DNA of 64,000 nucleotides from Bacteroidota bacterium (GCA_021323535.1 JAJONO010000006.1:62001-126000), one strand, 5' to 3'; counted from the stretch's first letter, positions 1-64,000 are shown. A program made the numbers and translations. Notes: generated from the sequence alone by a model not told the origin.

Positions 1-80
1 GAGGCAGATCTGTCATAATGGTAATAAAAGTAGGAAATCATTTGCCAAAAGTAGTAGCTAATCTTCTGTCAATTGTATTA

Positions 81-204
81 CATGACTCCGTAGGAGTCAT
101 ACATCTGTAGACAATGTTACCATAGATAATCGCGACCCCAGAGCGGGTCGAATGTGAATTACGAGATGGGTTAGCTGCGTTGATCCAGGATGAAGGCTGG
201 AACT
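81..204. repeat. Direct repeat, copy 1 (124 bp)
   Basis: This 124-bp segment recurs almost unchanged at 252-375 (offset 171 bp). It contains a perfect 8-bp stem-loop at 82-100 (ATGACTCC, loop GTA, GGAGTCAT) and a second hairpin at 133-150 (CGACCC/GGGTCG). The last part, from 165, also belongs to a 59-bp module that returns at 441-499. No credible coding frame crosses it. Hairpin-bearing intergenic repeats of this kind are known from other Bacteroidota; their function is unknown to me. Confidence 0.85.
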
Positions 205-251
205 CAAAAGAACCAGCCTCGCTATTTTAATTTATCTCTGTCAATGGTTCG

Positions 252-375
252 CATGACTCCGTAGGAGTCAAACATCTGTAGACAATGTTACCATAGATAA
301 TCGCGACCCCAGAGCGGGTCGAATGTGAATTACGAAACGGATTAGCTGCGCTGATCCAGGATGAAGGCTGGAACT
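252..375. repeat. Direct repeat, copy 2 (124 bp)
   Basis: Second copy of the repeat at 81-204. It differs at a handful of positions (for example AAACGG for AGATGG before the TTAGCTGCG segment). Both internal hairpins are intact. It is followed directly by a new hairpin and a tRNA 3'-end fragment (381-448), so the repeats and the tRNA debris form one composite array. Confidence 0.85.
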
Positions 376-379
376 GCCA

Positions 380-448
380 CAAATCGAAAAGCCTTCGGTA
401 TTTCCGAAAGGCTTTCTGCTTTTGTTTTGTGGTAGCGGGAGATGGATT
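380..448 (-). pseudogene. tRNA-fMet 3'-end remnant with its own hairpin
   Basis: Positions 431-448 are identical to 599-616, the 3' end of the intact initiator tRNA (acceptor 3' strand and T-stem). The match stops in the T-loop, after GGATT. On the 3' side of the fragment (lower coordinates) lies a hairpin, stem 387-398 with 404-415 (one bulge), flanked by CCACAAA/TTTGTGG. The arrangement copies a tRNA 3' end plus terminator, without the rest of the tRNA. A similar object lies at 44556-44625. It could be a scar of a past integration or a tRNA-derived repeat; I cannot tell which. Confidence 0.6.
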
Positions 449-499
449 AGCTCCGCTGATCCTTTACAGGAGCTGGAACTCAACAGAACCAGCCTCGCT
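441..499. repeat. 59-bp module, second full copy
   Basis: 441-499 aligns over its whole 59 bp with 165-223; a shorter copy is at about 336-375. Shared landmarks are GATGG(A/G)TTAGCT at the start, CTGGAACTCAA in the middle and AACCAGCCTCGCT at the end. Here the module is fused to a tRNA 3' end, whereas the two upstream copies are fused to the longer 124-bp repeat. Confidence 0.7.
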
Positions 500-561
500 C
501 ACGCGAGACTGTTTTTTTATTTGTCTCTGCGGCTTGCAAGCGAGCTTGCGCCTTGATCCAA

Positions 562-594
562 ATAAAAAAACCGCCAGCTTTTAGCTGGCGGTTC
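562..594 (-). terminator. Rho-independent terminator of tRNA-fMet
   Basis: An 11-bp perfect stem (569-579 pairs with 583-593, loop TTT) lies just beyond the tRNA 3' end. On the minus strand it is followed by a run of seven T. Position and form fit the terminator of the tRNA transcript. Confidence 0.85.
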
Positions 595-597
595 TGT

Positions 598-672
<75 letters not shown>

Positions 673-729
673 CTATAGTCTGAAAATTAAAAGGCTTTGA
701 TTAAGAAGCGGTGTTAATTTTAGGTGGCG

Positions 730-760
730 CAAAGATATGTTTAGTTTCCCTCTTAACCAA
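730..760 (-). promoter_or_regulatory. Promoter of tRNA-fMet (TTG-N20-TATCTTTG)
   Basis: Read on the minus strand, TTG (758-760) is followed by a 20-nt spacer and TATCTTTG (730-737). This matches the -33/-7 consensus of the Bacteroidota primary sigma factor. Transcription would start near 722, leaving a 5' leader of about 50 nt before the tRNA. Confidence 0.75.
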
Positions 761-935
761 ATAAATCTTATCAACATGTCACAAAAGTTCACAAAAGCCC
801 TGTTATCGCGTGTTGCAGGGGGTATGTTGGTGTCACCAAGATTGAGTTTTATTCGTTTGTGGGCCATGAAACCATCAGTTGTTAGCGGCCTGTAACCAGA
901 TAAATATAAATATCTTTAGGGAGCAATGTGATAAA

Positions 936-1493
936 ATGAAGTCCATCTTTCATAAATACAAAGGGCTTTTACCTTTAATAGTCTTATTAGGATTTTGTAT
1001 TAATAATGTCGCGATTGCGCGCTTGCCTTTGATTGCAGAAAACACCTACGTTGTTTTGAATTACAAACATTACCTGGCGATAATTTTTGTGATAGCGAGT
1101 CTTATTACCTTTTTTACTTACAGGAAACTTTATAAATACTTTCTTTTAACTACACTTGTCTCTGGTACATTTGAACTTATTAATTTTGTGCCTAATAGGG
1201 CAAGTTTTTCTAATATTAGTTTTCATATTACTCCTGTTCTTGTTGGTTTGTTTACTATGCTGCTTTACCTCGAGAGGTTTAAAAGAAAGCCTACAGACAG
1301 TTCAGGGCAAGAGTTTGAAAAAATTGATGTCAATCATGAAGCGATTTTGAAATCAGAGATTGAAAATTTTAAGTTGAAGTTCAAAAACCATTCTGCCGAA
1401 ACTTTAACCGAAATTTGTTCTGATAAACGTTATTCACTTGTAGCGAAAGAAGCGGCGAAGCAAGTGTTAGAAGAAAGACAGACAAAGAATTAA
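936..1493 (+). CDS. Small multi-pass membrane protein, unknown function
   Basis: I do not recognise this protein. The ATG at 936 gives 185 residues; an in-frame TTG at 879 would add 19 polar residues and is less likely. The first ~110 residues hold about four hydrophobic segments (starting LLPLIVLLGFCI) joined by short loops. The C-terminal ~70 residues are charged and soluble (a K/E-rich stretch with FEKIDVNHEA), probably cytoplasmic. The gene is AT-rich compared with its neighbours. It stands alone on the plus strand between the tRNA and the convergent DUF4180 gene, so context gives no clue to its role. Confidence 0.7.
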   Translation: MKSIFHKYKGLLPLIVLLGFCINNVAIARLPLIAENTYVVLNYKHYLAIIFVIASLITFFTYRKLYKYFLLTTLVSGTFELINFVPNRASFSNISFHITPVLVGLFTMLLYLERFKRKPTDSSGQEFEKIDVNHEAILKSEIENFKLKFKNHSAETLTEICSDKRYSLVAKEAAKQVLEERQTKN

Positions 1494-1500
1494 TTCGCTT

Positions 1501-1860
1501 TCATTTTATAAGCATCTCCACTGCTTCCTCTTTCGATTTAACAAACCCAACCTGCTTCCCTTTATTACTTTCAAAAATAAAATCTTTCAGGCTCTGACTT
1601 TGGATATTACTGAAATCGCCAACAATAGCTAATCTTACCCGGTAATTCGAAAACTTCTGTAAAATTTCTCCTGCGAGTTTTGTTTTAAGGTCGAAGAATT
1701 CAGGTGTTATATTTTTCTTATAAAGAATGATCTTATCAAACCCATCATAATATAAATTTCCCAGTAGATCTGTGGCGTCTTCGAGAGTTGAAATAACAAG
1801 TGTTTCAGAAAGAACTTCCACGATTTTTGTGTTGTTTATTTCGAGAGTATTGATTTGCAT
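1501..1860 (-). CDS. DUF4180 domain-containing protein
   Basis: A 119-residue soluble protein that matches the DUF4180 family over its whole length. The family hallmarks are visible: LYKKNITPEFFDLKTKLAGE near residues 46-65, then EILQKFSNYRVRLAIVGDFS and a closing FIFESNKGKQVGFV. No biochemical function is established for this family that I know of. The start lies 15 nt after the stop of the upstream 374-residue gene, so it is probably the third gene of the Hsp90-like operon. Whether it works with the chaperone pair is inference from spacing alone. Confidence 0.85.
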   Translation of the reverse strand: MQINTLEINNTKIVEVLSETLVISTLEDATDLLGNLYYDGFDKIILYKKNITPEFFDLKTKLAGEILQKFSNYRVRLAIVGDFSNIQSQSLKDFIFESNKGKQVGFVKSKEEAVEMLIK

Positions 1861-1875
1861 TACAGTTTGACCGTG

Positions 1876-3000
1876 TTATTCAACCTTGTAATTCACACTT
1901 ACACCGGCGAGCTGCTTATCCAGTCGTTTCATGTAATCGTTCCAGAATGTATTGGAATTACGATTATCTAACCGCGCCATGTGTTTTGTCATATTTTCAT
2001 TCAGCCAGTTTATCATTTCCTCTAAAGAATATTCGTTTTCGGAAATGGATTTTATGCCTGATCCAGGTAATTTTATTTTTACTTTTTTATGACCCTCATT
2101 TGCCATTACGGTGAAAAAATAATGACAGGAATGATAGAAATGAAACAGCCTGAAATCTGCAGTGGTCAACAAAGCTGCTGGAAACTGCGATTCAATTACC
2201 TTTACTCCATTCTTAAAATCTTTTTTCACAGCCAGGTAATAAATGATGTTCTGAAAAAGATCGATGTGTGTTTTCTTTAGCCCCAGCTTTTGCATAGTTA
2301 GCTGATAAAAATTTTCAGCAACCGAAAAATCACCCAGCATCAGGTTAGCAAAACATAATTTTGGATAAGTCACCTGTGGTACTTCCGAACATGTAAAGTT
2401 TTTTCCGCCAACTTTGGAATTTTGTTTAGCTGATTCTTTAAAGTTTCCAAAGTAGTTGTGATATTCAATCATGGTATCTTTCTGGCAGGCGAGGCAATCA
2501 TCATATCTTCCTTCTGAATTTCCGGATTTATAACTTCCGTATGCTTCCAGGGATTTTTGAGGCTCACCAAGCATCTGGAAGATAAGAGCACCATAATAAT
2601 CAATTACTTTTTCTCCCGAACGATTTGCTTTATACAGATCCTTAAATTCCAGCCACAATTCTTCAATTTTTGATAAAGGAATGGACGCGAAGCCAGGAAT
2701 GTGATGAATGATCCATTTAAATCCCCAGATAATATGAAGGGAATCCACGTGAATGTCGCTGTTCTGATGTTTCTTAAGGTGATTAAGTAACCAGGCATAT
2801 TGAACAATGGCTTCATCAATTTCATTCAGAAAAATAAGATGGGCATAGTATTTTTGTCTTGCTTTCGCTTCTAAATCCAGATTTTTCCAGCCTATGGCTT
2901 TCTGAAGTACTTTATAGGTAACGTCTTTACTTATTTGGGTATGACTCCATCCATGAATACTTAACAGATCATTAGCTTGTTCAACAGAATTTATTTCCAT
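1876..3000 (-). CDS. TPR-like partner protein of the Hsp90-like chaperone
   Basis: A 374-residue soluble protein made of helical pairs that look like degenerate TPR repeats (for example LMLGDFSVAENFYQLTMQKL around 215-235). A cysteine cluster stands out: C169-x2-C172, then C204 followed by a proline at 208. As I recall, TPR proteins encoded beside Hsp90-family genes in Streptomyces carry a similar C-x2-C...C pattern; this needs a search. The gene begins one base after the stop of the Hsp90-like gene, so the two are almost certainly co-translated. It is probably a dedicated co-chaperone or client adaptor, since TPR domains are the classic Hsp90 docking modules. That role is inferred. Confidence 0.65.
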   Translation of the reverse strand: MEINSVEQANDLLSIHGWSHTQISKDVTYKVLQKAIGWKNLDLEAKARQKYYAHLIFLNEIDEAIVQYAWLLNHLKKHQNSDIHVDSLHIIWGFKWIIHHIPGFASIPLSKIEELWLEFKDLYKANRSGEKVIDYYGALIFQMLGEPQKSLEAYGSYKSGNSEGRYDDCLACQKDTMIEYHNYFGNFKESAKQNSKVGGKNFTCSEVPQVTYPKLCFANLMLGDFSVAENFYQLTMQKLGLKKTHIDLFQNIIYYLAVKKDFKNGVKVIESQFPAALLTTADFRLFHFYHSCHYFFTVMANEGHKKVKIKLPGSGIKSISENEYSLEEMINWLNENMTKHMARLDNRNSNTFWNDYMKRLDKQLAGVSVNYKVE

Positions 3001-3001
3001 G

Positions 3002-4783
3002 TTATTTTAATTGTTGTAAAAGGTAAAGCAAATTAGAGTTTAAACGTTGTTGTTCTGTGTTTGATAAAGGAATATTTCCCTGTAGCATGGCATTAAAAAG
3101 CAATGTCTCAAGAATTATTCTTGAAGCTTCCGCGCCAGGCTGCTCAAGCAAGCGTATAATGACTTCGTTTTTTGCGTTGAGGTACAAATCAGAATTCTTA
3201 AGGTTCTGGTTCGCATTGGAAACACTATCCGTTACAAAAGCCCATAGATCCGAGCTTTCCTCTTTGATACGCGAACTGTCTTTTGATTTGTAAGCATCGT
3301 GAGACATATAGAAGAGGGCCGGAACAGAAAACGGTTCAAATATTTTTAAGGATAAATTACAATCGTACTCACTTGCTATTTTCTGAAGCTGAGCAACAGC
3401 GAACTTATTGTCTTCGTCGGTTTCATAGTCCACATCTTTTAAAGAGCTGCCAAAATAAGCCGAGTTAATCCTTTGGAATAAATGATTATGATTTTTGTCA
3501 GCCAACTGGTCAAACAACTCCGCATCATAAATGTAACCGGCATTAACAATGAGTTTGTCATTAGCTTTTGCTATAGGAAGTATTCGGTTATACTCATCAA
3601 CATCGGGTATGTACAGAATAGTTTTATTGTGCTTCATGATCTGTTCCAGATTCATGGTGCCGCGGCTGGTGCTGAATAAAAATTTTGGAATAACAAGAGC
3701 GCCAAACTCAGGATCTTCAATAGCGAGCGATTTGAATGCTATGATGTGGTGACGAAGAATATCTTCCAGTATTTCCGGATAATCTGAACTTAAAGTCTGA
3801 ATATGATCCTTAATCGCTTTTTCAATGGCCTTCTGAACCAGTGTAAGTTTATTGTTTCTGAAAATATCTTCACGTGAGGCGGTCGGACTAAGAGTTCCTG
3901 AATTAATAACAAGCCTTACAAAAAAGGCCCACGAAGGAAGAATATCACGATTATCTTTGGAGATAAACATGTTTTTAATGTATACCCTTGTTATGGCCTG
4001 TTCTCCATAATGTGTTGTCCTGTTAATGATATACGCTCTTCCGAAAGTGTCTATTTCGGGAATAGCTATCGGAAAACTCCATTCAAAATGTTCATTAAAG
4101 AATTGTTTTCCCTGTATCCTGCTTTCAGCTTCCTGTTCTTTGTGTTCCCAGGAAAAACGCTCTTTCTTCAATTCCCTTTTCCTGCCATCGATTTCCAAAT
4201 GAACAGGCGTGGTAATAAAAGTGGAGTAATCTTTTAAAAGCCCAAACAATACTTCCGAATCAAACTCTACATCTTCGTTAATTGTAAGAATAACACTGGT
4301 GCCAATAGGGTGTTGCTCGTCTACTGATCCGGTGCTATAAGTACCATCTATTTTACCAACCCACTTAACAGTTTTACTTCCTGCTTTGGCAGATCTTGTT
4401 TTTACAAGAATTTCATCGCTTACCATAAAACACGACAACATACCAATTCCAAACTGACCAATGTAAGTGCTTCTGTCTTCTATCATTGAATCAACTGATT
4501 TGGAACTGGCGCCTATTTTTGACAGGAAAAGCTCCACTTCTTCTTCTGTTAACCCAACGCCGTTGTCGGAAAAAATAAGTCCCTGCGAACCATTTTCATT
4601 GCTGAAATACACAATTTCTATAAGAGGGTCAAACTGATCGGTTTTTTTTCTGGCGGTTATGGCGTCAACCGAATTTTGTAAAAGTTCCCGGATAAAAATA
4701 TTGTGGGTTGAATAAAGACTTTCAGATAATATCCTTAAAACCCCCTCAAGATTTACCTGGAATACAGAAGAATTATTTTTCAT
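3002..4783 (-). CDS. Divergent Hsp90-family ATPase (HtpG-like)
   Basis: 593 residues, somewhat shorter than HtpG (about 625). The GHKL ATP site is complete: catalytic glutamate E33 in the N-box IRELLQNSVDA, D73 in FSDNGVG, and the glycine lid GQFGIG at 109-114. The middle-domain arginine that contacts the gamma-phosphate is R304 in SPTASREDIF. An active ATPase is therefore expected. The C-terminal third diverges strongly from housekeeping HtpG and ends without a MEEVD-like motif. It leads an operon with a TPR-like protein (one base apart) and DUF4180. This is the HSP90-family type that I recall being paired with a TPR gene in Actinobacteria; it is probably a second, specialised Hsp90 and not the genome's main HtpG. 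Confidence 0.88.
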   Translation of the reverse strand: MKNNSSVFQVNLEGVLRILSESLYSTHNIFIRELLQNSVDAITARKKTDQFDPLIEIVYFSNENGSQGLIFSDNGVGLTEEEVELFLSKIGASSKSVDSMIEDRSTYIGQFGIGMLSCFMVSDEILVKTRSAKAGSKTVKWVGKIDGTYSTGSVDEQHPIGTSVILTINEDVEFDSEVLFGLLKDYSTFITTPVHLEIDGRKRELKKERFSWEHKEQEAESRIQGKQFFNEHFEWSFPIAIPEIDTFGRAYIINRTTHYGEQAITRVYIKNMFISKDNRDILPSWAFFVRLVINSGTLSPTASREDIFRNNKLTLVQKAIEKAIKDHIQTLSSDYPEILEDILRHHIIAFKSLAIEDPEFGALVIPKFLFSTSRGTMNLEQIMKHNKTILYIPDVDEYNRILPIAKANDKLIVNAGYIYDAELFDQLADKNHNHLFQRINSAYFGSSLKDVDYETDEDNKFAVAQLQKIASEYDCNLSLKIFEPFSVPALFYMSHDAYKSKDSSRIKEESSDLWAFVTDSVSNANQNLKNSDLYLNAKNEVIIRLLEQPGAEASRIILETLLFNAMLQGNIPLSNTEQQRLNSNLLYLLQQLK

Positions 4784-4890
4784 TATGAATCCTGTAAATG
4801 GTAGTTATTGACATCAATAATAATGAAAATAATGCGCAACTCTTAATCTTTTTTTTGACAGGATAATTTAAATAAGAACCTCTGGATTGA

Positions 4891-5925
4891 TCATTCCAAG
4901 CCTTCTACAAATCCGCAATACGCCGGTTTTATTTTGTAATGTTTGTCGTAGAGCAGGGGCCTCGCCCTGAAACTGTCTTCGCTGAGCCAGGAATCGGCAT
5001 CACTTAGTCCCCACAGAGTAATTCCAAATCTGTTTTCTGGTTTTAGTTTCATGAAACCTTTTACGATTTCTTTCATTCTGTTTTTTTGAAGAGCGGTTAA
5101 GCGTTTTCCTGATTTAAAAAAATTCTGTTCATCGTTTAGCGCCACATCCAGTTCCGAATAATGTACTATAAAACCATTGTTTTGTATTTTTAAAGCGGCC
5201 CCGTTAATATGGTCTATTGTTGGGTATTCGAGGCTCACGTGCATCTGCAGGCCAATTCCATCAATTCTAATCCCTTTTGCTTTCAGATCAGAAAAAAAAC
5301 GAAGTACAGCGTCCAGCTTTTCACCGCCATGCTCCAGTGAATAATCGTTGTAAAATAATTTTGCTTCGGGATCAGCTTCCATAGCGTAACGAAACGCTTT
5401 TTCAATGTAGGATTCACCCATGTTTTTTAACCAGATATTTTTTCTTAGAGTGCCGTCATCATTAAAAGCTTCGTTAACTACGTCCCAGCTTTTTATATAA
5501 TCTTTACAATGATAAATAATTCCCTGGATATGTTCTTTCAACATCATGTCCCACTCATTGGCATTTCCTTTAAATTTTTCCATCCAGTGTGGCAGGGCTT
5601 TATGCCAAACGAGTGTATGTCCGTGCAATCTTATTTTGTAGTATCTGCAATATTCAATGAGATGATCGGCTTCCGTAAAATTAAAATTTCCTTTTTCGGG
5701 ATGAACGTATAGTGGCTTCAATGCTTTTTCGGGAGTAAAACTGTTGAATTGTTCGATCACTTTGTTTCTGTAAGTTTCATTGTCTTTTAATTTACCAGTG
5801 TTAATTGCTACTCCAATAGCAAAGGATGCCTTTTCGCGAAGCTTGATCTCATTGCAAAGAGGTTCGTCTTTAATTGTCATTGAACATAAAAGAAAAAGTA
5901 AAACACAGAAAATGTATTTGGGCAT
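4891..5925 (-). CDS. Endo-1,4-beta-xylanase, GH10 family
   Basis: A 344-residue secreted glycoside hydrolase of family 10, which cleaves internal beta-1,4 bonds of xylan with retention of configuration. The acid/base glutamate is E152 in SWDVVNEAFND and the nucleophile is E259 in VHYSELDVAL. The substrate-binding motif HGHTLVWHKALPHW is at 101-114. The N-terminus (MPKYIFCVLLFLLCS) is a signal peptide, possibly a lipoprotein signal since a Cys is close by, though the lipobox is poor. The gene is monocistronic, with no SusCD pair or other xylan genes nearby, so it is a lone enzyme and not part of a polysaccharide utilisation locus. Confidence 0.93.
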   Translation of the reverse strand: MPKYIFCVLLFLLCSMTIKDEPLCNEIKLREKASFAIGVAINTGKLKDNETYRNKVIEQFNSFTPEKALKPLYVHPEKGNFNFTEADHLIEYCRYYKIRLHGHTLVWHKALPHWMEKFKGNANEWDMMLKEHIQGIIYHCKDYIKSWDVVNEAFNDDGTLRKNIWLKNMGESYIEKAFRYAMEADPEAKLFYNDYSLEHGGEKLDAVLRFFSDLKAKGIRIDGIGLQMHVSLEYPTIDHINGAALKIQNNGFIVHYSELDVALNDEQNFFKSGKRLTALQKNRMKEIVKGFMKLKPENRFGITLWGLSDADSWLSEDSFRARPLLYDKHYKIKPAYCGFVEGLE

Positions 5926-6046
5926 ACGCCTTTTAATTCCAATTTTGTTCCGTTAATTTTTTGTGAATAATGAGGAGATTATTCCTCAAAGATCATTTCA
6001 CCGATATAAAGAATATCTGGGGGATCTGCGAAATCTGCGTGAGTAT

Positions 6047-6826
6047 TTATTTCAGAACACCATCAACTCCAAGTCCGAACAAAGCAAAATCATATTTCAC
6101 CGGATCTTTAGGATCGAAAGAGCGTAGTACAGATGTGATTTCTTCCACAGCCTGCCAGTCGTTCTGTGTACGTTTTAAAAGTTTTAAGGTGCGACTTACA
6201 TTTCCGGTATGAACGTCTAAAGGAAGACAAAGATCGCTTGCTGGGATGTTCTTCCATATTCCGAAATCTACTTTCCGGGAATCTTTTCTTACCATCCATC
6301 TTAAATACATACACAATCTTTTGGCGCTTGATTTTGCAGCAGGATTCGAAATGTGTTTTTCGCTTCGCGATAAATGTTTTGTCTCCAAAAAAACAGTTCT
6401 GAAATGAACGATCCTGTCCTTAAGATCGGGGTTTGAAATGTCATCAGGATAAAAAGCTTTTTCAAGTCCGCCTTTGTCTAGATAAATATGACGAAGCGAT
6501 TCAATAAAGAAAGTACAATCTATACCATTGAAAGTGCGGTGCACAAAATTTTCGAAACGTTTTAAATCTTTCTTCGAATAAGAAGTAATGAATTCGTGCG
6601 GCGCATGATCCATCAAAGCCATCAATTTATTGGCATTGGTAATGATGGATTTGCGGTTGCCCCAGGCGATTGTACTCGCAAGAAAACCCGAAATTTCAAT
6701 GTCTTCTTTTTTAGTGAATTGATGCGGGATGGAAATTGGGTCGTTCTCAATAAAGTTACGTTGGTTATACTTTATAACAGCTTCATCAAGCAGGTCCTTT
6801 ATGTCGTCGTGTTTTTTCAGAAGCAA
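6047..6826 (-). CDS. TIGR02757 (DUF2400) family protein
   Basis: A 259-residue soluble protein recognisable as TIGR02757 from FLASTIAWGNRKSIITNANK (about 48-67), HRTFNGIDCTFFIESLRHIY (about 92-111) and MVRKDSRKVDFGIWKNI, followed by DVHTGNVSRTLKLL. This all-helical family is widespread in Bacteroidota. It shows weak resemblance to helix-hairpin-helix DNA glycosylases, but its function is not established to my knowledge. The gene starts just downstream of the terminator of the T9SS gene at 6881, so it is transcribed on its own. Confidence 0.88.
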   Translation of the reverse strand: MLLKKHDDIKDLLDEAVIKYNQRNFIENDPISIPHQFTKKEDIEISGFLASTIAWGNRKSIITNANKLMALMDHAPHEFITSYSKKDLKRFENFVHRTFNGIDCTFFIESLRHIYLDKGGLEKAFYPDDISNPDLKDRIVHFRTVFLETKHLSRSEKHISNPAAKSSAKRLCMYLRWMVRKDSRKVDFGIWKNIPASDLCLPLDVHTGNVSRTLKLLKRTQNDWQAVEEITSVLRSFDPKDPVKYDFALFGLGVDGVLK

Positions 6827-6829
6827 TAA

Positions 6830-6861
6830 AAAACGGGATCAATCATTGAATGATCCCGTTA
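6830..6861 (-). terminator. Terminator of the T9SS gene at 6881-8791
   Basis: A 10-bp perfect stem (6832-6841 with 6851-6860) and a 9-nt loop. On the minus strand it is followed by a run of T and lies 20 bp beyond the stop codon of the T9SS protein. Confidence 0.85.
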
Positions 6862-6880
6862 AAGTTAAGATAATTTAAAC

Positions 6881-8791
6881 TTATTGCTGAATGATTTTTG
6901 TAGCCGTTGCTGTTTGTCCGTTAGAACTGATAATAGCAAAGTAAATTCCTTTCTCAAATGAACTGATATCAATTGTAGTTATATCAGATTCAACTTTTTG
7001 TTCCAGGATTAATTTTCCGGTCATATCCAATACACGAATAAGAGCGTCTTTTTTATTTCCTGTATAGTAGAAAGAGTATTTTCCGGTTCCGGGATTCGGC
7101 GATACAGAAATTTTTTCATGAAGAGATGTAACCGATTCAATTCCTGTGCAAGGACTAACATTTTGTACAAGAGTATAAGTACCCGGGCAGCCAAGCGTAT
7201 TGGTACCTGTAACCGAGTAAATTGTTGTGGTTGTAGGAGAAATAACAGCTGTAGAGCTTGTACTTCCTGATGACCATGAATAGGTGTTCGCTCCGCTCGC
7301 CGTTAATGTTGCAGATTGGCCAGCACAGAGCATAGAAGTACTGCTAACAGCATTTACTACAGGAGCAGGACTAGGAGTAACAGAAATTGTTGCTGCATTG
7401 TTTGATCCTGTGCATCCGCCCGCGCTGGAGCCTGTTACGGTATACGCTGTAACAACTGTAGGGCTTATGGCAATGGTTTGAAGGTTAGAGCCTGAATTCC
7501 ATGTATATGACGAGGCGCCATTCGCTGTAAGACTGGCAGTCGTTCCTTCACAAATCGTATTACTTCCAACAATGCTAACGGTAGGATTATTTTCAACAGT
7601 TAATGTAATAGTTGTTATTGCGTCACAAGCTGAACTGTTAGTTCCGGTAACCGTATACACTGTTGTTACGCTTGGAGTAACGGTAACAGAAGAAGAGGTT
7701 GCGCCTGTATTCCATGAATAAGTAGTGGCGCCACTTGCTGTTAAAGTTGCTGATCCTCCTCCGCATAAAAATGTATTTGTTGCTGTAGTACTCATAGAAG
7801 GTGTTGTGCCAGTGGATACAACAAAGTTAGAAGAGCTCACGCAGTTTGCGGTATTGGTAACAGCAACCGAATAAATAGTTGTTGAAGCTGGTGCAACGCT
7901 TATAGATGTAGCATTGCTTCCGTTGCTCCAGGTATATGAACTGGCTCCGGAAACATTGATAGTTACAGATTGTCCCGAGCACGAAATATTATTACCCGTA
8001 AAAATTAAATCTGCCTGGTTCGTGATTTTATAACCGAACCAGCTTCCCGAACCATTATAAAGAAAAACCCTGTTGTTAGCGTAAGAAAATCTGAAACCAG
8101 ATCCGTTAGGAGCTCCAACAGGTAGTTGACAGGAAGAAACATAAGCGCCGGTTGTAAAATTAATGAACCGCACAGCTAAGTTGGTGTAATCATAAACGCC
8201 AACTTCCTCTCCCGGAATTCCGGTATAAATAATGCCGTAAGTATTAATACTTCCCGCAGGCAAACCGGTTATTGCCATGCTTGTAACAAGAGCACCCGTA
8301 GCGCGGTCATATTTATAAAGTGAACCGCCATTATAATACAACACGTGATTATTCACAGGATCGTAAGCGCCACTTGACTGGCTGTTAGGCATTGTAGCAG
8401 CTGCTACATTGGATACTGTGCCTATGGCGTAGCCAGTGCCCTGATTGATATCGTGCCTGAATATTCCAACTGAATTAAATGCGTTTCCTTCAATGGTACC
8501 AAGATTAGAGTTATACCAGAGGCCACGGTAGTCCGCTGCCTGAGTAACCGTAGGAGTTACTGCCGCTCCACCAGTAACAGTAAATGTCTCTATCGGATAA
8601 GACGGGCTTCCGGCATTTACTGAATAATATGTGTTTTTAGTAGGATAGTAAGCTACGGCTGTTCTGTTACCGGTTCCAAACGTACATTGTAAAGTAATAT
8701 CTGATACAGCTGTCGGATATGTAGCGCATTGAGCCGAGGCTAAAGTTGTCATTCCAATAAGAATGGAAGTAATAGATAAATGTTTTTTCAT
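6881..8791 (-). CDS. T9SS-secreted protein with four Ig/PKD-like repeats
   Basis: 636 residues with a clear signal peptide (MKKHLSITSILIGMTTLASA). Residues ~25-265 look like a beta-rich, possibly propeller-type domain with repeated segments about events and values. Residues ~265-545 are four repeats of about 67 residues, each with a C-x-G-x2-(A/V)TLTASGA..TY(S/T)W..G core and a closing T..Y(T/S)VTGT..xC. The C-terminal ~75 residues form a type A T9SS sorting domain (SPNPGTGKYSFYYTG to the end). The protein should pass the outer membrane through T9SS and stay on the surface or be released. No enzymatic motif is visible; adhesion is plausible but unproven. The gene is monocistronic. Confidence 0.88.
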   Translation of the reverse strand: MKKHLSITSILIGMTTLASAQCATYPTAVSDITLQCTFGTGNRTAVAYYPTKNTYYSVNAGSPSYPIETFTVTGGAAVTPTVTQAADYRGLWYNSNLGTIEGNAFNSVGIFRHDINQGTGYAIGTVSNVAAATMPNSQSSGAYDPVNNHVLYYNGGSLYKYDRATGALVTSMAITGLPAGSINTYGIIYTGIPGEEVGVYDYTNLAVRFINFTTGAYVSSCQLPVGAPNGSGFRFSYANNRVFLYNGSGSWFGYKITNQADLIFTGNNISCSGQSVTINVSGASSYTWSNGSNATSISVAPASTTIYSVAVTNTANCVSSSNFVVSTGTTPSMSTTATNTFLCGGGSATLTASGATTYSWNTGATSSSVTVTPSVTTVYTVTGTNSSACDAITTITLTVENNPTVSIVGSNTICEGTTASLTANGASSYTWNSGSNLQTIAISPTVVTAYTVTGSSAGGCTGSNNAATISVTPSPAPVVNAVSSTSMLCAGQSATLTASGANTYSWSSGSTSSTAVISPTTTTIYSVTGTNTLGCPGTYTLVQNVSPCTGIESVTSLHEKISVSPNPGTGKYSFYYTGNKKDALIRVLDMTGKLILEQKVESDITTIDISSFEKGIYFAIISSNGQTATATKIIQQ

Positions 8792-8857
8792 GGATGGGAT
8801 TTAGAAGATCAAGATAGGAAATTATTTTAGAGCTGCTAAATTTTTTTGAAATTTGGC

Positions 8858-10129
8858 TTACTGTAATTTTCCCAAATCGAGTTTCTTTAATTTGGGATCA
8901 AGCTTATTTACACCAAGAACAACGCCTATTGTAAGAACTCCACCCAGAATGATAGAAGGCACAAGTCCGAACCAATTGGCAGTAATACCGCTTTCGGCCG
9001 CACCTAGTTCATTGCTGCTTCCAATAAAAATACTGTTAATGGCGCTCACCCGCCCGCGCATGTGATCTGGCGTTGTAAGTTGCATGATACTGTGACGGAC
9101 CACTACACTTACATTATCAAACGCTCCCGTCATGAACAGTGCAGTGAAAGCGAGCCAGAACTCGGTACTGATACCAAACAGAATTGTAAAAACTCCAAAA
9201 GCCACCACCGACCATAATAACGCAATTCCCGCTTTTTTAGAAGGAGGAATAACCATCATGATAAAAGCCATCACCACGGCGCCAATGGCTGGAGCCGTAC
9301 GAAGCCAGCCGTAAGCCTGCGGACCAAGATGAAGTACTTTATCGTTGAAGGAAGGCAACATGGCCACGGCACCGCCAAGTAACACCGCGAATAAATCGAG
9401 TGATAAAGCGCTGAGTAAAAGTTTGTTTTTGAAAACAAAATTCAATCCCACTTTCATGCTTTGCACCATGCTTTCTTTTTCGCCGCTGGTATTTGGTACC
9501 CCCTTATTATTGATGAGGAGAATAAATAAAATAGAAAGCGCGAAAAGAACAATTTCGGTTAGGTGGCACCAGTTAGCGTTGAATGAATCATTATAACCGT
9601 AAATAATGCCACCCACTACAGGACCAAGAATAGCGCCCACGTGCCAGGCCGTGCTGTTCCATGTGGCAGAATGTGTGTAAAGATTTCTTGGAATGATCTG
9701 GCTCATGAAAGGATGCATGGACGCCGCTAAAAATGAACGAATGATTCCGAACAGGAAAACAATCACAAACAGGGCGTGGATGCCCATGCCTTTTAATAAA
9801 TTAATAAGAGGTTCGCTGTTACAATAAAGAAAAACCGCGCCAAGAAGAAGACAAAAAACACCAATAAGAATAATACGTTTTCGTGGAAAATGATCGGCCG
9901 AATAACCGCTGAAAAAAGAAGTAATAATAAAAGGAACTGCTTCGGTTAAACCAATGAATCCAAGCATGAGCTCAGCGTCCTCTTTTTTTGCGTATTCGTA
10001 ATAAACCTGCAGGCTTATGGTGGCAAACTGCATCTGTATGGCCAGCGTCAGGAAAAAGCGGGCCGTAACAAACAAGCGAAACTCTTTTATTTTAAAGATC
10101 TGAAGCGATTCGGACTTAAGAAAAGACAT
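8858..10129 (-). CDS. MFS transporter, EntS/MFS_3-like exporter
   Basis: 423 residues with about 12 transmembrane helices. It belongs to the MFS_3 group that includes enterobactin exporters. The conserved loop between helices 2 and 3 reads SGYSADHFPRKRIILIG (around 74-90), the MFS A-motif equivalent. Helix 11-12 surroundings (MTGAFDNVSVVVRHSIMQL, then RGRVSAINSIFIGSSNELG) are typical of this group. The substrate cannot be read from the sequence and no siderophore genes are adjacent. The N-terminus is cytoplasmic and has no signal peptide. Confidence 0.88.
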   Translation of the reverse strand: MSFLKSESLQIFKIKEFRLFVTARFFLTLAIQMQFATISLQVYYEYAKKEDAELMLGFIGLTEAVPFIITSFFSGYSADHFPRKRIILIGVFCLLLGAVFLYCNSEPLINLLKGMGIHALFVIVFLFGIIRSFLAASMHPFMSQIIPRNLYTHSATWNSTAWHVGAILGPVVGGIIYGYNDSFNANWCHLTEIVLFALSILFILLINNKGVPNTSGEKESMVQSMKVGLNFVFKNKLLLSALSLDLFAVLLGGAVAMLPSFNDKVLHLGPQAYGWLRTAPAIGAVVMAFIMMVIPPSKKAGIALLWSVVAFGVFTILFGISTEFWLAFTALFMTGAFDNVSVVVRHSIMQLTTPDHMRGRVSAINSIFIGSSNELGAAESGITANWFGLVPSIILGGVLTIGVVLGVNKLDPKLKKLDLGKLQ

Positions 10130-10291
10130 ATCAGGTTGACAAAGATAACAGTTTTTATCTTGTCTGACTCTTGGCTCTTGACTCTTATTTCCTTGACCAG
10201 GAATCAGGATGCAAGAAACAAGAACCAGGATACAATCGTAGTTACATTAAATGGTTAATAACTTCCGGTCTTCAGACAGTATTTTAGCCAC

Positions 10292-10990
10292 ATGGAAGAG
10301 ACCTACAGGCACTTATCGATTAAGAAGCTATCCAAATCCGATCGCCCCAGAGAAAAACTTAATACCTTGGGCAGGCACACCCTCAGCGATGCAGAGCTCC
10401 TGGCAATCATTCTTCGTTCCGGAACAAGAACTGAAACAGCTATTCAACTGGCACAACGCATTTTGTCGGAACATAACAACAGCATTAATTCTCTTGCAAA
10501 ACTTAGTGTAAACGAACTCAGAAGGTATCGTGGTGTTGGATTGGCAAAAGCAACATCTATCGCCGCAGTTTTTGAGATAGGGCGACGAAGACCTCTGGCG
10601 ACAGAAGAGGACAGGGTTAAAATTACATCAAGCGGAACTGCCTATGAAGTTTTAAAACAGTTTCTTGCCGATCTGCCCCATGAGGAATTCTGGATACTTA
10701 TACTTAATCGTGCCAATAAAGTAATGAAGAAAGAATGTATCAGTAAAGGAGGTATTACCAGTACTGTTGTAGATTCGCGACTCATCTGCAAATCGGCCAT
10801 AGAAAACAACGCCAGCGCCATTATTCTTGCGCATAACCATCCCAGCGGCCAGCTGCTTCCCAGTAAAGAAGATAAAACAATCACCAAACGTATCAGGGAA
10901 GCCTTACAGTTATTCGATATTGCATTGCTGGATCACATTATTGTTGGCGATCAGGACTATTACAGCTTTGCTGACGAAGAAGAGATGTAA
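10292..10990 (+). CDS. radC: RadC-family JAB domain protein
   Basis: 232 residues. The N-terminal half carries helix-hairpin-helix elements (LRRYRGVGLAKATSIAAVFE, ~77-96). The C-terminal half is the RadC MPN+/JAMM fold with E132 and the zinc motif H181-x-H183-P-S-G...D194. RadC proteins were long labelled DNA repair proteins, but the E. coli evidence has been revised and the actual substrate is unknown; the intact JAMM motif suggests a metalloprotease-like activity. The start chosen is the ATG at 10292, a few bases after a TATTTTAG element (10280-10287). It lies 66 bp upstream of wecB. Confidence 0.93.
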   Translation: MEETYRHLSIKKLSKSDRPREKLNTLGRHTLSDAELLAIILRSGTRTETAIQLAQRILSEHNNSINSLAKLSVNELRRYRGVGLAKATSIAAVFEIGRRRPLATEEDRVKITSSGTAYEVLKQFLADLPHEEFWILILNRANKVMKKECISKGGITSTVVDSRLICKSAIENNASAIILAHNHPSGQLLPSKEDKTITKRIREALQLFDIALLDHIIVGDQDYYSFADEEEM

Positions 10991-11015
10991 GTGATGTTTC
11001 ATGTAAAATAGGCTA

Positions 11016-11046
11016 TTGACTATTGACTATCGACTTTGTACATTTG
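11016..11046 (+). promoter_or_regulatory. Promoter of wecB (TTG-N20-TACATTTG)
   Basis: TTG at 11016-11018, a 20-nt spacer and TACATTTG at 11039-11046 match the Bacteroidota -33/-7 consensus. The wecB ATG is only 10 bp downstream, so the 5' leader would be a few bases long. The -33 box lies inside short repeats of the phrase TATTGAC. Confidence 0.65.
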
Positions 11047-11056
11047 ACCTTTCATT

Positions 11057-12205
11057 ATGATTAAGATCGTTACCATAATAGGAGCAAGGCCCCAAATCAT
11101 TAAAGCAGCCGCGCTAAGCAGAGCCATTAAAAATAAATTCAGCGACCGGATAAAGGAAGTGATCGTTCATACCGGCCAGCATTACGATGCCAATATGAGC
11201 CAGGTGTTCTTTGACGAACTCAATATCCCTAAACCCGATTATAATCTTAATGTGGGAAGCGGTAGTCATGGTAAACAAACCGCGGCCATGATCACTGGTA
11301 TAGAAGATATACTTATCAATGAAAAACCAAACGCCATTGTTCTTTATGGCGATACCAATTCAACTCTCGCAGGAGGAATTGCCGCCAGCAAAATACATAT
11401 ACCTGTTGTGCACATAGAAGCCGGGTTAAGATCGTTTAGTAAAGTAATGCCCGAGGAGGTGAACCGTATCATGTGCGATCATGTGAGTACACTGTTGTTC
11501 TCTCCTACAAAAACAGGGTATGAAAATTTATTAAAAGAAGGATTTAAGCCCGATGCCAAAGCGCCTTTCAACGCTGATAATCCCTGTATTTATCATTGTG
11601 GTGACGTGATGTACGATAACAGTCTTCATTTCAGCACCATTGCTGAAAGTAAAACCGATATTCTCAAAAAACATGATCTTGAAAAAAACAAATTCATTCT
11701 TGCCACCATTCACAGGAACAACAACACTGATGAACCTGCCAGATTGAATGCTCTTTTCAAGTCGTTGAATGATATTTCCTTAAAATACAATCTTAAGGTT
11801 GTTCTTCCATTGCACCCGCGAACAGCTAAACTACTCGAAACAAATCTTACCAAAGAAAATCTTTCGGCGATCAGTTCCAACAAAGGATTTAAGATCACCG
11901 AACCTGCCTCTTTTCTTGAAATGATAGCTCTAGAAAAAAACTGTAAGCTGGTTATGACGGATAGTGGCGGTGTGCAGAAAGAAGCTTTTTATTTCGAAAA
12001 ACCCTGTGTGATCCTTCGACCTGAAACAGAATGGATAGAACTGGTGGAATGTGGTGCGGCCATTGTTACCGACGCCGATGAACAGCGAATTAAATCGGCC
12101 TTCGAAAAATTAACTTCTGCTTCGGATATGAAATTTCCAAAGTTGTATGGTGATGGACATGCTGCTGAATTTATCTGTGCAGAGGTGATGAAAAATCTTC
12201 GCTAA
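11057..12205 (+). CDS. wecB: UDP-N-acetylglucosamine 2-epimerase (non-hydrolysing)
   Basis: 382 residues, the usual length. It interconverts UDP-GlcNAc and UDP-ManNAc for surface polysaccharide synthesis in the cytoplasm. Family motifs run in order: GARPQIIKAAALSRA at the start, VIVHTGQHYDANMS (~35-48), GDTNSTLAGGIAASK (~98-112), VVHIEAGLRSF (~117-127), MPEEVNRIMCDHVS, and near the end MTDSGGVQKEAFYFEKPC with a following RPETEWIEL. The fold is the GT-B type. It has its own promoter and no other sugar-nucleotide gene adjoins it. Confidence 0.95.
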   Translation: MIKIVTIIGARPQIIKAAALSRAIKNKFSDRIKEVIVHTGQHYDANMSQVFFDELNIPKPDYNLNVGSGSHGKQTAAMITGIEDILINEKPNAIVLYGDTNSTLAGGIAASKIHIPVVHIEAGLRSFSKVMPEEVNRIMCDHVSTLLFSPTKTGYENLLKEGFKPDAKAPFNADNPCIYHCGDVMYDNSLHFSTIAESKTDILKKHDLEKNKFILATIHRNNNTDEPARLNALFKSLNDISLKYNLKVVLPLHPRTAKLLETNLTKENLSAISSNKGFKITEPASFLEMIALEKNCKLVMTDSGGVQKEAFYFEKPCVILRPETEWIELVECGAAIVTDADEQRIKSAFEKLTSASDMKFPKLYGDGHAAEFICAEVMKNLR

Positions 12206-12234
12206 TTATTTTAATAAAAAAGATAGTTGATTAA

Positions 12235-12645
12235 TTATTTTTTTAGTTGATTAACATCATTAGTTTCAAGCTTAATTTTTCTTGATTTTAAAAGGCAATA
12301 TATTGGATCAAAATCAGTGTTTTTGAATGTTATAGACTCTTTTTTTCTGCTTTTTAAGTAAATATTTAGATTATGCTCGACGCGAGCAGAAAAGTAAAAA
12401 TAGACATGATCTATATCTTCATATTTTACAATTATGTTTTTTTTGAAAAAGAGAAGGTATTTCTCAATTTCAATCTCTTCTGATTTAAAAATAAATTTTC
12501 GGTAAGTTATAATAAACAGAGATGATGTTAAAAGCAGACAAACTGAAATCGAAACGATCAAACTCAATTTATATAAAAAGGGAAAAACAAGACATGGCAC
12601 TATAAAAGCGACAAGAGAACTGTTTTTTATAGAGTGATTGGTCAT
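12235..12645 (-). CDS. Hypothetical protein with two membrane segments
   Basis: 136 residues, not recognised. Residues ~10-50 form a hydrophobic hairpin of two transmembrane segments (LVAFIVPCLVFPFLY and LIVSISVCLLLTSSLFIITY). The rest is a mixed beta/alpha soluble domain (FKSEEIEIEKYL, YEDIDHVYFYF) reminiscent of membrane-bound PH-like proteins, a guess from pattern only. The gene is AT-rich and lone, convergent with wecB with a 29-bp gap. Confidence 0.6.
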   Translation of the reverse strand: MTNHSIKNSSLVAFIVPCLVFPFLYKLSLIVSISVCLLLTSSLFIITYRKFIFKSEEIEIEKYLLFFKKNIIVKYEDIDHVYFYFSARVEHNLNIYLKSRKKESITFKNTDFDPIYCLLKSRKIKLETNDVNQLKK

Positions 12646-12693
12646 AAGCTTTTAGAATTAACTTTCAGTTTCTCCGTAAAGGAAGCCATGGGC

Positions 12694-13032
12694 CTAGGTG
12701 ATTGACTTTATAAGAGGAATTTCTTCTATCGAGTAATAAACCGGCAAACCTTTTGATAAGATCAGGTCTCTTTCTTTGTTAGCGCCGGGACTTTCTCCGA
12801 TCATAAGTATTCCCTCGCAGGCACCAATAACAGTCAAGGAAATTTCCATGATGCATTTATAAACGTCGGTTACATTTGCTTTTTCAAGTACCGGTAACGC
12901 GGCATTCATTCCTATAATGGGTGTATGTCCCATCTCCAGCAGTTTTGCCGCTGCAACATTCATAGCGTCAATATTTTTTTTACGTTGTTCTGCGGTGCTT
13001 GCAGAATAAGGACCAGCGACCCCTATTATCAT
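12694..13032 (-). CDS. DUF4406 protein (nucleoside 2-deoxyribosyltransferase-like)
   Basis: 112 residues matching DUF4406: VAGPYSASTAEQRKKNIDAM at the N-terminus, then LLEMGHTPIIGMN and a C-terminal GESPGANKERDLILSKGLPVYY. The family shares the Rossmann-like fold of nucleoside 2-deoxyribosyltransferases and TIR-like enzymes. The N-terminal glycine/tyrosine (GPYS) and the SPGANKERD segment correspond to nucleotide-binding parts. Substrate unknown. The start overlaps the stop of the GNAT gene by 4 bp, making it the last gene of a paiB-GNAT-DUF4406 operon. Confidence 0.82.
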   Translation of the reverse strand: MIIGVAGPYSASTAEQRKKNIDAMNVAAAKLLEMGHTPIIGMNAALPVLEKANVTDVYKCIMEISLTVIGACEGILMIGESPGANKERDLILSKGLPVYYSIEEIPLIKSIT

Positions 13033-13490
13033 TTTAAATAACTTAAATCTTTAGTCATACACACACTTGATTCAACACCTACATATTGGCCGTAATTAGG
13101 AATTAAATTATAACCCATTCTCTGGTAAAGTCTGACCGCCTCTTTTTGTTTTTTTCCTGTTTCAAGAATTGTTTTCTGAAAACCTGTTTCGTAGGCCCAT
13201 TTTTCAAGTTCGGAAAGAATGGATGCGCCGATTCCCTGCCCCCGCGCGTCTTCGCGTACAAACATGCGTTTTACTTCGGCAATACCAACTTCGTAAGGTT
13301 TAATGGCGCCGCAGCCAACCGCATTATCGCCATTGTAAACTACAATAACCTGGTTGATGTCGTCAATTTTATTGAATTGTGCGAAGAATGCATGATCGTC
13401 GCCATCATTTACTTTCAAATCAGCATCCAGTAAAGAGGTGAGCGCTTTAAAATCATCATTGGTAAAATCTGTTCTCTGGAAGCGGATCAT
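13029..13490 (-). CDS. GNAT-family N-acetyltransferase
   Basis: 153 residues with the full GNAT fold. The acetyl-CoA binding motif A is RMFVREDARGQGIGASILSE (~91-110), containing R/Q-x-x-G-x-G. Motif B covers ETGKKQKEAVRLYQRMGY. Acceptor substrate unknown. It overlaps both neighbours by 4 bp (upstream PaiB-like gene, downstream DUF4406), so the three are translationally coupled. In Bacillus, paiA (an acetyltransferase acting on polyamines) pairs with paiB. This pair has the same layout, but the GNAT is not clearly PaiA. Confidence 0.88.
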   Translation of the reverse strand: MIRFQRTDFTNDDFKALTSLLDADLKVNDGDDHAFFAQFNKIDDINQVIVVYNGDNAVGCGAIKPYEVGIAEVKRMFVREDARGQGIGASILSELEKWAYETGFQKTILETGKKQKEAVRLYQRMGYNLIPNYGQYVGVESSVCMTKDLSYLK

Positions 13491-14098
13491 GTTTTATTCT
13501 TTTTCATATAAGCGGCAATAACGCGTTCGTTTTCACTTTCACTTTTTTCAAAGGCGGAAATAATGCGTTGTTTTTCGCTTTCGGTTTTATTCTGACTGAG
13601 TTTCTTTTTTGCCTGAATGTTGTTGACTTCAATTTCAAAGGCAACTATTCCTTTCACCATTCGGTTCTTGTAGTCGGCCGGAAGCGCATCCCATTGTTTT
13701 TTATAATCCGTTTCATAAGTGCCAATCATTTTTTCAAGAACAGAAAAGGCTTCCGCATCGCTTTCTATTATTCTGCCTGTTCCATAGGCATGTACGCTAA
13801 GGTAGTTCCAGGTTGGGACATTTAATTCCTTATCGTAATGTTTTGGAGAAATATAAGCGTGTGGTTCGCTGAAAATGACAAGTGATTGGTGATGAATGAT
13901 GTCTTTCCAGTTTTCATTGGCCTTTGCAAAATGTGATGTGAGAATTATTTTTTCTCCTTTTTCTTCAATCACAAAAGGCAAATGTGTAGCAGTTTGAAAA
14001 TTATCTTTTACAGTAACAATTACAGCAAAACTGTATTGCCTCATAAAAGCTATGATTTCATTTCTGTTGTCTTCCTGATAATGTTTGGGGATGTACAT
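13487..14098 (-). CDS. PaiB-type FMN-binding negative regulator
   Basis: 203 residues of the PaiB family (FMN_bind_2, split-barrel fold). Signature stretches are MYIPKHYQEDNRNEIIAFMR at the start, TATHLPFVIEE, FSEPHAYISPKHY (~87-99) and VPTWNYLSVHAYGTGRI (~105-121). In Bacillus subtilis PaiB acts as a repressor tied to sporulation and degradative enzymes, but most homologues are uncharacterised flavin-binding proteins. It leads the operon. A TATCTTTG -7 element lies on the minus strand at 14116-14123. The C-terminus is a charged K/E/S helix (residues ~165-203). Confidence 0.88.
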   Translation of the reverse strand: MYIPKHYQEDNRNEIIAFMRQYSFAVIVTVKDNFQTATHLPFVIEEKGEKIILTSHFAKANENWKDIIHHQSLVIFSEPHAYISPKHYDKELNVPTWNYLSVHAYGTGRIIESDAEAFSVLEKMIGTYETDYKKQWDALPADYKNRMVKGIVAFEIEVNNIQAKKKLSQNKTESEKQRIISAFEKSESENERVIAAYMKKNKT

Positions 14099-14277
14099 CT
14101 TACCGATTTACGCGGCAAAGATACTAAAAAGCTATTAGAAGCCATCTCAAAAATAAGTATTGGTCTATTTTCATTCGTACTTCATTGCTTTTCTTGCCAG
14201 GAGGTCGCTTGGCCATTGACTACGAAAAGCGCGTCGCCTGAAAAAATCCGATAACTATCAGGATGGAAAAGGACTTA

Positions 14278-14718
14278 CTACTTCTGGTTTTTATTTAGTA
14301 CAAGCCAGTAAAGTCCTAGTTCTACAACGGTTTTGGTGAATTTGTCGAACTCCACAGGCTTTACAATGTAACTGTTGGCGCCTAATTCGTAGCATTTTTT
14401 TATATCCGGATCTTCGGCAGAAGAGGTGAGTATAACCACTGGAATATTCTTTGTTTTAACATCTGTCTTTACTTTTTCCAGAACTTCCATGCCATTTATC
14501 TTGGGCATTTTTAAATCGAGCAGAATGACTTTCGGGTGGTCCGTAAATTTTTTTCCATCGAATTCAGCTCCGTCAAAAATAAAATCAAGAGCCTCTTGTC
14601 CGTTCTTAAGATGAATAAGGTTATTAGTCAGATTACTTGTTTTAAACGCTCTTTTTGTGAGCATTGCATCATCCGGATTGTCTTCAACCAAAATGATTTC
14701 TATTGCGTTTATGTCCAT
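14278..14718 (-). CDS. Single-domain response regulator (Rcp1-like)
   Basis: 146 residues, receiver domain only. The acidic pocket is EDNPDD near residue 12. The phosphoacceptor Asp is in ILLDLKMPKING (~65), the conserved Ser/Thr in VILTSSAED (~97), and the Lys in YIVKPVEF (~118). The long insert between beta2 and beta3 (FIFDGAEFDGKKFTDHPK) is typical of Rcp1-type regulators that partner phytochrome-like or PAS kinases. It lacks an output domain. The PAS kinase gene 112 bp upstream is the obvious partner. Confidence 0.92.
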   Translation of the reverse strand: MDINAIEIILVEDNPDDAMLTKRAFKTSNLTNNLIHLKNGQEALDFIFDGAEFDGKKFTDHPKVILLDLKMPKINGMEVLEKVKTDVKTKNIPVVILTSSAEDPDIKKCYELGANSYIVKPVEFDKFTKTVVELGLYWLVLNKNQK

Positions 14719-14725
14719 ACCTGTT

Positions 14726-14779
14726 TAGTTAATAGTTAATGGTTTATAGTTAATAGTTAATGGTTAATAGTTTATAGTT
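14726..14779. repeat. 21-bp tandem repeat, 2.5 copies
   Basis: Between the histidine kinase and the response regulator, a 21-bp unit built from TAGTTAA and TGGTTTA phrases occurs at 14726-14746 and 14747-14767, with a half copy to 14779. It separates two otherwise linked genes by 112 bp. Similar phrase repeats occur at 38985-39055. Confidence 0.8.
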
Positions 14780-14830
14780 CTGTGTTTTAAAGTTGCCTTT
14801 TAAAGCCCGTGAAGCGATCTCCGATCTGCT

Positions 14831-16312
14831 TCATGAGTCTTTCTTTAATGCAAAATAGAATGTAGCGCCTTTATCCGGTTCTGCTTCCGCCCAGATCCTT
14901 CCATCATGTCTCAGTATAATTCGTTTTACAAGAGCCAGTCCAACTCCTGTTCCTTCAAATTCTGAGGCATCGTGAAGACGCTGAAAGATCCCGAAAAGTT
15001 TGTTGTAATACTTCATGTCAAAACCAGTTCCGTTATCTTTTATATAATAAATAATTTCGTCTCCTTCTTCTTCCGCTCCAATCTCAATCACTGGTTTTTC
15101 CTTGAGCGAAGAATATTTAACGGCATTTGAAATAAGGTTCACAAACACCTGGAACATAAGATTAGAATCCACCGTAGCTTTTGGCAAATGGTGAACAGTA
15201 ATTTCAGCTTTTGTATCCGGCATAGAGCGTTTTAGTTCAGCGATTACGGTTTTTACCATCACTTCCATATCGGCTGGGCGTTTTACCAGTTCCTTCCTGC
15301 CAAGTTGAGAGAACGAAAGAAGATCATCAATGAGCTGCCCCATTTTTTTAGCATTGCTCATAACAGAATCCATCATGTTTTGCGCGTCTGAATCAAGTTG
15401 GGCGGTGTATTCTTCTTTCAGGATTTTGGTATAGCCATGAATTGCCCTGAGCGGTGCACGAAGGTCATGCGATACGGAATATGAAAAGGCTTCCAGTTCT
15501 TTATTACTGTTTTCGAGTTGCACTACATTTTTCTGAAGGTCCCTGTTTAGTTTTGCGATGATCTCTTCGCTTTTTTTCTTTTTTGTGATGTCTTCTGACA
15601 CGCCAAGTAAATAAGCGGGTTTACCATCTTCTCCGGGAATTGGGATTTTACGTGTATGTAACCAGCGCTGGCCGTTAGCGGTTTGAATTAATTCCTCGGG
15701 GATATCGGTTACTTCGTTTTTATCCAGGGCCTCCCTGTCTTTTGCTGTAAAGAAATCGGCCTGGTCTTTTGGAAAAAAATCGTAATCATTTTTGCCTATC
15801 AGTTGTTCGCGCGGATAACCCAGCAATTCTTCGCCTGCTCTGTTAAAACGAACGAATCGTAATTCTTTGGCTTCTTTTACAAAAACCATGTTCGGAATAA
15901 ATTCAAGAATTGTATCAAGGAAATGATTTGTTTCTTTAATACTCTGGACCTGCTGTTCTTCAACCTGCTTTGAGGCCACCAATTCTTCGGCAAGTGTGTT
16001 CATGCCAATAGCAATGGCGTCGAGTTCGTCGCCAATACCACTCACAACAGCTTTTTCAGTAAAATCGAAAAGGGTATACCTAAGGAGTACATCCATAATG
16101 GAGTCTACACGTTTTTCGTAATCCCGTACTATTTTACCGGAAGCCTGCGCTTCTTCAGCAAGTGTATTTAATCCAATGATAATAGCATCGATCTCGTCTT
16201 TTTTTTCAGAAACGGTACCGCGAGGTGCGTAATCTCCAACTGTATACTTCAATAAAAGGTCAAGTATCTGTTGTATTCTTTCGTCTTTTAATATGTTATT
16301 TTTATCCGCCAC
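14831..16312 (-). CDS. Soluble PAS histidine kinase with duplicated HAMP-like N-terminus
   Basis: 493 residues without membrane segments. Residues 13-57 and 69-113 are two copies of one module: (I/M)(L/M)D(L/V)LL(K/R)YT then DE(I/L)DAI.IG(L/M)NTLAEE. They look like cytoplasmic HAMP-type signalling helices. A PAS domain follows (~125-250: IPNMVFVKEAKELRFVRFN to YLLGVSEDIT). The HisKA box SYSVSHDLRAPLRA places the phospho-His near 284. The ATPase domain shows the N-box (NLISNAVKYS), DNGTGFD and GTGVGLALVKR. It starts 3 bp after the STAS-like gene and precedes the response regulator, so the three form a signalling operon. Confidence 0.92.
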   Translation of the reverse strand: MADKNNILKDERIQQILDLLLKYTVGDYAPRGTVSEKKDEIDAIIIGLNTLAEEAQASGKIVRDYEKRVDSIMDVLLRYTLFDFTEKAVVSGIGDELDAIAIGMNTLAEELVASKQVEEQQVQSIKETNHFLDTILEFIPNMVFVKEAKELRFVRFNRAGEELLGYPREQLIGKNDYDFFPKDQADFFTAKDREALDKNEVTDIPEELIQTANGQRWLHTRKIPIPGEDGKPAYLLGVSEDITKKKKSEEIIAKLNRDLQKNVVQLENSNKELEAFSYSVSHDLRAPLRAIHGYTKILKEEYTAQLDSDAQNMMDSVMSNAKKMGQLIDDLLSFSQLGRKELVKRPADMEVMVKTVIAELKRSMPDTKAEITVHHLPKATVDSNLMFQVFVNLISNAVKYSSLKEKPVIEIGAEEEGDEIIYYIKDNGTGFDMKYYNKLFGIFQRLHDASEFEGTGVGLALVKRIILRHDGRIWAEAEPDKGATFYFALKKDS

Positions 16313-16315
16313 TAT

Positions 16316-16717
16316 TTAAAGATATTGTTTGATCCATTCCTTAGCGTCTTTTTCGTTACTGAACATTTTAGCAGGATAAGGTGGTGGTTTTAATCCGAAA
16401 AATAAATTCGCAATCATTTTACTTACAGCAGAAGTTGTAATAATGGCCATTGCTTTAGCTATGCTGTTTATCTGCTCAGCAATAAAATCACGTTCCTCTT
16501 TGCTGGGCGGCCGGGAATTTGGATTGGACACAGCAACCATGCAAACTTTTTTATTATTTACAATTTCCCTGAATTTTTCCATTTCCTTTGTTATTTCTTC
16601 TCTGGAAAGTTCAGGGGGCTGGCCGGGTTTTGGCACTGAACACAGAATACCGTTTTCATCAAACCACATAATGGACGAAGTTAACTCATACGTTTTTACG
16701 TTTTCTGGAATTTCCAT
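16316..16717 (-). CDS. STAS-like (SpoIIAA/DUF7793-type) protein
   Basis: 133-residue soluble protein. The pattern is a short beta strand (IMWFDENGILCSVPKPG), a helix with EEITKEMEKFREIVNNK, a strand KVCMVAVS, then a long helix containing ISTS-like ITTSAVSKMIANLFFGL and a final EKDAKEWIKQYL. This resembles the STAS/SpoIIAA-like proteins found beside histidine kinases in Bacteroidota; I assign it on pattern memory. It immediately precedes the tandem-HAMP PAS kinase (3-bp gap), suggesting it modulates that kinase. Confidence 0.6.
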   Translation of the reverse strand: MEIPENVKTYELTSSIMWFDENGILCSVPKPGQPPELSREEITKEMEKFREIVNNKKVCMVAVSNPNSRPPSKEERDFIAEQINSIAKAMAIITTSAVSKMIANLFFGLKPPPYPAKMFSNEKDAKEWIKQYL

Positions 16718-16810
16718 AGTTATATTTCTTTGGGGTTACAATTTAAAGTGTTTATTATTAAAAGTCAACATCCGTATTTTTACGATGTTTTATCCGTGTT
16801 TTTACTGAGT

Positions 16811-17431
16811 CTATTTGTTTTGTTCGTAGATGTAATCAATTTCTTCAAGGTCGGATTGCAACTGATCCCATTCCTCAAAGTCGCTGTTAACACTGAGGAC
16901 CATGCTTTTTGTGAGAGGCAAACCTTCATATAATTTTGTGGCCACATCTTCAGGAACGTCAGTTTCGAAGTATTCCGCGGCCCAATTGATATAAGTGGAA
17001 ATTTTTCCATCAAATACAGCGAGCATTTCTTCTGAGCCATCTTCTTCAGAAACGTTTCCGGTTTGCCATTTCTTATTTTCAATCGTCCACATGCAAAATG
17101 TGGTGCCAATGGATTTTACCGGTTCTCCGAAAATAAAATTGTGGAAAATAAGGGGAAGATCTTTCGTTAATTCTTGCTTTAAGCCTGGTTGGTAGTCATT
17201 ACTGAAGCCATTGATCACGCAGCCTTCGGGCCTGAAAAGCACCAACATGTGACTGCCTTCGCCATCACGCATTTCAAGTACTTCTTCCTTTTCGTCCCAG
17301 CCCGAATTATAAGAATAATAACGGAACTCCCACTCTGGTGAAAGAATGGCATCTAAAACTGAAATGGCTTTACAGATTTTGCGTAACTGATCTTTATCAG
17401 GAAGCCCGTTTACATTTTTTGAGGAAATCAT
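16811..17431 (-). CDS. Conserved hypothetical protein
   Basis: 206-residue acidic, soluble protein without signal peptide or membrane segment. I do not recognise a named family, although proteins like it occur in many Bacteroidota. Visible features are aromatic-rich strands (WEFRYYSYNSGW ~33-44), a glutamate-rich stretch in VSEEDGSEEMLAVFDGKIS, and a C-terminal acidic helix (FEEWDQLQSDLEEIDYIYEQ). The fold is probably alpha/beta. It lies 93 bp upstream of the STAS-like gene, which may share its transcript. Confidence 0.7.
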   Translation of the reverse strand: MISSKNVNGLPDKDQLRKICKAISVLDAILSPEWEFRYYSYNSGWDEKEEVLEMRDGEGSHMLVLFRPEGCVINGFSNDYQPGLKQELTKDLPLIFHNFIFGEPVKSIGTTFCMWTIENKKWQTGNVSEEDGSEEMLAVFDGKISTYINWAAEYFETDVPEDVATKLYEGLPLTKSMVLSVNSDFEEWDQLQSDLEEIDYIYEQNK

Positions 17432-17494
17432 AAATGCGTTTTAAGGGAAGGGGGCTCCCGTAAGTTCAAATGTACTTAAATTAAATTTCTTTTC

Positions 17495-17971
17495 CTAACA
17501 CGTTTTTCTTATCATATCATAACGGTGAAGGCCAGTACCATAACCATTCTCTGTAATTTTTGTAACATGAAAACCTAGTTTTTCGAAGAAAGGAAATGTG
17601 TGTTGGGATGTATCGAGTTCAATGCTGTGTGAAGGGAACTGTTCTTCAATGATTTTTATTCTGAATTCCAATAACAATTTTCCTATGCCTTTTTTGTGAT
17701 GTAAAGAGTCAACCATTCCCCAGGTCATTTTAGCTTTCTTATCGGTTTTTGGTATATAATAACCGCCGCAGCCAACTACATTAGCATTCAATTCTGTTAC
17801 GTAAAATGCTTCTTTTTCGTTTGAATCATAAACCATTTTACCGCTATCCATTCCATTGAGCCAGTTCTCCAGGTAAGCATGTTCCAAAACATCGAAATAT
17901 TTCGGGCAATTACTTTTAAAAATACTGAGGCAGGCTTGTCTGTCGGAGGGTAGGTATTGCCTGATGTTCAT
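17495..17971 (-). CDS. GNAT-family N-acetyltransferase
   Basis: 158 residues. The acetyl-CoA site is HKKGIGKLLLEFRIKII (~92-108) and the central strand reads TWGMVDSLHH. The C-terminal part has FFEKLGFHVTKITENGYG, with the GNAT-typical F-x-x-x-G-F. The substrate is not evident. It starts a possible transcript with the next gene 63 bp downstream. Confidence 0.88.
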   Translation of the reverse strand: MNIRQYLPSDRQACLSIFKSNCPKYFDVLEHAYLENWLNGMDSGKMVYDSNEKEAFYVTELNANVVGCGGYYIPKTDKKAKMTWGMVDSLHHKKGIGKLLLEFRIKIIEEQFPSHSIELDTSQHTFPFFEKLGFHVTKITENGYGTGLHRYDMIRKTC

Positions 17972-18014
17972 GCGGTAAAGATAGTTCTTTTGCTCATCAT
18001 GTTCATTCTGTTTC

Positions 18015-18635
18015 TTACTCTTGCTTGGGGATCACGAGCGTTTCTTTCTTCTTGAAATCTTTACTGAACCAGTGTTTTATTCCAACTGAAAAGATCATGG
18101 CTAATGGAAATCCCGGAGTGAACCCAACATTCAGATCGGTTTTATTACTGATTGAATAATCGTATTCAAATTCGCAGCCATACAAGAATAATTTGTACTG
18201 GATATTTCCGATTTTTGGTAAGCTGGTTTTTCCGAAAAAACCTTTGTCTTCATAACCCGGGAAACGGTTCCAGTCTTCACGGTAATAAAACGTTGGTCCC
18301 ATTCCGAACATGAGCCTGTGTTTTTTTCTTTCCTTGATAATGGCCCTGAATCCAAAATGCGTAACAGCTGCCCAGCCTCCGGAGCAATCTAGAAAAGCGC
18401 CCTGCATTATTTTCAAAGATAAAATATCTTCCCACACATAATGTTCGTAACCTGCAATGCCGCCGAAGTTAGCGACAAAAAATGCACGCTTGTCCAGTTT
18501 ATAGGGCTGTAGCGATGACTGGTCATCACCGAAAGGATGAACTGTAAGGCCAACATATCTTGCAGTAAACGAATTTTGTGAGTTCAGTTGAAGAACAGAA
18601 ATAATAAAAAGGAAAAGAATGAAATTTCGCAGCAT
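18015..18635 (-). CDS. Secreted/outer-membrane hypothetical protein
   Basis: 206 residues with a signal peptide (FILFLFIISVLQLNSQ). The mature part is rich in aromatic beta strands alternating with glycine turns (FGFRAIIKERKKHRLMFGMG, IQYKLFLYGCEFEYDYSI, DLNVGFTPGFPLA). It ends SVGIKHWFSKDFKKK, consistent with a small outer-membrane beta-barrel of 8-10 strands. I do not recognise the family. It begins one base after the stop of the CFI-box lipoprotein, so the two are co-expressed and may act together at the envelope. Confidence 0.7.
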   Translation of the reverse strand: MLRNFILFLFIISVLQLNSQNSFTARYVGLTVHPFGDDQSSLQPYKLDKRAFFVANFGGIAGYEHYVWEDILSLKIMQGAFLDCSGGWAAVTHFGFRAIIKERKKHRLMFGMGPTFYYREDWNRFPGYEDKGFFGKTSLPKIGNIQYKLFLYGCEFEYDYSISNKTDLNVGFTPGFPLAMIFSVGIKHWFSKDFKKKETLVIPKQE

Positions 18636-18636
18636 T

Positions 18637-19488
18637 TTATTTTCGCGATAAATGAGTCACCCATTTGTCTAAAATCCCCCTGATAAAATCGTTTGCTTTT
18701 TTATTATGTTTTAATTTTTCAACGAGTAAAGGGGAGTATTTGTAATATACTTTTATAAAAGTTCTTCCTGCTAAAGTTTTACTCAGGGTATCGTCCCTGA
18801 ATTTCCGCAGCACCATTACTTCGGGCGCATCGTAACTACCGTATGCCATGGTTGCAATGTAACAGCTTCCCGAACTACCGCTTCCGCCACTATCGCTTCC
18901 ACTACTGTTGCTTCCTCCGCTGTTGCTTCCCCCTGAGCTTCCATTGCTGCTGGCCCCCACGATAAGCGCAAGTAAAAGCCCCACAACAATAATTCCAAGA
19001 ATGACTACCAGTAAAATGATAGCCACTTTTTCGGCGCCTCGTTTTTTGTCCACGGCGCTCAGGCTTATTTCTTTAATGTTTTCTTTTGTTACAACAAGAT
19101 GGCTCTTCTTTTCTTCTCCCTGAGGTACTTCGCTGCCGGCATTTGCTGTGGCAACATCGGGGTCGGCAACAGCCGTTTTTGTGTAAATGTTGAGATCGTA
19201 ACGGTGCTCTTTTTTTTCTGAACCTGAAGATGGTTTTTTAATTTTTGAAATGTAGGCAGTATCGCTTACCGGATGAGGAACGCCGCTAATGCCTGCGTCT
19301 GTAATTTCTGGTGTAGCAAGGTAATAGGTTTTAAATTCATCGTGAACATACACGTTGTAACTGCTGAATGCCTGGATAACATCCTTATTCTTGTAAAAAA
19401 CCTCTTTGGTAAGACTTATTTGTTTGTATGATTTGCAGGAAATAAAAATAAGCAAACCTGCAATCAGAAGAGCTACAATTTTTTTCAT
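18637..19488 (-). CDS. Lipoprotein with a C-terminal CFI-box domain
   Basis: 283 residues. The lipobox gives lipidated Cys18 (GLLIFISC). An extracytoplasmic region (~20-150) contains a lysine/glutamate-rich stretch, followed by a strongly hydrophobic segment (~153-179, [20 protein letters not shown]). A Gly/Ser-only linker (~180-208) leads to a C-terminal module starting [10 protein letters not shown] (209) and continuing [10 protein letters not shown] and [12 protein letters not shown]. That module matches the CFI-box-CTERM family, of unknown function. Having both a lipid anchor and an internal membrane segment is unusual. It is followed one base later by the predicted beta-barrel gene. Confidence 0.8.
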
Positions 19489-19530
19489 AAAATGATTTTT
19501 ACATTTTTATTTACTTAACCGGAAACAGGT

Positions 19531-19971
19531 TTATGGTTTTCTCATAAACAATTTCCCTACATTTTTTGCCGTAGCTTTTGTTTTCGATTTGTCGCCAACC
19601 AGCCAAAGAAAACTTCCTTCAAATGTGTAATCCGCAAAATAAAGGTCTTCTCTATGAATGGATACGAGCCAGAGAAAACTTGCATTTTTATGGCGGTAAC
19701 TCATTTGTCCGTCTTTAATAATGAGCCTGGCGTCTTTACGCACAAATGCGGCCGCAACATTCGGGGGATGAATGAAGTCGAAGCCGCAAAGTGTTACATC
19801 ACCGGTGGCCTGATCTATGTTAAGTTCGCAGCCTGAGGGGAGTTTATCGGTGGTGTTATTTATTTCGATCCAGGTTCCGTAAATATCGGGATCCACATTA
19901 TTTTTTGTACAACCTCCAAATGCAAGGATGGCTGTTATTACCAATGCAAACTTTTTGAGTGAATGCTTCAT
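19531..19971 (-). CDS. Small lipoprotein, lipocalin-like
   Basis: 146 residues with signal peptide and lipobox ending FGGC at Cys21. The mature protein is beta-rich: YGTWIEINNTT (a lipocalin-like G-x-W motif near the start), CELNIDQATGDVTLCGFDF, LYFADYTFEGSFLWLV. One possible disulphide joins the two cysteines of the CELN/LCGF segment. No function known. It is separated by 42 bp from the CFI-box lipoprotein gene and may head the same transcript. Confidence 0.7.
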   Translation of the reverse strand: MKHSLKKFALVITAILAFGGCTKNNVDPDIYGTWIEINNTTDKLPSGCELNIDQATGDVTLCGFDFIHPPNVAAAFVRKDARLIIKDGQMSYRHKNASFLWLVSIHREDLYFADYTFEGSFLWLVGDKSKTKATAKNVGKLFMRKP

Positions 19972-20081
19972 AAATAACTGTGATTTGGTTTAAACAAATG
20001 TCCAGAAAAGACAGTGTAGCGAAAATCCCTGATTGTGGCCTATTTCAATTTTTAACATCCCTGAAAACAGGGATAAAGGAA

Positions 20082-20774
20082 TTAGCTGGCGAGTCCGTTT
20101 TGCACGGCAAATTTCACAAGCCCGGCTATATTTTTCACATTGAGTTTTCGGATGAGATTTTTTCTGTGGGTTTCCACAGTGTAGGCGCTGATAAATAATT
20201 TTTCGGCTATCTCAGGTGTAGTAAATTCTTTAGCGATGAGTTTGAGCACATCAATTTCACGCTCGGTTAATCCCGAAAGCTGCGGTTGCGTTTGCGTCAT
20301 TTCATTAGCGTAAACGGTATTGGTTTGAGCGTCGAGTAATTTAAGCGCGACATCGTTACTGAAATGTTTTTTTCCATCTGATACTGTCTGAATGGCCTGT
20401 TCCAGTTCTTTAATGCCGGTGTTCTTAAGAATATATCCCGAAATCCCAATCCGTACAAGTTCTTCAATAAATTGTTTTTCGAGGTACATGCTTAACATGA
20501 TAATGCGGACAGAAGGATGTTTTTTTACGATGACCTTAGCTGTATCAATGCCATTGAGTTCGGGCATGTTAATGTCGAGCAGTACAACATCGGTTTCTTT
20601 TTCTGAAAGAAAATCCAACACTTGTTTTCCAGTATTAGCCGTACCAACAACAGAAACAAAATCGGTTTGACTTAGCGACGATTTAAGTCCATCCACAAAC
20701 ATCTGGTGGTCGTCGGCAATTAAAACACGTATGTTCTTTTTGTCACTCATACAATCAATGAGGTAATTCAGCAA
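20082..20774 (-). CDS. NarL/FixJ-type response regulator
   Basis: 230 residues. The receiver domain has the acidic pair in IADDHQMFVDG, phosphoacceptor Asp in VVLLDINMPELNG (~68) and Lys in GYILKNTG (~118). A LuxR-type helix-turn-helix occupies the C-terminal ~60 residues: LTEREIDVLKLIAKEFTTPE, then ISAYTVETHRKNLIRKLNVK. It is a DNA-binding output regulator. Its start overlaps the 3' end of the TPR histidine kinase gene by 20 bp, marking it as that kinase's partner. Confidence 0.94.
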   Translation of the reverse strand: MLNYLIDCMSDKKNIRVLIADDHQMFVDGLKSSLSQTDFVSVVGTANTGKQVLDFLSEKETDVVLLDINMPELNGIDTAKVIVKKHPSVRIIMLSMYLEKQFIEELVRIGISGYILKNTGIKELEQAIQTVSDGKKHFSNDVALKLLDAQTNTVYANEMTQTQPQLSGLTEREIDVLKLIAKEFTTPEIAEKLFISAYTVETHRKNLIRKLNVKNIAGLVKFAVQNGLAS

Positions 20775-22737
20775 TAAGACTTGTACCTTTTCCAGGCTGC
20801 GAGTCTATTACCAATTTACCTCCAAGATACGTAATTCTTGATTCAATATTTTGCAGCCCTATGCCTTGTTTTTTTGATAAATTACTTGTATCAAATCCCT
20901 GTCCGTTATCCTCTATCATAAGTGTTATAACATCGTCATGCATGATAAGCTGTATATCGGCCTTTGTAGCTCGTGAATGTTTAATGATGTTGTTGGAAGC
21001 TTCCTGGATTATTCTGAACAGGGCAATTTCCACCTGTTCCTGCAATCGTACTTCCGCACCAACTGCTTCGAAGCGGAATAATATGTTACCTGAACTGTTC
21101 AGTTTTGAAATAAAATCTTTTGTAGCGGCTATAAGTCCGAGTTTTACGAGCGCGCCCGGCATCATATTATGTGAAATAGTTCTGAGATCGTTGCACACTT
21201 CGTCGAGCATATCTACCGATTGCTGAAAATGGTTGCGTTCACTGTCTTTGTTGTTCCTTGTATTGTAAGTATCGAGGTTTAATTTTACGGTTGATAATAA
21301 TCCGCCGAGGCCGTCGTGCAGTTCGCCTGCAATGCGTTTACGTTCTTCTTCCTGGGCGTTAATGGTAACGTTGAGTAATTCTTTCTGGTGCTGATTTATT
21401 TTATTGAGGAGTTCCTGTTTTTCTCTGAGTACTTTTTCTTTTAAACGCATTCTACGCTGGGTAAAAAATAAAATGATGATTGTAATCAAAAGGAGCGATA
21501 AACCTATGATGGTATAAATGAGATTACGTTTCTGCTTTAGTTCAAGTTGATTGATCCGTTTTTCTTTTTCGAGAGATATGATTTCTTTATCCTTCTTCTC
21601 GGTCTTATAAAGGCCTTCCATCTTTGCCATTTCGGTTTTACTTTCAATGTCGAAAATACTGTCCTTTAAATCGGTGTAAAACTCAAGATTCTCCAATGCT
21701 TTTTTATGGTTACCTGCCCCAGAATATGATTTCGCAAGTGCATGGTAAGCATTAACCATGTTTTCAAGAGCATTAATCTCTTTTGCAATGTTAAGAGCCT
21801 GCTCCTGGTATTCTGCTGCCTTGAGATAATTACCTGAGTAAAATTCCGATAAACCCAAACCAATGAAACAATAACCCTGGCCCATTTTATCATTCTGTTC
21901 TTTTTTAATTTCGAGCGAACGTAAGTAATAAGGTGTAGCCTCTTTGTACCTTCCTAATTCGGTATGAGCAAGGCCAACATTATAAAGCGCAGTCGAGATC
22001 GAATTTTTATCACCTACTGTTTTTCCGTTCGGTAATTTTTCTTCTGCAATTTTTAACGATGTAAGGTAATAGGTGAGGGCGGTGTCGTTGTAGTGTTGAC
22101 TGTAATAAACATTGCCCAATCCCATGTTACAGTTGGCATCAACGCGCCTGTTCTTTATAGTACGTGAATTGAGTTCAAGTCCTTTTTTATAATATTCGGC
22201 TGCTTTGTTGTATGCCTTCTGAACGCGGTAGATATTACCGAGTGAGATATAGCAATCAATGATCTCTTTTTTATCGTCAATTTCTTCGGCAATTTTTAAA
22301 GCACGGAATTGACATACTGTAGCTGAGTCGTAACTGCCTTTATCTTTATACACGCCACCGAGGCAACTCATGGCCGTAGCGGCTTTCTTTTTATTATCGG
22401 TTTGCAGGTAATAGGTATAGGATTTCTGAAGGAATGGAATGGAACCATCAAAGCTTCCTTCATACCAGAGCTCGAGTCCGTATCGTAAATAAGCCCTCGC
22501 CATTCCTTTTTTGTAATTGATTTGTTCGGCAAGTTTAACGGCTTCTTCAGCGTATTGCTTGGCTTTTACAGCATCGTAATCGCTGTATTCTTCAATAAGT
22601 GAAATGAGCACATCAACACGGGCGCTGTCTTTCGATTTATTTAAAACAGTGAGAAGGCTATCTGTTTTTTTGTCCTGCGTAAAAACCGAAAGCGGAGCAA
22701 TGAAAATGAATGACAGAAGGATCAGGGCGACTCTCAT
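20755..22737 (-). CDS. TPR-containing NarX/DesK-type histidine kinase
   Basis: 660 residues. A signal peptide (ILLSFIFIAPLSVFTQ) exports residues ~22-390, made of at least six TPR repeats (for example ALYNVGLAHTELGRYKEATP). One transmembrane helix follows (NLIYTIIGLSLLLITIIILF, ~403-422), then a coiled coil and a HisKA_3 dimerisation domain with phospho-His in KRIAGELHDGLGG (~475). The HATPase has DNGQGFDTSN and a short GIGLQNIESRI. The periplasmic TPR array is the sensor. The gene is coupled by overlap to the LuxR regulator. Its upstream region holds phased GTTTAA boxes (22747-22792). Confidence 0.93.
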   Translation of the reverse strand: MRVALILLSFIFIAPLSVFTQDKKTDSLLTVLNKSKDSARVDVLISLIEEYSDYDAVKAKQYAEEAVKLAEQINYKKGMARAYLRYGLELWYEGSFDGSIPFLQKSYTYYLQTDNKKKAATAMSCLGGVYKDKGSYDSATVCQFRALKIAEEIDDKKEIIDCYISLGNIYRVQKAYNKAAEYYKKGLELNSRTIKNRRVDANCNMGLGNVYYSQHYNDTALTYYLTSLKIAEEKLPNGKTVGDKNSISTALYNVGLAHTELGRYKEATPYYLRSLEIKKEQNDKMGQGYCFIGLGLSEFYSGNYLKAAEYQEQALNIAKEINALENMVNAYHALAKSYSGAGNHKKALENLEFYTDLKDSIFDIESKTEMAKMEGLYKTEKKDKEIISLEKEKRINQLELKQKRNLIYTIIGLSLLLITIIILFFTQRRMRLKEKVLREKQELLNKINQHQKELLNVTINAQEEERKRIAGELHDGLGGLLSTVKLNLDTYNTRNNKDSERNHFQQSVDMLDEVCNDLRTISHNMMPGALVKLGLIAATKDFISKLNSSGNILFRFEAVGAEVRLQEQVEIALFRIIQEASNNIIKHSRATKADIQLIMHDDVITLMIEDNGQGFDTSNLSKKQGIGLQNIESRITYLGGKLVIDSQPGKGTSLIAELPH

Positions 22738-22746
22738 CAGAAAATT

Positions 22747-22792
22747 GTTTAATATCGTTTAAGGTAGTTTAAAATAGTTTAAATCAGTTTGA
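22747..22792. promoter_or_regulatory. Five GTTTAA-type boxes at exact 10-bp spacing
   Basis: GTTTAA occurs at 22747, 22757, 22767 and 22777, and GTTTGA at 22787, each exactly 10 bp apart, which is close to one helical turn. The array lies immediately upstream (minus strand) of the TPR histidine kinase start at 22737. It could be a phased binding site, intrinsically curved DNA or a simple repeat; only the periodicity is certain. Confidence 0.6.
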
Positions 22793-22829
22793 ACAATTTT
22801 AAACCACATTTAAATAAATTGAACCATGC

Positions 22830-23375
22830 TTATACGATCAGGGCCTTGTCGCCAGTCTTGGCATTTGTAACACGTTCTATATAACCTTTAAAGTAGAAAG
22901 GAATATTATCTTCGGGACCGTTTTTGAGCCGGCCTTTAACTTTTTCGATTGCGAGTATCGAGATCTCAAAATGGGGTTGACCAGTAACAAGAATGGGTTG
23001 TTGGAGCTTATCGTACCAATAATATTTTCCGCCAAAATTCCGTCTCGCCACTTCAAAAATATAAGTTCCTAAGCTTTGAGTGATTCCACGAACCGCGTCC
23101 TCTTCCATTTCATCTACAAAATCGGAAGCTTCAGCAAGAATTTCATCTACTATTTTAAGGCTCTCCACGCTGTAATCCAACTTTCCAAAGCGGACAGAAA
23201 AATGCTCAACACATTCATCGGCTTCAGTGATCATTTGTTGTGTGAATTCATCAACGGAATCCTGCTGCCCCGTTGGCAAGCCTTGCTCCTTCGAATTGGC
23301 GACCGATGGCTTTTCCGTTTCGTGTTTGTGTACCTCGTTGATCTTATTTCTTCTGAGAAAGTCGAATAGTCCCAT
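22830..23375 (-). CDS. Conserved hypothetical protein
   Basis: 181-residue soluble protein. The first ~40 residues (MGLFDFLRRNKIN, then a Lys/Gln/Ser-rich region) look like a flexible tail. The rest is a compact alpha/beta domain: acidic helices (SLKIVDEILAEASDFVDEME), then GITQSLGTYIFEVARRNFGG, YYWYDKLQQPILVTGQP and IPFYFKGYIERV. The arrangement recalls DUF3806-like proteins, which I suggest weakly. No function known. It is upstream of the kinase but 92 bp away, with the phased boxes between. Confidence 0.7.
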   Translation of the reverse strand: MGLFDFLRRNKINEVHKHETEKPSVANSKEQGLPTGQQDSVDEFTQQMITEADECVEHFSVRFGKLDYSVESLKIVDEILAEASDFVDEMEEDAVRGITQSLGTYIFEVARRNFGGKYYWYDKLQQPILVTGQPHFEISILAIEKVKGRLKNGPEDNIPFYFKGYIERVTNAKTGDKALIV

Positions 23376-23390
23376 TGTATTTATTTTTTT

Positions 23391-23450
23391 TACCGCAGAT
23401 TACGCAGATTCACAGATCTGTGTAAATCCGTGAAATCTGTAGCTTTTGAT
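23391..23450. repeat. Intergenic repeat with perfect palindrome CACAGATCTGTG
   Basis: ACCGCAGATTACGCAGATTC then the 12-bp palindrome at 23411-23422 and TGTAAATCCGTGAAATCTG. Variants of these phrases occur at 6001-6040 (GGGATCTGCGAAATCTGCGT) and 62730-62754. It lies between two genes that are both on the minus strand. No function assigned. Confidence 0.55.
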
Positions 23451-23501
23451 TTTAGAAACTTATCTAAGATACACTTATTCTTTAAACAATCAATTCTGTT
23501 T

Positions 23502-23999
23502 TTATACACGGGAATTAATCAGTGTTGTAAGGTCCTCTTCAAGGATGTTTCTTACTTTTTTAATGTTGTATCGGAGGTTGATGTAAAAAACGAATAAAAT
23601 AATCAGTATAATTAAGTAAGCAACGTTTGTATAGTAAACCTTTAACGTAGCCAGAAATAGGATAATACACGCATACGAAAGAAGAATAAAAAATAAGCTT
23701 AGAAGTAATAGTGTCCAGGGATAGACTTTTACATGAATCATAAGCTCACTGTCGTATTCTTCATATGTTCCTTTACATAATATAATGTTTTTGCGCCATA
23801 TTTCTCTTCTTGGCCTGATTGTAAATCCTTTATTTGTTGTTCCCCCAATATACTTTTTTCCAGAAGCATATTCTTCAAAGAAAACCATTTTCGTTTCAAC
23901 AAGTGAAGACAGTCTTAAATTAAACTCATCTCTGTTCATTTTTGTAAAAAAAGCAAACTCCTGCATTAATTGTAATTTGATGAGTAAGCGATGGAGCAT
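23502..23999 (-). CDS. Hypothetical protein with two transmembrane segments
   Basis: Up to 165 residues; internal starts at 23966 (MQEFAFFT) or 23939 (MNRDEFNL) are equally possible because no ribosome-binding site distinguishes them. A soluble N-terminal domain (~90 residues, with EEYASGKKYIGGTTNKGFTI and ELMIHVKVYP) precedes two adjacent transmembrane helices (LLLLSLFFILLSYACIILFL and YLIILIILFVFYIN). AT-rich and unlinked to its neighbours. Family not recognised; the layout resembles bacterial PH-domain membrane proteins. Confidence 0.55.
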   Translation of the reverse strand: MLHRLLIKLQLMQEFAFFTKMNRDEFNLRLSSLVETKMVFFEEYASGKKYIGGTTNKGFTIRPRREIWRKNIILCKGTYEEYDSELMIHVKVYPWTLLLLSLFFILLSYACIILFLATLKVYYTNVAYLIILIILFVFYINLRYNIKKVRNILEEDLTTLINSRV

Positions 24000-24039
24000 A
24001 AAGCGCGATCAAGATACGAACAATATCAGGATGATTGAG

Positions 24040-24501
24040 TTATTCTTTGGTCTTAAACTTGAGCTTCTCGCCTGTAAAACCAAAACCATGATCTTCGTAG
24101 AAGTTGATAGTACGAAGCCAACGCTCTTCAATAGGAGCCGTAACGTCTATTCTTGCCCATTTATTTTTCACAGCAAGGGCCTTGGCTTCATCAATGAGTT
24201 GTTTGCCCACATTCTGACTGCGATACGCTGGCTTTACATACATTTCGTTAATGGTGCCATACAAACCACCGGCATAAATGGCAAAGCATTCTGAGATTGT
24301 AATTACACCAACAATCTCAGAATCAAGTTTTGCAACAAACATATAGTGTCCTGCTTGATTAAGCAGACGTTCTTTATTGAGAATGAATTTATCAATGTGT
24401 ACAGCGTCCTCGGCTTCGTCGCCAAGTTCAATAAGAAGCGACCTGATGAGTTCAAGCGCATCAACAATGTTGGATTCGTTTACAGGAGAAATTTGTAGCA
24501 T
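24040..24501 (-). CDS. GNAT-family N-acetyltransferase
   Basis: 153 residues with a canonical GNAT core. Motif A is MYVKPAYRSQNVGKQLIDEA (~92-111) with the R/Q-x-x-G-x-(G/K) acetyl-CoA loop. It is followed by IDVTAPIEERWLRTINFYED and ending HGFGFTGEKLKFK. Substrate unknown. Monocistronic. Confidence 0.88.
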   Translation of the reverse strand: MLQISPVNESNIVDALELIRSLLIELGDEAEDAVHIDKFILNKERLLNQAGHYMFVAKLDSEIVGVITISECFAIYAGGLYGTINEMYVKPAYRSQNVGKQLIDEAKALAVKNKWARIDVTAPIEERWLRTINFYEDHGFGFTGEKLKFKTKE

Positions 24502-24635
24502 GTGGGAGATTAGAGGCTGATTTAAAGATAAACTTAAATTTATTTAGTTGTAAGGGTTTTGAATTTGCTTTATAACTGGTAGAATTGATTGAGCCTAACC
24601 ATCATTTTAACAAATAAGTGGGGGCAAAAGGAGAA

Positions 24636-25847
24636 TTATCCGTTTCCGCTTTTCCTTTTTCTTCTCCTCACAGCAATTGCGATTAATATAACAGCGAGTG
24701 TTCCTCCCGAGGAAAGAAGGAGCCAGTTTGTTTTTCCTTTTTCTTCGATTGGTTTTGTTCCCTGACTTATTTCTGCTGTTGGTGTATCAACTGAATTGTT
24801 GGCAATAACCGGAACTGTAACTATTGGAGCCGGATCCGGAACAAATTTTACGTCGTCGGTAGAATTTTTTACGGCCGATTCTTTTACATCTGTTTCGCTG
24901 ATCGTAAAATTGGCCAGTGCAAGGAGTGATGTAACATTGGTGTTGATCCTGCTCCAATCCACCTTATAATTTTCTGAATCATTATTCTCTAACATAAGCT
25001 TGTAACTGAAAGGACCCACCTTGTTGTGCATGCCCTCGTATCTGCCTTTAAGTTCTTCTTCTTTGGGGTTGGGACGAACATTGATATATTTTTTCATGAG
25101 TTCTTTCATCTCTTTTATTTTTGTTTCGAGTGATGCAGACTTGTCACCAAAATATTCTTTCGCGATCATGTAAGATGAAAGCGCGTATTCAACAGCAATT
25201 GTATTAGCATAACAATCACCAAGGTCGGTCATTAAACTGGCCATGATCAAATCATTCTTAGGTGTGAATGGAAAACGTTCGTGAGCCTGAATGAGGATCT
25301 GCCGGCACACATTCGAATCTTTTTCCTGTGTTTCTGTAAGTCCCAATACAGTTGATGTTTTTAAATGATCAGGATTTTTAGCAAGCTTGAGTTTGGTTTC
25401 AAGAACTTTCACGTGAACCCATTCGCTTCCTTCATGGTCGTTGGGATTTAATTGTAACCCGCGTTTAATATATTTAAGAGCGCTGTCGTTCATGCCTCTT
25501 AATTCATAGGCAGTTCCAAGGTTAGAGGCAATTTTGTAATCATTGGGATAATGTTTATAGATTTCGGAAAGTATCTGAAGCGATTCTTCTGTTTTTCCAA
25601 GCTTCATTAATCCAAGTGCATAATCGGAAAGTAACATGTAAGCATGATCCTTTTTCAATTTTGCTTCCAGTTTTAATAGGCGAGAAACATTGAGCTCTTT
25701 ATTGAAGTTAATATTGAATTTTTTTCTGAGTTCGTCGGTCACGAGGTGCAAATGTCCTTCTTTATCGGTAGAATAAAAGTAATTGAGACAAGCATTCGAT
25801 CTTGAAATAGAACCGAACAGCACAAGAATTAAAAATATTTTTTTCAT
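24636..25847 (-). CDS. Exported TPR protein with C-terminal membrane anchor
   Basis: 403 residues. A signal peptide ends at about SNA (19), and the mature N-terminus CLNYFYSTDKEGHLH is distinctive. Three or more TPRs occupy ~80-250 (SLQILSEIYKHYPNDYKIAS, DSALKYIKRGLQLNPNDHEG). A Pro/Val/Thr linker (~310-365) leads to a C-terminal transmembrane helix (WLLLSSGGTLAVILIAIAV) followed by RRRKRK. The protein should be anchored in the inner membrane with its TPR domain in the periplasm. Partner unknown. The hydrophobic-plus-basic tail resembles sorting tails but lacks a clear sorting motif. Confidence 0.75.
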   Translation of the reverse strand: MKKIFLILVLFGSISRSNACLNYFYSTDKEGHLHLVTDELRKKFNINFNKELNVSRLLKLEAKLKKDHAYMLLSDYALGLMKLGKTEESLQILSEIYKHYPNDYKIASNLGTAYELRGMNDSALKYIKRGLQLNPNDHEGSEWVHVKVLETKLKLAKNPDHLKTSTVLGLTETQEKDSNVCRQILIQAHERFPFTPKNDLIMASLMTDLGDCYANTIAVEYALSSYMIAKEYFGDKSASLETKIKEMKELMKKYINVRPNPKEEELKGRYEGMHNKVGPFSYKLMLENNDSENYKVDWSRINTNVTSLLALANFTISETDVKESAVKNSTDDVKFVPDPAPIVTVPVIANNSVDTPTAEISQGTKPIEEKGKTNWLLLSSGGTLAVILIAIAVRRRKRKSGNG

Positions 25848-25875
25848 AGAATGAAGATAAGTTTTTTTATTTTTC

Positions 25876-26424
25876 CTAAGCTCTGAGTTTTTCCCGCGCC
25901 TCCATTAAAGCGAATCCCAATAAGTTCAGTCCTTTCCACTTATTTGGATTCTCAATTCCATCGTTGCCGTTAGCCATACCAATTCCCCAGATGGGATCCA
26001 CCGGACTGGCTTCAACAATAATGCGTTCAGATGTGTTAAGTAAGAATTCTTTGAGCTTGGGATTTTGCGAAAATTTATGAAATGATCCATTGAGAACAAT
26101 ATCATAACGGTGTTTCAGCCAGGTTTCTTCGTTGAAGTTTTTTATTTTTCTTCCCAGGGATTTTGCTTCGGCAGGTTTTGTACAGGAAATTATTTTTTCA
26201 CGGATAACTTCATCTCCAAACACACGGGCTTTTTCGCTCATCATATAATGTTCGGCCGATTTGTAAATTATTCCCTCAACAGTAAATTCCGTGAGCCACC
26301 ATTGGCTGAAACAGCTTGAAATAATGGTTCCGTCTTTTGAAGGCTGATGCCCCCAGAAAAAAAGAAAGTTGAGTTTCTCCCCGGAATTGAATTTGTTTTT
26401 TAATTGTTCGAGATTGTATTTCAT
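25876..26424 (-). CDS. NADAR family protein (YbiA-like)
   Basis: 182 residues from the ATG at 26424. An upstream in-frame ATG at 26493 would overlap the preceding gene by 35 bp and adds residues foreign to the family. Family motifs: FLFFWGHQPSKDG, FSQWWLTEFTVEG, YKSAEHYMMSEKARVFGD, then a C-terminal SPVDPIWGIGM and NKWKGLNLLGFALMEAREKL. YbiA-type NADAR proteins hydrolyse the N-glycosidic bond of early riboflavin intermediates; other members are linked to ADP-ribose chemistry. Which applies here cannot be decided. It is the third gene of a tight minus-strand cluster after SRPBCC and MORN-like genes. Confidence 0.88.
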   Translation of the reverse strand: MKYNLEQLKNKFNSGEKLNFLFFWGHQPSKDGTIISSCFSQWWLTEFTVEGIIYKSAEHYMMSEKARVFGDEVIREKIISCTKPAEAKSLGRKIKNFNEETWLKHRYDIVLNGSFHKFSQNPKLKEFLLNTSERIIVEASPVDPIWGIGMANGNDGIENPNKWKGLNLLGFALMEAREKLRA

Positions 26425-26458
26425 GGAGAGATGGTTTCGTTCCAATGATTTAAGTTCT

Positions 26459-26860
26459 TTAAAGCTTACCGATATTGGAGAATAATAAGCCATGCTGTTC
26501 CCTGAATATTTTTCTCATGATTGGTTTTACGGGAAGAAATGATCTGAATTCCACTTTTTCTTTCACCTTTGAAACACCTTCCGATTCCTGGATGTGAAAT
26601 TCCATTTTGATGTGTACCATTTTTTTTACAGTGGTGCTGATGGTTATTTTATTCTCATGTTTATTACCATCTACAGTAACAATATAATTGAATGTATAAG
26701 GAACGAATAACACTTTGAGTCGCTCAAAAACAAGATAACGGTTGTCGCCCAGGGGATCTATTCTGAAAATAATAGGATGTACCGATACGAATTTCTGCAT
26801 GTCGCTGAGATATTCATACACAATGTGGCCGGGCTTACTTATTGTGAATTCTATTTCCAT
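26459..26860 (-). CDS. SRPBCC-family lipid/START-like fold protein
   Basis: 133 residues with the typical order of strands: an opening MEIEFTISKPGHIVYEYLSD helix segment, a FVSVHPIIFRIDPLGDNRY strand pair, and a central run of beta strands (HENKITISTTVKKMVHIKME) before a C-terminal helix (KPIMRKIFREQHGLLFSNI). SRPBCC proteins bind hydrophobic ligands in a deep cavity. No catalytic residues identifiable. It is separated from the upstream gene by 3 bp. Confidence 0.75.
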   Translation of the reverse strand: MEIEFTISKPGHIVYEYLSDMQKFVSVHPIIFRIDPLGDNRYLVFERLKVLFVPYTFNYIVTVDGNKHENKITISTTVKKMVHIKMEFHIQESEGVSKVKEKVEFRSFLPVKPIMRKIFREQHGLLFSNIGKL

Positions 26861-26863
26861 AGG

Positions 26864-27850
26864 TTATGGTCTGAAGTTCCATTCGTTCATAGTGTATTTT
26901 TTCGGAACCATGGTTTTATACAGGTGTTTACTCAATAAATATAATGGAAAACCTATGCCAACGCAAGTGAGTGTTACAGGCACGGCCACAATAATAAACG
27001 GACCAGCCGGGGCGAAGAGGACGCGGGGCGCCAAAGGAATAAGTATGGCGGGGATGCACATAATGCTAATGCCGGTAATCAGGGAGATTTTTCCTCCAAA
27101 TGCACGCTTGTGTGTATTATGCTTCGCATAATAAAATGCAGAGAGTTTAGTTTTTGCCACGCCAAAGGTGCTGTCGAACATTAATTTGTCATGGCCCGGC
27201 CCAACATCATATTCAAATTTTGAGAAGATAACAGAGTCTTTCGAAAAACCTTCCACTTTACAATGATAAAGAGTATCAGTTCCCACAACACACGAGATCA
27301 GGGCACCCGAAGCTAATGTCATTCGTTGTTTTCCCGAAAGTAATGTGGCCCTGCGGGATTTTACACGAATAATATTTCCATTATTAATAAGGTGTTGCCT
27401 GCCTTTATATTTTGATGGAACATGTACCTGTTCTTCTTTGTTTTCATCGAGCACCATGCGTATTTCACCTTTACCATTATAAAAAGTAGAAATGCCGGCT
27501 GGTCTGTTAACGGTAGCCATGAGAGCTCCTTTGTCGCTGAAATAACGGGAATGCTGTTCTCCCCATTTTGGGCCATGAACTGTTGTGCATGCCAGTTTTC
27601 CATTAGGAAAATATTCTCTTTCAATTCCGAAAGGGAATTCTTTTTTGCCCGGTGTGTACAACCAGATAGAATCACGCATTTTACCGCTTTTATAATAGCG
27701 TATCAATTCTATGGTATCAATACCATGTTTGTAAACAACATGTTTTAATTTCCCATTCTTAAAAAATTTTCGTTCGGTTGTAGTATCGGTTTGGGAGAAG
27801 GAGATCTTGTGTAGGAAAAGAAAGAAAAGAATATGGGGAAGGAATCTCAA
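26864..27850 (-). CDS. Secreted MORN-variant repeat protein
   Basis: 328 residues with an N-terminal signal peptide (ILFFLFLHKISFSQ). Residues ~25-140 hold four MORN-like repeats of the YwqK type (KFFKNGKLKHVVY, YYKSGKMRDSIW, EYFPNGKLACTTV, YNGKGEIRMV). Residues ~150-240 form a different beta-rich module. Two hydrophobic segments near the C-terminus (ISLITGISIMCIPAILIPLA and FAPAGPFIIVAVPVTLTCVG) suggest membrane insertion. Automatic labels of such repeats as antitoxins are not supported here, as no toxin is adjacent. It heads a three-gene operon with SRPBCC and NADAR genes. Confidence 0.72.
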   Translation of the reverse strand: MRFLPHILFFLFLHKISFSQTDTTTERKFFKNGKLKHVVYKHGIDTIELIRYYKSGKMRDSIWLYTPGKKEFPFGIEREYFPNGKLACTTVHGPKWGEQHSRYFSDKGALMATVNRPAGISTFYNGKGEIRMVLDENKEEQVHVPSKYKGRQHLINNGNIIRVKSRRATLLSGKQRMTLASGALISCVVGTDTLYHCKVEGFSKDSVIFSKFEYDVGPGHDKLMFDSTFGVAKTKLSAFYYAKHNTHKRAFGGKISLITGISIMCIPAILIPLAPRVLFAPAGPFIIVAVPVTLTCVGIGFPLYLLSKHLYKTMVPKKYTMNEWNFRP

Positions 27851-27983
27851 TACATTTTGTTTTAATCTAAGATAGTAAATCTTACATAACTTATCTACAC
27901 TTTAACCACAAAGGCAGTGAACTGCTCACAAAGGAATCACAAGGTTCACAAAGCTGAACACTGAACAGTAAAAGAGAATAATT

Positions 27984-28090
27984 TTTGTGCTTTTAGATTC
28001 GTGTTAATTCGTGATCGGCTGCAGCGGAACATGTTTTTCTTAGCGGGTCTTTGCGTAAACCTCTACGCAACTTTGCTCCTTCGCTGAAGC
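27984..28090. repeat. Dispersed intergenic repeat, copy A
   Basis: Contains TTTTAGATTCGTGTTAATTCGTGA followed about 30 bp later by TTTCTTAGCGGGTCTTTGCGTAAACC-type phrases. The same order of phrases returns at 35072-35160. The flanks (27896-27960) carry variants of ACCACAAAGG/TTCACAAAG. No coding frame. The gap 27851-28118 was examined for a missing phosphatase domain and holds none. Confidence 0.65.
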
Positions 28091-28118
28091 TTCGGCGTAA
28101 GCGTTGCGAGAAATTAAT

Positions 28119-29558
28119 CTACTTTGCTTTTAACCGTTTCAAACTCTTTTCAATAAACTTTTCCGCTGGAAGTAAGGTCTTTTGAATACGCTGTGCGTAG
28201 TAGATGCTATCGAGAATATCTTTCTGTTTTTCTTCCACATCTTTTTTCTGTTCTTCGATGATGTGATTCTGTTTTTCTACCTCCTCTTTTTGTTTGGTGA
28301 TAATTTCATTGTCTTTTTTCTTTTGGTTGTAGCCCCGGTAAATAAAAAACGAAATGCCAATTAACAAAACAATTCCTGTAACAAAAGCAATCCTCTGAGC
28401 ATTTTGTTTTTCGATGATGCTTTCCTTTAATTCTTTGTCCTTGTTAAGCAATTCTATTTCACGATCGAGTTTATCGGTTTCGTATTTGGTTTCAATGTCC
28501 TGTATCTGGTTCAGGTTTTTAAGGCTCGATAAAGAATCTTTTACACTGATATATTTTTTTCCGTAGAACCAGGCTTTTTCAAAGTCTTTTTTTTCAGAAT
28601 ACAGTTGCGCCAGAAGATTAGAAGCAATTTTAATTCCTTCCTTATCGTCAATTTGTTCCGATATAACTAATCCTTCCTTTAAATTCAATTCGCTTTCCTT
28701 ATAGTTTTTTTTCTGAAGGTAAACATCGCCAATGTTTGTAAGGATAATTCCCATATAATACCGGTTGGTTTTATCGGTATATATTTCTTTGGCTTTGAAC
28801 AGGTACTCAAGTGCCTTGTCATAATCTCCCCTTGAAGAATAGGTTACTCCCATATTGATAAACACGTCGGCAATGGCGTATTTGTCGTTTCGTTTTTCCC
28901 TGATGGAGAGGGATTTTCCGAAGTAGAACATAGCGCTATCGAATTTTTTCACATCGCTGTAAGCCATTCCCAGGTTCAGGTAGACCACTGATTTATTTGA
29001 TTCGGAAGAATGATCAAGTATAGAAGCTGTTTTTAAAAAATACTCAAGCGCTTTTTCGTGGTTTTGCTGATCGTAATACACATTGGCAATACCATTATAG
29101 CAGTTGGCCACTCCTTCGTAATCCTTGATGGATTCATAAATACTCAGGGCCTTAAAACAGGTGGAGATACACATGCCGTAATTCCCCATATAACGGTAAA
29201 CCTGGTTGGTATAAAAATACGCGTCGGCAACGAGCTTCTGGTCGCCTGTTATTTTTGAAAGAGCAATAGCCTTGCTAAGATAGGCGAGGGCATCGGCATT
29301 GTGGTTAAGTGATACCTGGGCCAGTCCTGCTGCTGTATATGCCATTACAAGACCATGTTTATAATCCAGTTTTTCCGCGAGAACGATTGCTTTTGTAGCG
29401 TAAAAAAATGCCGAATCAGGATCTGCCCGGCGGGTTTTCATGGTTTGCTTCAGAAAGATATTTACCTGTATTGTATCCTCCTGCGAGAAAGACAGGAGCG
29501 ACATCAGCAAAAAAAGAAAAGATACCGCTGCTTTTATCGTATTTGAAAATTCAGGCAT
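28119..29558 (-). CDS. TPR protein with coiled coil, lacking the usual SpoIIE domain
   Basis: 479 residues: signal peptide (AAVSFLFLLMSLLSFSQ), about seven periplasmic TPRs (~35-360), one transmembrane helix (FVTGIVLLIGISFFIYRGY, ~393-411), then a cytoplasmic coiled coil of K/E/Q heptads. The last 32 residues read ILDSIYYAQRIQKTLLP (from ~448) plus a short basic tail. In many Bacteroidota this exact linker leads into a PP2C/SpoIIE serine phosphatase of about 200 residues, which is absent here. The protein therefore keeps sensor and transmission parts without the output enzyme. It may be a truncated relic or a sensor acting through another protein. Confidence 0.85.
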   Translation of the reverse strand: MPEFSNTIKAAVSFLFLLMSLLSFSQEDTIQVNIFLKQTMKTRRADPDSAFFYATKAIVLAEKLDYKHGLVMAYTAAGLAQVSLNHNADALAYLSKAIALSKITGDQKLVADAYFYTNQVYRYMGNYGMCISTCFKALSIYESIKDYEGVANCYNGIANVYYDQQNHEKALEYFLKTASILDHSSESNKSVVYLNLGMAYSDVKKFDSAMFYFGKSLSIREKRNDKYAIADVFINMGVTYSSRGDYDKALEYLFKAKEIYTDKTNRYYMGIILTNIGDVYLQKKNYKESELNLKEGLVISEQIDDKEGIKIASNLLAQLYSEKKDFEKAWFYGKKYISVKDSLSSLKNLNQIQDIETKYETDKLDREIELLNKDKELKESIIEKQNAQRIAFVTGIVLLIGISFFIYRGYNQKKKDNEIITKQKEEVEKQNHIIEEQKKDVEEKQKDILDSIYYAQRIQKTLLPAEKFIEKSLKRLKAK

Positions 29559-29601
29559 CTTTAAATTGAAATGATCTTAAGATCTTTTATCTACTACAAA
29601 A

Positions 29602-30315
29602 TCATAAATTGATTTCTTCGTCGTTGGTAACCGATCCGGTGTGTCCTGAATAACCAAGTCGTTTACCGGTACGCAGTGAATTACTGTTTTGTTTTTCCTG
29701 CATTTCAGAAACGCTGACCTGCCTCACAGCGTCATAAGGCGGAGTGAAAAGATCGAATTTCACGGCAAAAATAATGAGCTCGTTTACAATCTCAATAAGA
29801 GTTTCTTTATCGATCGGCTGTTCACTGAAGTTCATGTATTTGTAGCCTATCTGTGTTTTTGTCTCAATGAAAAAGCGCTTTTCGCGATTTACAAATATCC
29901 GGGCGATAAGATAACCAAGGTCATTCAGGCGATTGTATTTATAAGAATCAGCAAGGAAGTTATATACGTTAATGATTCCACAGTACGAATTGAGTTCTGT
30001 GTTTTTGATATAACCTGTTTTAAACATAGGGTGCGAACGATCGAATTCAAAAACGTTAGAGTGCATATAAAAATCGAGCATGTCACCCGCCACTTTAATC
30101 TGAACCGATTGAGGATTCACATCTTTGTAATTGACGGTAATACGTTTGTCAATTTTTACAGATTCCACTGCAAGGTCATCTGTTCTTTCCTTCAGCACAT
30201 CTTTCAGCAAGTTAAAAACTGAAAGGGTATTTGAGAACACATCCTGTTTCATCACCGATTTTTCGGCGAGTAAAGCCAGAATAGTTTCTTTTTGTTTATC
30301 GTGAATTTCGCTCAT
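29602..30315 (-). CDS. Conserved hypothetical protein linked to proS
   Basis: 237-residue soluble protein not assigned to a named family. Most of it is alpha/beta with long helices (VFNLLKDVLKERTDDLAVES). A central segment has CGIINVYNFLADSYKYNRLN and ARIFVNREKRFFIETK. The last ~40 residues, from SVSEMQEKQNSNSLRTGKR, look disordered and end acidic. The gene starts 10 bp after the stop of proS, so it is co-transcribed with prolyl-tRNA synthetase. Function unknown. Confidence 0.75.
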   Translation of the reverse strand: MSEIHDKQKETILALLAEKSVMKQDVFSNTLSVFNLLKDVLKERTDDLAVESVKIDKRITVNYKDVNPQSVQIKVAGDMLDFYMHSNVFEFDRSHPMFKTGYIKNTELNSYCGIINVYNFLADSYKYNRLNDLGYLIARIFVNREKRFFIETKTQIGYKYMNFSEQPIDKETLIEIVNELIIFAVKFDLFTPPYDAVRQVSVSEMQEKQNSNSLRTGKRLGYSGHTGSVTNDEEINL

Positions 30316-30325
30316 TTTGCTTCAA

Positions 30326-31804
30326 TTAGTACGCCCTTGCAAATAGTACGCGTTGTTTACTTGGTTTTCCACTGTAAATGCAGACTCCGTTTTCTTCTTT
30401 GTTGTTTAAAGGAATACAACGGATAGTAGCTTTTGTTTCTTCCTTGATTTTCTCTTCTGTTTCAGGTGTTCCGTCCCAATGTGCGAATACAAAACCTGTT
30501 TTTTCGTCAAGCACTTTTTTAAATTCTTCGTATGTGTCGGCTTTCGTGGTCAGGTTATCGCGACGTTCCAACGCTTTTTTAAACAGGTTGGATTGAATTT
30601 CTTCAAGAAGATTAGCAATGTAATTTTCAACTCCGTCTATTTGCACCACTTCTTTTGTAAGAGTATCACGACGGGCTATTTCAACAGTTCCGTTAGCTAA
30701 ATCGCGTTCTCCCAAAGCAATGCGTACAGGAATTCCCTTGAGTTCGTATTCAGCGAATTTCCAACCCGGCCGATGCGAATCGCGGTCGTCGAACTTCACA
30801 GTAATATTTTTCTGGTTAAGTTTTGTTTTAATTCCTGCAGCTACTTCGGCTAGTTTTTTAAGACCTTCGTCGCCTTTGTAAATAGGAACAATGACAACCT
30901 GGGTTGGTGCTAATTTTGGCGGGATCACCAATCCGTTGTTATCGCTGTGGCTCATAATGAGCGCGCCCATTAAACGTGTGCTCACGCCCCAGCTGGTGGC
31001 CCATACGTGATCAAGTTTTCCTTCTTTATTGGCAAACTTCACGTCGAATGCTTTGGCGAAATTTTGTCCCAGGAAGTGTGAAGTGCCAGCCTGGAGCGCT
31101 TTTCCGTCCTGCATCAATGCTTCGATACAATAGGTGTCATCGGCGCCTGCAAAACGTTCGTTCGGAGTTTTAACACCTTTTACAACAGGCACAGCCATCC
31201 AGTTCTCAACGAAATCGGCATAAACATCCAGCATTTTTTTTGTTTCTTCAATGGCTTCTTCCTTTGTGGCGTGGGCGGTATGGCCTTCCTGCCAGAGGAA
31301 TTCCGCAGTTCGGAGGAATAAACGTGTACGCATTTCCCAGCGAACCACGTTGGCCCATTGGTTAACAAGAATAGGAAGATCGCGGTAGCTTTCGATCCAT
31401 CCGCGATAGGTGTTCCAGATAATAGCTTCACTGGTAGGACGAACGATTAATTCTTCCTCGAGCTTTGCTTCAGGATCCACCATCAGTTTTCCTGGTTTTG
31501 AAGGATCATTTTTTAAACGATAGTGTGTAACAATGGCACATTCTTTCGCGAAACCTTCCGCGTTTTTTTCTTCGGCTTCAAAAAGACTTTTGGGTATGAA
31601 AAGAGGAAAATAAGCGTTAACGTGTCCGGTATCCTTGAACATTTTGTCGAGGGCCTGTTGCATTTTTTCCCAAATGGCGTAACCGTGTGGTTTTATCACC
31701 ATACATCCGCGAACGGCGCTGTGATCGGCCAGATCGGCTTCTACTACTAAATCGTTGTACCACTTGCTGTAGTCTTCTTCTCTTGGGGTAATTACCTTGC
31801 TCAT
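30326..31804 (-). CDS. proS: Prolyl-tRNA synthetase, archaeal/eukaryotic type
   Basis: 492 residues, class II aminoacyl-tRNA synthetase that charges tRNA-Pro. The short form without the bacterial editing insert, typical of Bacteroidota. Class II motif 1 covers the N-terminal [20 protein letters not shown] region. Motif 2 is in [20 protein letters not shown] (~149-168), followed by the [10 protein letters not shown] loop. Motif 3 is near [19 protein letters not shown] (~268-286). The anticodon-binding domain follows (VVIVPIYKG...) with a C-terminal zinc-binding-like module ending FARAY. Confidence 0.97.
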
Positions 31805-31948
31805 AAAGCTGAAAGTGCGGTTTTTTTGTTACTATTTTTGTTTATAAATCGATATGCTAAATAATGTAAAGTGCTAGGTATATATCGCTGAATTTTCGTA
31901 AATTTACATATAATCTCCGCAATTTATTAATCCAATAAAAGATTTGCA

Positions 31949-33355
31949 ATGAAAAAGGTATTTTTAATTGTTCCGATCCTTGCGGCAGTTCTGTTCTCGT
32001 GTAAAACTTCTCAGATCGTTTCGTACAATGATGATATTTACGCCAATCCTGCTGAGGAAAAACGAATAGCAAAGCTGGCGGCAGAGGAAAAAGCAAAGAA
32101 AGCAGCGGAAGAAAAACAAAAAGAAGAAGAGTCCCGTCTCGCGCAAAAAGCGAAAGACGATGCTAATCCATATTATCAGGATCCGGAATATAATTCAGAT
32201 GATTATTACGATTATAAGTACGCTTCGCGTATCAACCGTTTTAACAATCCGATTTACGGAGCCGGTTATTATGATAATTATTACACCAATTCGTATTACT
32301 ACAATGGTAACCCCAATTGTTACGGAACCAGCATTTACAGCAGCTATAATTACTTGATGCCTTCTTACCAATTTGGTAATTATTATAACGGTATCAATAT
32401 TGGCATCGGGTATTCCTGGGGTAATGGAGGCTGTTACGGCCCATATTCGTATAATCCTTATTATAATCCATATAATCCGTGGTATGGCTCATATTACAAT
32501 TCATGGAATAATCCGTATTATGGAAATTCATGGGGATATAATAACGGTTACTGGAACGGATACAACAATGGATATTGGAACGGTTATAACAACGGCTATT
32601 GGAACGGAAACAATAACGGCGGCTGGGGATATTATAACAGCTACGACGTAAACAGTTCTTATAGTCAGTATGGTCCTCGTGGCAGCAATGGCGGCGGTAA
32701 CAGCCCGCGTAATACTACAGCTGGGATGGCCGTGCCTGAAGGTATGGGCGAGCGTGCTAAATTTATTCAGTCTATACAGGAGAAGCAGCAAGCCACGCCA
32801 AGATTTGCAGAAGTACCCCGTCCTAAAAGTAAATACATTGAAACAGGATCCATTTCAGGAAGCGGAGTTTCTCCTTCTGGTAATTCAACTCCTGTGAGAG
32901 GAAATAATAATGGTGGTTCAACATGGAGCAATCCTGGTTCAACTACGATTGATAACACGAATAACGGAAGCACCAAAGGAAGTACTAATCCTAATTATGG
33001 AAGTTCAACCGGAAGCAGTGGAACAACCAAAAACCCTGATTATTCAGGTAGCAGTAATAGCAATAGTGGAAACACGAATAACCACAATCGCAAGAACTCC
33101 ACCCGTATCAGTAACTCAAGTGTAGATTCTGGTACCGATAATCCAACGAGCACCAATAAGTCTTCTAACTCGGGTTGGTCAGGCTGGAATTCAGGTTCAT
33201 CCAACTCGAATTCTAATTCAAATTCGAATTCCAACTCTAACTCTAATAGCGGAAACTGGAATTCGGGATCTTCAAATTCCGGTAGTAATAGTAACAGCAA
33301 CTCTTCTCCTCGCGGAAATAGTGGCAGCAGTAATGGTGGAAACCGCCCAAGATAA
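31949..33355 (+). CDS. Low-complexity (Tyr/Asn/Gly-rich) lipoprotein
   Basis: 468 residues with lipidated Cys18 (LAAVLFSC). A short charged helix of K/E/A residues (~35-70) follows the anchor. Residues ~75-245 are extremely rich in Tyr, Asn and Gly and contain tandem GYWNGYNN units around 198-222. Residues ~290-468 are Ser/Asn/Gly repeats with many SNSNSN runs. Only a short stretch around 250-285 (GMAVPEGMGERAKFIQSIQE) looks foldable. The composition resembles prion-like, aggregation-prone proteins and surface fibres. The stop is 6 bp before the FadL-like gene, so the pair is co-expressed at the outer membrane. The function is unknown. Confidence 0.8.
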   Translation: MKKVFLIVPILAAVLFSCKTSQIVSYNDDIYANPAEEKRIAKLAAEEKAKKAAEEKQKEEESRLAQKAKDDANPYYQDPEYNSDDYYDYKYASRINRFNNPIYGAGYYDNYYTNSYYYNGNPNCYGTSIYSSYNYLMPSYQFGNYYNGINIGIGYSWGNGGCYGPYSYNPYYNPYNPWYGSYYNSWNNPYYGNSWGYNNGYWNGYNNGYWNGYNNGYWNGNNNGGWGYYNSYDVNSSYSQYGPRGSNGGGNSPRNTTAGMAVPEGMGERAKFIQSIQEKQQATPRFAEVPRPKSKYIETGSISGSGVSPSGNSTPVRGNNNGGSTWSNPGSTTIDNTNNGSTKGSTNPNYGSSTGSSGTTKNPDYSGSSNSNSGNTNNHNRKNSTRISNSSVDSGTDNPTSTNKSSNSGWSGWNSGSSNSNSNSNSNSNSNSNSGNWNSGSSNSGSNSNSNSSPRGNSGSSNGGNRPR

Positions 33356-33361
33356 TTTCAT

Positions 33362-34885
33362 ATGAAAAAATACGGAATTTTTTGTGTGGTGCTACTTGCA
33401 TCCCTTACTTCAGTTTCACAAAACGATGTAGACGCCATTCGGTATTCCAGAACCGGCGTTAACGGAACCTCGCGTTACGTTGCCATGGGTGGCGCGTTTG
33501 GAGCGCTTGGAGCCGATCTTTCCTGTGCAGGATATAATCCAGGCGGATTGGGACTTTTCAGAAAAGGTGAAGCTTCTTTCGGTGGAGGGTTTAAGTTTAT
33601 CAAAACAACAGGAACCCTGGAAGGTAAATCTACCGGTTTATCAGACGCCGATGTGGTGTTCAATAATTTCGGAATTACATTTACTATGCCTTCTGTAACC
33701 GACAATGATAGCCGACATGTGTTTGCTTTCACCAACATGCAGTCAATCAATTTTTATAATAAATCACGCGCATCGGTAAGAACCTATAATTCAATTGCCA
33801 AAGACATGCTTACTCTGGCAAATGAAAAGAAAACACTCGATGCTTTGGATTCTGATTATGAATACATGGGTTATTACACTTATGTACTCGATTACGATTC
33901 GGCGACTGCAAAATTCTTTCCCTTTGTTGACCTGAAAAAAACAGTGACGCAAACCCGTGATATTGTTACTTCAGGAAGAATGAACGAACTTAACTTTTCT
34001 TATGCCTATGCGTATAAGGACCAGTTTTATATTGGCGCCAGCATCGGTGTTCCAAGAGTTTCGTTTACCTCCACAACCACGCATTACGAAGCAGATGATA
34101 AAGATAGCATGACTGTTACTATGACCGGTGCGTCAACGTATTCTACAACTTATGCCGATGGCTTACCATTCGTATATACCGATAAGCTGGGCTTTCATAG
34201 CCTTTCTTACACAGAATATTTTACAACTACAGGTAGCGGGATCAATCTTAAGATCGGCGGCGTTGCTCGGGTTAATGATAACATCCGCCTGGGAATTTAT
34301 TATCATACACCAAGCATTCTTACGCTGAGCGATAATTATTACAATACGATGTCGGCTACGTTTGATCACAACACAAAACAACCGGAAGAGATAAAGGCGC
34401 CTGAAAATGGCGGACACTTCAAGTATAAGATTTACACGCCGTCGCGGCTGGGTATTAACGCCGGATTTATTATAGGAAAACTTGCTGCTGTTGGACTCGA
34501 TTACGAATATGTTGATTATCGTACGGCGCAACTTTCAAGTAATAATGTTTCAGATTTTGTTGGAGTAAACGCGGTTATTAAAAATAAATATCTGTCTACA
34601 TCCAACTTTCGCGCAGGTGTTGAGTTTAATCTGAAACCAGTGATGTTAAGAGGTGGTTATAATGTTCAGGGAAGTCCTTTCGGAAATTCTCTTGAAGGAG
34701 ATTTTGTACGACACACAGTTAGTGTTGGTGTCGGCTTCAGGAGCAAGAACAATATTTTTTATGACTTCGCCTGGTACAAAAGCTTTACCAATGAAGATTA
34801 TTACATGTTCAACACCTTCACGCAGAGAGCCACTTTTAATATGACCCAATCGCAGTTAGCGGCTACTATCGGTATTAAATTCTAA
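33362..34885 (+). CDS. OmpP1/FadL-family outer-membrane transport protein
   Basis: 507 residues. Signal peptide FCVVLLASLTSVSQ. The mature N-terminus DVDAIRYSRTGVNGTSRYVA then MGGAFGALGADLSCAGYNPG is the conserved start of Bacteroidota FadL-like porins, in which an N-terminal hatch plugs a 14-strand barrel. Alternating aromatic strands continue to the C-terminus (FNMTQSQLAATIGIKF), ending with a terminal Phe as expected for barrel assembly. FadL-type proteins import hydrophobic compounds; the substrate is not evident. Coupled by a 6-bp gap to the low-complexity lipoprotein gene. Confidence 0.85.
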   Translation: MKKYGIFCVVLLASLTSVSQNDVDAIRYSRTGVNGTSRYVAMGGAFGALGADLSCAGYNPGGLGLFRKGEASFGGGFKFIKTTGTLEGKSTGLSDADVVFNNFGITFTMPSVTDNDSRHVFAFTNMQSINFYNKSRASVRTYNSIAKDMLTLANEKKTLDALDSDYEYMGYYTYVLDYDSATAKFFPFVDLKKTVTQTRDIVTSGRMNELNFSYAYAYKDQFYIGASIGVPRVSFTSTTTHYEADDKDSMTVTMTGASTYSTTYADGLPFVYTDKLGFHSLSYTEYFTTTGSGINLKIGGVARVNDNIRLGIYYHTPSILTLSDNYYNTMSATFDHNTKQPEEIKAPENGGHFKYKIYTPSRLGINAGFIIGKLAAVGLDYEYVDYRTAQLSSNNVSDFVGVNAVIKNKYLSTSNFRAGVEFNLKPVMLRGGYNVQGSPFGNSLEGDFVRHTVSVGVGFRSKNNIFYDFAWYKSFTNEDYYMFNTFTQRATFNMTQSQLAATIGIKF

Positions 34886-35271
34886 CCAAGCACTCTTTTT
34901 TAACCATAACCTTACACCAGCGCAAAACCCAGAAGAAACCTAACGGAAAACATGTGGTTATTTTAACACAAAGGAGCTTCGCTCTCATAAGGTTCCACAG
35001 AGGTTCACAAAGCTATGTGAGTAAGTATTTCTGCTGGCGCAGAAATCAGGTACACAAAGCAGAGCCTTAATTTTTATGAGTTTAGATCCGTGTTAATTCG
35101 TGAAATTTATGTCTTTTCTTAGCGCAACTTTGCGAAAACCTTTGCGGCACTTTGTGTGAAACATAGGCATCGAACCATCCAGATTCTCGTTATTCGTGAA
35201 ATTAGCGTCCGTTCCCTGTTTTCTATTTTCGTATTTATTCCTACTTTTAGAACGATAAATTTTAAACGTCT
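34886..35271. other. Intergenic region with dispersed repeats
   Basis: 386 bp without a gene. 34958-35050 has variants of AAAGG..TTCACAAAGC phrases. 35072-35160 repeats the phrases of 27984-28090 in the same order (GATCCGTGTTAATTCGTGA, then TTTTCTTAGCGCAACTTTGC). A TACTTTTA element at 35242-35249 may be the -7 box of the serA promoter (ATG 35272). Nothing else is seen. Confidence 0.7.
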
Positions 35272-36225
35272 ATGAGTAAGAAAATATTGGCTAATGATGG
35301 TATCGACAACGTTGGAAAACAACTTTTAGAAAAAGCAGGTTTTACTGTTGTGACTGAAAAAGTGGCCCAGGAAAATATTGCAAAAGAAATAAACGCCAAG
35401 GGTTATGTGGCCATTACGGTGCGCAGCGCTTCTAAGGTGCGTAAAGATATAATCGATGCCTGTCCTAATTTAAAAGTCATTGCACGCGGTGGTGTTGGCA
35501 TGGATAACATCGATGTGGATTACGCCAAATCAAAAGGAATTAATGTGATCAATACTCCGGCGGCGTCAAGTAATTCAGTTGCCGAACTGGTATTCGCTCA
35601 CCTCTTCAACGCGGTTCGTTTTCTATACGACAGCAACCGCCAGATGCCAGTGTCAGGTGAAGATAAATTTGATGATCTTAAAAAAAAATACGCCAAAGGC
35701 ATTGAACTACGTGGAAAAACAATTGGTATTGTTGGCTTCGGAAGAATAGGACAGAACGTCGCTAAAATCGCGCTTGGCCTTGGAATGAAAGTGATGGCTT
35801 TTGATCCTTTTGTTTCAGAAGCATTGATTGAAGTAGATATAGATGGACTGGACAAACCTGTTAAAGTTCCCGTAAAAACTCACGGTATGGACAAAGTAAT
35901 TCAGAATTCTGATTTTATAACGTTTCATGTTCCGGGTGGAAAATTAATCACCCGCCATGAAATAGCTTCCATGAGAAACGGGGTCATTCTGGTGAATTCG
36001 GCTCGTGGAGGGGTTATCAATGAAGATGATTTATTGGAAGCTCTTAACAGCGGAAAAATTGCGCATGCCTGTCTTGATGTATTCGAGAACGAACCGCGCC
36101 CTTCAGTAGCTATTTTAAAACATCCGAAAATTTCGCTCACACCTCACATCGGCGCAGCAACCAATGAAGCACAGGAGAGGATTGGTGTGGAGCTGGCGGA
36201 GAAATTGATAGCGGCGTTAAATTAA
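35272..36225 (+). CDS. serA: D-3-phosphoglycerate dehydrogenase, short form
   Basis: 317 residues of the D-isomer 2-hydroxyacid dehydrogenase family, first step of serine biosynthesis. The NAD site is TIGIVGFGRIGQNVAKIALG (~147-166) with Asp in MAFDPF after it. The catalytic triad is Arg in NSARGGVI (~243), Glu in VFENEPRPS (~272) and His in TPHIGAATNEAQ (~290). It lacks the C-terminal ACT domain of E. coli SerA, so serine feedback through ACT is not expected. DUF1015 follows 76 bp downstream, as in many Bacteroidota; serC is not adjacent. Another 2-hydroxyacid dehydrogenase role is possible. Confidence 0.85.
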   Translation: MSKKILANDGIDNVGKQLLEKAGFTVVTEKVAQENIAKEINAKGYVAITVRSASKVRKDIIDACPNLKVIARGGVGMDNIDVDYAKSKGINVINTPAASSNSVAELVFAHLFNAVRFLYDSNRQMPVSGEDKFDDLKKKYAKGIELRGKTIGIVGFGRIGQNVAKIALGLGMKVMAFDPFVSEALIEVDIDGLDKPVKVPVKTHGMDKVIQNSDFITFHVPGGKLITRHEIASMRNGVILVNSARGGVINEDDLLEALNSGKIAHACLDVFENEPRPSVAILKHPKISLTPHIGAATNEAQERIGVELAEKLIAALN

Positions 36226-36230
36226 TTATT

Positions 36231-36295
36231 AATGTTTAGTGCTAAGTTTTTAATAGGTTGTACTATTAATAATTAAACACTAAAAGCTAAACATT
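36231..36295. repeat. 65-bp imperfect palindrome between serA and DUF1015
   Basis: AATGTTTAG (36231-36239) pairs with CTAAACATT (36287-36295) and an inner TAATAG (36251-36256) with CTATTA (36263-36268); the segments between pair with gaps. It lies just 5 bp before the DUF1015 ATG at 36302. No T-run follows, so it is not a typical terminator. Confidence 0.65.
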
Positions 36296-36301
36296 ATATA
36301 T

Positions 36302-37552
36302 ATGGCAAAAGTAATCCCCTTTAAAGCAATTCGTCCCGAAAACGACAAGGTTCATCTCGTAGCTTCGCGTTCCGTGGATGGTTATAATTCTGCTGAGTTA
36401 AAAGATAAGCTCACGCAAAATCCTTTTTCATTTCTGCATGTTATTAATCCCGATTTTGAAGACGGAGCGAAAACAAAACCAGGTTCAAAAGAACGCTTAC
36501 AAAAAATAAAGAAACGTTTCCGCAATTTCGTCAATGCCAATATTTTTATGCGCGATGATATCGCCTGTTATTACTTATACCGTCAGGTAAAGGAAGGAAA
36601 CACGTATATAGGAATCATTGGTTGTACCAGCATCGACGATTACATGAGCGGTATCATTAAAATTCATGAACAAACACTCACGCAGCGCGAAGAAAAACTC
36701 AAAGATTATCTCGAAGTGTGCGAGTTCAACGCAGAGCCTGTTCTTTTCTGTTACCCGGACGATGAGCAGATCAATGCGCTTTGCCAGGATATACTTACGT
36801 ATCGTTCCGATTATGATTTTACAACTACAGACAAAGTTCGTCACACCTTGTGGGTGATCAATAAAACAAAATCCATTAAACTTATTTCTGAACGATTCGG
36901 AAAAATTCCTGCAATTTATATTGCCGACGGGCATCATCGTTCTGCATCGGCAGCTCTTCTTGGAAAACTGAGAAGGAGCCGCGATACAAATTTTACTGGT
37001 AACGAAGCTTATAATTATTATCTCGGAGTTTTCTTTCCTGAAACACAATTAAGAATATATGATTATAACCGTGTCGTAAAAGATCTGAATGGATTATCAG
37101 TAAAAGAATTACTCGATAAACTCTCGAAAAGTTTTATGGTAAAGGAGATAAAAGAAAACATTTTTAAGCCAACGAGGAAACACGAAATTTCTCTGTATAC
37201 CGAAGGAAAATGGTATTCATTAAGCGCTAAAGACGGAGTGTATAAAGCCGATAGTCCTGTGGGAAGTCTCGACGCTTCTATCCTCACCGAACATGTATTG
37301 TCACCGATCTTCAACATCCATGATCTTAAAACCGATAAACGCATTGGTTTTGTTCCGGGGATAAAAGGTGCCGAAGCTCTTAAAGCTATGGTTGACGATG
37401 GAAAGGCCGCCGCTGCTTTCGGATTGTATCCCGTTACCATGGATCATCTTAAATGGATCGCCGACACTAATAATATTATGCCTCCAAAATCTACATGGGT
37501 GGAACCTAAAATGCGTAGCGGACTTGTAATTTATAGTCTTGAGGATAATTAG
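36302..37552 (+). CDS. DUF1015 family protein
   Basis: 416 residues, full-length member of DUF1015. It starts AKVIPFKAIRPENDKVHLVA and contains the conserved IADGHHRSASAA (about residues 201-212), whose histidines look catalytic or metal-binding. The C-terminal region IKGAEALKAMVDDGKAAAAF and PPKSTWVEPKMRSGLVIY is also typical. Function is unresolved; the family commonly neighbours serine-biosynthesis genes, as here after serA, so a role in serine metabolism is plausible. Confidence 0.92.
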   Translation: MAKVIPFKAIRPENDKVHLVASRSVDGYNSAELKDKLTQNPFSFLHVINPDFEDGAKTKPGSKERLQKIKKRFRNFVNANIFMRDDIACYYLYRQVKEGNTYIGIIGCTSIDDYMSGIIKIHEQTLTQREEKLKDYLEVCEFNAEPVLFCYPDDEQINALCQDILTYRSDYDFTTTDKVRHTLWVINKTKSIKLISERFGKIPAIYIADGHHRSASAALLGKLRRSRDTNFTGNEAYNYYLGVFFPETQLRIYDYNRVVKDLNGLSVKELLDKLSKSFMVKEIKENIFKPTRKHEISLYTEGKWYSLSAKDGVYKADSPVGSLDASILTEHVLSPIFNIHDLKTDKRIGFVPGIKGAEALKAMVDDGKAAAAFGLYPVTMDHLKWIADTNNIMPPKSTWVEPKMRSGLVIYSLEDN

Positions 37553-37555
37553 GAC

Positions 37556-37616
37556 AAAGCTTTAATTCTACTGAAATTTCATCGCAGATGAAATCTCTAT
37601 GTAGAACTCTGGCTTT
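37556..37616. repeat. Interrupted stem-loop in the DUF1015-yggS gap
   Basis: Three nested complementary segments: AAAGC (37556-37560) with GCTTT (37612-37616), TTCTAC (37566-37571) with GTAGAA (37601-37606), and ATTTCATC (37576-37583) with GATGAAAT (37587-37594) around a GCA loop. It has no T-run on either side. It may be a transcribed structure at the 3' end of DUF1015 mRNA or a dispersed palindrome. Confidence 0.55.
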
Positions 37617-37735
37617 AAATTCTGATAATTTTCCCTGCAATCCAGGCTCTCTTGCTGTTCGACTACTCTTGACCCGACAATTACCATCAATCTTTAATTA
37701 TAACAAACATATTTTTTAAAAGTAAAACGAGTTCT

Positions 37736-37743
37736 TAAATTTG
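37736..37743 (+). promoter_or_regulatory. -7 element TAAATTTG directly before yggS
   Basis: A perfect TAnnTTTG box ends 4 bp before the ATG at 37748. If used, transcription would start at or beside the start codon, giving a leaderless mRNA. No convincing TTG is found at -33. Confidence 0.45.
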
Positions 37744-37747
37744 CAGT

Positions 37748-38413
37748 ATGTCTGTAAAAGATAATTTACTTGAAATAAAGAATACTCTTCCGCCTCACGT
37801 TACATTAGTGGCTGTTTCTAAAACCAAGCCTAATGATATGATCATGGAAGCTTATGATGCGGGACATCGTGAGTTTGGAGAAAACTATGTTCAGGAACTT
37901 ACAGAAAAACACGAGAAGCTTCCCAAAGACATTCACTGGCATTTTATCGGGCATCTTCAAAGCAATAAAGTAAAGTACATTGTTTCTTTTGTTTACATGA
38001 TCCACGGTGTGGATAGTTTTAAACTTCTTAAAGAAATAAATAAACAGGCTGCGAAAAATAATCGCGTAGTGAATTGTCTTCTTCAGGTTTTCATTGCCAA
38101 AGAAGAAACAAAATTTGGTTTCGGTACGAAAGAATGCGAAGAACTTTTTGCTTCTGATGAATTGAATGCTCTTGGTAATGTAAATGTAATGGGCTTTATG
38201 GGAATGGCGTCCAACACCTATGATATGGAGCAGGTGAGAAACGAGTTCAAAACATTAAAGCAATTACAGGAAAAATTAAAAACACAATCACGTCCGCTTA
38301 ACGTTCTTAGTTTCGGAATGAGCAGTGATTATAAGATCGCCATTGAAGAGGGAAGCACGATGGTGAGGATTGGAAGCACTATTTTTGGCGCACGCAATTA
38401 TAATAACGGTTGA
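37748..38413 (+). CDS. yggS: PLP homeostasis protein YggS/PROSC family
   Basis: 221 residues, the family's usual size. The PLP lysine is in LVAVSKTKPNDMI (K26 by count). It is followed by the conserved AGHREFGENYVQELTEKH, then WHFIGHLQSNKVKYI, and near the end VLSFGMSSDYKIAIEEGSTM with VRIGSTIFGAR. It binds pyridoxal 5'-phosphate on a TIM barrel without known catalytic turnover and buffers cellular PLP. The gene precedes a HEAT-repeat gene (52-bp gap) and mgtE. Confidence 0.95.
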   Translation: MSVKDNLLEIKNTLPPHVTLVAVSKTKPNDMIMEAYDAGHREFGENYVQELTEKHEKLPKDIHWHFIGHLQSNKVKYIVSFVYMIHGVDSFKLLKEINKQAAKNNRVVNCLLQVFIAKEETKFGFGTKECEELFASDELNALGNVNVMGFMGMASNTYDMEQVRNEFKTLKQLQEKLKTQSRPLNVLSFGMSSDYKIAIEEGSTMVRIGSTIFGARNYNNG

Positions 38414-38465
38414 GAACTGACGTGTATAGTGTTTTTATTCTTACCCGGAGACATATAATTTCACA

Positions 38466-38987
38466 ATGGATATAAGAGCGACTTTGCAGCAGGGGCAGAG
38501 TAAAAGCAATACACTGCGCATCATGAAATATATTGGCACTGACAAAACCAGGTTTAAAACATTGGTAGATATTTTTCTTAACAGCGATTACCGTATGACG
38601 CAACGCGCCGCCTGGCCATTGGGTGATCATAGCCTTAATCATCCCGAGCTTATTAAACCGCATATCCCTAAAATGATAAAAATGCTGGGGGAAAAAGACC
38701 ATCATCCCGCAATTCCGCGGAATATTCTACGCATTTTCCAGGAAGTGGATGTGCCGGAAAAATACCGTGGCCCACTGCTCGACATGTCCCTTAAATTTAT
38801 TATGGATATTTCGCAGCCTCTTGCTGTCAGGGCTTTTTCCATTACTGTAGCGGCAAGGATCTGTTCAGGATATGAAGAACTAAAGAACGAACTTATCATC
38901 ATTCTCGATGAACTTAAAAAATATCCTCAATCCCCTGCGCTTACTGTGCGCATTCGAGAGGCCTATAAAACGTTAAGGAGTCGATAG
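38466..38987 (+). CDS. HEAT-repeat-like helical protein
   Basis: 173 residues, wholly alpha-helical. Repeating helix pairs such as DKTRFKTLVDIFLNSDYRMT, AAWPLGDHSLNHPELIKPHI and HHPAIPRNILRIFQEVDVPE look like HEAT/armadillo-type units, a protein-protein interaction scaffold. No specific family identified. A small Bacteroidota protein of unknown role, cytoplasmic. Confidence 0.72.
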   Translation: MDIRATLQQGQSKSNTLRIMKYIGTDKTRFKTLVDIFLNSDYRMTQRAAWPLGDHSLNHPELIKPHIPKMIKMLGEKDHHPAIPRNILRIFQEVDVPEKYRGPLLDMSLKFIMDISQPLAVRAFSITVAARICSGYEELKNELIIILDELKKYPQSPALTVRIREAYKTLRSR

Positions 38988-39055
38988 TCTATAGTTTATA
39001 GTCAATAGTGAGTTTGGTGAATCTATAAACTATCGGCTATAAACTATAAACTATT
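38985..39055. repeat. AT-rich inverted phrase repeat before mgtE
   Basis: Phrases CTATAGTTTATAG (38990-39002) and CTATAAACTAT plus TATAAACTATAAACTAT further on are inverted copies of each other, so the transcript could fold on itself. It lies between the HEAT gene and mgtE. TACTTTTG at 39061-39068, 16 bp before the mgtE ATG, may be the -7 box. Reminiscent of 14726-14779. Confidence 0.6.
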
Positions 39056-39084
39056 ATTGCTACTTTTGCAGCGCTTCTTAACCC

Positions 39085-40437
39085 ATGCAATTCGAACTCA
39101 CCACAGAGTACCTGGACGATCTCAGGCAAAGCATTGAAACAAAGAATGCTGACCGGCTGTTACTACAGCTGCAGGAACTCTATGCTCCCGATATTGCAGA
39201 GATAATTAACCAGTTAAGGGATTCGGAAGCCGCATACATCTACGAACTTCTTGATGAAGATACTGCTCCTAATGTTTTACTTGAACTGGATGATGATAAA
39301 CGTGAACGTTTATTAGCCACCTTCAGCTCAAAGCAAATCGCCGAGCAACTCGATAACATGGACTCCGATGACGCGGCCGATGTAATTTCCGAGTTACCCG
39401 AAAGCATACAGGAGGAGGTACTTTCTCACATTGAAGATATAGAACAGGCCAGCGATATTGCCGAACTTATCAATTACGATGAAGGAACCGCGGGATCCCT
39501 CATGGCAAAAGAGCTCGTGAGTGTTTACGGATTTGAAACCGTGAATGCCTGTATTGAAGAGATACGCAAACAGGCCGACAATGTGGATGTGATGTATGCC
39601 GTTTACGTGGTTGATAATAATGAGAAACTGATAGGCATGCTCTCTCTGAAAAAACTGATCATTTCACATCCTCTTGCAAGAATAGAAGAAATTCATGAGC
39701 CTGATCTGCAATTCGTGAAAACGAGTACCACCAGTGAAGAAGTAGCGGAGATCATGCAGAAATATGACCTGGTAGTTTTGCCCGTAGTTGATCAGTTGGG
39801 AAGACTTGTGGGAAGAATTACAATTGATGACGTGGTTGATGTGATCCGTGAAACCGCTGACGAAAATATCCAGCGAATGAGTGGTATCTCAGACGACGTG
39901 GACAGTAATGACCGCTTATGGCGATTATCACGCGCGCGTATTCCATGGTTGTTGGTGGGCATGTGCGGAGGAATTGTTGGTTCACGAATTATTGGTACTT
40001 ATGAAGAACAGATCAAGATTCATCCCGAAATGGCCTATTTTATTCCGCTGATAGGAGCGATGGGCGGAAACGTTGGTGTACAGAGCAGCGCCATTATTGT
40101 GCAGGGCCTTGCCAACAATACCTTATTGGGCGACCAAATCAGCTCCAAACTTTTAAAAGAACTCGGAGTAGGATTCATAAACGGAATAATCTGTTCGTTA
40201 CTTATCTGCGGGTATGCCTTTGTGATCGAAGATTGGAAACTTGCAACCACGGTGAGCCTCGCCTTATTTACTGTTATCCTTTGCGCATCTTTCCTGGGCA
40301 CCTTTGTACCCCTTACCATGAATCGTTTTAAGATAAACCCGGCGCTGGCAACGGGCCCTTTTGTAACAACTCTTAACGACATAATCGGCATCACCATTTA
40401 TTTTATTATGGGAAGATTGTTGTACACCTTGTTTTAG
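39085..40437 (+). CDS. mgtE: Magnesium transporter MgtE
   Basis: 450 residues, typical full-length MgtE. An N-terminal helical superfamily domain (~1-130: IAEIINQLRDSEAAYIYELL, NMDSDDAADVISELPESIQ) is followed by two CBS domains (~135-255: YDEGTAGSLMAKELV; VLPVVDQLGRLVGRITIDDV). Five transmembrane helices (~285-450) include PLIGAMGGNVGVQSSAIIVQ, which forms the pore, and ATGPFVTTLNDIIGITIYF. The N-domain and CBS pair sense cytoplasmic Mg2+ and gate the channel. Stand-alone gene. Confidence 0.96.
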   Translation: MQFELTTEYLDDLRQSIETKNADRLLLQLQELYAPDIAEIINQLRDSEAAYIYELLDEDTAPNVLLELDDDKRERLLATFSSKQIAEQLDNMDSDDAADVISELPESIQEEVLSHIEDIEQASDIAELINYDEGTAGSLMAKELVSVYGFETVNACIEEIRKQADNVDVMYAVYVVDNNEKLIGMLSLKKLIISHPLARIEEIHEPDLQFVKTSTTSEEVAEIMQKYDLVVLPVVDQLGRLVGRITIDDVVDVIRETADENIQRMSGISDDVDSNDRLWRLSRARIPWLLVGMCGGIVGSRIIGTYEEQIKIHPEMAYFIPLIGAMGGNVGVQSSAIIVQGLANNTLLGDQISSKLLKELGVGFINGIICSLLICGYAFVIEDWKLATTVSLALFTVILCASFLGTFVPLTMNRFKINPALATGPFVTTLNDIIGITIYFIMGRLLYTLF

Positions 40438-40504
40438 AAACAGTAACCTTTTTGCATTTAGCATCTTATAGGTTATATTTAATTATTGCTTTCAGAAACG
40501 TAAC

Positions 40505-41647
40505 ATGAAATTTTCTCCACAAAAAATTTTATTGATTCTTTTTCTTTTCCCTTGTTTTTTGAAGTCACAGGATAATAATGGCGGTTTCGAGAAAGTGCCT
40601 TACGAATTGCAGGAAACAGCTCCCGGAATGAGGCTCATTGAAGGAAACGTGATAAAGCCGGGATCGAAACTGACAAGAAATGATAGTGTATTTACCTTTT
40701 TCATTTCCATTACAGAAGAAACCAATGGACAATACATCGGATATCTTAATTGGTTGAAAAAATATTACTCACAGCCAACCTATAAAAGAGCCTTACCAGA
40801 TACTAATGTCTGGTTAAAAGAAAATATTACAGATTCACTGAAAGATTATCTTGCAAGGAATTACCTGCGTAACGAACGTTTTAAAAATTACCCGGTGGTG
40901 GGTGTTTCACCGGAACAGGTAATGAAATACGCTATCTGGAAAACCGACAGGGTTAATGAAATGATTCTTGTCAGAGAAGGTTTATTGGATATAGCAGAAC
41001 CCACTGATTCAACTGATGAATTTTCAACGGAAGCTTATCTTAGTGGAAAATGGAGAGGACCGTCTTCTACTAAACTTCCTTCTTTTGATCAACCAGCTCG
41101 CGAACGGGATGTGAGAATGGAAGATGGAATTTTTTCTCCACCTTTCCGCATGGTTACCGAAGCAGAGTGGAAACTGGCAGCTCTCGCCATGGGTGATAAA
41201 GAACATTATTATCTTAAAATTCCGAAACTTTATGACAGCAGAAAATTCGACAAAAAAGATTATTACGGATTTTTCTTCATAAGGCCCGAAAAGAAAGGGA
41301 AATCAAAAAAGAATTTATTTCTAACTCTGAAAGACACGATCAGGTTGCGTCCTGTGTATCATACAAAAGAAAATAATTATCGTGTAAAAGGATTGTATGA
41401 TAATGTGAGCGAATGGGTGATTAATGCCGAAGGAAAACCTGTTTTAGCGGGAGGATCCTGGAGGGAGCCTCATCCTGGGTATGAAGCTGTTTACAAACCT
41501 GGCGACAAAAGTTATTCTATCGTATATCCTTTCCCTGCTTTTTTTGATGATAAAATCTCTGCTGTCTCTGGTTTTCGGTTAGCCATTAGTTATATCGGGG
41601 TTATTGATAAAAAGGCTAAGCGAAAAAAAATAAAGTACAAATCATAA
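40505..41647 (+). CDS. Secreted SUMF1/FGE-fold protein, GldK-like
   Basis: 380 residues with a signal peptide (ILLILFLFPCFLKSQ). The SUMF1 fold is visible: an opening strand pair with FFISITEETNGQYIGYLNWL, the central PPFRMVTEAEWKLAALAM, and the closing VKGLYDNVSEWVINAEGKPV..LAGGSWREP..SGFRLAI. This order matches formylglycine-generating enzyme relatives such as the gliding/T9SS lipoproteins GldK and GldJ. There is no lipobox Cys beside the signal end and no gld neighbours. A GldK-like paralogue in the envelope is likely; the FGE active-site cysteines are not evident. Confidence 0.78.
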   Translation: MKFSPQKILLILFLFPCFLKSQDNNGGFEKVPYELQETAPGMRLIEGNVIKPGSKLTRNDSVFTFFISITEETNGQYIGYLNWLKKYYSQPTYKRALPDTNVWLKENITDSLKDYLARNYLRNERFKNYPVVGVSPEQVMKYAIWKTDRVNEMILVREGLLDIAEPTDSTDEFSTEAYLSGKWRGPSSTKLPSFDQPARERDVRMEDGIFSPPFRMVTEAEWKLAALAMGDKEHYYLKIPKLYDSRKFDKKDYYGFFFIRPEKKGKSKKNLFLTLKDTIRLRPVYHTKENNYRVKGLYDNVSEWVINAEGKPVLAGGSWREPHPGYEAVYKPGDKSYSIVYPFPAFFDDKISAVSGFRLAISYIGVIDKKAKRKKIKYKS

Positions 41648-41659
41648 ACTCTGTATGTG

Positions 41660-41692
41660 ACAAAAAAAACCGGAATGTTTCCACTCCGGCCT
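41660..41692 (-). terminator. Terminator of the DUF4382 lipoprotein gene
   Basis: On the minus strand CCGGAGTG, loop GAAA, CATTCCGG (one G:T pair) followed by a run of eight T. It is 24 bp past the stop codon at 41716. Confidence 0.82.
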
Positions 41693-41715
41693 TGTGTTAG
41701 AATATTATCACTTTT

Positions 41716-42330
41716 TTATTGAGGTATCTGTGTAGAAGTTAAGCTCTGAAAAGCCATTACTGGTTTTAAAGTGTAGCAAGGATCTTCGTCGTATTTTTGG
41801 TGAACGCTAATGTTACCACAAATATCAATGCTGATTACCATTTCATTAAATGTGTTCGCGTTGATCTCTCCGTGCATCTCTAATATGACTTCTTTTGTGC
41901 TAAGTCCGTAACATGAAGCTGCCTGGTCGTTAACTACTAATTTATTATTACTGCCAAATACAAGTTTAACCTGTGTAATTGTTCCGGTATGTATCGCGGT
42001 GTGTTCAGTAAGGTCAGCAACAGGTATCGGCGCCGACTGTAAGCTTACAACATCCCAGGCTCCCGGAACGGTGGTAAGATCTTCCCAGCCATGTTCGCTG
42101 TTAAATACTTTAATTTCCCGAATGTCCAGCGTTGCCGAAGTGTACGCGTTTTGCGGCTCGGAGCAGGGCTTACTATCAAGCAGTACATGCATTTGTGCTG
42201 TTTTCTGATTCACCGCGTGTTGTACGTTAATGTTGTTGTTTGGCTCTAACGGTTTAACGTCTTTCTTCTTGCAGGAAGGCGCAAGGCACAACATGCCGGC
42301 CATTCCTATAATTGTCATAATCTTTTTCAT
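41716..42330 (-). CDS. DUF4382-domain lipoprotein
   Basis: 204 residues. Signal peptide and lipobox end LAPSC, with Cys20 followed by KKKD; the +2 Lys favours surface or outer-membrane sorting. The mature domain shows the DUF4382 pattern: AQMHVLLDSKPCSEPQ, then SATLDIREIKVFNSEHGWED, VVSLQSAPIPVADL, GTITQVKLVFGSNNKLVVND. Members are beta-sandwich lipoproteins with no assigned function. Own terminator downstream. Confidence 0.8.
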   Translation of the reverse strand: MKKIMTIIGMAGMLCLAPSCKKKDVKPLEPNNNINVQHAVNQKTAQMHVLLDSKPCSEPQNAYTSATLDIREIKVFNSEHGWEDLTTVPGAWDVVSLQSAPIPVADLTEHTAIHTGTITQVKLVFGSNNKLVVNDQAASCYGLSTKEVILEMHGEINANTFNEMVISIDICGNISVHQKYDEDPCYTLKPVMAFQSLTSTQIPQ

Positions 42331-42625
42331 TTTATTATTTTTTTAAATTGTTTCTTACTATTCTATAGCCAAATGCTGTGCCTCTTTTATAAAGAAGTCT
42401 TCACGTATCGACCAAAAAGAATAAAAGTTCTTTCAAAAGGCTTTGCGAATAATTAAAAAAGATTCGGACCGGAAAATTATAAAAAAAGAAAAAGTATACT
42501 GGGCAAAATCCCGCTCAGGATGCGGGAATTGAGAAATTGTTGCCCTTTTTAATTAAAATTATGTTAACGGATTTTCTTCTCAATACTTAAATAGCAACGC
42601 TTGCACCACCGCTTAGTGATAATGG
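42331..42625. other. Intergenic region
   Basis: 295 bp between the DUF4382 gene and the membrane protein gene, both on the minus strand. A 6-bp stem (TCCCGC/GCGGGA) lies near 42510-42530. Nothing else is recognised. Confidence 0.5.
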
Positions 42626-44071
42626 TTATAGCGACTTCTTTGTGGCTTTACGATTAAGTAGTTGGGTTAAGAAAATTCCCGCGATCATAACGTTCAACAC
42701 AATTACGGGCAGATAATATCTGTCGTGAAGTATTTCAAAAGCGCAGGCTGCTGTTGAAATCCCCAATGAAAGAAACACGAGCAATAGCCTTAATGGCTCT
42801 ACTTTTCGCGTTTTTAAAAAACGGATGAGCCATGAAATTGACGCTGCAATCACAATAAGATATAGTAATATGTATACGAACCTTGTATTTAGTTTCAGAA
42901 ATAAGGAATTCCACGCAGAATACACTTTCAGTAAAAAGCCGGAAAAAGAATTTCCTTCAAAGTTTTGTGCGTTCAGTACTTTTAAAAGTGGATCGTGATG
43001 TTTTGAAGAGTAGGATCTTAAATAATCGCTGTATTGTTTTCCCTCCGGATAAATATAAAATGTTTCGTGTGTAACAGTGGGAAGCTCCCACAATCCTCTT
43101 TGCAATGTAATAGCAGCATAACGGAAAGGATGCGCCTTGAAACCATCTTTACAAATACTCATGCAATAATCCTGTATTTCTTTTGCTTGTATACCTTTAG
43201 CAGATAATTGAAAAGTAATGTCCCACCAATGTCCGTTCGAGGCAATAAAGGAAGAATCATTCAATTTCTTTCTGAGTTGAGTGGTAGCAAGCGAACTGTT
43301 AGGATCAAACCCGTCTTCTGCCACAATGCGGTTCCATACATTCCACGAAAAACCTTCGCGGATGGTCCACGTTGAAAAAACAACTTTGTTGAAACCGGAT
43401 TGCACAATTGGTAAAACAAAAAACAAGAGGGAGAAACCTGAAACAAGTAATTTTTTTTTCGGGCCCGTTGCGCTGGAAAACAATATGGTTAGCATAACAG
43501 GGAATAACAACCCGCCTACGGGTCTTATAAGAAATGTGTACCCTGCAAGAAGGAAACTCAAAATAAGTAAGGATCGCTTTTCGGATTTTATGGCTTTTAT
43601 GAAGACATAGATTGTAGCCAGTAAACAGCCAATGAACCAGGATTCGGACATGACAAGATGCGCGTAATTAAAGAACGGCATGAACCAGAGAAAGACTAAT
43701 ACCATGCAGGTGGTAATTGTTTTACCTGAATATGGCAGGCAAATGAGCCAAAGGAAACGTGCAGATAAAAGATAAACCACAAATTGTATCTGTAATAATA
43801 CCGCCGCGAAGGAGCAGCCGAAAAGGGAGCTTATTCCCCCCGAAATGTAGAGCAGGAGCGGATATCCCAAAGAACAGTGGTACAGGACGGGTTCTTTAAA
43901 AGAAGGATAAAGTTCTTCGTGGATCCAAATACCTTCAAAAACATATGCTTTGTACATATAGTACCAGGCCGGGTCATTGAGGTAATGCGGCATAAGTGGT
44001 ATGGCAAAGTGCAACAGACATTGAAAGATCAATGTGAGCACTAAACAATACTTAAGGATCTGCTGTAACAT
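42626..44071 (-). CDS. Multi-pass membrane protein, GT-C-like
   Basis: 481 residues with about ten or more transmembrane helices. The N-terminal loop after helix 1 has DPAWYYMYKAYVFEG and later EPVLYHCSLGYPLLLYIS, the pattern of GT-C glycosyltransferases, which keep acidic residues in the first periplasmic loop. A large periplasmic insert (~210-340) contains WTIREGFSWNVWNRIVAEDG, consistent with a lipid-linked sugar enzyme. I cannot assign a substrate. No signal peptide beyond the first helix. Monocistronic. Confidence 0.65.
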   Translation of the reverse strand: MLQQILKYCLVLTLIFQCLLHFAIPLMPHYLNDPAWYYMYKAYVFEGIWIHEELYPSFKEPVLYHCSLGYPLLLYISGGISSLFGCSFAAVLLQIQFVVYLLSARFLWLICLPYSGKTITTCMVLVFLWFMPFFNYAHLVMSESWFIGCLLATIYVFIKAIKSEKRSLLILSFLLAGYTFLIRPVGGLLFPVMLTILFSSATGPKKKLLVSGFSLLFFVLPIVQSGFNKVVFSTWTIREGFSWNVWNRIVAEDGFDPNSSLATTQLRKKLNDSSFIASNGHWWDITFQLSAKGIQAKEIQDYCMSICKDGFKAHPFRYAAITLQRGLWELPTVTHETFYIYPEGKQYSDYLRSYSSKHHDPLLKVLNAQNFEGNSFSGFLLKVYSAWNSLFLKLNTRFVYILLYLIVIAASISWLIRFLKTRKVEPLRLLLVFLSLGISTAACAFEILHDRYYLPVIVLNVMIAGIFLTQLLNRKATKKSL

Positions 44072-44175
44072 ATTCTGGCCTAAAATACAATAAAGTTGTA
44101 AAAGTTCATGATGCAGGCGCCACGATTACTGTTGGCATGATTTTCTAATGCAATCAGTATCAAAATAGCAAGAAC

Positions 44176-44298
44176 ATGAACAATTTATTCAGAGGATTAT
44201 TAGCAGGCGGAGCTGCCGCAAAATGGGGTGGTGGATGCTTCGGAACCATTTTAGTATTTGTGCTGGTTTGGATGTTACTGGGTCAGACCTGTAGTTAA
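44176..44298 (+). CDS. 40-residue single-pass membrane microprotein
   Basis: An ORF of 41 codons including the stop. The first half is MNNLFRGLLAGGAAAKWGGG; the second half runs CFGTILVFVLVWMLLG and ends QTCS. A glycine-rich amphipathic N-terminus leads into one transmembrane helix (~22-36) with cysteines at 21 and 39. I recall similar ~40-residue proteins in other Bacteroidota but cannot confirm by search. Codon use is ordinary, the ATG is clear, and the frame sits in an otherwise empty gap. Function unknown. Confidence 0.6.
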   Translation: MNNLFRGLLAGGAAAKWGGGCFGTILVFVLVWMLLGQTCS

Positions 44299-44636
44299 AT
44301 TCTGAGTCAGCTTGTTACGCATAAAATCATAAGTTTAAGACATCGTTCTCGCTGCGCTAAAGTTTAAGTTCTGTCCCTCAATCTGGCGTACCTGAAACGA
44401 AGAACCTTCCTGAACGGGATTCGTCCATTAAGGCCAGTTACCTTCACAGTCTTTTTTTTGAAATAGCAAAATCCTTCTTTCGTCGGAGATTTTATACTTA
44501 AAGATTAAAGCCATGAAGCAGAAATTCCTTCGGGGTTCCGCTTCACAACTACTACAAAGCGAAAAACCTCCCGAAACCCGAGAAGGTTTTTTCTGCTTTG
44601 TGGTAGCCCGTGTGGGATTCAGCTTCGTACGAAATC
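44299..44636. other. Intergenic region with tRNA-derived debris
   Basis: 338 bp. The first ~220 bp show nothing recognisable. From 44550 an inverted repeat and a tRNA-Glu-like fragment appear (described separately), ending at the stop of the RDD gene. Confidence 0.55.
44556..44625 (-). pseudogene. tRNA-Glu 3'-end remnant with hairpin
   Basis: Positions 44603-44610 (TAGCCCGT) equal the acceptor 3' strand of the intact tRNA-Glu at 45306-45313, and the next bases GTGGGATTC resemble the T-arm, breaking in the T-loop before AGCTTCG. On its 3' side is a hairpin (AAAAACCT...AGGTTTTT) extended by CTACAAAGC/GCTTTGTGG. The layout mirrors 380-448, where the sequence after the break is AGCTCCG. The tRNA match itself is short, so this is less certain than the fMet case. 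Confidence 0.45.
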
Positions 44637-45206
44637 TCAGGCAAATTCATTTGAAGAAGTTTTCTCTTCTTCTTTATTCAAAAGTTCCTGGAGTTTTTGG
44701 AATTCTTCATTTTGAACCACATATGTATCAGACCATCGATCGTGCCAACCCCGGTCTGAAAAAGCGCAAGAAAAAAATTCAAACGGAACTAATCTGATTA
44801 TATTTCTCAGGATGTTAGTTCCAATTTCAGGTTTGTTACCATACACATCAATTACCCGGCATCCTGTGAGAAATTTTCCCGGAGTTCTTTGAAGAAAGTG
44901 TTCGAATAAGATGTAATAAACCGGAAAGGAAAAGAAAAAAAATTGTGAAATAACGAATTGTCCCAGGATTGCATCGAAAGAATTCATACTGGCGGTATTG
45001 GCTATTAATGCATAAACGAAGAGTAAGAATTGGTATATCACCTGGTAGGCCATAAGATCCACAAAAAAGTGAGCGAAGCGTCGTCCATGTCCCACAACCA
45101 CAACATTACGGTAGGCTTTATACGGAACTTTTTTTCGAATACCATTTGAATCCTTTTGAGTAGAAGTACGGTAGCGTGTAATTGATATCTCAGTGATCTT
45201 TTTCAT
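44637..45206 (-). CDS. RDD-family membrane protein
   Basis: 189 residues. RDD hallmarks: GRRFAHFFVDLMAYQVIY in helix 1 (the R..D pair), two further helices (about 60-110), the cytoplasmic QRTPGKFLTGCRVIDVYG, then RNIIRLVPFEFFSC and GWHDRWSDTYVV near the C-terminus. The N-terminal 40 residues are basic and cytoplasmic. RDD proteins are small membrane proteins, some acting in sodium/proton antiport; the role here is unknown. It sits between the tRNA-Glu remnant and the intact tRNA-Glu. Confidence 0.88.
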   Translation of the reverse strand: MKKITEISITRYRTSTQKDSNGIRKKVPYKAYRNVVVVGHGRRFAHFFVDLMAYQVIYQFLLFVYALIANTASMNSFDAILGQFVISQFFFFSFPVYYILFEHFLQRTPGKFLTGCRVIDVYGNKPEIGTNILRNIIRLVPFEFFSCAFSDRGWHDRWSDTYVVQNEEFQKLQELLNKEEEKTSSNEFA

Positions 45207-45267
45207 TCAGTTTTATTTACTGGTCTCCCCCGCTAGCAATGTAGTTTGCCGGGGGTACTTTAAAAAA

Positions 45268-45297
45268 CAAAAAAACCACCGTAAGGTGGTTCTTTTA
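45268..45297 (-). terminator. Terminator of tRNA-Glu
   Basis: AACCACC (45274-45280) pairs with GGTGGTT (45285-45291) around GTAA. On the minus strand a run of T follows. It lies 15 bp past the tRNA 3' end. Confidence 0.85.
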
Positions 45298-45305
45298 TCT
45301 TTTAG

Positions 45306-45377
45306 TAGCCCGTACGGGAATCGAACCCGTGTTTCGTCCGTGAAAGGGACGCGTCCTAACCCCTAGACGAACGGGCC
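45306..45377 (-). tRNA. tRNA-Glu (TTC)
   Basis: The minus strand reads as a complete cloverleaf: acceptor GGCCCGT with ACGGGCT (first pair G:U), anticodon loop CTTTCAC giving anticodon TTC, and T-loop TTCGATT. The discriminator is A at 45306; the next bases are CTA, so CCA is not encoded. Promoter TTG-N20-TAGTTTTG upstream and a hairpin terminator downstream. Confidence 0.96.
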
Positions 45378-45424
45378 ATACTTTTTAGCTTCTTATGGGA
45401 AGCCCAAACGTTAATTTGGAGGTG

Positions 45425-45455
45425 CAAAACTAGTAAATTATTTATTACTCACCAA
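45425..45455 (-). promoter_or_regulatory. Promoter of tRNA-Glu (TTG-N20-TAGTTTTG)
   Basis: On the minus strand TTG (45453-45455), a 20-nt spacer and TAGTTTTG (45425-45432) match the Bacteroidota consensus, the same spacing as before tRNA-fMet and wecB. Predicted start near 45418, about 40 nt before the tRNA. Confidence 0.75.
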
Positions 45456-45599
45456 AATTATTTTGAAAATAACTTAAAAATTGGCTCTTCTTAAACGCTA
45501 ATCTGCCACATGACCCGCTGCAAAGCTTTAAGACAGGATCAGAAATGTTAATAATATAAGCGTTGCCTTTGCCCTTTTCTTAAGGAGAAGAGAGTTTTG

Positions 45600-46766
45600 T
45601 TACTGAATAATAAATTTTCCGGAAAGTGATCCAGAACCTTTAATAAAATAGATTCCCGGGGACAGATCATGAAGTTTTAGTTCTTCGTTTCTCTCCTTAA
45701 AGGTAAATTTTTTCCAAAAATCGCCGCTGGTTCCGTAAATAAATATAGTATGCTCCCCTTCAGTTTGAAAGCGAATGTTTAATGTTTTATTGGTATTGTC
45801 GAAGAAAAAAAGAGGATGTGTTTCATTTTCATTTTCTTTTAATGTGGTAACGATACAGTTTGGCGTTGGTTGATTATAATGCAGATTAAGAAAATACAAT
45901 AACTTTTTTGCAAGCGTATCAGCAAATTTTTTACGGCTGATGGGGTTATCTCTTACACCATTGTATTGGGTTTCTATCTGAACTGCATCAATAATATTGG
46001 AAGCAACCATGGATGAGTGCACCTGTATATTGTAGCCTCCGGTAAAATAGGGCTGGCCACCGAGCGGATAAGGATCCTGTGCAGAAGGAACTGCGCTGTA
46101 ACCCGAAGAGGCCAGTAAAGTACCTAATGCAAATGGTCCGCTTAACAGATCGGAAAGTGTATAAGAATTGAAGTTTGTATTCACAAGATTTCGAATACTA
46201 CTTGAATTCACATTCGCTGGTGTATTAAGAGACGAAGGAGAAAGCGCGAGTTGAGTTGTATCCAGTCCATATCCCAGTTCAAGCCGCTGTATGGAATGAG
46301 AATGACCGTGTATATCTGCATAAAAGCCGTAATTATGTTGCTGCTTCATTTTAAACTGAGCAGTGTCAATGAATTTATGAAACTCGTTGAAGACAATCGT
46401 AGCCAGGGTATTACCACAGCTTGCAATGCTAACTGGCCGGTTTACATCTACTTTGATTCTTGCAAGATGGCACAGCACAAGATGTGCATGGCAGCCTGTT
46501 AAATCAAAAAGAGAAGAATCAATTTCGCAGGCCAGTTCTTCGGTATACATATCCGGTGCTGTTACTGAGCCGTTACAGGTGCGGTTAGGAACGCTCAAAG
46601 GAACCATGGTGCCGCCATGAGGTGCCGTAAGGAGAATAGGTAAAGTACCCTGCCTGTATTCGGTAAAAGAATTTGTTCCGTAAAACGTTTGGGAAACCGA
46701 TAAATTTTTAAACGCTATGGTACAAAAAATAAGCAGATAAAGTCTGAGAGAAAATGAAGTGGTCAT
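45600..46766 (-). CDS. T9SS-secreted N-formylglutamate amidohydrolase-like protein
   Basis: 388 residues. Signal peptide (LLIFCTIAFKNLSVSQ) then an FGase-fold domain (~35-310). Its zinc/active-site motifs are present: LLTAPHGG (~45-52), LARIKVDVNRPVS with the Arg/Asn pair (~107-119), and ADIHGHSH (~150-157). An acidic motif VQIETQYNGVRDN follows at ~265-277. Residues ~310-388 form a type A-like T9SS sorting domain ending SGKFIIQ. Cytoplasmic relatives cleave N-formylglutamate; an exported, cell-surface version presumably acts on an extracellular amide, which is unknown. Monocistronic. Confidence 0.8.
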   Translation of the reverse strand: MTTSFSLRLYLLIFCTIAFKNLSVSQTFYGTNSFTEYRQGTLPILLTAPHGGTMVPLSVPNRTCNGSVTAPDMYTEELACEIDSSLFDLTGCHAHLVLCHLARIKVDVNRPVSIASCGNTLATIVFNEFHKFIDTAQFKMKQQHNYGFYADIHGHSHSIQRLELGYGLDTTQLALSPSSLNTPANVNSSSIRNLVNTNFNSYTLSDLLSGPFALGTLLASSGYSAVPSAQDPYPLGGQPYFTGGYNIQVHSSMVASNIIDAVQIETQYNGVRDNPISRKKFADTLAKKLLYFLNLHYNQPTPNCIVTTLKENENETHPLFFFDNTNKTLNIRFQTEGEHTIFIYGTSGDFWKKFTFKERNEELKLHDLSPGIYFIKGSGSLSGKFIIQ

Positions 46767-46909
46767 GGTTTTAATTTTGCTTCAATATAAAACCATAAAA
46801 GACTTTAAAGAAAATTGTTTACTTAAACTAGGCTTTGAGTTAACGAAATAATTTTCCAGCGAAAAAACGTACCAATAAAATTTAAGAAGAGATAATTAAA
46901 GGACTAATC

Positions 46910-47125
46910 TTAGTTTCCTTTTGATTGGGTTGTATTGTAATGTCTAAAAACGAAGGTTATCATACAGGAGCCACTTTCGAGGCAGGTTTGGGTAATCTTC
47001 TCCACGTACATTCCCTTGTCGAAATAAGGATCAAGTTCTGGATACATTTTTAGCACGACGCCTGTTTTGTCAAGATCTCCCTCCGAAACTCTGGTAAATA
47101 TGGATAATACTTCCTGATTCTTCAT
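46910..47125 (-). CDS. Small hypothetical protein beside the CheB/CheR kinase
   Basis: 71 residues from the ATG at 47125 (MKNQEVLSIFTRV); an upstream in-frame start at 47176 would add an unlikely hydrophobic stretch. Acidic centre (SEGDLDKTGVVLKMYPELDP) then a strand-rich end (CLESGSCMITFVFRHYN). Not recognised. It starts 56 bp after the stop of the large kinase and may be its third operon member. Confidence 0.6.
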   Translation of the reverse strand: MKNQEVLSIFTRVSEGDLDKTGVVLKMYPELDPYFDKGMYVEKITQTCLESGSCMITFVFRHYNTTQSKGN

Positions 47126-47181
47126 TGCTTTTAATTTATACTTTAAAAGTAAAAGAAATGTGCCAGTGAGGTACAATTTGG

Positions 47182-50100
47182 TTATTGCTCAATGGGAATG
47201 TAAATATCAAAACGCGCTCCCTTGTTTAGTTGCCCTTTTGCTGTAATAATACCATGATGGTTTTCAACGATTCTTTTACAAATTGCCAACCCAATGCCTG
47301 TGCCGTTATATTCTTCGAAGCTATGCAGACGCTGAAACACCTGGAAGATCCGGTCCTTGTATTGCGGATCAAAACCGATGCCGTTATCCGTAAATATAAT
47401 ATTAAGGTAATCTTTTTTGAACGACATGTTTTCTATAACCGGTTTCCCGGCGGGAATCAACCTGCTTTTGACTTCTATTTTTGGTTTGATGCGGGGCTTC
47501 GAGAATTTGAGCGAGTTGCTGATAAGGTTATGCATTAACTGCCGAAACTGAAAAGGTATTACATTGGCTGAACTCAATCTTCCTACTGTAATCGTACCTT
47601 TTTTTGTTTTTAGGATCTCATCAAAATCACCTATTACCTCATTCATAAGTACATTAAGTTTTGTGTACTCAAACTTGCGGTCGCTGCTTTTGGTGCGGGA
47701 ATATGCCAGCAAATCTTCTATGAGAAACTGCATACGTTTTGCAGTTTTCTGAAGTCTTAAAAAATAATCTTTTCCGGCAGGCGACAGGTTTTCTTCTTCA
47801 AGCACAATGCATGTTACAAAATTCTGGATTTTGCGTAAGGGTTCCTGGAGATCGTGGCTCGATACATACGTAAATGAAGTAAGGTCCTTATTGGCGTCTT
47901 CCAGTTCCTTGTTCTTTTGCTCAATGAGGCGGGTTCGTTTTTTTACGGCCTTTTCCAGTTCTTCTTTATCGGCCTTATGCAATCTGATATCTTTATGCAG
48001 GAGGTCTTTTTCTTTCTGGTATTGCTGGGATCGTTCAGTAATATCTTTTATAGCAAGAAGCGTCAGTTTTTCTTTATGATTTTTTTGTACAATGCGGTGC
48101 GCATTTAAAAGCATTGTTTTTTCTCCTATGCCTTTAAATTGATGTGTCATTTCAAAGTTATCGAAGTCTGTATTGTTAGTGATCACATCTTTTAACAGGG
48201 CGTTAAGTTGAGGAATATCCCATTGTTTGTTGCCAAGTTTCGACAAAAGAACACCTTCTGTTTCGTCCTTGCTTGCATGAAATTTTTTATAGAATGATTT
48301 GCTCGCCGATTTTACATGCAGATTTTCGTCCAATACGATCATTGGTTCGTGAATGGTTTCAATAATAGCTTCCGAATAATTATACGATTCGGTAAGCAGT
48401 TCATTTCGCATCTGTAGTTCCTGATTGGTGGAAATCAATTCTTCATTACTGGCCTCTATTTCTTCTTTTGATGTTTCAAGTTCTTCATTCAATGTTTGAA
48501 ATTCTTCATTACTGGAAACAATTTCCTCGTTGGCAGCCTGCAGCTGTTCGTTGGCGGTTTCCTGCAATTCTATCATAGTATGCATTTCGGCACGCACATT
48601 ATTTAATTCCTGTGTAAGTTTCTGTATGCGTTTGTCCTTTTTTGATGAATTGTTGCTATTGCCTTTTTCAATTTCATTTAGTTCTTTTTTTGATTCCAGT
48701 TGATTAAACACCACCAGTAGCAAAGTTTCATTGTTGTCAACCACAAGAGGCATAACTTCAAGTGAAACCAATACAATGTTAGAACTGATTTTTAATTCTA
48801 TATCCGTTTTTTTAACCGTTTTTTTTGTTTTAATGACAGTGTGTATTGCGCCCCTGAGTTCGAAAGCAAACTCAGGCTGTATCATTTTAAGGATATTTAA
48901 ACTGGCCTTACCCGGTTGGTGACTTAAAAACAAAGAAGTGGAACCCCTGAACTGGAGAATCTCCATGTTTTTATTGATAACGGCACAGGCAGGCATATAA
49001 TGCGAAAGAAGAAGCGTGTTGATGGCATTATCGAGCTCGGATCCTGTTTCTGCTGGTTTCTTTTTGTCGGGTTGAAATAATCTTGCACTATGTTCAGGCG
49101 ACAATCGTCTTTGTAAAGGGGGATCGAGTTCGGGTAATTTTCGTCCGTGGTTATTTTTACCGAGAGAGTAAATGTTGTACTTGCTGTTTATCTGCGAAAA
49201 GAAAGGAAACGCTGTTCCAACAGTTTCCGATTTTCCAAGTAGGAGCGAGCCTCCTGGGTTTAATGCGAAGTGTATGGTGGTGATCGCTTTTTTCTGTGCC
49301 TTTGCGTCAAAATAAATCAGAAGGTTGCGGCAACTGATGAAATCTATTCTTGAGAATGGTGGATCCCGTAAAATGTTATGCGGCGCGAATACACAGATTT
49401 CACGTAATTGTTTCGATACACGATACAAGCCTTTTGTTTTTACAAAGAATCTGTCGATCCTTTTCTGGCTCATCGCTTTTAGTTCTGCAGCGTTGTATTC
49501 CCCGATACGGGCGTCTTTTATTGCTTCTACGCTCACATCTGTAGCGAAAATCTGTACAGGGATTTTTATATTCAGTTCGTCCTTCAGTTCCAGAATGATC
49601 ATAGCCATTGAATAGGCTTCTTCTCCCGAGGAGCAGGCCGGTATCCATATTCTGAGTGCGTCGTTAGGCGCTTTACTTTGAATGAGCTTCGGAAAAAAAA
49701 CAGCTTTCAGATACCTGTACACGTCAGGGTCTCTGAAGAAGGAGGTAACGTTGATCAGAAAATCATTGTAAAGTTCAATAGCTTCATGCTCTTTCTTGTT
49801 TTTGAGAAGCTTTATATATTCTTTAATGGTTTTAATTTTGTGCAGCGTCATGCGATGATGCAGTCGCCTTTTGATCGTAGTGGATTTATAATTGCTGAAA
49901 TCGACCCCGGTTGCATTGTAAACAAGATCGATGACGGTAGAAAGGTTTTCGTTTTCAAGATCCGGCATTTCCGTTTTTTTCTTTATGTCAATTGCCGGTT
50001 TGCTGGCGCTGGGTTTATGCATGTTCGACAGTTTTACTGCGATCTCTGCAGGGGAAAGGATATAATCGACAACTTTTTCCTGAATGGCCGATTCAGGCAT

Positions 50101-50616
50101 GCTTTTATTTTTTGCACTTGAATCCTGCGCTATAGTTATTCCGTTTGCCTCTTTAATTGCTTTTAAACCCTGCGTGCCGTCACGCGCGTTACCGGAAAGA
50201 ATAATCCCGATTACTCTATTTCCATTAGTTCTGGCAAGGGAAGTAAAAAAACTATCTATGGGTAAATAGGGCAGCACAGAATCATCTCGCTGTTGTAATT
50301 TTATTTTTCCTCCCGAAACATTCATTTCTTTATCTGGCGTGCATACGTAGAAATGATTGGGTTGTATGGTAACGTTATCAGTAACTTCTACCACCTTCAT
50401 TTTAGTTGACCGCGCCAACAGCGAAGTAAGAGTGCTGGGATGGTGCGGACTAAGATGCTGTATGTAAATAAAGGCCATTCCTGCATCCGGTTGAAGTTCC
50501 TGTAATAAGGATTTTACGGCTTCAAGTCCGCCAGCTGAGGCGCCTATGGCAACAATATAAAATGGTTTTGGTTTTATCGCGGATTTGCCTGCTTTTTTTT
50601 TTGTCTCCGCTTTCAT
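47182..50616 (-). CDS. CheB-CheR-PAS-histidine kinase fusion
   Basis: 1144 residues. CheB methylesterase domain (~18-215) with catalytic S27 (GASAGG), H54 (IQHLSPHH) and D146 (GNARDGTQG). CheR methyltransferase domain (~225-495) with RIWIPACSSGEEAYSMAM for SAM binding and ISCRNLLIYFD. A long Glu-rich coiled coil (~670-755: NEEIVSSNEEFQTLNEELET) is followed by a PAS domain (~765-890). The HisKA box is SFTYVSSHDLQEPLRKIQNF (~930) and the ATPase has DNGIGFD and GTGIGLAICKRI. Such fusions occur in many bacteria without chemotaxis clusters. It is read after the response regulator gene at 50684 (68-bp gap), its likely partner. Confidence 0.94.
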   Translation of the reverse strand: MKAETKKKAGKSAIKPKPFYIVAIGASAGGLEAVKSLLQELQPDAGMAFIYIQHLSPHHPSTLTSLLARSTKMKVVEVTDNVTIQPNHFYVCTPDKEMNVSGGKIKLQQRDDSVLPYLPIDSFFTSLARTNGNRVIGIILSGNARDGTQGLKAIKEANGITIAQDSSAKNKSMPESAIQEKVVDYILSPAEIAVKLSNMHKPSASKPAIDIKKKTEMPDLENENLSTVIDLVYNATGVDFSNYKSTTIKRRLHHRMTLHKIKTIKEYIKLLKNKKEHEAIELYNDFLINVTSFFRDPDVYRYLKAVFFPKLIQSKAPNDALRIWIPACSSGEEAYSMAMIILELKDELNIKIPVQIFATDVSVEAIKDARIGEYNAAELKAMSQKRIDRFFVKTKGLYRVSKQLREICVFAPHNILRDPPFSRIDFISCRNLLIYFDAKAQKKAITTIHFALNPGGSLLLGKSETVGTAFPFFSQINSKYNIYSLGKNNHGRKLPELDPPLQRRLSPEHSARLFQPDKKKPAETGSELDNAINTLLLSHYMPACAVINKNMEILQFRGSTSLFLSHQPGKASLNILKMIQPEFAFELRGAIHTVIKTKKTVKKTDIELKISSNIVLVSLEVMPLVVDNNETLLLVVFNQLESKKELNEIEKGNSNNSSKKDKRIQKLTQELNNVRAEMHTMIELQETANEQLQAANEEIVSSNEEFQTLNEELETSKEEIEASNEELISTNQELQMRNELLTESYNYSEAIIETIHEPMIVLDENLHVKSASKSFYKKFHASKDETEGVLLSKLGNKQWDIPQLNALLKDVITNNTDFDNFEMTHQFKGIGEKTMLLNAHRIVQKNHKEKLTLLAIKDITERSQQYQKEKDLLHKDIRLHKADKEELEKAVKKRTRLIEQKNKELEDANKDLTSFTYVSSHDLQEPLRKIQNFVTCIVLEEENLSPAGKDYFLRLQKTAKRMQFLIEDLLAYSRTKSSDRKFEYTKLNVLMNEVIGDFDEILKTKKGTITVGRLSSANVIPFQFRQLMHNLISNSLKFSKPRIKPKIEVKSRLIPAGKPVIENMSFKKDYLNIIFTDNGIGFDPQYKDRIFQVFQRLHSFEEYNGTGIGLAICKRIVENHHGIITAKGQLNKGARFDIYIPIEQ

Positions 50617-50683
50617 ATATATGAAATTTTAACTACACAAGATGTGTGGTAAGTATTATGCATTTCTTGATTTTTCTTTATGA

Positions 50684-51133
50684 TTAAACTTCTATCAATG
50701 AAAAAATAAATTTTTCCCGGGATGGTCGCGTAAATTTTTTTCTTTCCAATAAATCCAAAACCTGCTTCAGCGCTTTTTTAAGATCAAGAATGTCGGTTTT
50801 ACGCATGTAATAATGTGCGCCGCAATTATATAATACGTCTGCTACATCATCATTCAGCGAGGTGGAGTAAATAATAACAGGGAGGTCTTTTAATTTTTCA
50901 TTATTTTTTATTTCTACCAGGCATTCGGAACCGTTTTTTCGGGGCATATTCAGATCAAGAAAAAGAACATCAGGAAGATGTAAATAATTTTTATTCAGAT
51001 ACTCCATTAATTTTTCACCGTTCTCAATAGTACTTAACTTAGCAGTATTAGGAAGCGATTTTAAAACGGTTCCAAACAGAAAACGATCGTCTTCATCGTC
51101 GTCTGCAAGCAGAAGATGTAGTGTTTTTTTCAT
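50684..51133 (-). CDS. Single-domain response regulator
   Basis: 149 residues, receiver only. Acidic triad in LLLADDDEDDRFLF, phosphoacceptor Asp in VLFLDLNMPRKNG (~60), Thr/Ser in VIIYSTSLND, and Lys in YYMRKTDILDLK; the usual Lys-Pro is Lys-Thr here. Rcp1-like insert is present. First gene of the operon with the CheB-CheR-PAS kinase. Confidence 0.9.
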   Translation of the reverse strand: MKKTLHLLLADDDEDDRFLFGTVLKSLPNTAKLSTIENGEKLMEYLNKNYLHLPDVLFLDLNMPRKNGSECLVEIKNNEKLKDLPVIIYSTSLNDDVADVLYNCGAHYYMRKTDILDLKKALKQVLDLLERKKFTRPSREKFIFSLIEV

Positions 51134-51429
51134 TTGTTAAGTTTTTTTTACGGAACAATATTGAGGATAATGTTGTTCCATGTTAATGGGAAAGAGTACA
51201 AAGGAAAGGCAATAATAAAACGGGTAATTTAGTGTGAAGTTAACAGTATTAAATTCAAAAAAAAATTTAAATGGTAATTAAATCGTTTTTATTTTAAAAA
51301 CATGAAGATTTCATTGCTAAAAAAAATCAGTTTGACATCAGTGATAGTGGTACGAAGTTTTTGTGTTATAGTTAATTTGCTCCGTGTGAATAAATTGAGT
51401 TTTTATTTGAACGAAATTAATCTTATCCC
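51134..51429. other. Divergent intergenic region
   Basis: 296 bp of AT-rich DNA separating the minus-strand signalling operon from the plus-strand SET-like gene, so it should hold both promoters. I see no clear TAnnTTTG box and no repeats. Confidence 0.5.
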
Positions 51430-51750
51430 ATGAAATTTTATCTGTCTGAGTCTTTAATTGTTCCTGGTACCAAAGGATTATTTGCAGGAAATGATATAAA
51501 AGAAGGAACGGTTCTATTTATAGATTTTGAGAAAACAGGAAACGACGGGAAATTTTTTGAGGCGGATTACCGTCAGTCGGAGCAATCTAAACTCATCAAT
51601 TCTTCACATAACCCTAATACATCCTCTAAACTAAGTGATCACGATCGGAAAATTATACGCGTTGCATCACGAATTATTAAGGAGGATGAGGAGTTAATTG
51701 GCGACGATTCACAGATCAAGGAGATTATACAAACATTGGGTTATAAATAA
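51430..51750 (+). CDS. Minimal SET-domain-like protein
   Basis: 106 residues, shorter than usual SET domains (~130). The order of motifs fits SET: G-x-G-type start KGLFAGNDIKEGTVLFID (~15-32), a middle INSSHNPNT (~56-64) in the position of N-H-S-C-x-P-N, and a closing ASRIIKEDEELIGDD where SET proteins have ...GEEL..DY. The final catalytic Tyr is replaced by Asp, and the conserved Cys by His. If correct, the methyltransferase is degenerate or has altered activity. It carries its own terminator. SET proteins are scarce in Bacteroidota; assignment is moderate. Confidence 0.55.
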   Translation: MKFYLSESLIVPGTKGLFAGNDIKEGTVLFIDFEKTGNDGKFFEADYRQSEQSKLINSSHNPNTSSKLSDHDRKIIRVASRIIKEDEELIGDDSQIKEIIQTLGYK

Positions 51751-51778
51751 GGGCCCCCTTCCGGAGGCCCCAATTTTT
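51750..51778 (+). terminator. Terminator of the SET-like gene
   Basis: GGGCC and GGCCC arms around a CCTTCC-containing loop directly after the stop codon, followed by AATTTTT on the plus strand. Confidence 0.75.
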
Positions 51779-51969
51779 GGTGACCATTATTATACTGAAT
51801 CCTGATGCTATCAGGTTACCAGTGAATTTCCTTTATTTCCAACCCGAAGGTTGTAAAACGGAGAAGTGGCCACCTGATGTTGAAAATAAAATTATTGTGC
51901 CAAATTAATTTCAAAAGAACAGCTGCATTATTATCCTCAGATTAAATGCATGATGTGGATTTATTAAAA

Positions 51970-52872
51970 TCAATCTCCTGGCATTTGTCCGCTTAAATAC
52001 GGACTAAATCCCATTTCGTCGTTTTCCTTTAAAGGCACGCTCATAACCGGAATATCGGAATGGTTAACGAACTGTTTCGCAAAAGGACCTTTCAAAAGAT
52101 TGTCGAGCGATAGCCTGTTGTTATTCATTACGGAAATGAGATCGCCCTTATTTTTTTTCGCGTAGTCCAGTATTTCTTTGGTGAAATTATCTTCGAAAAT
52201 AGTCGTGGATTTAAAATCAATTTTCAATTTCTTCAGATATTTTTCTACCTGCTTCACGTAATTCTTTAATTTATCTTTTTTGTTGCTGCTCTTAAGGTCT
52301 GTAAAACCTACAATATGAACGGTTGCTCCGTATATTTTGGCAAGCTCAACTACGTAATCTACTTTTTGTCGTGAATGCAACCCAAGACGAATCGGCAATA
52401 TAATATTCTTAAAACCCGACTTTGTTTTTCTTTGAACTGTTATTACAGGACAACTGGCATTGTGTACCACTTTATAAGCATTGCTTCCAACAAAGAATTC
52501 CTTTACACCGCTTGTGCCATGTGTTCCCATGAGGACAAGATCGAACTTTTCTTTTTTTGAAATGAAGTTGACGACCTCGCCAACATTGCCCATTTTTACA
52601 TCGCATGATATTTTGCAACCTGCGGCTTCTTTTACGTCAGCGGCAATTTTTTTCAGGTGCGTGGCAACGTCCCTTTTTATTTTATTGAAGAAACTCTGAC
52701 TGTAAGGCAGTGTTAATTCGCTCCCTGTTGTGTAAACAGGATTAACCACATGAAGCAGTTTAATGTCGGCCTTATTGAGCTTTGCAAGATAAATCGCCTG
52801 TCTTAAAGCATTGGCGGCGGTTTCCGAAAAGTCGGTAGGAACAAGGATCTTTTTGATTCCAAATTTTTCCAT
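51970..52872 (-). CDS. Universal stress protein, two UspA domains
   Basis: 300 residues from the ATG at 52872 (MEKFGIKKILVPTDFSETAA). The longer frame to 53010 adds residues unrelated to the family. Two tandem Usp domains: 1-~145 and ~150-300. The first ends with the ATP-binding pattern LMGTHGTSGVKEFFVGSNAY (G-x2-G-x9-G-S); the second lacks it. Cytoplasmic and probably nucleotide-binding. It lies near the KdpDE-like potassium operon but is separated from it by another gene. Confidence 0.9.
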   Translation of the reverse strand: MEKFGIKKILVPTDFSETAANALRQAIYLAKLNKADIKLLHVVNPVYTTGSELTLPYSQSFFNKIKRDVATHLKKIAADVKEAAGCKISCDVKMGNVGEVVNFISKKEKFDLVLMGTHGTSGVKEFFVGSNAYKVVHNASCPVITVQRKTKSGFKNIILPIRLGLHSRQKVDYVVELAKIYGATVHIVGFTDLKSSNKKDKLKNYVKQVEKYLKKLKIDFKSTTIFEDNFTKEILDYAKKNKGDLISVMNNNRLSLDNLLKGPFAKQFVNHSDIPVMSVPLKENDEMGFSPYLSGQMPGD

Positions 52873-53056
52873 AAAGTGTTTTTTAAATGAGGTACTGGAT
52901 TGAGATCGCAAAAAATATGCCAAGTCATAACATACATGCAAAAAGAAGTATAACTGTGGAAATTTTGCATCATACGAAAGGCAATCAAAAGTAATATGAA
53001 AGAAGGACAAGTAAGAATGACCCTGGTCATATCACAAAAGGATTGTTGTTGGCCCT

Positions 53057-53662
53057 TCAGAAAACCTGGATATAACTAGGTAACTGTTCTTTTGCATCAT
53101 TAAGAAACAGCATAAAGTAACATCTCTCTTCATATGAATAGATCCTGTCTATTTTGAGACGGAATTCAGATGTATTGTAACTGACATTGGAAGGTATAGG
53201 CGATTGGTTCTTGTGCAGAGTGTCGCCGTTAATCAGGAAAACCCCGTTAAAGGCCTGTTCCGGAAGGTAATGAGGCTTTTCCGTGTGATCAAAAGTGCGT
53301 TCCTTACCAAGCCTCACAATCATTCCTGTTGGTTCCGGTGAATCGCTGTGAGAGTTATGAGTAAACAACATGACCCCGGCTTTATCGAAGATGTAATAAT
53401 AATCGATGACTTCTACCGTATAAAACTGGCAAGGTCCTTTTGACCCATCCACATTAGCTTCCCATCTGCGCATCTCTTCTTTGCGTTTCCATTTGAGTGA
53501 ACGATCAGGTTTACCCAACACTTTTTTCATCAGGTTAAGATCGGCCTTTTCAAACTTTGTGTTTCCGATAAAGAAGGCAGAGTCGCGGATCTCAAAAGTT
53601 AACACAGGAATACCGGAAGCAGATGCGTGTTCCGTTTTCGCAGAAATAAATGCTAAAGCCAT
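53057..53662 (-). CDS. Secreted hypothetical protein; possible CTG start at 53692
   Basis: 201 residues from the ATG at 53662, whose N-terminus MALAFISAKTEHASA is too short for a signal peptide. Upstream, without stop, the frame reads a perfect hydrophobic signal (LTKIICIITFMALAFISA) starting at a CTG at 53692; a stop lies 4 codons further up. A CTG start at 53692 would give 211 residues with a normal signal. The mature protein (HNSHSDSPEPTG, YYYIFDKAGVMLF) is beta-rich and not recognised beyond that; similar to DUF7738-type proteins, weakly. Own transcript between USP and kup. Confidence 0.65.
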   Translation of the reverse strand: MALAFISAKTEHASASGIPVLTFEIRDSAFFIGNTKFEKADLNLMKKVLGKPDRSLKWKRKEEMRRWEANVDGSKGPCQFYTVEVIDYYYIFDKAGVMLFTHNSHSDSPEPTGMIVRLGKERTFDHTEKPHYLPEQAFNGVFLINGDTLHKNQSPIPSNVSYNTSEFRLKIDRIYSYEERCYFMLFLNDAKEQLPSYIQVF

Positions 53663-53787
53663 GAAAGTAATTATGCAGATGATTTTTGTCAGGATACTTA
53701 CATAAAGCTACAAAATTTAGTCGATCCATAAAGTCCCTTCAGGTATGAATTGTTAATAGTGACTTTCCAAGAAAACGATCGATGCTT

Positions 53788-53830
53788 TAACCACAAAGAC
53801 CGAAAGCGGTTGCGCAAAGTTGAACCCTGC
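53788..53830. repeat. Dispersed intergenic phrase repeat
   Basis: AACCACAAAGACCGAAAGCGGTTGCGCAAAGTTG carries the ACCACAAAG phrase found also at about 27900 and in the gaps at 34958 and 62820. No gene in 53663-53881. Confidence 0.4.
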
Positions 53831-53881
53831 AATCATTTGTGAAAACTCGTAGAAGATAAAGCGAAGCTCTGGGATAACAAT

Positions 53882-55777
53882 TTATTCAATCCTTCTTGGT
53901 GTATAACCTTTTGGTTCACTTAATACAAGCGGGAATTTTTCAATTTTGACCGAACTGCTGTCTAATCCAAACGCTTTGGCTTCACTCAGACTTATACTCT
54001 TGAGCATGAAATAACTCCGCAGAACCATTTTTTCGAAAAGAGAAAAATCGTTGTCGTACGAAAGAAATTTTTCAAGCACCACAAATTTAAAATCGCCTAT
54101 TACGTTGTTTTTGTGAAGAGAAGTATAACGGCTGGTAATATCTACTTCTTTATTCTTTACAAGATCTTCCACTACTTTCCGGAAAAGATAATTGACCTTT
54201 GGCGCCACTCTGAATCCAAGATAAAAATCTATTCGTATGATATCGTCCTTTGCAACGTGCCGTACTTTATAATCGATACGGTAAGGTTCGTTCATTACAT
54301 TAACGTGAACCAGCCAGTAAACGTCGGCTCTTTTCGGGCGTTTTTGTAAAATAGAATAAATTACTTTTTCTTCGATTTCTTCAGGGTTGTTAGCGCTTGT
54401 GAGATAAACCAGGTGAGTGGCATATTTCTGAAGCGATTCGTCGTGACTAAGATCGATCAGTTTTTGCTGATGATCGGCTAGTTTAACCAGGTCGACATAA
54501 CGCGCGCTGATATTTTTAGCAATGTACCAGAGTGTCATAACCATCATAAGACATGCGGCAATAAGTAAGGTGATCCATCCGCCATTGGAGAATTTACTAA
54601 GATTGGCTGCGAGAAAGGACAGCTCTATAACAACGTAAACGGTAATGATCACATAAATAAAAAGTTTGTTGTACCGTTTCATGTGCATGTAAAAATTGAG
54701 CAGGGTAGTGGTCATTAACATACACAGAACAATGGCTAATCCATAGGCAGCACCCATGTTGGCAGATTCCCTGAAGTAAAGCACAATGCCGATACAACCT
54801 GCCAGTAATAACCAGTTGATACTCGGCCACAGATTTAAACGCATGGCTTCATTGATGAGTGTAAACGAACCACTTATGAGCGCCTGCGAGGCTACGACAG
54901 CTGCGATGGTTGAAATAATAATACCCACAGGCATAAAACTCTCTGGCATCACAGCGTAAAAAGGATTTACGGCCTTAAAAGAATCAAGGGTCTGGCCTTC
55001 ATGAGCAATGAGCCAGGCGCCTTGCCCGAAATAATTTAAGATGAGTGTAGTCTTTACAAAGATCCAGGAAATACGGATGTTCTCTTTTCCGCAATGTCCG
55101 AGATCAGAATACAAAGCTTCTGCACCGGTTGTACAAAGAAATACAGCACCAAGAATTAAAAACCCCGAAGGATGTGTCTGGAGTAATTTATAAGTGTAAT
55201 ACGGATTAAGAGCCGACAAAACCGACATGTTACTGCTAAGCTGATAAATACCAAGAACGCCCAGCATGGTGAACCAGATGAGCATTAAAGGACCAAAGAA
55301 CCTGCCTATGAATTTGGTGCCGAATTGTTGTATGAAAAATAATCCGAATAAAATTCCGATCACGATCGGAACTGTATTAAGATCTTCTTTAAAAAAACGC
55401 AAACCTTCCACGGCAGCCGAAACGGAAATGGGAGGAGTGATGATACCGTCGGCCAGCAAAGCGCTTCCGCCAATAATGGCAGGAACAATGAGCCACTTGA
55501 ATTTACTTCTGCGTACAAGAGTGAACAAGGAAAAAATTCCACCTTCACCTTTGTTATCTGCTCTTAAAGTAAGAATAACATATTTGATAGTGGTTTGTAA
55601 GGTAAGCGTCCAGAAAACGGCTGAAATTCCACCTTTTACAATATCGGCGTCGATTACATCTTTACCAATGATCTCACTCATTACGTAAAGTGGAGATGTT
55701 CCAATGTCGCCATAAATAATTCCAAGTGTAATAAGTAAACCAGCGAACGTGACTTTGTTATGTTGATTTGTGCTCAT
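53882..55777 (-). CDS. kup: Potassium uptake protein Kup
   Basis: 631 residues, full length. Twelve transmembrane helices (~10-440) and a C-terminal cytoplasmic domain (~460-631). Family signatures: GIIYGDIGTSPLYVMSEI (~18-35), GEGGIFSLFTLVRR (~78-91) and ADGIITPPISVSAAVEG (~110-126). A secondary K+/H+ symporter in the inner membrane. It starts 9 bp after the stop of the KdpE-like regulator, so it is the third gene of that operon. This is a K+ uptake gene placed directly under a KdpDE-type system, an arrangement usually reserved for kdpFABC. Confidence 0.95.
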   Translation of the reverse strand: MSTNQHNKVTFAGLLITLGIIYGDIGTSPLYVMSEIIGKDVIDADIVKGGISAVFWTLTLQTTIKYVILTLRADNKGEGGIFSLFTLVRRSKFKWLIVPAIIGGSALLADGIITPPISVSAAVEGLRFFKEDLNTVPIVIGILFGLFFIQQFGTKFIGRFFGPLMLIWFTMLGVLGIYQLSSNMSVLSALNPYYTYKLLQTHPSGFLILGAVFLCTTGAEALYSDLGHCGKENIRISWIFVKTTLILNYFGQGAWLIAHEGQTLDSFKAVNPFYAVMPESFMPVGIIISTIAAVVASQALISGSFTLINEAMRLNLWPSINWLLLAGCIGIVLYFRESANMGAAYGLAIVLCMLMTTTLLNFYMHMKRYNKLFIYVIITVYVVIELSFLAANLSKFSNGGWITLLIAACLMMVMTLWYIAKNISARYVDLVKLADHQQKLIDLSHDESLQKYATHLVYLTSANNPEEIEEKVIYSILQKRPKRADVYWLVHVNVMNEPYRIDYKVRHVAKDDIIRIDFYLGFRVAPKVNYLFRKVVEDLVKNKEVDITSRYTSLHKNNVIGDFKFVVLEKFLSYDNDFSLFEKMVLRSYFMLKSISLSEAKAFGLDSSSVKIEKFPLVLSEPKGYTPRRIE

Positions 55778-55786
55778 AATTTATAT

Positions 55787-56473
55787 TTATGATTCTGAAA
55801 TGAATCTGTAGCCTACACCGGATTCTGTTACGATCAGTTGTGGCCGGTTAGGCTCCGTTTCAATTTTTTTTCTTAACTGTGCGATAAACACCCGTAAATA
55901 TTGCGATTGATTAATGTATCCCGGTCCCCAGATCTCTTTCAGCAGATACTGATGTGTGAGTACCTTTCCCTCGTTCTTGATAAACAACATGAGGAGCGAA
56001 TATTCAGTAGAGGTGAGCTTAATTACTTCATCCTGTTTTTTTACAACGCGAAGGCTAAGATCAATAGAGAGATCGGCAACGTGTATAATTTCCGGATCAG
56101 TTTCCTTCGGAAGTCCACGTAACGAAGAGCGTATCCTCGCTAATAGTTCTCCTGTGCGAAAAGGTTTTACAAGATAATCGTTGGCGCCATTGTCTAAAGC
56201 TTTAACAATATCTTCTTCAGAGCTCTGAACCGATAAAATAATTACCGGCTTTGTGTACCATTCTCTTAGTTTCTTCAGCACATCATGACCACTTTCATCC
56301 GGAAGACCAAGATCAAGCAGAATAACATCCGGATTGACTGAAGCAGCAAGATGTATTCCTTCTTTGGCAGAAGCCGCTTCTGTAACTTTAAAGTCATTTG
56401 TCTTTAATGTTATTTCAAGAAGCTTCCTTATTTGCGCTTCATCATCTATCACCAGTATTTCGTATAGCTTCAT
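55787..56473 (-). CDS. kdpE: KdpE-type response regulator
   Basis: 228 residues, OmpR/PhoB class. Receiver with ILVIDDEAQIRKL, phosphoacceptor Asp in VILLDLGLPDESGHD (~55), Lys in NDYLVKPFRTGELL (~104). C-terminal winged helix (~130-228) with LTSTEYSLLMLFIKNEGKVL, LLKEIWGPGYINQSQYLRVF and AQLRKKIETEP. The sequence is KdpE-like in both domains. It overlaps the kinase gene by 4 bp and precedes kup by 9 bp. Confidence 0.92.
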   Translation of the reverse strand: MKLYEILVIDDEAQIRKLLEITLKTNDFKVTEAASAKEGIHLAASVNPDVILLDLGLPDESGHDVLKKLREWYTKPVIILSVQSSEEDIVKALDNGANDYLVKPFRTGELLARIRSSLRGLPKETDPEIIHVADLSIDLSLRVVKKQDEVIKLTSTEYSLLMLFIKNEGKVLTHQYLLKEIWGPGYINQSQYLRVFIAQLRKKIETEPNRPQLIVTESGVGYRFISES

Positions 56474-57549
56474 GTTTTTGATCCGTTTAAGTAGGAAAGT
56501 TCAGAAGGGATTTCAATGGTGAACACGGCACCGCCATCGGTCATATTTTCAATCCGGATAGTGCCGTTCATAGCTTCAACAAAACCTTTTACGATAGAGA
56601 GTCCGAGACCTGTTCCACCAGGACTGGAATTTCTGAGCCTGTAAAATTTTTCAAAAACCTTGTCCATTTCATCTACCGGAAATCCATGGCCTGTATCTTC
56701 AACAATGAGTAATAATTTATTTTCCTTGCAGCCTGCGCGCACTGTAACCACAGCATATTTTGGAATATGCGTCATCGCATTATGCAAAAGATTATGAAGC
56801 ACCTGTGAAAGCAGTCCGTAATCCAGTTTAAAAAGCGGAAGATTTTCTCTTATCGAAATGTTCAGTGGCTTTCCATGAAACTGATCGCTGATTTGATTGG
56901 CTACGTCGTGCACGAGTTCGTTCACATCAAACCAATCGTATTTGGGTTTAATGAATCCCGATTCGAGGCGTGACATGTTCAGAAGATTTCCAACCTGCCG
57001 GTCGAGCCTTATGGAAGCCTTGGTTATTTCGTTAAGAAGTTCGTGTTTGTTGATTTCCGTAAGTTTATCGGCCATGGCGTTGAGATTATCTGTGGCCCCT
57101 ATAATTGTTGCAATGGGCGTTCTGAGTTCATGCGACAAAGAATTCAAAAGCGTGTTGTATAGTTTGAGTGTGTTTTCGCGTTCTGTTTTTTCTTTCGCTT
57201 TTTTCTCCATTTGCCGGATCTTAAAAGTGAGCACACCATTTAAGAGAGCAATGATAAAGTACATAAGAAACAGGAAAAGATCTTCGGCATTATGAATCGC
57301 AAAAGTGAAACGCGGAGGAATAAAGAAAAAGTTCCAGGTAATGGCACTCAGGCAGGCAGCTATAAGAACAGGAACTATGTCCAGGAACATGGCCAGGAAA
57401 GAAACCGTTACCAGTAATAAAAAAGCAACAACACGGTAACCTATAATATTGGAAAACAAGTAAGAAATACTCGCTACCATAGCTATAAAAAGAATACTGA
57501 TGAAGTACTGTTTGCGGATGCCAATACGGCGGAAAAGAAAACTATCCAA
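56470..57549 (-). CDS. Truncated KdpD-like histidine kinase
   Basis: 359 residues, against ~900 in E. coli KdpD. Residues ~15-110 are the four-helix DUF4118 membrane domain of KdpD (IIGYRVVAFLLLVTVSFLAM; WNFFFIPPRFTFAIHNAEDL). HisKA follows with phospho-His140 (LLNSLSHELRTPIATI) and an ATPase domain (~250-350: NLLHNAMTHIP, DTGHGFPVDE, GGTGLGLSIVKG). The N-terminal KdpD sensor region and its Usp domain are absent, as is the GAF domain. Gene starts with no upstream homologous fragment in 57550-57783, so it is a compact form and not an artefact. First gene of the kdpE-kup operon. Confidence 0.92.
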   Translation of the reverse strand: MDSFLFRRIGIRKQYFISILFIAMVASISYLFSNIIGYRVVAFLLLVTVSFLAMFLDIVPVLIAACLSAITWNFFFIPPRFTFAIHNAEDLFLFLMYFIIALLNGVLTFKIRQMEKKAKEKTERENTLKLYNTLLNSLSHELRTPIATIIGATDNLNAMADKLTEINKHELLNEITKASIRLDRQVGNLLNMSRLESGFIKPKYDWFDVNELVHDVANQISDQFHGKPLNISIRENLPLFKLDYGLLSQVLHNLLHNAMTHIPKYAVVTVRAGCKENKLLLIVEDTGHGFPVDEMDKVFEKFYRLRNSSPGGTGLGLSIVKGFVEAMNGTIRIENMTDGGAVFTIEIPSELSYLNGSKT

Positions 57550-57727
57550 TGCTGGTTTATTAACGGGTCAAAATTACGACACCGGATATAAAGATTTTAT
57601 AAAGATTTAGACAGTTTAGGGGGCTTATTAACCAGACCCTATCTCAAATAGGCTTAATTGCTTTTCGTGCCTTATATTTTCCGCAGTAATGTTTATATGT
57701 AGCGAAATGTGTAAACCAGATTCACTT

Positions 57728-57758
57728 TTGTTTTGAAATGTTTTTTAGACTATCTTTA
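57728..57758 (+). promoter_or_regulatory. Promoter of the T9SS propeller gene
   Basis: TTG (57728-57730), 20-nt spacer, TATCTTTA (57751-57758). It matches the Bacteroidota consensus except for the last base. Predicted start near 57764, giving a leader of ~20 nt before the ATG at 57784. Confidence 0.5.
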
Positions 57759-57783
57759 ATTATACATTTCAAACCCCTGTCGT

Positions 57784-59460
57784 ATGAAAAGAATTTTAGT
57801 TGCATGTATGTTTATTTTACTCGCGAACATTCACTCAAAAGCACAGTTTAACCTGGCCTGGGCAAACAGCGTTAACGGAACATGGAACCAGATAGGAACT
57901 CATATTGCTACTGATGCCTCAGGAAATATTTATACGGTTGGAACTTTTTCGTATATAGCAGACATAGACCCGGGACCTGGCTCGCAAACAGTAGCCTCGG
58001 TAGGTGGTGAAGATATCTATGTTGTGAAGCAAAACAGCAGCGGAAGTTTAATCTGGGCCAAAAGTTTTGGAGGCTCAGACCTGGATACGCCTGCCGGAAT
58101 AGGAGTTGATAATTCAGGTAATGTTTATATTTCCGGTACATATTGGGGGAATATTGATCTTGATCCCAGTGCGGCTACTTATTCTTTTTCTCCGGGATCT
58201 ATTGAGGTTTTTGTTTTAAAGTTAGATGCTTCAGGGAATTTTGTATGGGGAAAAAGTATGGGCGGTGGCTTTGATGACAATGCAACAGCAATGTGTATTG
58301 ACGGTTCAGGAAATGTATATACCACAGGGACTTTTGAAAGTACGATGGATTTTGATCCGGGTCCGGGTTCTTACCAGATGACACCAACGGAGTCAAGTTG
58401 GGGAGATATTTTTGTAAGTAAACTTGATGCCAATGGTAATTTTGTATGGGCAGTAAAATTCGGTGGAACAGGACAAGACCTTCCGAATAGTATTTGTCTT
58501 GATGCTGCTTTAAATATATATGTTACTGGTTTTTTCAGAGGTACAGCCGATTTTGATCCGGGTGCTGGAACGTTTATGTTTTCCTCGGTCGATGAGGATG
58601 ATGCCTTTGTGAGTAAGTTGGCTCCTAGTGGCGCTTTTGTTTGGGCAAAACAATTTGGGGGAACGGATTTTCAGAAAGGAAATTCAATTGCAGTGGATGC
58701 TGCCAATGTTTATATAACCGGTAATTTTGCCAGTACGGTTGATTTTGATCCGGGTCCGGGAACGTACACACTTGCTTCAACCTCAACCACTGCTCAAACC
58801 GGAGCCTTTGCCCTGAAGCTTACCAGTGCAGGTAATTTTGTATGGGCTAAAAGTATTGGCGGGTCCCAGGCAACCACAGGAACTATTATCCGCGTTGCTT
58901 CCAATGGAAATGTATATTGGGCAGGTTCTTATTATAATACGGTCGATCTTGACCCGGGGCCCGGTATATCCAATTCTATTTTCGGATACGGTTTGTTCTT
59001 AAGCGTACTTGATGGGTCAGGGAATTTTATTGAATCAGAATGCTTTCCATATACCTGGTATTCATTTGTTGTTAACTCAAGTTCTGAAATTATTATAACC
59101 GGATGGTTCGGTAGCGCTGATTTCGATCCGGGTCCTTCTACTTTTATCATGAATTCAGTTGGTGCAACCGATGCCTGCATAGTAAAACTAAGCCCACTGC
59201 CGGTTGGTTTATCAGAAACAGACTCAAGGCAATTATTTACTTCAATCTATCCAAATCCAAACAATGGTAATTTTGCTATCGATGCCCCTAAAGGATCGCA
59301 GGTCAAAATTATAAATTGTACCGGACAAACGGTGGCTGAATACGTTTCGGTATCTGAAATACTTAAAGTGAATATGAGTAATGCAAAAGCAGGAGTTTAT
59401 ATACTCATAATAAACAGCAAGGGAAAACAAGCCACAAGGAAGTTTATATTAGAAAATTAA
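57784..59460 (+). CDS. T9SS-secreted seven-repeat beta-propeller protein
   Basis: 558 residues. Signal peptide (ILVACMFILLANIHSKA). Residues ~25-470 consist of seven repeats, each ending in a D-(I/L/F)-D-P-G-(P/A)-G-type motif (variants DIDPGPGS, DLDPSAAT, DFDPGPGS, DFDPGAGT, DFDPGPGT, DLDPGPGI, DFDPGPST) with SGN(V/I)Y and F(V)WAK strands. Seven copies suggest a seven-bladed propeller of SBBP type. Asp-rich turns may bind Ca2+. A type A T9SS sorting domain (YPNPNNGNFAIDAPKG to end) closes it. Surface or released protein; ligand unknown. Confidence 0.88.
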   Translation: MKRILVACMFILLANIHSKAQFNLAWANSVNGTWNQIGTHIATDASGNIYTVGTFSYIADIDPGPGSQTVASVGGEDIYVVKQNSSGSLIWAKSFGGSDLDTPAGIGVDNSGNVYISGTYWGNIDLDPSAATYSFSPGSIEVFVLKLDASGNFVWGKSMGGGFDDNATAMCIDGSGNVYTTGTFESTMDFDPGPGSYQMTPTESSWGDIFVSKLDANGNFVWAVKFGGTGQDLPNSICLDAALNIYVTGFFRGTADFDPGAGTFMFSSVDEDDAFVSKLAPSGAFVWAKQFGGTDFQKGNSIAVDAANVYITGNFASTVDFDPGPGTYTLASTSTTAQTGAFALKLTSAGNFVWAKSIGGSQATTGTIIRVASNGNVYWAGSYYNTVDLDPGPGISNSIFGYGLFLSVLDGSGNFIESECFPYTWYSFVVNSSSEIIITGWFGSADFDPGPSTFIMNSVGATDACIVKLSPLPVGLSETDSRQLFTSIYPNPNNGNFAIDAPKGSQVKIINCTGQTVAEYVSVSEILKVNMSNAKAGVYILIINSKGKQATRKFILEN

Positions 59461-59575
59461 TTACTATTAAGCGTGAGATATTCCTTTTATTGGATTCGGA
59501 CCGTTCAGGTGGACTTATTAACCGAACTGCCGGCAACTTTTAACAATATTATTCAATTTAAAGGCCCATTTTCTT

Positions 59576-59583
59576 TAACTTTG
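59576..59583 (+). promoter_or_regulatory. -7 element TAACTTTG directly before the HYC gene
   Basis: A perfect TAnnTTTG box ends 5 bp before the GTG start codon at 59589, which would make the operon mRNA leaderless. No matching -33 TTG is seen at the expected distance. Confidence 0.5.
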
Positions 59584-59588
59584 TAGAA

Positions 59589-59984
59589 GTGAAAAGGGCC
59601 AAAAATACATTCCTTTATTTTTCGTTGTTTATTTACCTCGTGTCGGTGACCGGGGTTACTATCAATAAACATTTCTGCGAAGGGGAACTCGAAGCCGTTA
59701 CACTCATGAAGCAAAGTACCTGTTGTGAAGGTGAAACAGAAGATGAACCGGATGATTGCTGCTCTAACGAAACCATTTACCTGGTTAACGATACCGAAAC
59801 TATCAACAACAGTATTAAAATTCATTTCGATTCCGGGCTCTACGCTTTATATACCAATCAGCTCATTGCATCTTTCTCTTTTGAAAACTCAGTTCTTCCG
59901 GATGAACGTCCTTCCTCAGTAAAAGAAAAACCGCCTCTCATCAATAAAGAGGATCCATCAAAACTCATGGTGTTCAGAATTTGA
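59589..59984 (+). CDS. HYC_CC_PP family protein
   Basis: 131 residues, GTG start. An uncleaved or cleaved N-terminal hydrophobic segment (YFSLFIYLVSVTGVTI) leads to HFC at 28-30 (the 'HYC' site), then the cysteine pairs C45-C46 and C57-C58 in acidic surroundings, and a proline-rich tail with KEKPP. This is the family layout after which HYC_CC_PP is named. The invariant cysteines and their neighbourhood with an HMA protein suggest periplasmic metal handling. It leads the operon with the HMA and TonB genes. Confidence 0.82.
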   Translation: MKRAKNTFLYFSLFIYLVSVTGVTINKHFCEGELEAVTLMKQSTCCEGETEDEPDDCCSNETIYLVNDTETINNSIKIHFDSGLYALYTNQLIASFSFENSVLPDERPSSVKEKPPLINKEDPSKLMVFRI

Positions 59985-60043
59985 TCCACGGCAAAAATCA
60001 GCCGTTAAAAATTCTATTTATTAATACTTTAAAATTAAACATC

Positions 60044-60388
60044 ATGAAATTATTCATTCAATTATTTTTCGTTTTACTTTTTTGTAAAACAGCTGTAGCT
60101 CAAAGCAGCGTAAAAACAGCAACCCTTAAAGTGCCCGGTATTTGTGGCGATTGTAAAGAACGCATTGAAAACGCCGCCGATATTAAAGGCGTAAAAAAAT
60201 GCACCTGGAACAAGGAAACCAAAATTGCTACGGTTATCTACGACGAAAAAAAGACAAGCGTTGCAAAAATCGAAAAGGCTATTGCCGCTGCCGGTTACAA
60301 CACCGAGCATGAAAAAGGAAACGAAGCCGCCTACAAAAAACTTCCTCAGTGCTGCCAGTATAACGATCCTTCCAATCAAACACATTAG
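60044..60388 (+). CDS. Exported heavy-metal-associated (HMA) domain protein
   Basis: 114 residues from the ATG at 60044; an earlier start at 59981 would overlap the HYC gene and place a signal peptide internally. Signal peptide MKLFIQLFFVLLFCKTAVAQ. The HMA ferredoxin-like fold has metal-binding C34-x2-C37 in PGICGDCKERIE and ends with a second cysteine pair C103-C104 (LPQCCQY). The protein should bind a soft metal ion (Cu+, Zn2+ or similar) in the periplasm. It lies 59 bp after HYC and 11 bp before the TonB receptor. Confidence 0.9.
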   Translation: MKLFIQLFFVLLFCKTAVAQSSVKTATLKVPGICGDCKERIENAADIKGVKKCTWNKETKIATVIYDEKKTSVAKIEKAIAAAGYNTEHEKGNEAAYKKLPQCCQYNDPSNQTH

Positions 60389-60399
60389 GATCTTCTTTT

Positions 60400-62646
60400 A
60401 TGTGTTTAAGAATTGTTTATAGCATTGCCGCTGTAACCTTATCTCTATTCGCGCGTGCGCAGTTAAGCGGTCGCGTTATTGAAATTGCAGGTAAGGATAC
60501 TACTGGCATAGTTGGCGCCACCTTGTTCTGGAAAAATACTTCCATTAACGCGTCCACCGACGCTAAAGGTTATTTTAAAATAGAGTCTCCACCACAAACA
60601 ACAAAACTGGTGGTGAGTTACATTGGCTACAAAACCGATTCATTAAAACTGAAACCGGAAACAAAATTCGTTCTCATTAAATTAAAACCCGACAATCAGC
60701 TGGGCGAAATTGAAGTGGTTTACGAAAGGAACAGCCTTGAGATGAGTTACCTCGATCCTCGCAAACTGGAAACACTGACCGAACGTTCTCTTATGAAAGC
60801 GGCCTGCTGCAATCTGAGCGAAAGTTTTGAAACCAACCCGAGTGTGGATGTTAATTTTGCCGACGCTGTGAGCGGAGCCAAACAGATTCAGTTGCTTGGA
60901 TTGTCGGGACAATATGCCCAGATCACCAAAGAGAATATGCCTTATTTAAGAGGACTGGCGAACGGCTACGGCTTAAGTTTTATTCCCGGAACATGGATAC
61001 ATTCCATTCAGCTTGGAAAAGGCGCGGGTTCTGTCATTAATGGATACGAAAGTTTTACGGGACAGATCAACACCGAACTTCAGAATCCTCATGAAAGCGA
61101 AAAATTAAGTTTTAATTCTTACGTGAATGAAAATCTGCGTAATGAATACAACTTAAATCTCGCGCATCGTTTTAATCCTAAATTTTCTGTTGGATTATTA
61201 TCGCATCTCAGCTACAATCCAATGGCGGAAGATAAAAACAACGACGCGTTTCTCGATATCCCAACGGGTGAACAACAGAACGGTATTTTAAAGTTTGATT
61301 ACAACTCCGGAAAAATGTTCGAGGCGCAATTCGGTGGTGGGTATCTTAACGATCAGAGAAGGGGAGGGCAGTCTATGATGTTCATGAACCGTGGTCACCA
61401 CGATACGTTACCGTTATATGATCTCAACATCAGTAATCGTAAATGGGAAGTATATAGTAAAACGGGACTTGTATTTCAGAAAAAGCCAGGAACGTCGATG
61501 GGATTGCAGATGTCCTATCTTGATCATGAACTGGTAAACAATAGTTCAATCAATACATATTCTGGTGTTCAAAGAACGTTTTACGCCAATTATATTTTCC
61601 AGGGAATTATTAATAATACAAATCATACTTATCGCGCCGGATTAAGTTATCTGAATGATGAAGTGAGCGAAAAATTTAATTCGTCGCGTTTTTACCGCCA
61701 GGAAATTGTACCCGGAGCTTTTACGGAATACGCGTATTCGTTCAAGACAAAATTCAATATGGTAGCCGGGTTGCGTGGCGATTATCATAACATCTATGGC
61801 TTCTTTCTCACGCCGCGGCTTCATATGCGCTGGGGTTTGAATGATAATAAAACCATATTTCGAATCAGTGGAGGAAGAGCTTTACGTACTTCATCCATCT
61901 TCAGTGATAACATGAGTCTCATGGCTTCTAACCGTTATTGGGCCCTTCAGCCTTCCGACTTTAGTATGCCTTACGGATTACGTCCGGAAACAGCCTGGAA
62001 CTACGGATTGAATTTTACTCAGAAATTTGAATTGAATTACCGTGAAGCATATGTAACCCTTGATGTTTACAGAACAGATTTTGTAGACCAGGTGATCGTT
62101 GATCTGGATAGCAATACGCAGGAGGTTAACATTTATAACCTGAAAGGACAATCATTTTCCAATACCGCACAATTTGAATTTGGCTGGGAGATCAGAAAAC
62201 GCTTATTTATAAAAGCAGCATATCGTTTTGTAGATAACCGCCAGACGCTCACTGGTAAATTGCTGGAGAAGCCTTTCGTATCAAGACATCGCGCGTTCAT
62301 TAATTTTGAATACACAACCAAAAAGAAGAACTGGATGTTTGACGGGACCTGTCAGTATAACGGAAGCAAACGTATTCCTTCAACGGAAAGCAATCCTGTT
62401 GAGTACCGCATGGAAAAATATTCCCCCGATTTTTATAATGTACTCGCACAAATTACTTATCTCACAAAACTCTGGAAGGCCGATTTTAATGTTTACCTGG
62501 GTGTGGAGAATGCTTTAAATTACAAGCAATCGAACCCGATCATTTCCGCTGATAATCCTTTCGGAAAATATTTCGACGCCAGCATGGTGTGGGGCCCGAT
62601 TTACGGAAGAATGCTGTATGCGGGATTGAGATTGAAGATTAAGTAA
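60400..62646 (+). CDS. TonB-dependent receptor with a plug cysteine pair
   Basis: 748 residues. Signal peptide (IAAVTLSLFARA) then a carboxypeptidase-D-like domain (~20-98: LSGRVIEIAGKDTTGIVGAT, GYFKIESPP). The plug (~120-235) contains C136-C137 in SLMKAACCNLSESFETNP, then VSGAKQIQLLGLSGQY and NGYESFTGQINTEL. A 22-strand beta-barrel follows, ending in GRMLYAGLRLKIK. TonB/ExbBD energise uptake across the outer membrane. Clustering with HYC and HMA proteins and the cysteine pair in the plug point to metal or metallophore import. The C-terminus lacks the common terminal Phe. Confidence 0.9.
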   Translation: MCLRIVYSIAAVTLSLFARAQLSGRVIEIAGKDTTGIVGATLFWKNTSINASTDAKGYFKIESPPQTTKLVVSYIGYKTDSLKLKPETKFVLIKLKPDNQLGEIEVVYERNSLEMSYLDPRKLETLTERSLMKAACCNLSESFETNPSVDVNFADAVSGAKQIQLLGLSGQYAQITKENMPYLRGLANGYGLSFIPGTWIHSIQLGKGAGSVINGYESFTGQINTELQNPHESEKLSFNSYVNENLRNEYNLNLAHRFNPKFSVGLLSHLSYNPMAEDKNNDAFLDIPTGEQQNGILKFDYNSGKMFEAQFGGGYLNDQRRGGQSMMFMNRGHHDTLPLYDLNISNRKWEVYSKTGLVFQKKPGTSMGLQMSYLDHELVNNSSINTYSGVQRTFYANYIFQGIINNTNHTYRAGLSYLNDEVSEKFNSSRFYRQEIVPGAFTEYAYSFKTKFNMVAGLRGDYHNIYGFFLTPRLHMRWGLNDNKTIFRISGGRALRTSSIFSDNMSLMASNRYWALQPSDFSMPYGLRPETAWNYGLNFTQKFELNYREAYVTLDVYRTDFVDQVIVDLDSNTQEVNIYNLKGQSFSNTAQFEFGWEIRKRLFIKAAYRFVDNRQTLTGKLLEKPFVSRHRAFINFEYTTKKKNWMFDGTCQYNGSKRIPSTESNPVEYRMEKYSPDFYNVLAQITYLTKLWKADFNVYLGVENALNYKQSNPIISADNPFGKYFDASMVWGPIYGRMLYAGLRLKIK

Positions 62647-62953
62647 CGCGGTGGAATTGTTTTTCAGGGTGAATGATAAAGGATGAATGACAAAAGACTG
62701 GCATCTACAGTTTTACAAACAGAGAGTGACACAGATTTCACGGATAATACAGATCTGACCGCCTAGAATTTAAAGATAGCTTCGTTATCAAATTCACGGA
62801 TCCGGGTTCAGCTTTGTGTCCTTTGTTTTTCATCTACGGTGAAAAATACGTTACTTTTCACACAACTTTGTGTCCCGATGGTTATCTGGATTGTGATCCT
62901 TTTGTGTAGCCGCTTGCGGCCATTGTGATAAAAGATAGATAATCTCTCGTGAT
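62647..62953. other. Intergenic region with dispersed phrases
   Basis: 307 bp between the convergent TonB gene and the partial T9SS gene. It holds phrase repeats (CACAGATTTCACGGATAATACAGA at 62730-62754, like the CACAGATCTGTG palindrome at 23411-23422; CACAACTTTGTG near 62860). No terminator hairpin recognised. Confidence 0.6.
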
Positions 62954-64000
62954 TTATCTTTTATTCAGAATTATCTTCTTATAAATAACGACTTGGTTCT
63001 CATCACCGATCTTCAAAAAGTAAAATCCATCAGCCAGAGAATAATTATACAGATTAATTTCTAAGTTTTCTTTAGAAGGTCCATTGTATAAATTGTAAAG
63101 AGTTCTGTTTTGTATATCTGTAATATCTACAGAAATATTTTTTTGTTCATTTAGGAAAGTGATAAAACATGTTTCATGTGCGGGGTTTGGATAAACAGCA
63201 ACGTCGTTTTGATTTAATTTTTCGTCAATACCTGTAACAATACAAGCCGTATTTGTAACCGAGGTCACTGCAGTTTCTTTAATATCAAAATTAAAACACG
63301 GGATCAACGAACCCGATTGAATGATCCACGGACTCGTTACACTTGCAACAATGGTTTCGGTTTGTGCAATGGTAGTAAGAGTTTCGGTGCATCCTGATTG
63401 TCCGTTAAAGTTGGCACTCACCTCATAGAATGCTGATGGCGAACTTATATTATCAATTCCAAAGACCCTGATGCCTGGTAGGGTTCCTGAATTGGTAAAT
63501 GTCATACTTACAGGGTAGGTGGAGTTATTGGTTTTGTAAACAAATTCATTAACGCCGCTGGAAGGATTTCCTGTTTCGCTCATTTTTAAAACTATCATAC
63601 CATTTGGCCATTCTGAAGTGAGCGCGTAATAATCATAAGAAGCGCCGTTTTGTTTTTCAAAGATGCTCATTACCGGAAAAGCACCTGCCCCAAGCGAAGG
63701 TTGTGTAATGGTGTTCCATATAACGTTACCACTCTGGTCGAGTTTTACAAACCACGATCTTCCGGCATTTAACAGAGGATCGCTATCACCACCCATTATA
63801 AAACCGGTTCCTCCCAAGGTAGAGTTTGAAACAGAAAGCGAACTGAAACCCTGACAACCCACATCGCCGTAAGTCTTATAGTTTACAATGTTTCCATTCG
63901 TTTTATCGAGTCGGAGCATGAAGCCGTCTATTGTTTTGGTGTAGGAGAGTGGAGGACTTGTATTGCCAAAAATGATCAGGTCGTTTGTGTAAGGACATTC
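62954..64000 (-). CDS. T9SS-secreted protein, 5' end beyond the window
   Basis: The frame stays open from the stop at 62954 to the window edge (349 codons including the stop, the first readable residues being ECPYTNDLIIFGNTS). The upstream ATG at 63919 is therefore internal. Visible part: a repeat region with GFIMGGDSDP, WFVKLDQSGNVIWN and MIVLKMSETGN, typical of SBBP-like propeller blades, then a type A T9SS sorting domain (VYPNPAHETCFITF; LADGFYFLKIGDENQVVIYK) at the C-terminus. Signal peptide presumably lies outside. Confidence 0.85.
   Translation of the reverse strand, partial: ECPYTNDLIIFGNTSPPLSYTKTIDGFMLRLDKTNGNIVNYKTYGDVGCQGFSSLSVSNSTLGGTGFIMGGDSDPLLNAGRSWFVKLDQSGNVIWNTITQPSLGAGAFPVMSIFEKQNGASYDYYALTSEWPNGMIVLKMSETGNPSSGVNEFVYKTNNSTYPVSMTFTNSGTLPGIRVFGIDNISSPSAFYEVSANFNGQSGCTETLTTIAQTETIVASVTSPWIIQSGSLIPCFNFDIKETAVTSVTNTACIVTGIDEKLNQNDVAVYPNPAHETCFITFLNEQKNISVDITDIQNRTLYNLYNGPSKENLEINLYNYSLADGFYFLKIGDENQVVIYKKIILNKR

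Follow-up and report, generated by a model that had tools for sequence, protein, structure and literature searches.

Does a bacterial Hsp90 ever work with a tetratricopeptide-repeat (TPR) protein of its own? The partnership between Hsp90 and TPR proteins, with co-chaperones such as Hop/Sti1, FKBP51/52, PP5 and UNC45, is usually regarded as eukaryotic, and the question was raised for bacteria by a locus in a Bacteroidota genome, where a second Hsp90 gene is followed directly by a gene for a helical-repeat protein and then by a DUF4180 gene (Table 1). We analyzed this locus within a stretch of 64,000 nucleotides (GCA_021323535.1 JAJONO010000006.1:62001-126000), hereafter called the window. The positions and spacings that an initial annotation, made from the sequence, had given for the three open reading frames were confirmed to the base, and all three lie on the minus strand: one nucleotide (position 3001) separates the Hsp90 gene from the gene of its putative partner, and 15 bp separate the latter from the DUF4180 gene, which is probably cotranscribed with the pair at this locus. 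A tRNA-Met gene lies 0.8 kb from the pair.

Table 1. Features of the Hsp90 locus, with positions counted from the first nucleotide of the window
Feature	Position	Strand	Basis
Second Hsp90, subfamily NF010683/PRK14083, 593 aa	3002..4783	-	NF010683, 534.1 bits; ATPase residues intact; no MEEVD tail
TPR-superhelix partner, 374 aa, unnamed family	1876..3000	-	AlphaFold2, VIA-align, co-occurrence with Hsp90
DUF4180 gene, 119 aa, PF13788	1501..1860	-	138.8 bits; outside the conserved module
Partner C169-x2-C172, motif D-C-x-A-C, likely two metal/thiol ligands (putative)	2485..2496	-	Each Cys 91% in 82 members
Partner C204-x3-P208, third conserved Cys	2377..2391	-	C204 98%, P208 99% in 82 members; both invariant in alignment A5
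Partner W92-x2-K95-W96, near-invariant, on a single helix (model helix 87-98)	2713..2727	-	W92 95%, K95 99%, W96 95%
Partner D345-x-R347-N348, near-invariant, C-terminal	1957..1968	-	D345 93%, R347 96%, N348 94%

Judged by its sequence, the window Hsp90 belongs to a subfamily that is distinct from housekeeping HtpG. It scores above the cut-off of the NCBIfam model NF010683, "HSP90 family protein" (534.1 bits against 455, covering positions 2-594 of 604), and well below that of the canonical HtpG model NF003555 (184.7 bits against 371). In the tree, a long, well supported branch runs between the subfamily and canonical HtpG, with the window protein inside the subfamily next to Flavobacterium, Fulvivirga and Aureispira (99 SH-aLRT) and the host's own HtpG outside it. 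For a residue-level comparison, we aligned the subfamily with 20 HtpGs from subfamily-carrying genomes and the HtpG of the window host. The ATPase residues that the initial annotation had read as intact (E33, D73, the lid glycines and R304) are present, and the full set of E33, N37, D40, D73, G109/G112/G114 and R304 is conserved at 90% or more in the subfamily and at 80% or more in canonical HtpGs; since these catalytic residues are common to both groups, the ATPase of the window Hsp90 is probably active. Positions specific to the subfamily—at least 90% conserved within it and at most 15% in HtpG—number 34, among them W285, H346, Y417, F482, P484 and N539; with domain borders that we set ourselves, the N domain has 18 of the 34, the M domain 12 and the C domain 4. 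The C-terminal third, which had been described as strongly divergent, is so across the subfamily, with 8 of 113 positions reaching 90% conservation; nevertheless, the subfamily profile aligns with E. coli HtpG from end to end (positions 6-591 against 5-620, E 5.8e-60). The AlphaFold2 model of the Hsp90 of a Paenibacillus relative (L065) aligns with TRAP1/Hsc82 over residues 16-608 (Z 28-30), and the subfamily is thus predicted to have the three-domain N-M-C fold of Hsp90. None of the subfamily members checked ends in MEEVD; their tails vary, that of the window Hsp90 being ...LLYLLQQLK.

The window protein had been taken for a second Hsp90, and the host genome does encode an intact canonical HtpG elsewhere (contig C31, 631 aa). 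This coexistence is common: canonical HtpG exceeds the cut-off in 41 of 50 host genomes, so that the second Hsp90 is not just the host's housekeeping protein. The nine hosts with no HtpG above the cut-off include Listeria booriae and Streptomyces mexicanus, and some of the nine are incomplete metagenome-assembled genomes.

The neighboring 374-residue protein matched no Pfam, NCBIfam or PADLOC family. Its AlphaFold2 model, computed from 40 sequences (rows from plasmid records were omitted from the alignments for structure prediction), is helical almost throughout, with a pLDDT of 92.9 and a pTM of 0.92. Searched with Foldseek, the model matched TPR proteins (LGN, E 3.9e-4), and VIA-align superposed it on MalT domain III over 320 residues at 4.9 A (Z 20.9), on a TPR subunit of the APC/C (4ui9 chain O, 20.8), on APPBP2 (18.8), on Rap (∼17) and on NprR (15.8), the top matches lying well above the warning level of ∼13 for helical repeats. 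A profile search matched designed PPR and TPR proteins. These results agree with the helical-repeat, TPR-like nature first proposed for this protein, which is predicted to be a TPR superhelix over its full length. Pfam TPR models score in some relatives as well: the Listeria partner is narrowly over the cut-off of TPR_8 (26.1 versus 25.7), and actinobacterial partners, which are ∼900-1,100 aa long and contain extra TPRs, exceed the cut-offs of TPR_12 and TPR_2 in their C-terminal parts.

Conservation within the partner family is concentrated in a few short motifs. The cysteines noticed in the single window sequence, C169-x2-C172 and C204, are features of the family at large, at the frequencies listed in Table 1, and the pattern extends to Streptomyces, whose pairs the initial annotation had named as similar in this respect; A228 is likewise conserved, at 96% of the 82 aligned members. 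The three cysteines look like a structural zinc site, a putative assignment made from the sequence pattern. Several Clostridia encode a pair of partner paralogs; in one of the two, C169 and C172 have been lost and C204 kept, so the cysteine pair is dispensable in some copies.

Used as a query against the GTDB collection, the Hsp90 alignment yielded 80 loci, which come from Bacteroidota, Bacillota, Actinomycetota, Myxococcota, Planctomycetota, Acidobacteriota, Thermodesulfobacteriota and Pseudomonadota, a set that, consisting of the best matches to the query, is biased toward the query's kin. According to the partner HMM, a partner gene adjoins the Hsp90 gene at 68 of these loci. Five Lachnospiraceae loci had downstream genes that this HMM left as unrelated, a reading we rejected because profile comparison identifies them as remote partner members (hhalign probability 98.2); in those that were inspected, the CxxC aligns as well. 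Three of the 80 Hsp90 genes reach a contig end, and the partner is therefore encoded in cis at 73 of 77 assessable loci. The other four (L019, L031, L060 and L088) have an unrelated next gene; they are not solo Hsp90s, as each genome encodes the partner in trans, which brings the count of assessable genomes with a partner to 77 of 77. At the junction, stop and start often overlap by 4 bases or 1 base or are a few bases apart. The suggestion that the pair would recur across unrelated genomes is thereby substantiated in eight phyla.

Even samples of three phyla gave the same picture. Among 743 genomes, nine encode the subfamily Hsp90 and the identical nine encode the partner, with 10 of 10 copies adjacent: 4 of 149 Actinomycetota (five copies of each gene, all adjacent), 3 of 199 Bacillota (one with two tandem partners) and 2 of 395 Bacteroidota. 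The remaining 734 genomes contained no clear partner match. Two partial matches to the partner profile in these samples (28.9 and 25.5 bits) were set aside as generic TPR noise, and seven Bacillota Hsp90 matches of 206-216 bits, under the NF010683 cut-off, were treated as ordinary HtpG. The sampled genomes are phylogenetically nonindependent, and each sample includes its center genome (G000, G423 and G427), already known to carry the pair; leaving these three out, the partner occurs in 6 of 6 Hsp90 carriers versus 0 of 734 other genomes, which is hard to explain unless the two proteins are functionally tied. Wherever it could be tested, the pair is obligate. Within the genus of the window host, none of 24 other genomes encodes the subfamily Hsp90, so the pair was either gained by the host or lost by its relatives.

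The two proteins have also been inherited together. Over 52 nonredundant pairs, the distance matrices of Hsp90 and partner correlate at r = 0.88, against a maximum of 0.20 in 2,000 permutations. In 17 hosts that also encode canonical HtpG, the correlation with the partner is 0.88 for the subfamily Hsp90 and 0.40 for HtpG; the partial correlation is 0.86 for the subfamily Hsp90 given HtpG and −0.02 for HtpG given the subfamily Hsp90, indicating that the partner tracks the subfamily Hsp90 and not the housekeeping protein. Taken together, co-occurrence and coinheritance leave little doubt that the Hsp90 and its TPR partner work together.

The conserved unit appears to end with these two genes. 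Clustering of the neighbors revealed no third gene recurring across phyla, only generic families spanning them, and the flanking genes vary by lineage and do not travel with the pair. DUF4180, which the initial annotation had counted as part of the system, adjoins the pair in the window only and at none of the 80 other loci, and we take it for a chance passenger; at one locus (L008), a DUF4180 gene lies 4.7 kb upstream. Upstream of the pair loci we found no clear CIRCE, HAIR or CtsR operator (the sites of HrcA, HspR and CtsR), the single perfect CIRCE belonging to L012, which the tree places outside the subfamily and which thus acts as a positive control. A phage or viral origin was considered and rejected, neither protein having a match on a viral contig.

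What the partner does for, or with, its Hsp90 is the next question, and co-occurrence by its nature does not distinguish a co-chaperone from a client or a regulator. We consider it rather probable that the locus encodes an autonomous Hsp90 together with a TPR protein that serves it as an obligate, dedicated co-chaperone or client adaptor. The chaperone part would be a dimeric, ATP-driven Hsp90 belonging to NF010683. The TPR superhelix would be ordered around a probable zinc-binding site formed by C169, C172, C204 and a fourth ligand, and its groove would bind a specific class of clients. Docked on the divergent middle and C-terminal surface of the subfamily Hsp90, the partner may hand over clients or modulate the ATPase cycle; docking of the MEEVD/carboxylate-clamp kind is inapplicable, because these Hsp90s do not have the MEEVD tail. 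Within this model, we infer the physical binding, the metal binding, the direction of action and the client. The in-frame Paenibacillus pair (L065) allowed a read-through chain to be modeled with the stop as Gly (AlphaFold2, pLDDT 91, pTM 0.71, without PAE), and the result fits a loose or uncertain placement of the two proteins. For the more specific proposition that a bacterial Hsp90 lineage has a TPR co-chaperone of its own, obligate and genetically dedicated, whose docking does not involve MEEVD, we see the chances as evenly balanced.

Among the alternatives, the one we take most seriously, while judging it rather unlikely, reverses the roles: the TPR protein could be a dedicated client, that is, a sensor or regulator whose folding or ligand-competent state needs a private Hsp90, in the way that steroid receptors depend on Hsp90. 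The nearest full-length folds, namely MalT domain III, Rap and NprR, are indeed ligand-binding TPR sensors and scaffolds; Listeria and Clostridia have a duplicated partner and a single Hsp90; and actinobacterial partners contain large additional TPR regions, all of which would suit a client. However, the protein has no effector domain and no conserved signaling neighbor, and the conservation of its cysteines, lysine, tryptophans and DxRN motif across eight phyla favors a fixed surface or metal site over a variable sensor pocket. The conserved CxxC and third cysteine also bring to mind an Hsp33-like redox switch, in which the TPR protein would release zinc on oxidation and become a holdase passing clients to the subfamily Hsp90. 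Remote Lachnospiraceae members, which keep the CxxC and add a WCYxxC, and the Listeria operon, which adjoins the ferritin gene fri, might be read in this direction, but the cysteines are equally conserved in strict anaerobes (Ruminococcus and Lachnospiraceae), which does not favor redox switching; no redox genes recur nearby, and a purely structural zinc site fits the same ligands. We therefore hold such a switch to be improbable.

Two further explanations start from the patchy distribution of the pair. The initial annotation had raised a stress or defense role, and a stress or antiphage module in which the Hsp90 acted as the switch and the TPR protein as the sensor would account for carriage by 2 of 395, 4 of 149 and 3 of 199 genomes, for the absence from 24 genomes of the same genus and for the nearby tRNA-Met gene. 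The neighborhoods speak against it: among 133 neighbor proteins, each PADLOC family had at most 2 matches, mostly kinases, so that no enrichment in defense genes is seen; PADLOC matched the pair itself only through the generic GHKL ATPase part of TmtA; the pair has no toxin-like effector; and in Listeria it is surrounded by core genes, fri and queG among them. We regard a defense module as highly improbable. The patchiness, with the rest of the genus devoid of the pair, might instead reflect functionally unrelated genes joined merely as a cotransferred or mobile cassette, but the partner is retained whenever it is unlinked (4 of 4), no partner occurs without the Hsp90 in the 734 genomes, and the flanking genes do not move with the pair; this already disfavored explanation is, in our view, the least credible. 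A dedicated co-chaperone or client adaptor thus remains our preferred reading.

Part of this system has probably been seen before. Chen, Zhong and Monteiro reported in 2006 a second, shorter HTPG in Streptomyces coelicolor (615 aa) and Bacteroides fragilis (588 aa), described an HTPG Group C with members from Firmicutes, Actinobacteria and Bacteroidetes and proposed this group as basal among Hsp90s (PMC1525184). From taxa and lengths, the NF010683 subfamily is probably their Group C; a word search of their text finds no mention of TPR (PMC1525184), and in the open-licence literature we found no description of, or experimental data on, the partner family or the Hsp90-TPR pair. The Hsp90 subfamily was already known by name; its dedicated TPR partner family and their pairing in bacteria appear to be new. 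The near-constant adjacency in at least eight phyla, with the Hsp90 never occurring without the TPR protein in the genomes checked, points to the existence in some bacteria of an Hsp90 that has its own obligate helper. The partner represents an unnamed protein family in at least eight phyla, with members in Listeria and Streptomyces, and the pair makes the question of dedicated bacterial Hsp90 co-chaperones directly testable: it comprises two genes and no other conserved component, canonical HtpG provides an internal control in many hosts, and conserved residues are at hand for mutation. If the dedicated partner serves a narrow client, the pair would, moreover, be a simple system for the study of Hsp90 client recognition.

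Set against known systems, the window Hsp90 falls within the curated model NF010683 (PRK14083), but this model is silent on the partner, which has no family of its own. With canonical HtpG (NF003555), the Hsp90 shares the three-domain fold and the ATPase residues, yet it differs in its score below the cut-off, its separate clade and the 34 subfamily-specific positions. The partner gives a full-length match to the superhelices of MalT domain III, Rap and NprR, but with sequence identity of ∼10% and with no attached DNA-binding or AAA domain, and a common fold does not show function. The eukaryotic TPR co-chaperones resemble the partner in that a TPR protein is tied to an Hsp90, in the bacterial pair by co-occurrence and coinheritance; the bacterial Hsp90s differ in having no MEEVD, and the bacterial partner in being a long single superhelix with a cysteine site. 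If Group C is basal, the partnership between Hsp90 and TPR proteins may be very old, or it may have arisen in bacteria independently of the eukaryotic one.

In the Clostridia, tandem double partner genes occur (table), and in one copy the cysteine pair is replaced, with an EIPAGE-like sequence in place of DCxACE, the equivalent of C204 being retained in this same copy, which raises the question of whether the two copies have undergone subfunctionalisation. Two tandem partner paralogues also follow the Hsp90 gene in a Listeria monocytogenes record (L006), where they are annotated solely as hypothetical proteins and where the ferritin gene fri adjoins the locus. The whole Hsp90-partner pair is duplicated in some genomes, for example in G467 (loci L095 and L098), and the genomes G411, G437 and G407 each encode two Hsp90s resembling the subfamily. 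In actinobacterial partners, additional TPR repeats follow the conserved part on its C-terminal side, and the proteins are two to three times longer.

Coordinates of features in the window and in loci from other genomes
Feature	Locus	Position	Strand	Remark
Direct repeats, two of 124 bp	Window	81-375		96% identical, 171 bp apart; adjoin tRNA-Met gene
tRNA-Met gene	Window	598-672	-	0.8 kb from Hsp90-partner operon
DUF4180 gene	Window	1501-1860	-	15 bp downstream of partner gene
Tandem partners, Listeria monocytogenes	L006	7818-9786
Tandem partners, Clostridia	L027	6779-7894
	L033	8786-10894
	L049	8935-10059
	L052	2121-3221
Enlarged actinobacterial partners	L007	7855-10956
	L055	8746-11454
Hsp90-like ATPase, 877 aa	L011	5938-8571		Pseudanabaena plasmid

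In the window, the tRNA-Met gene and the direct repeats possibly mark an integration spot for an acquired Hsp90-partner pair. In locus L008, another DUF4180 gene is located upstream of the pair, at a distance of 4.7 kb; in the open-licence literature searched, the name DUF4180 occurs once, in a single paper.

Near the distant Hsp90-like ATPase of Pseudanabaena are a divergent TIR-domain gene and an unrelated tetratricopeptide protein. This locus may represent a separate Hsp90-type system.
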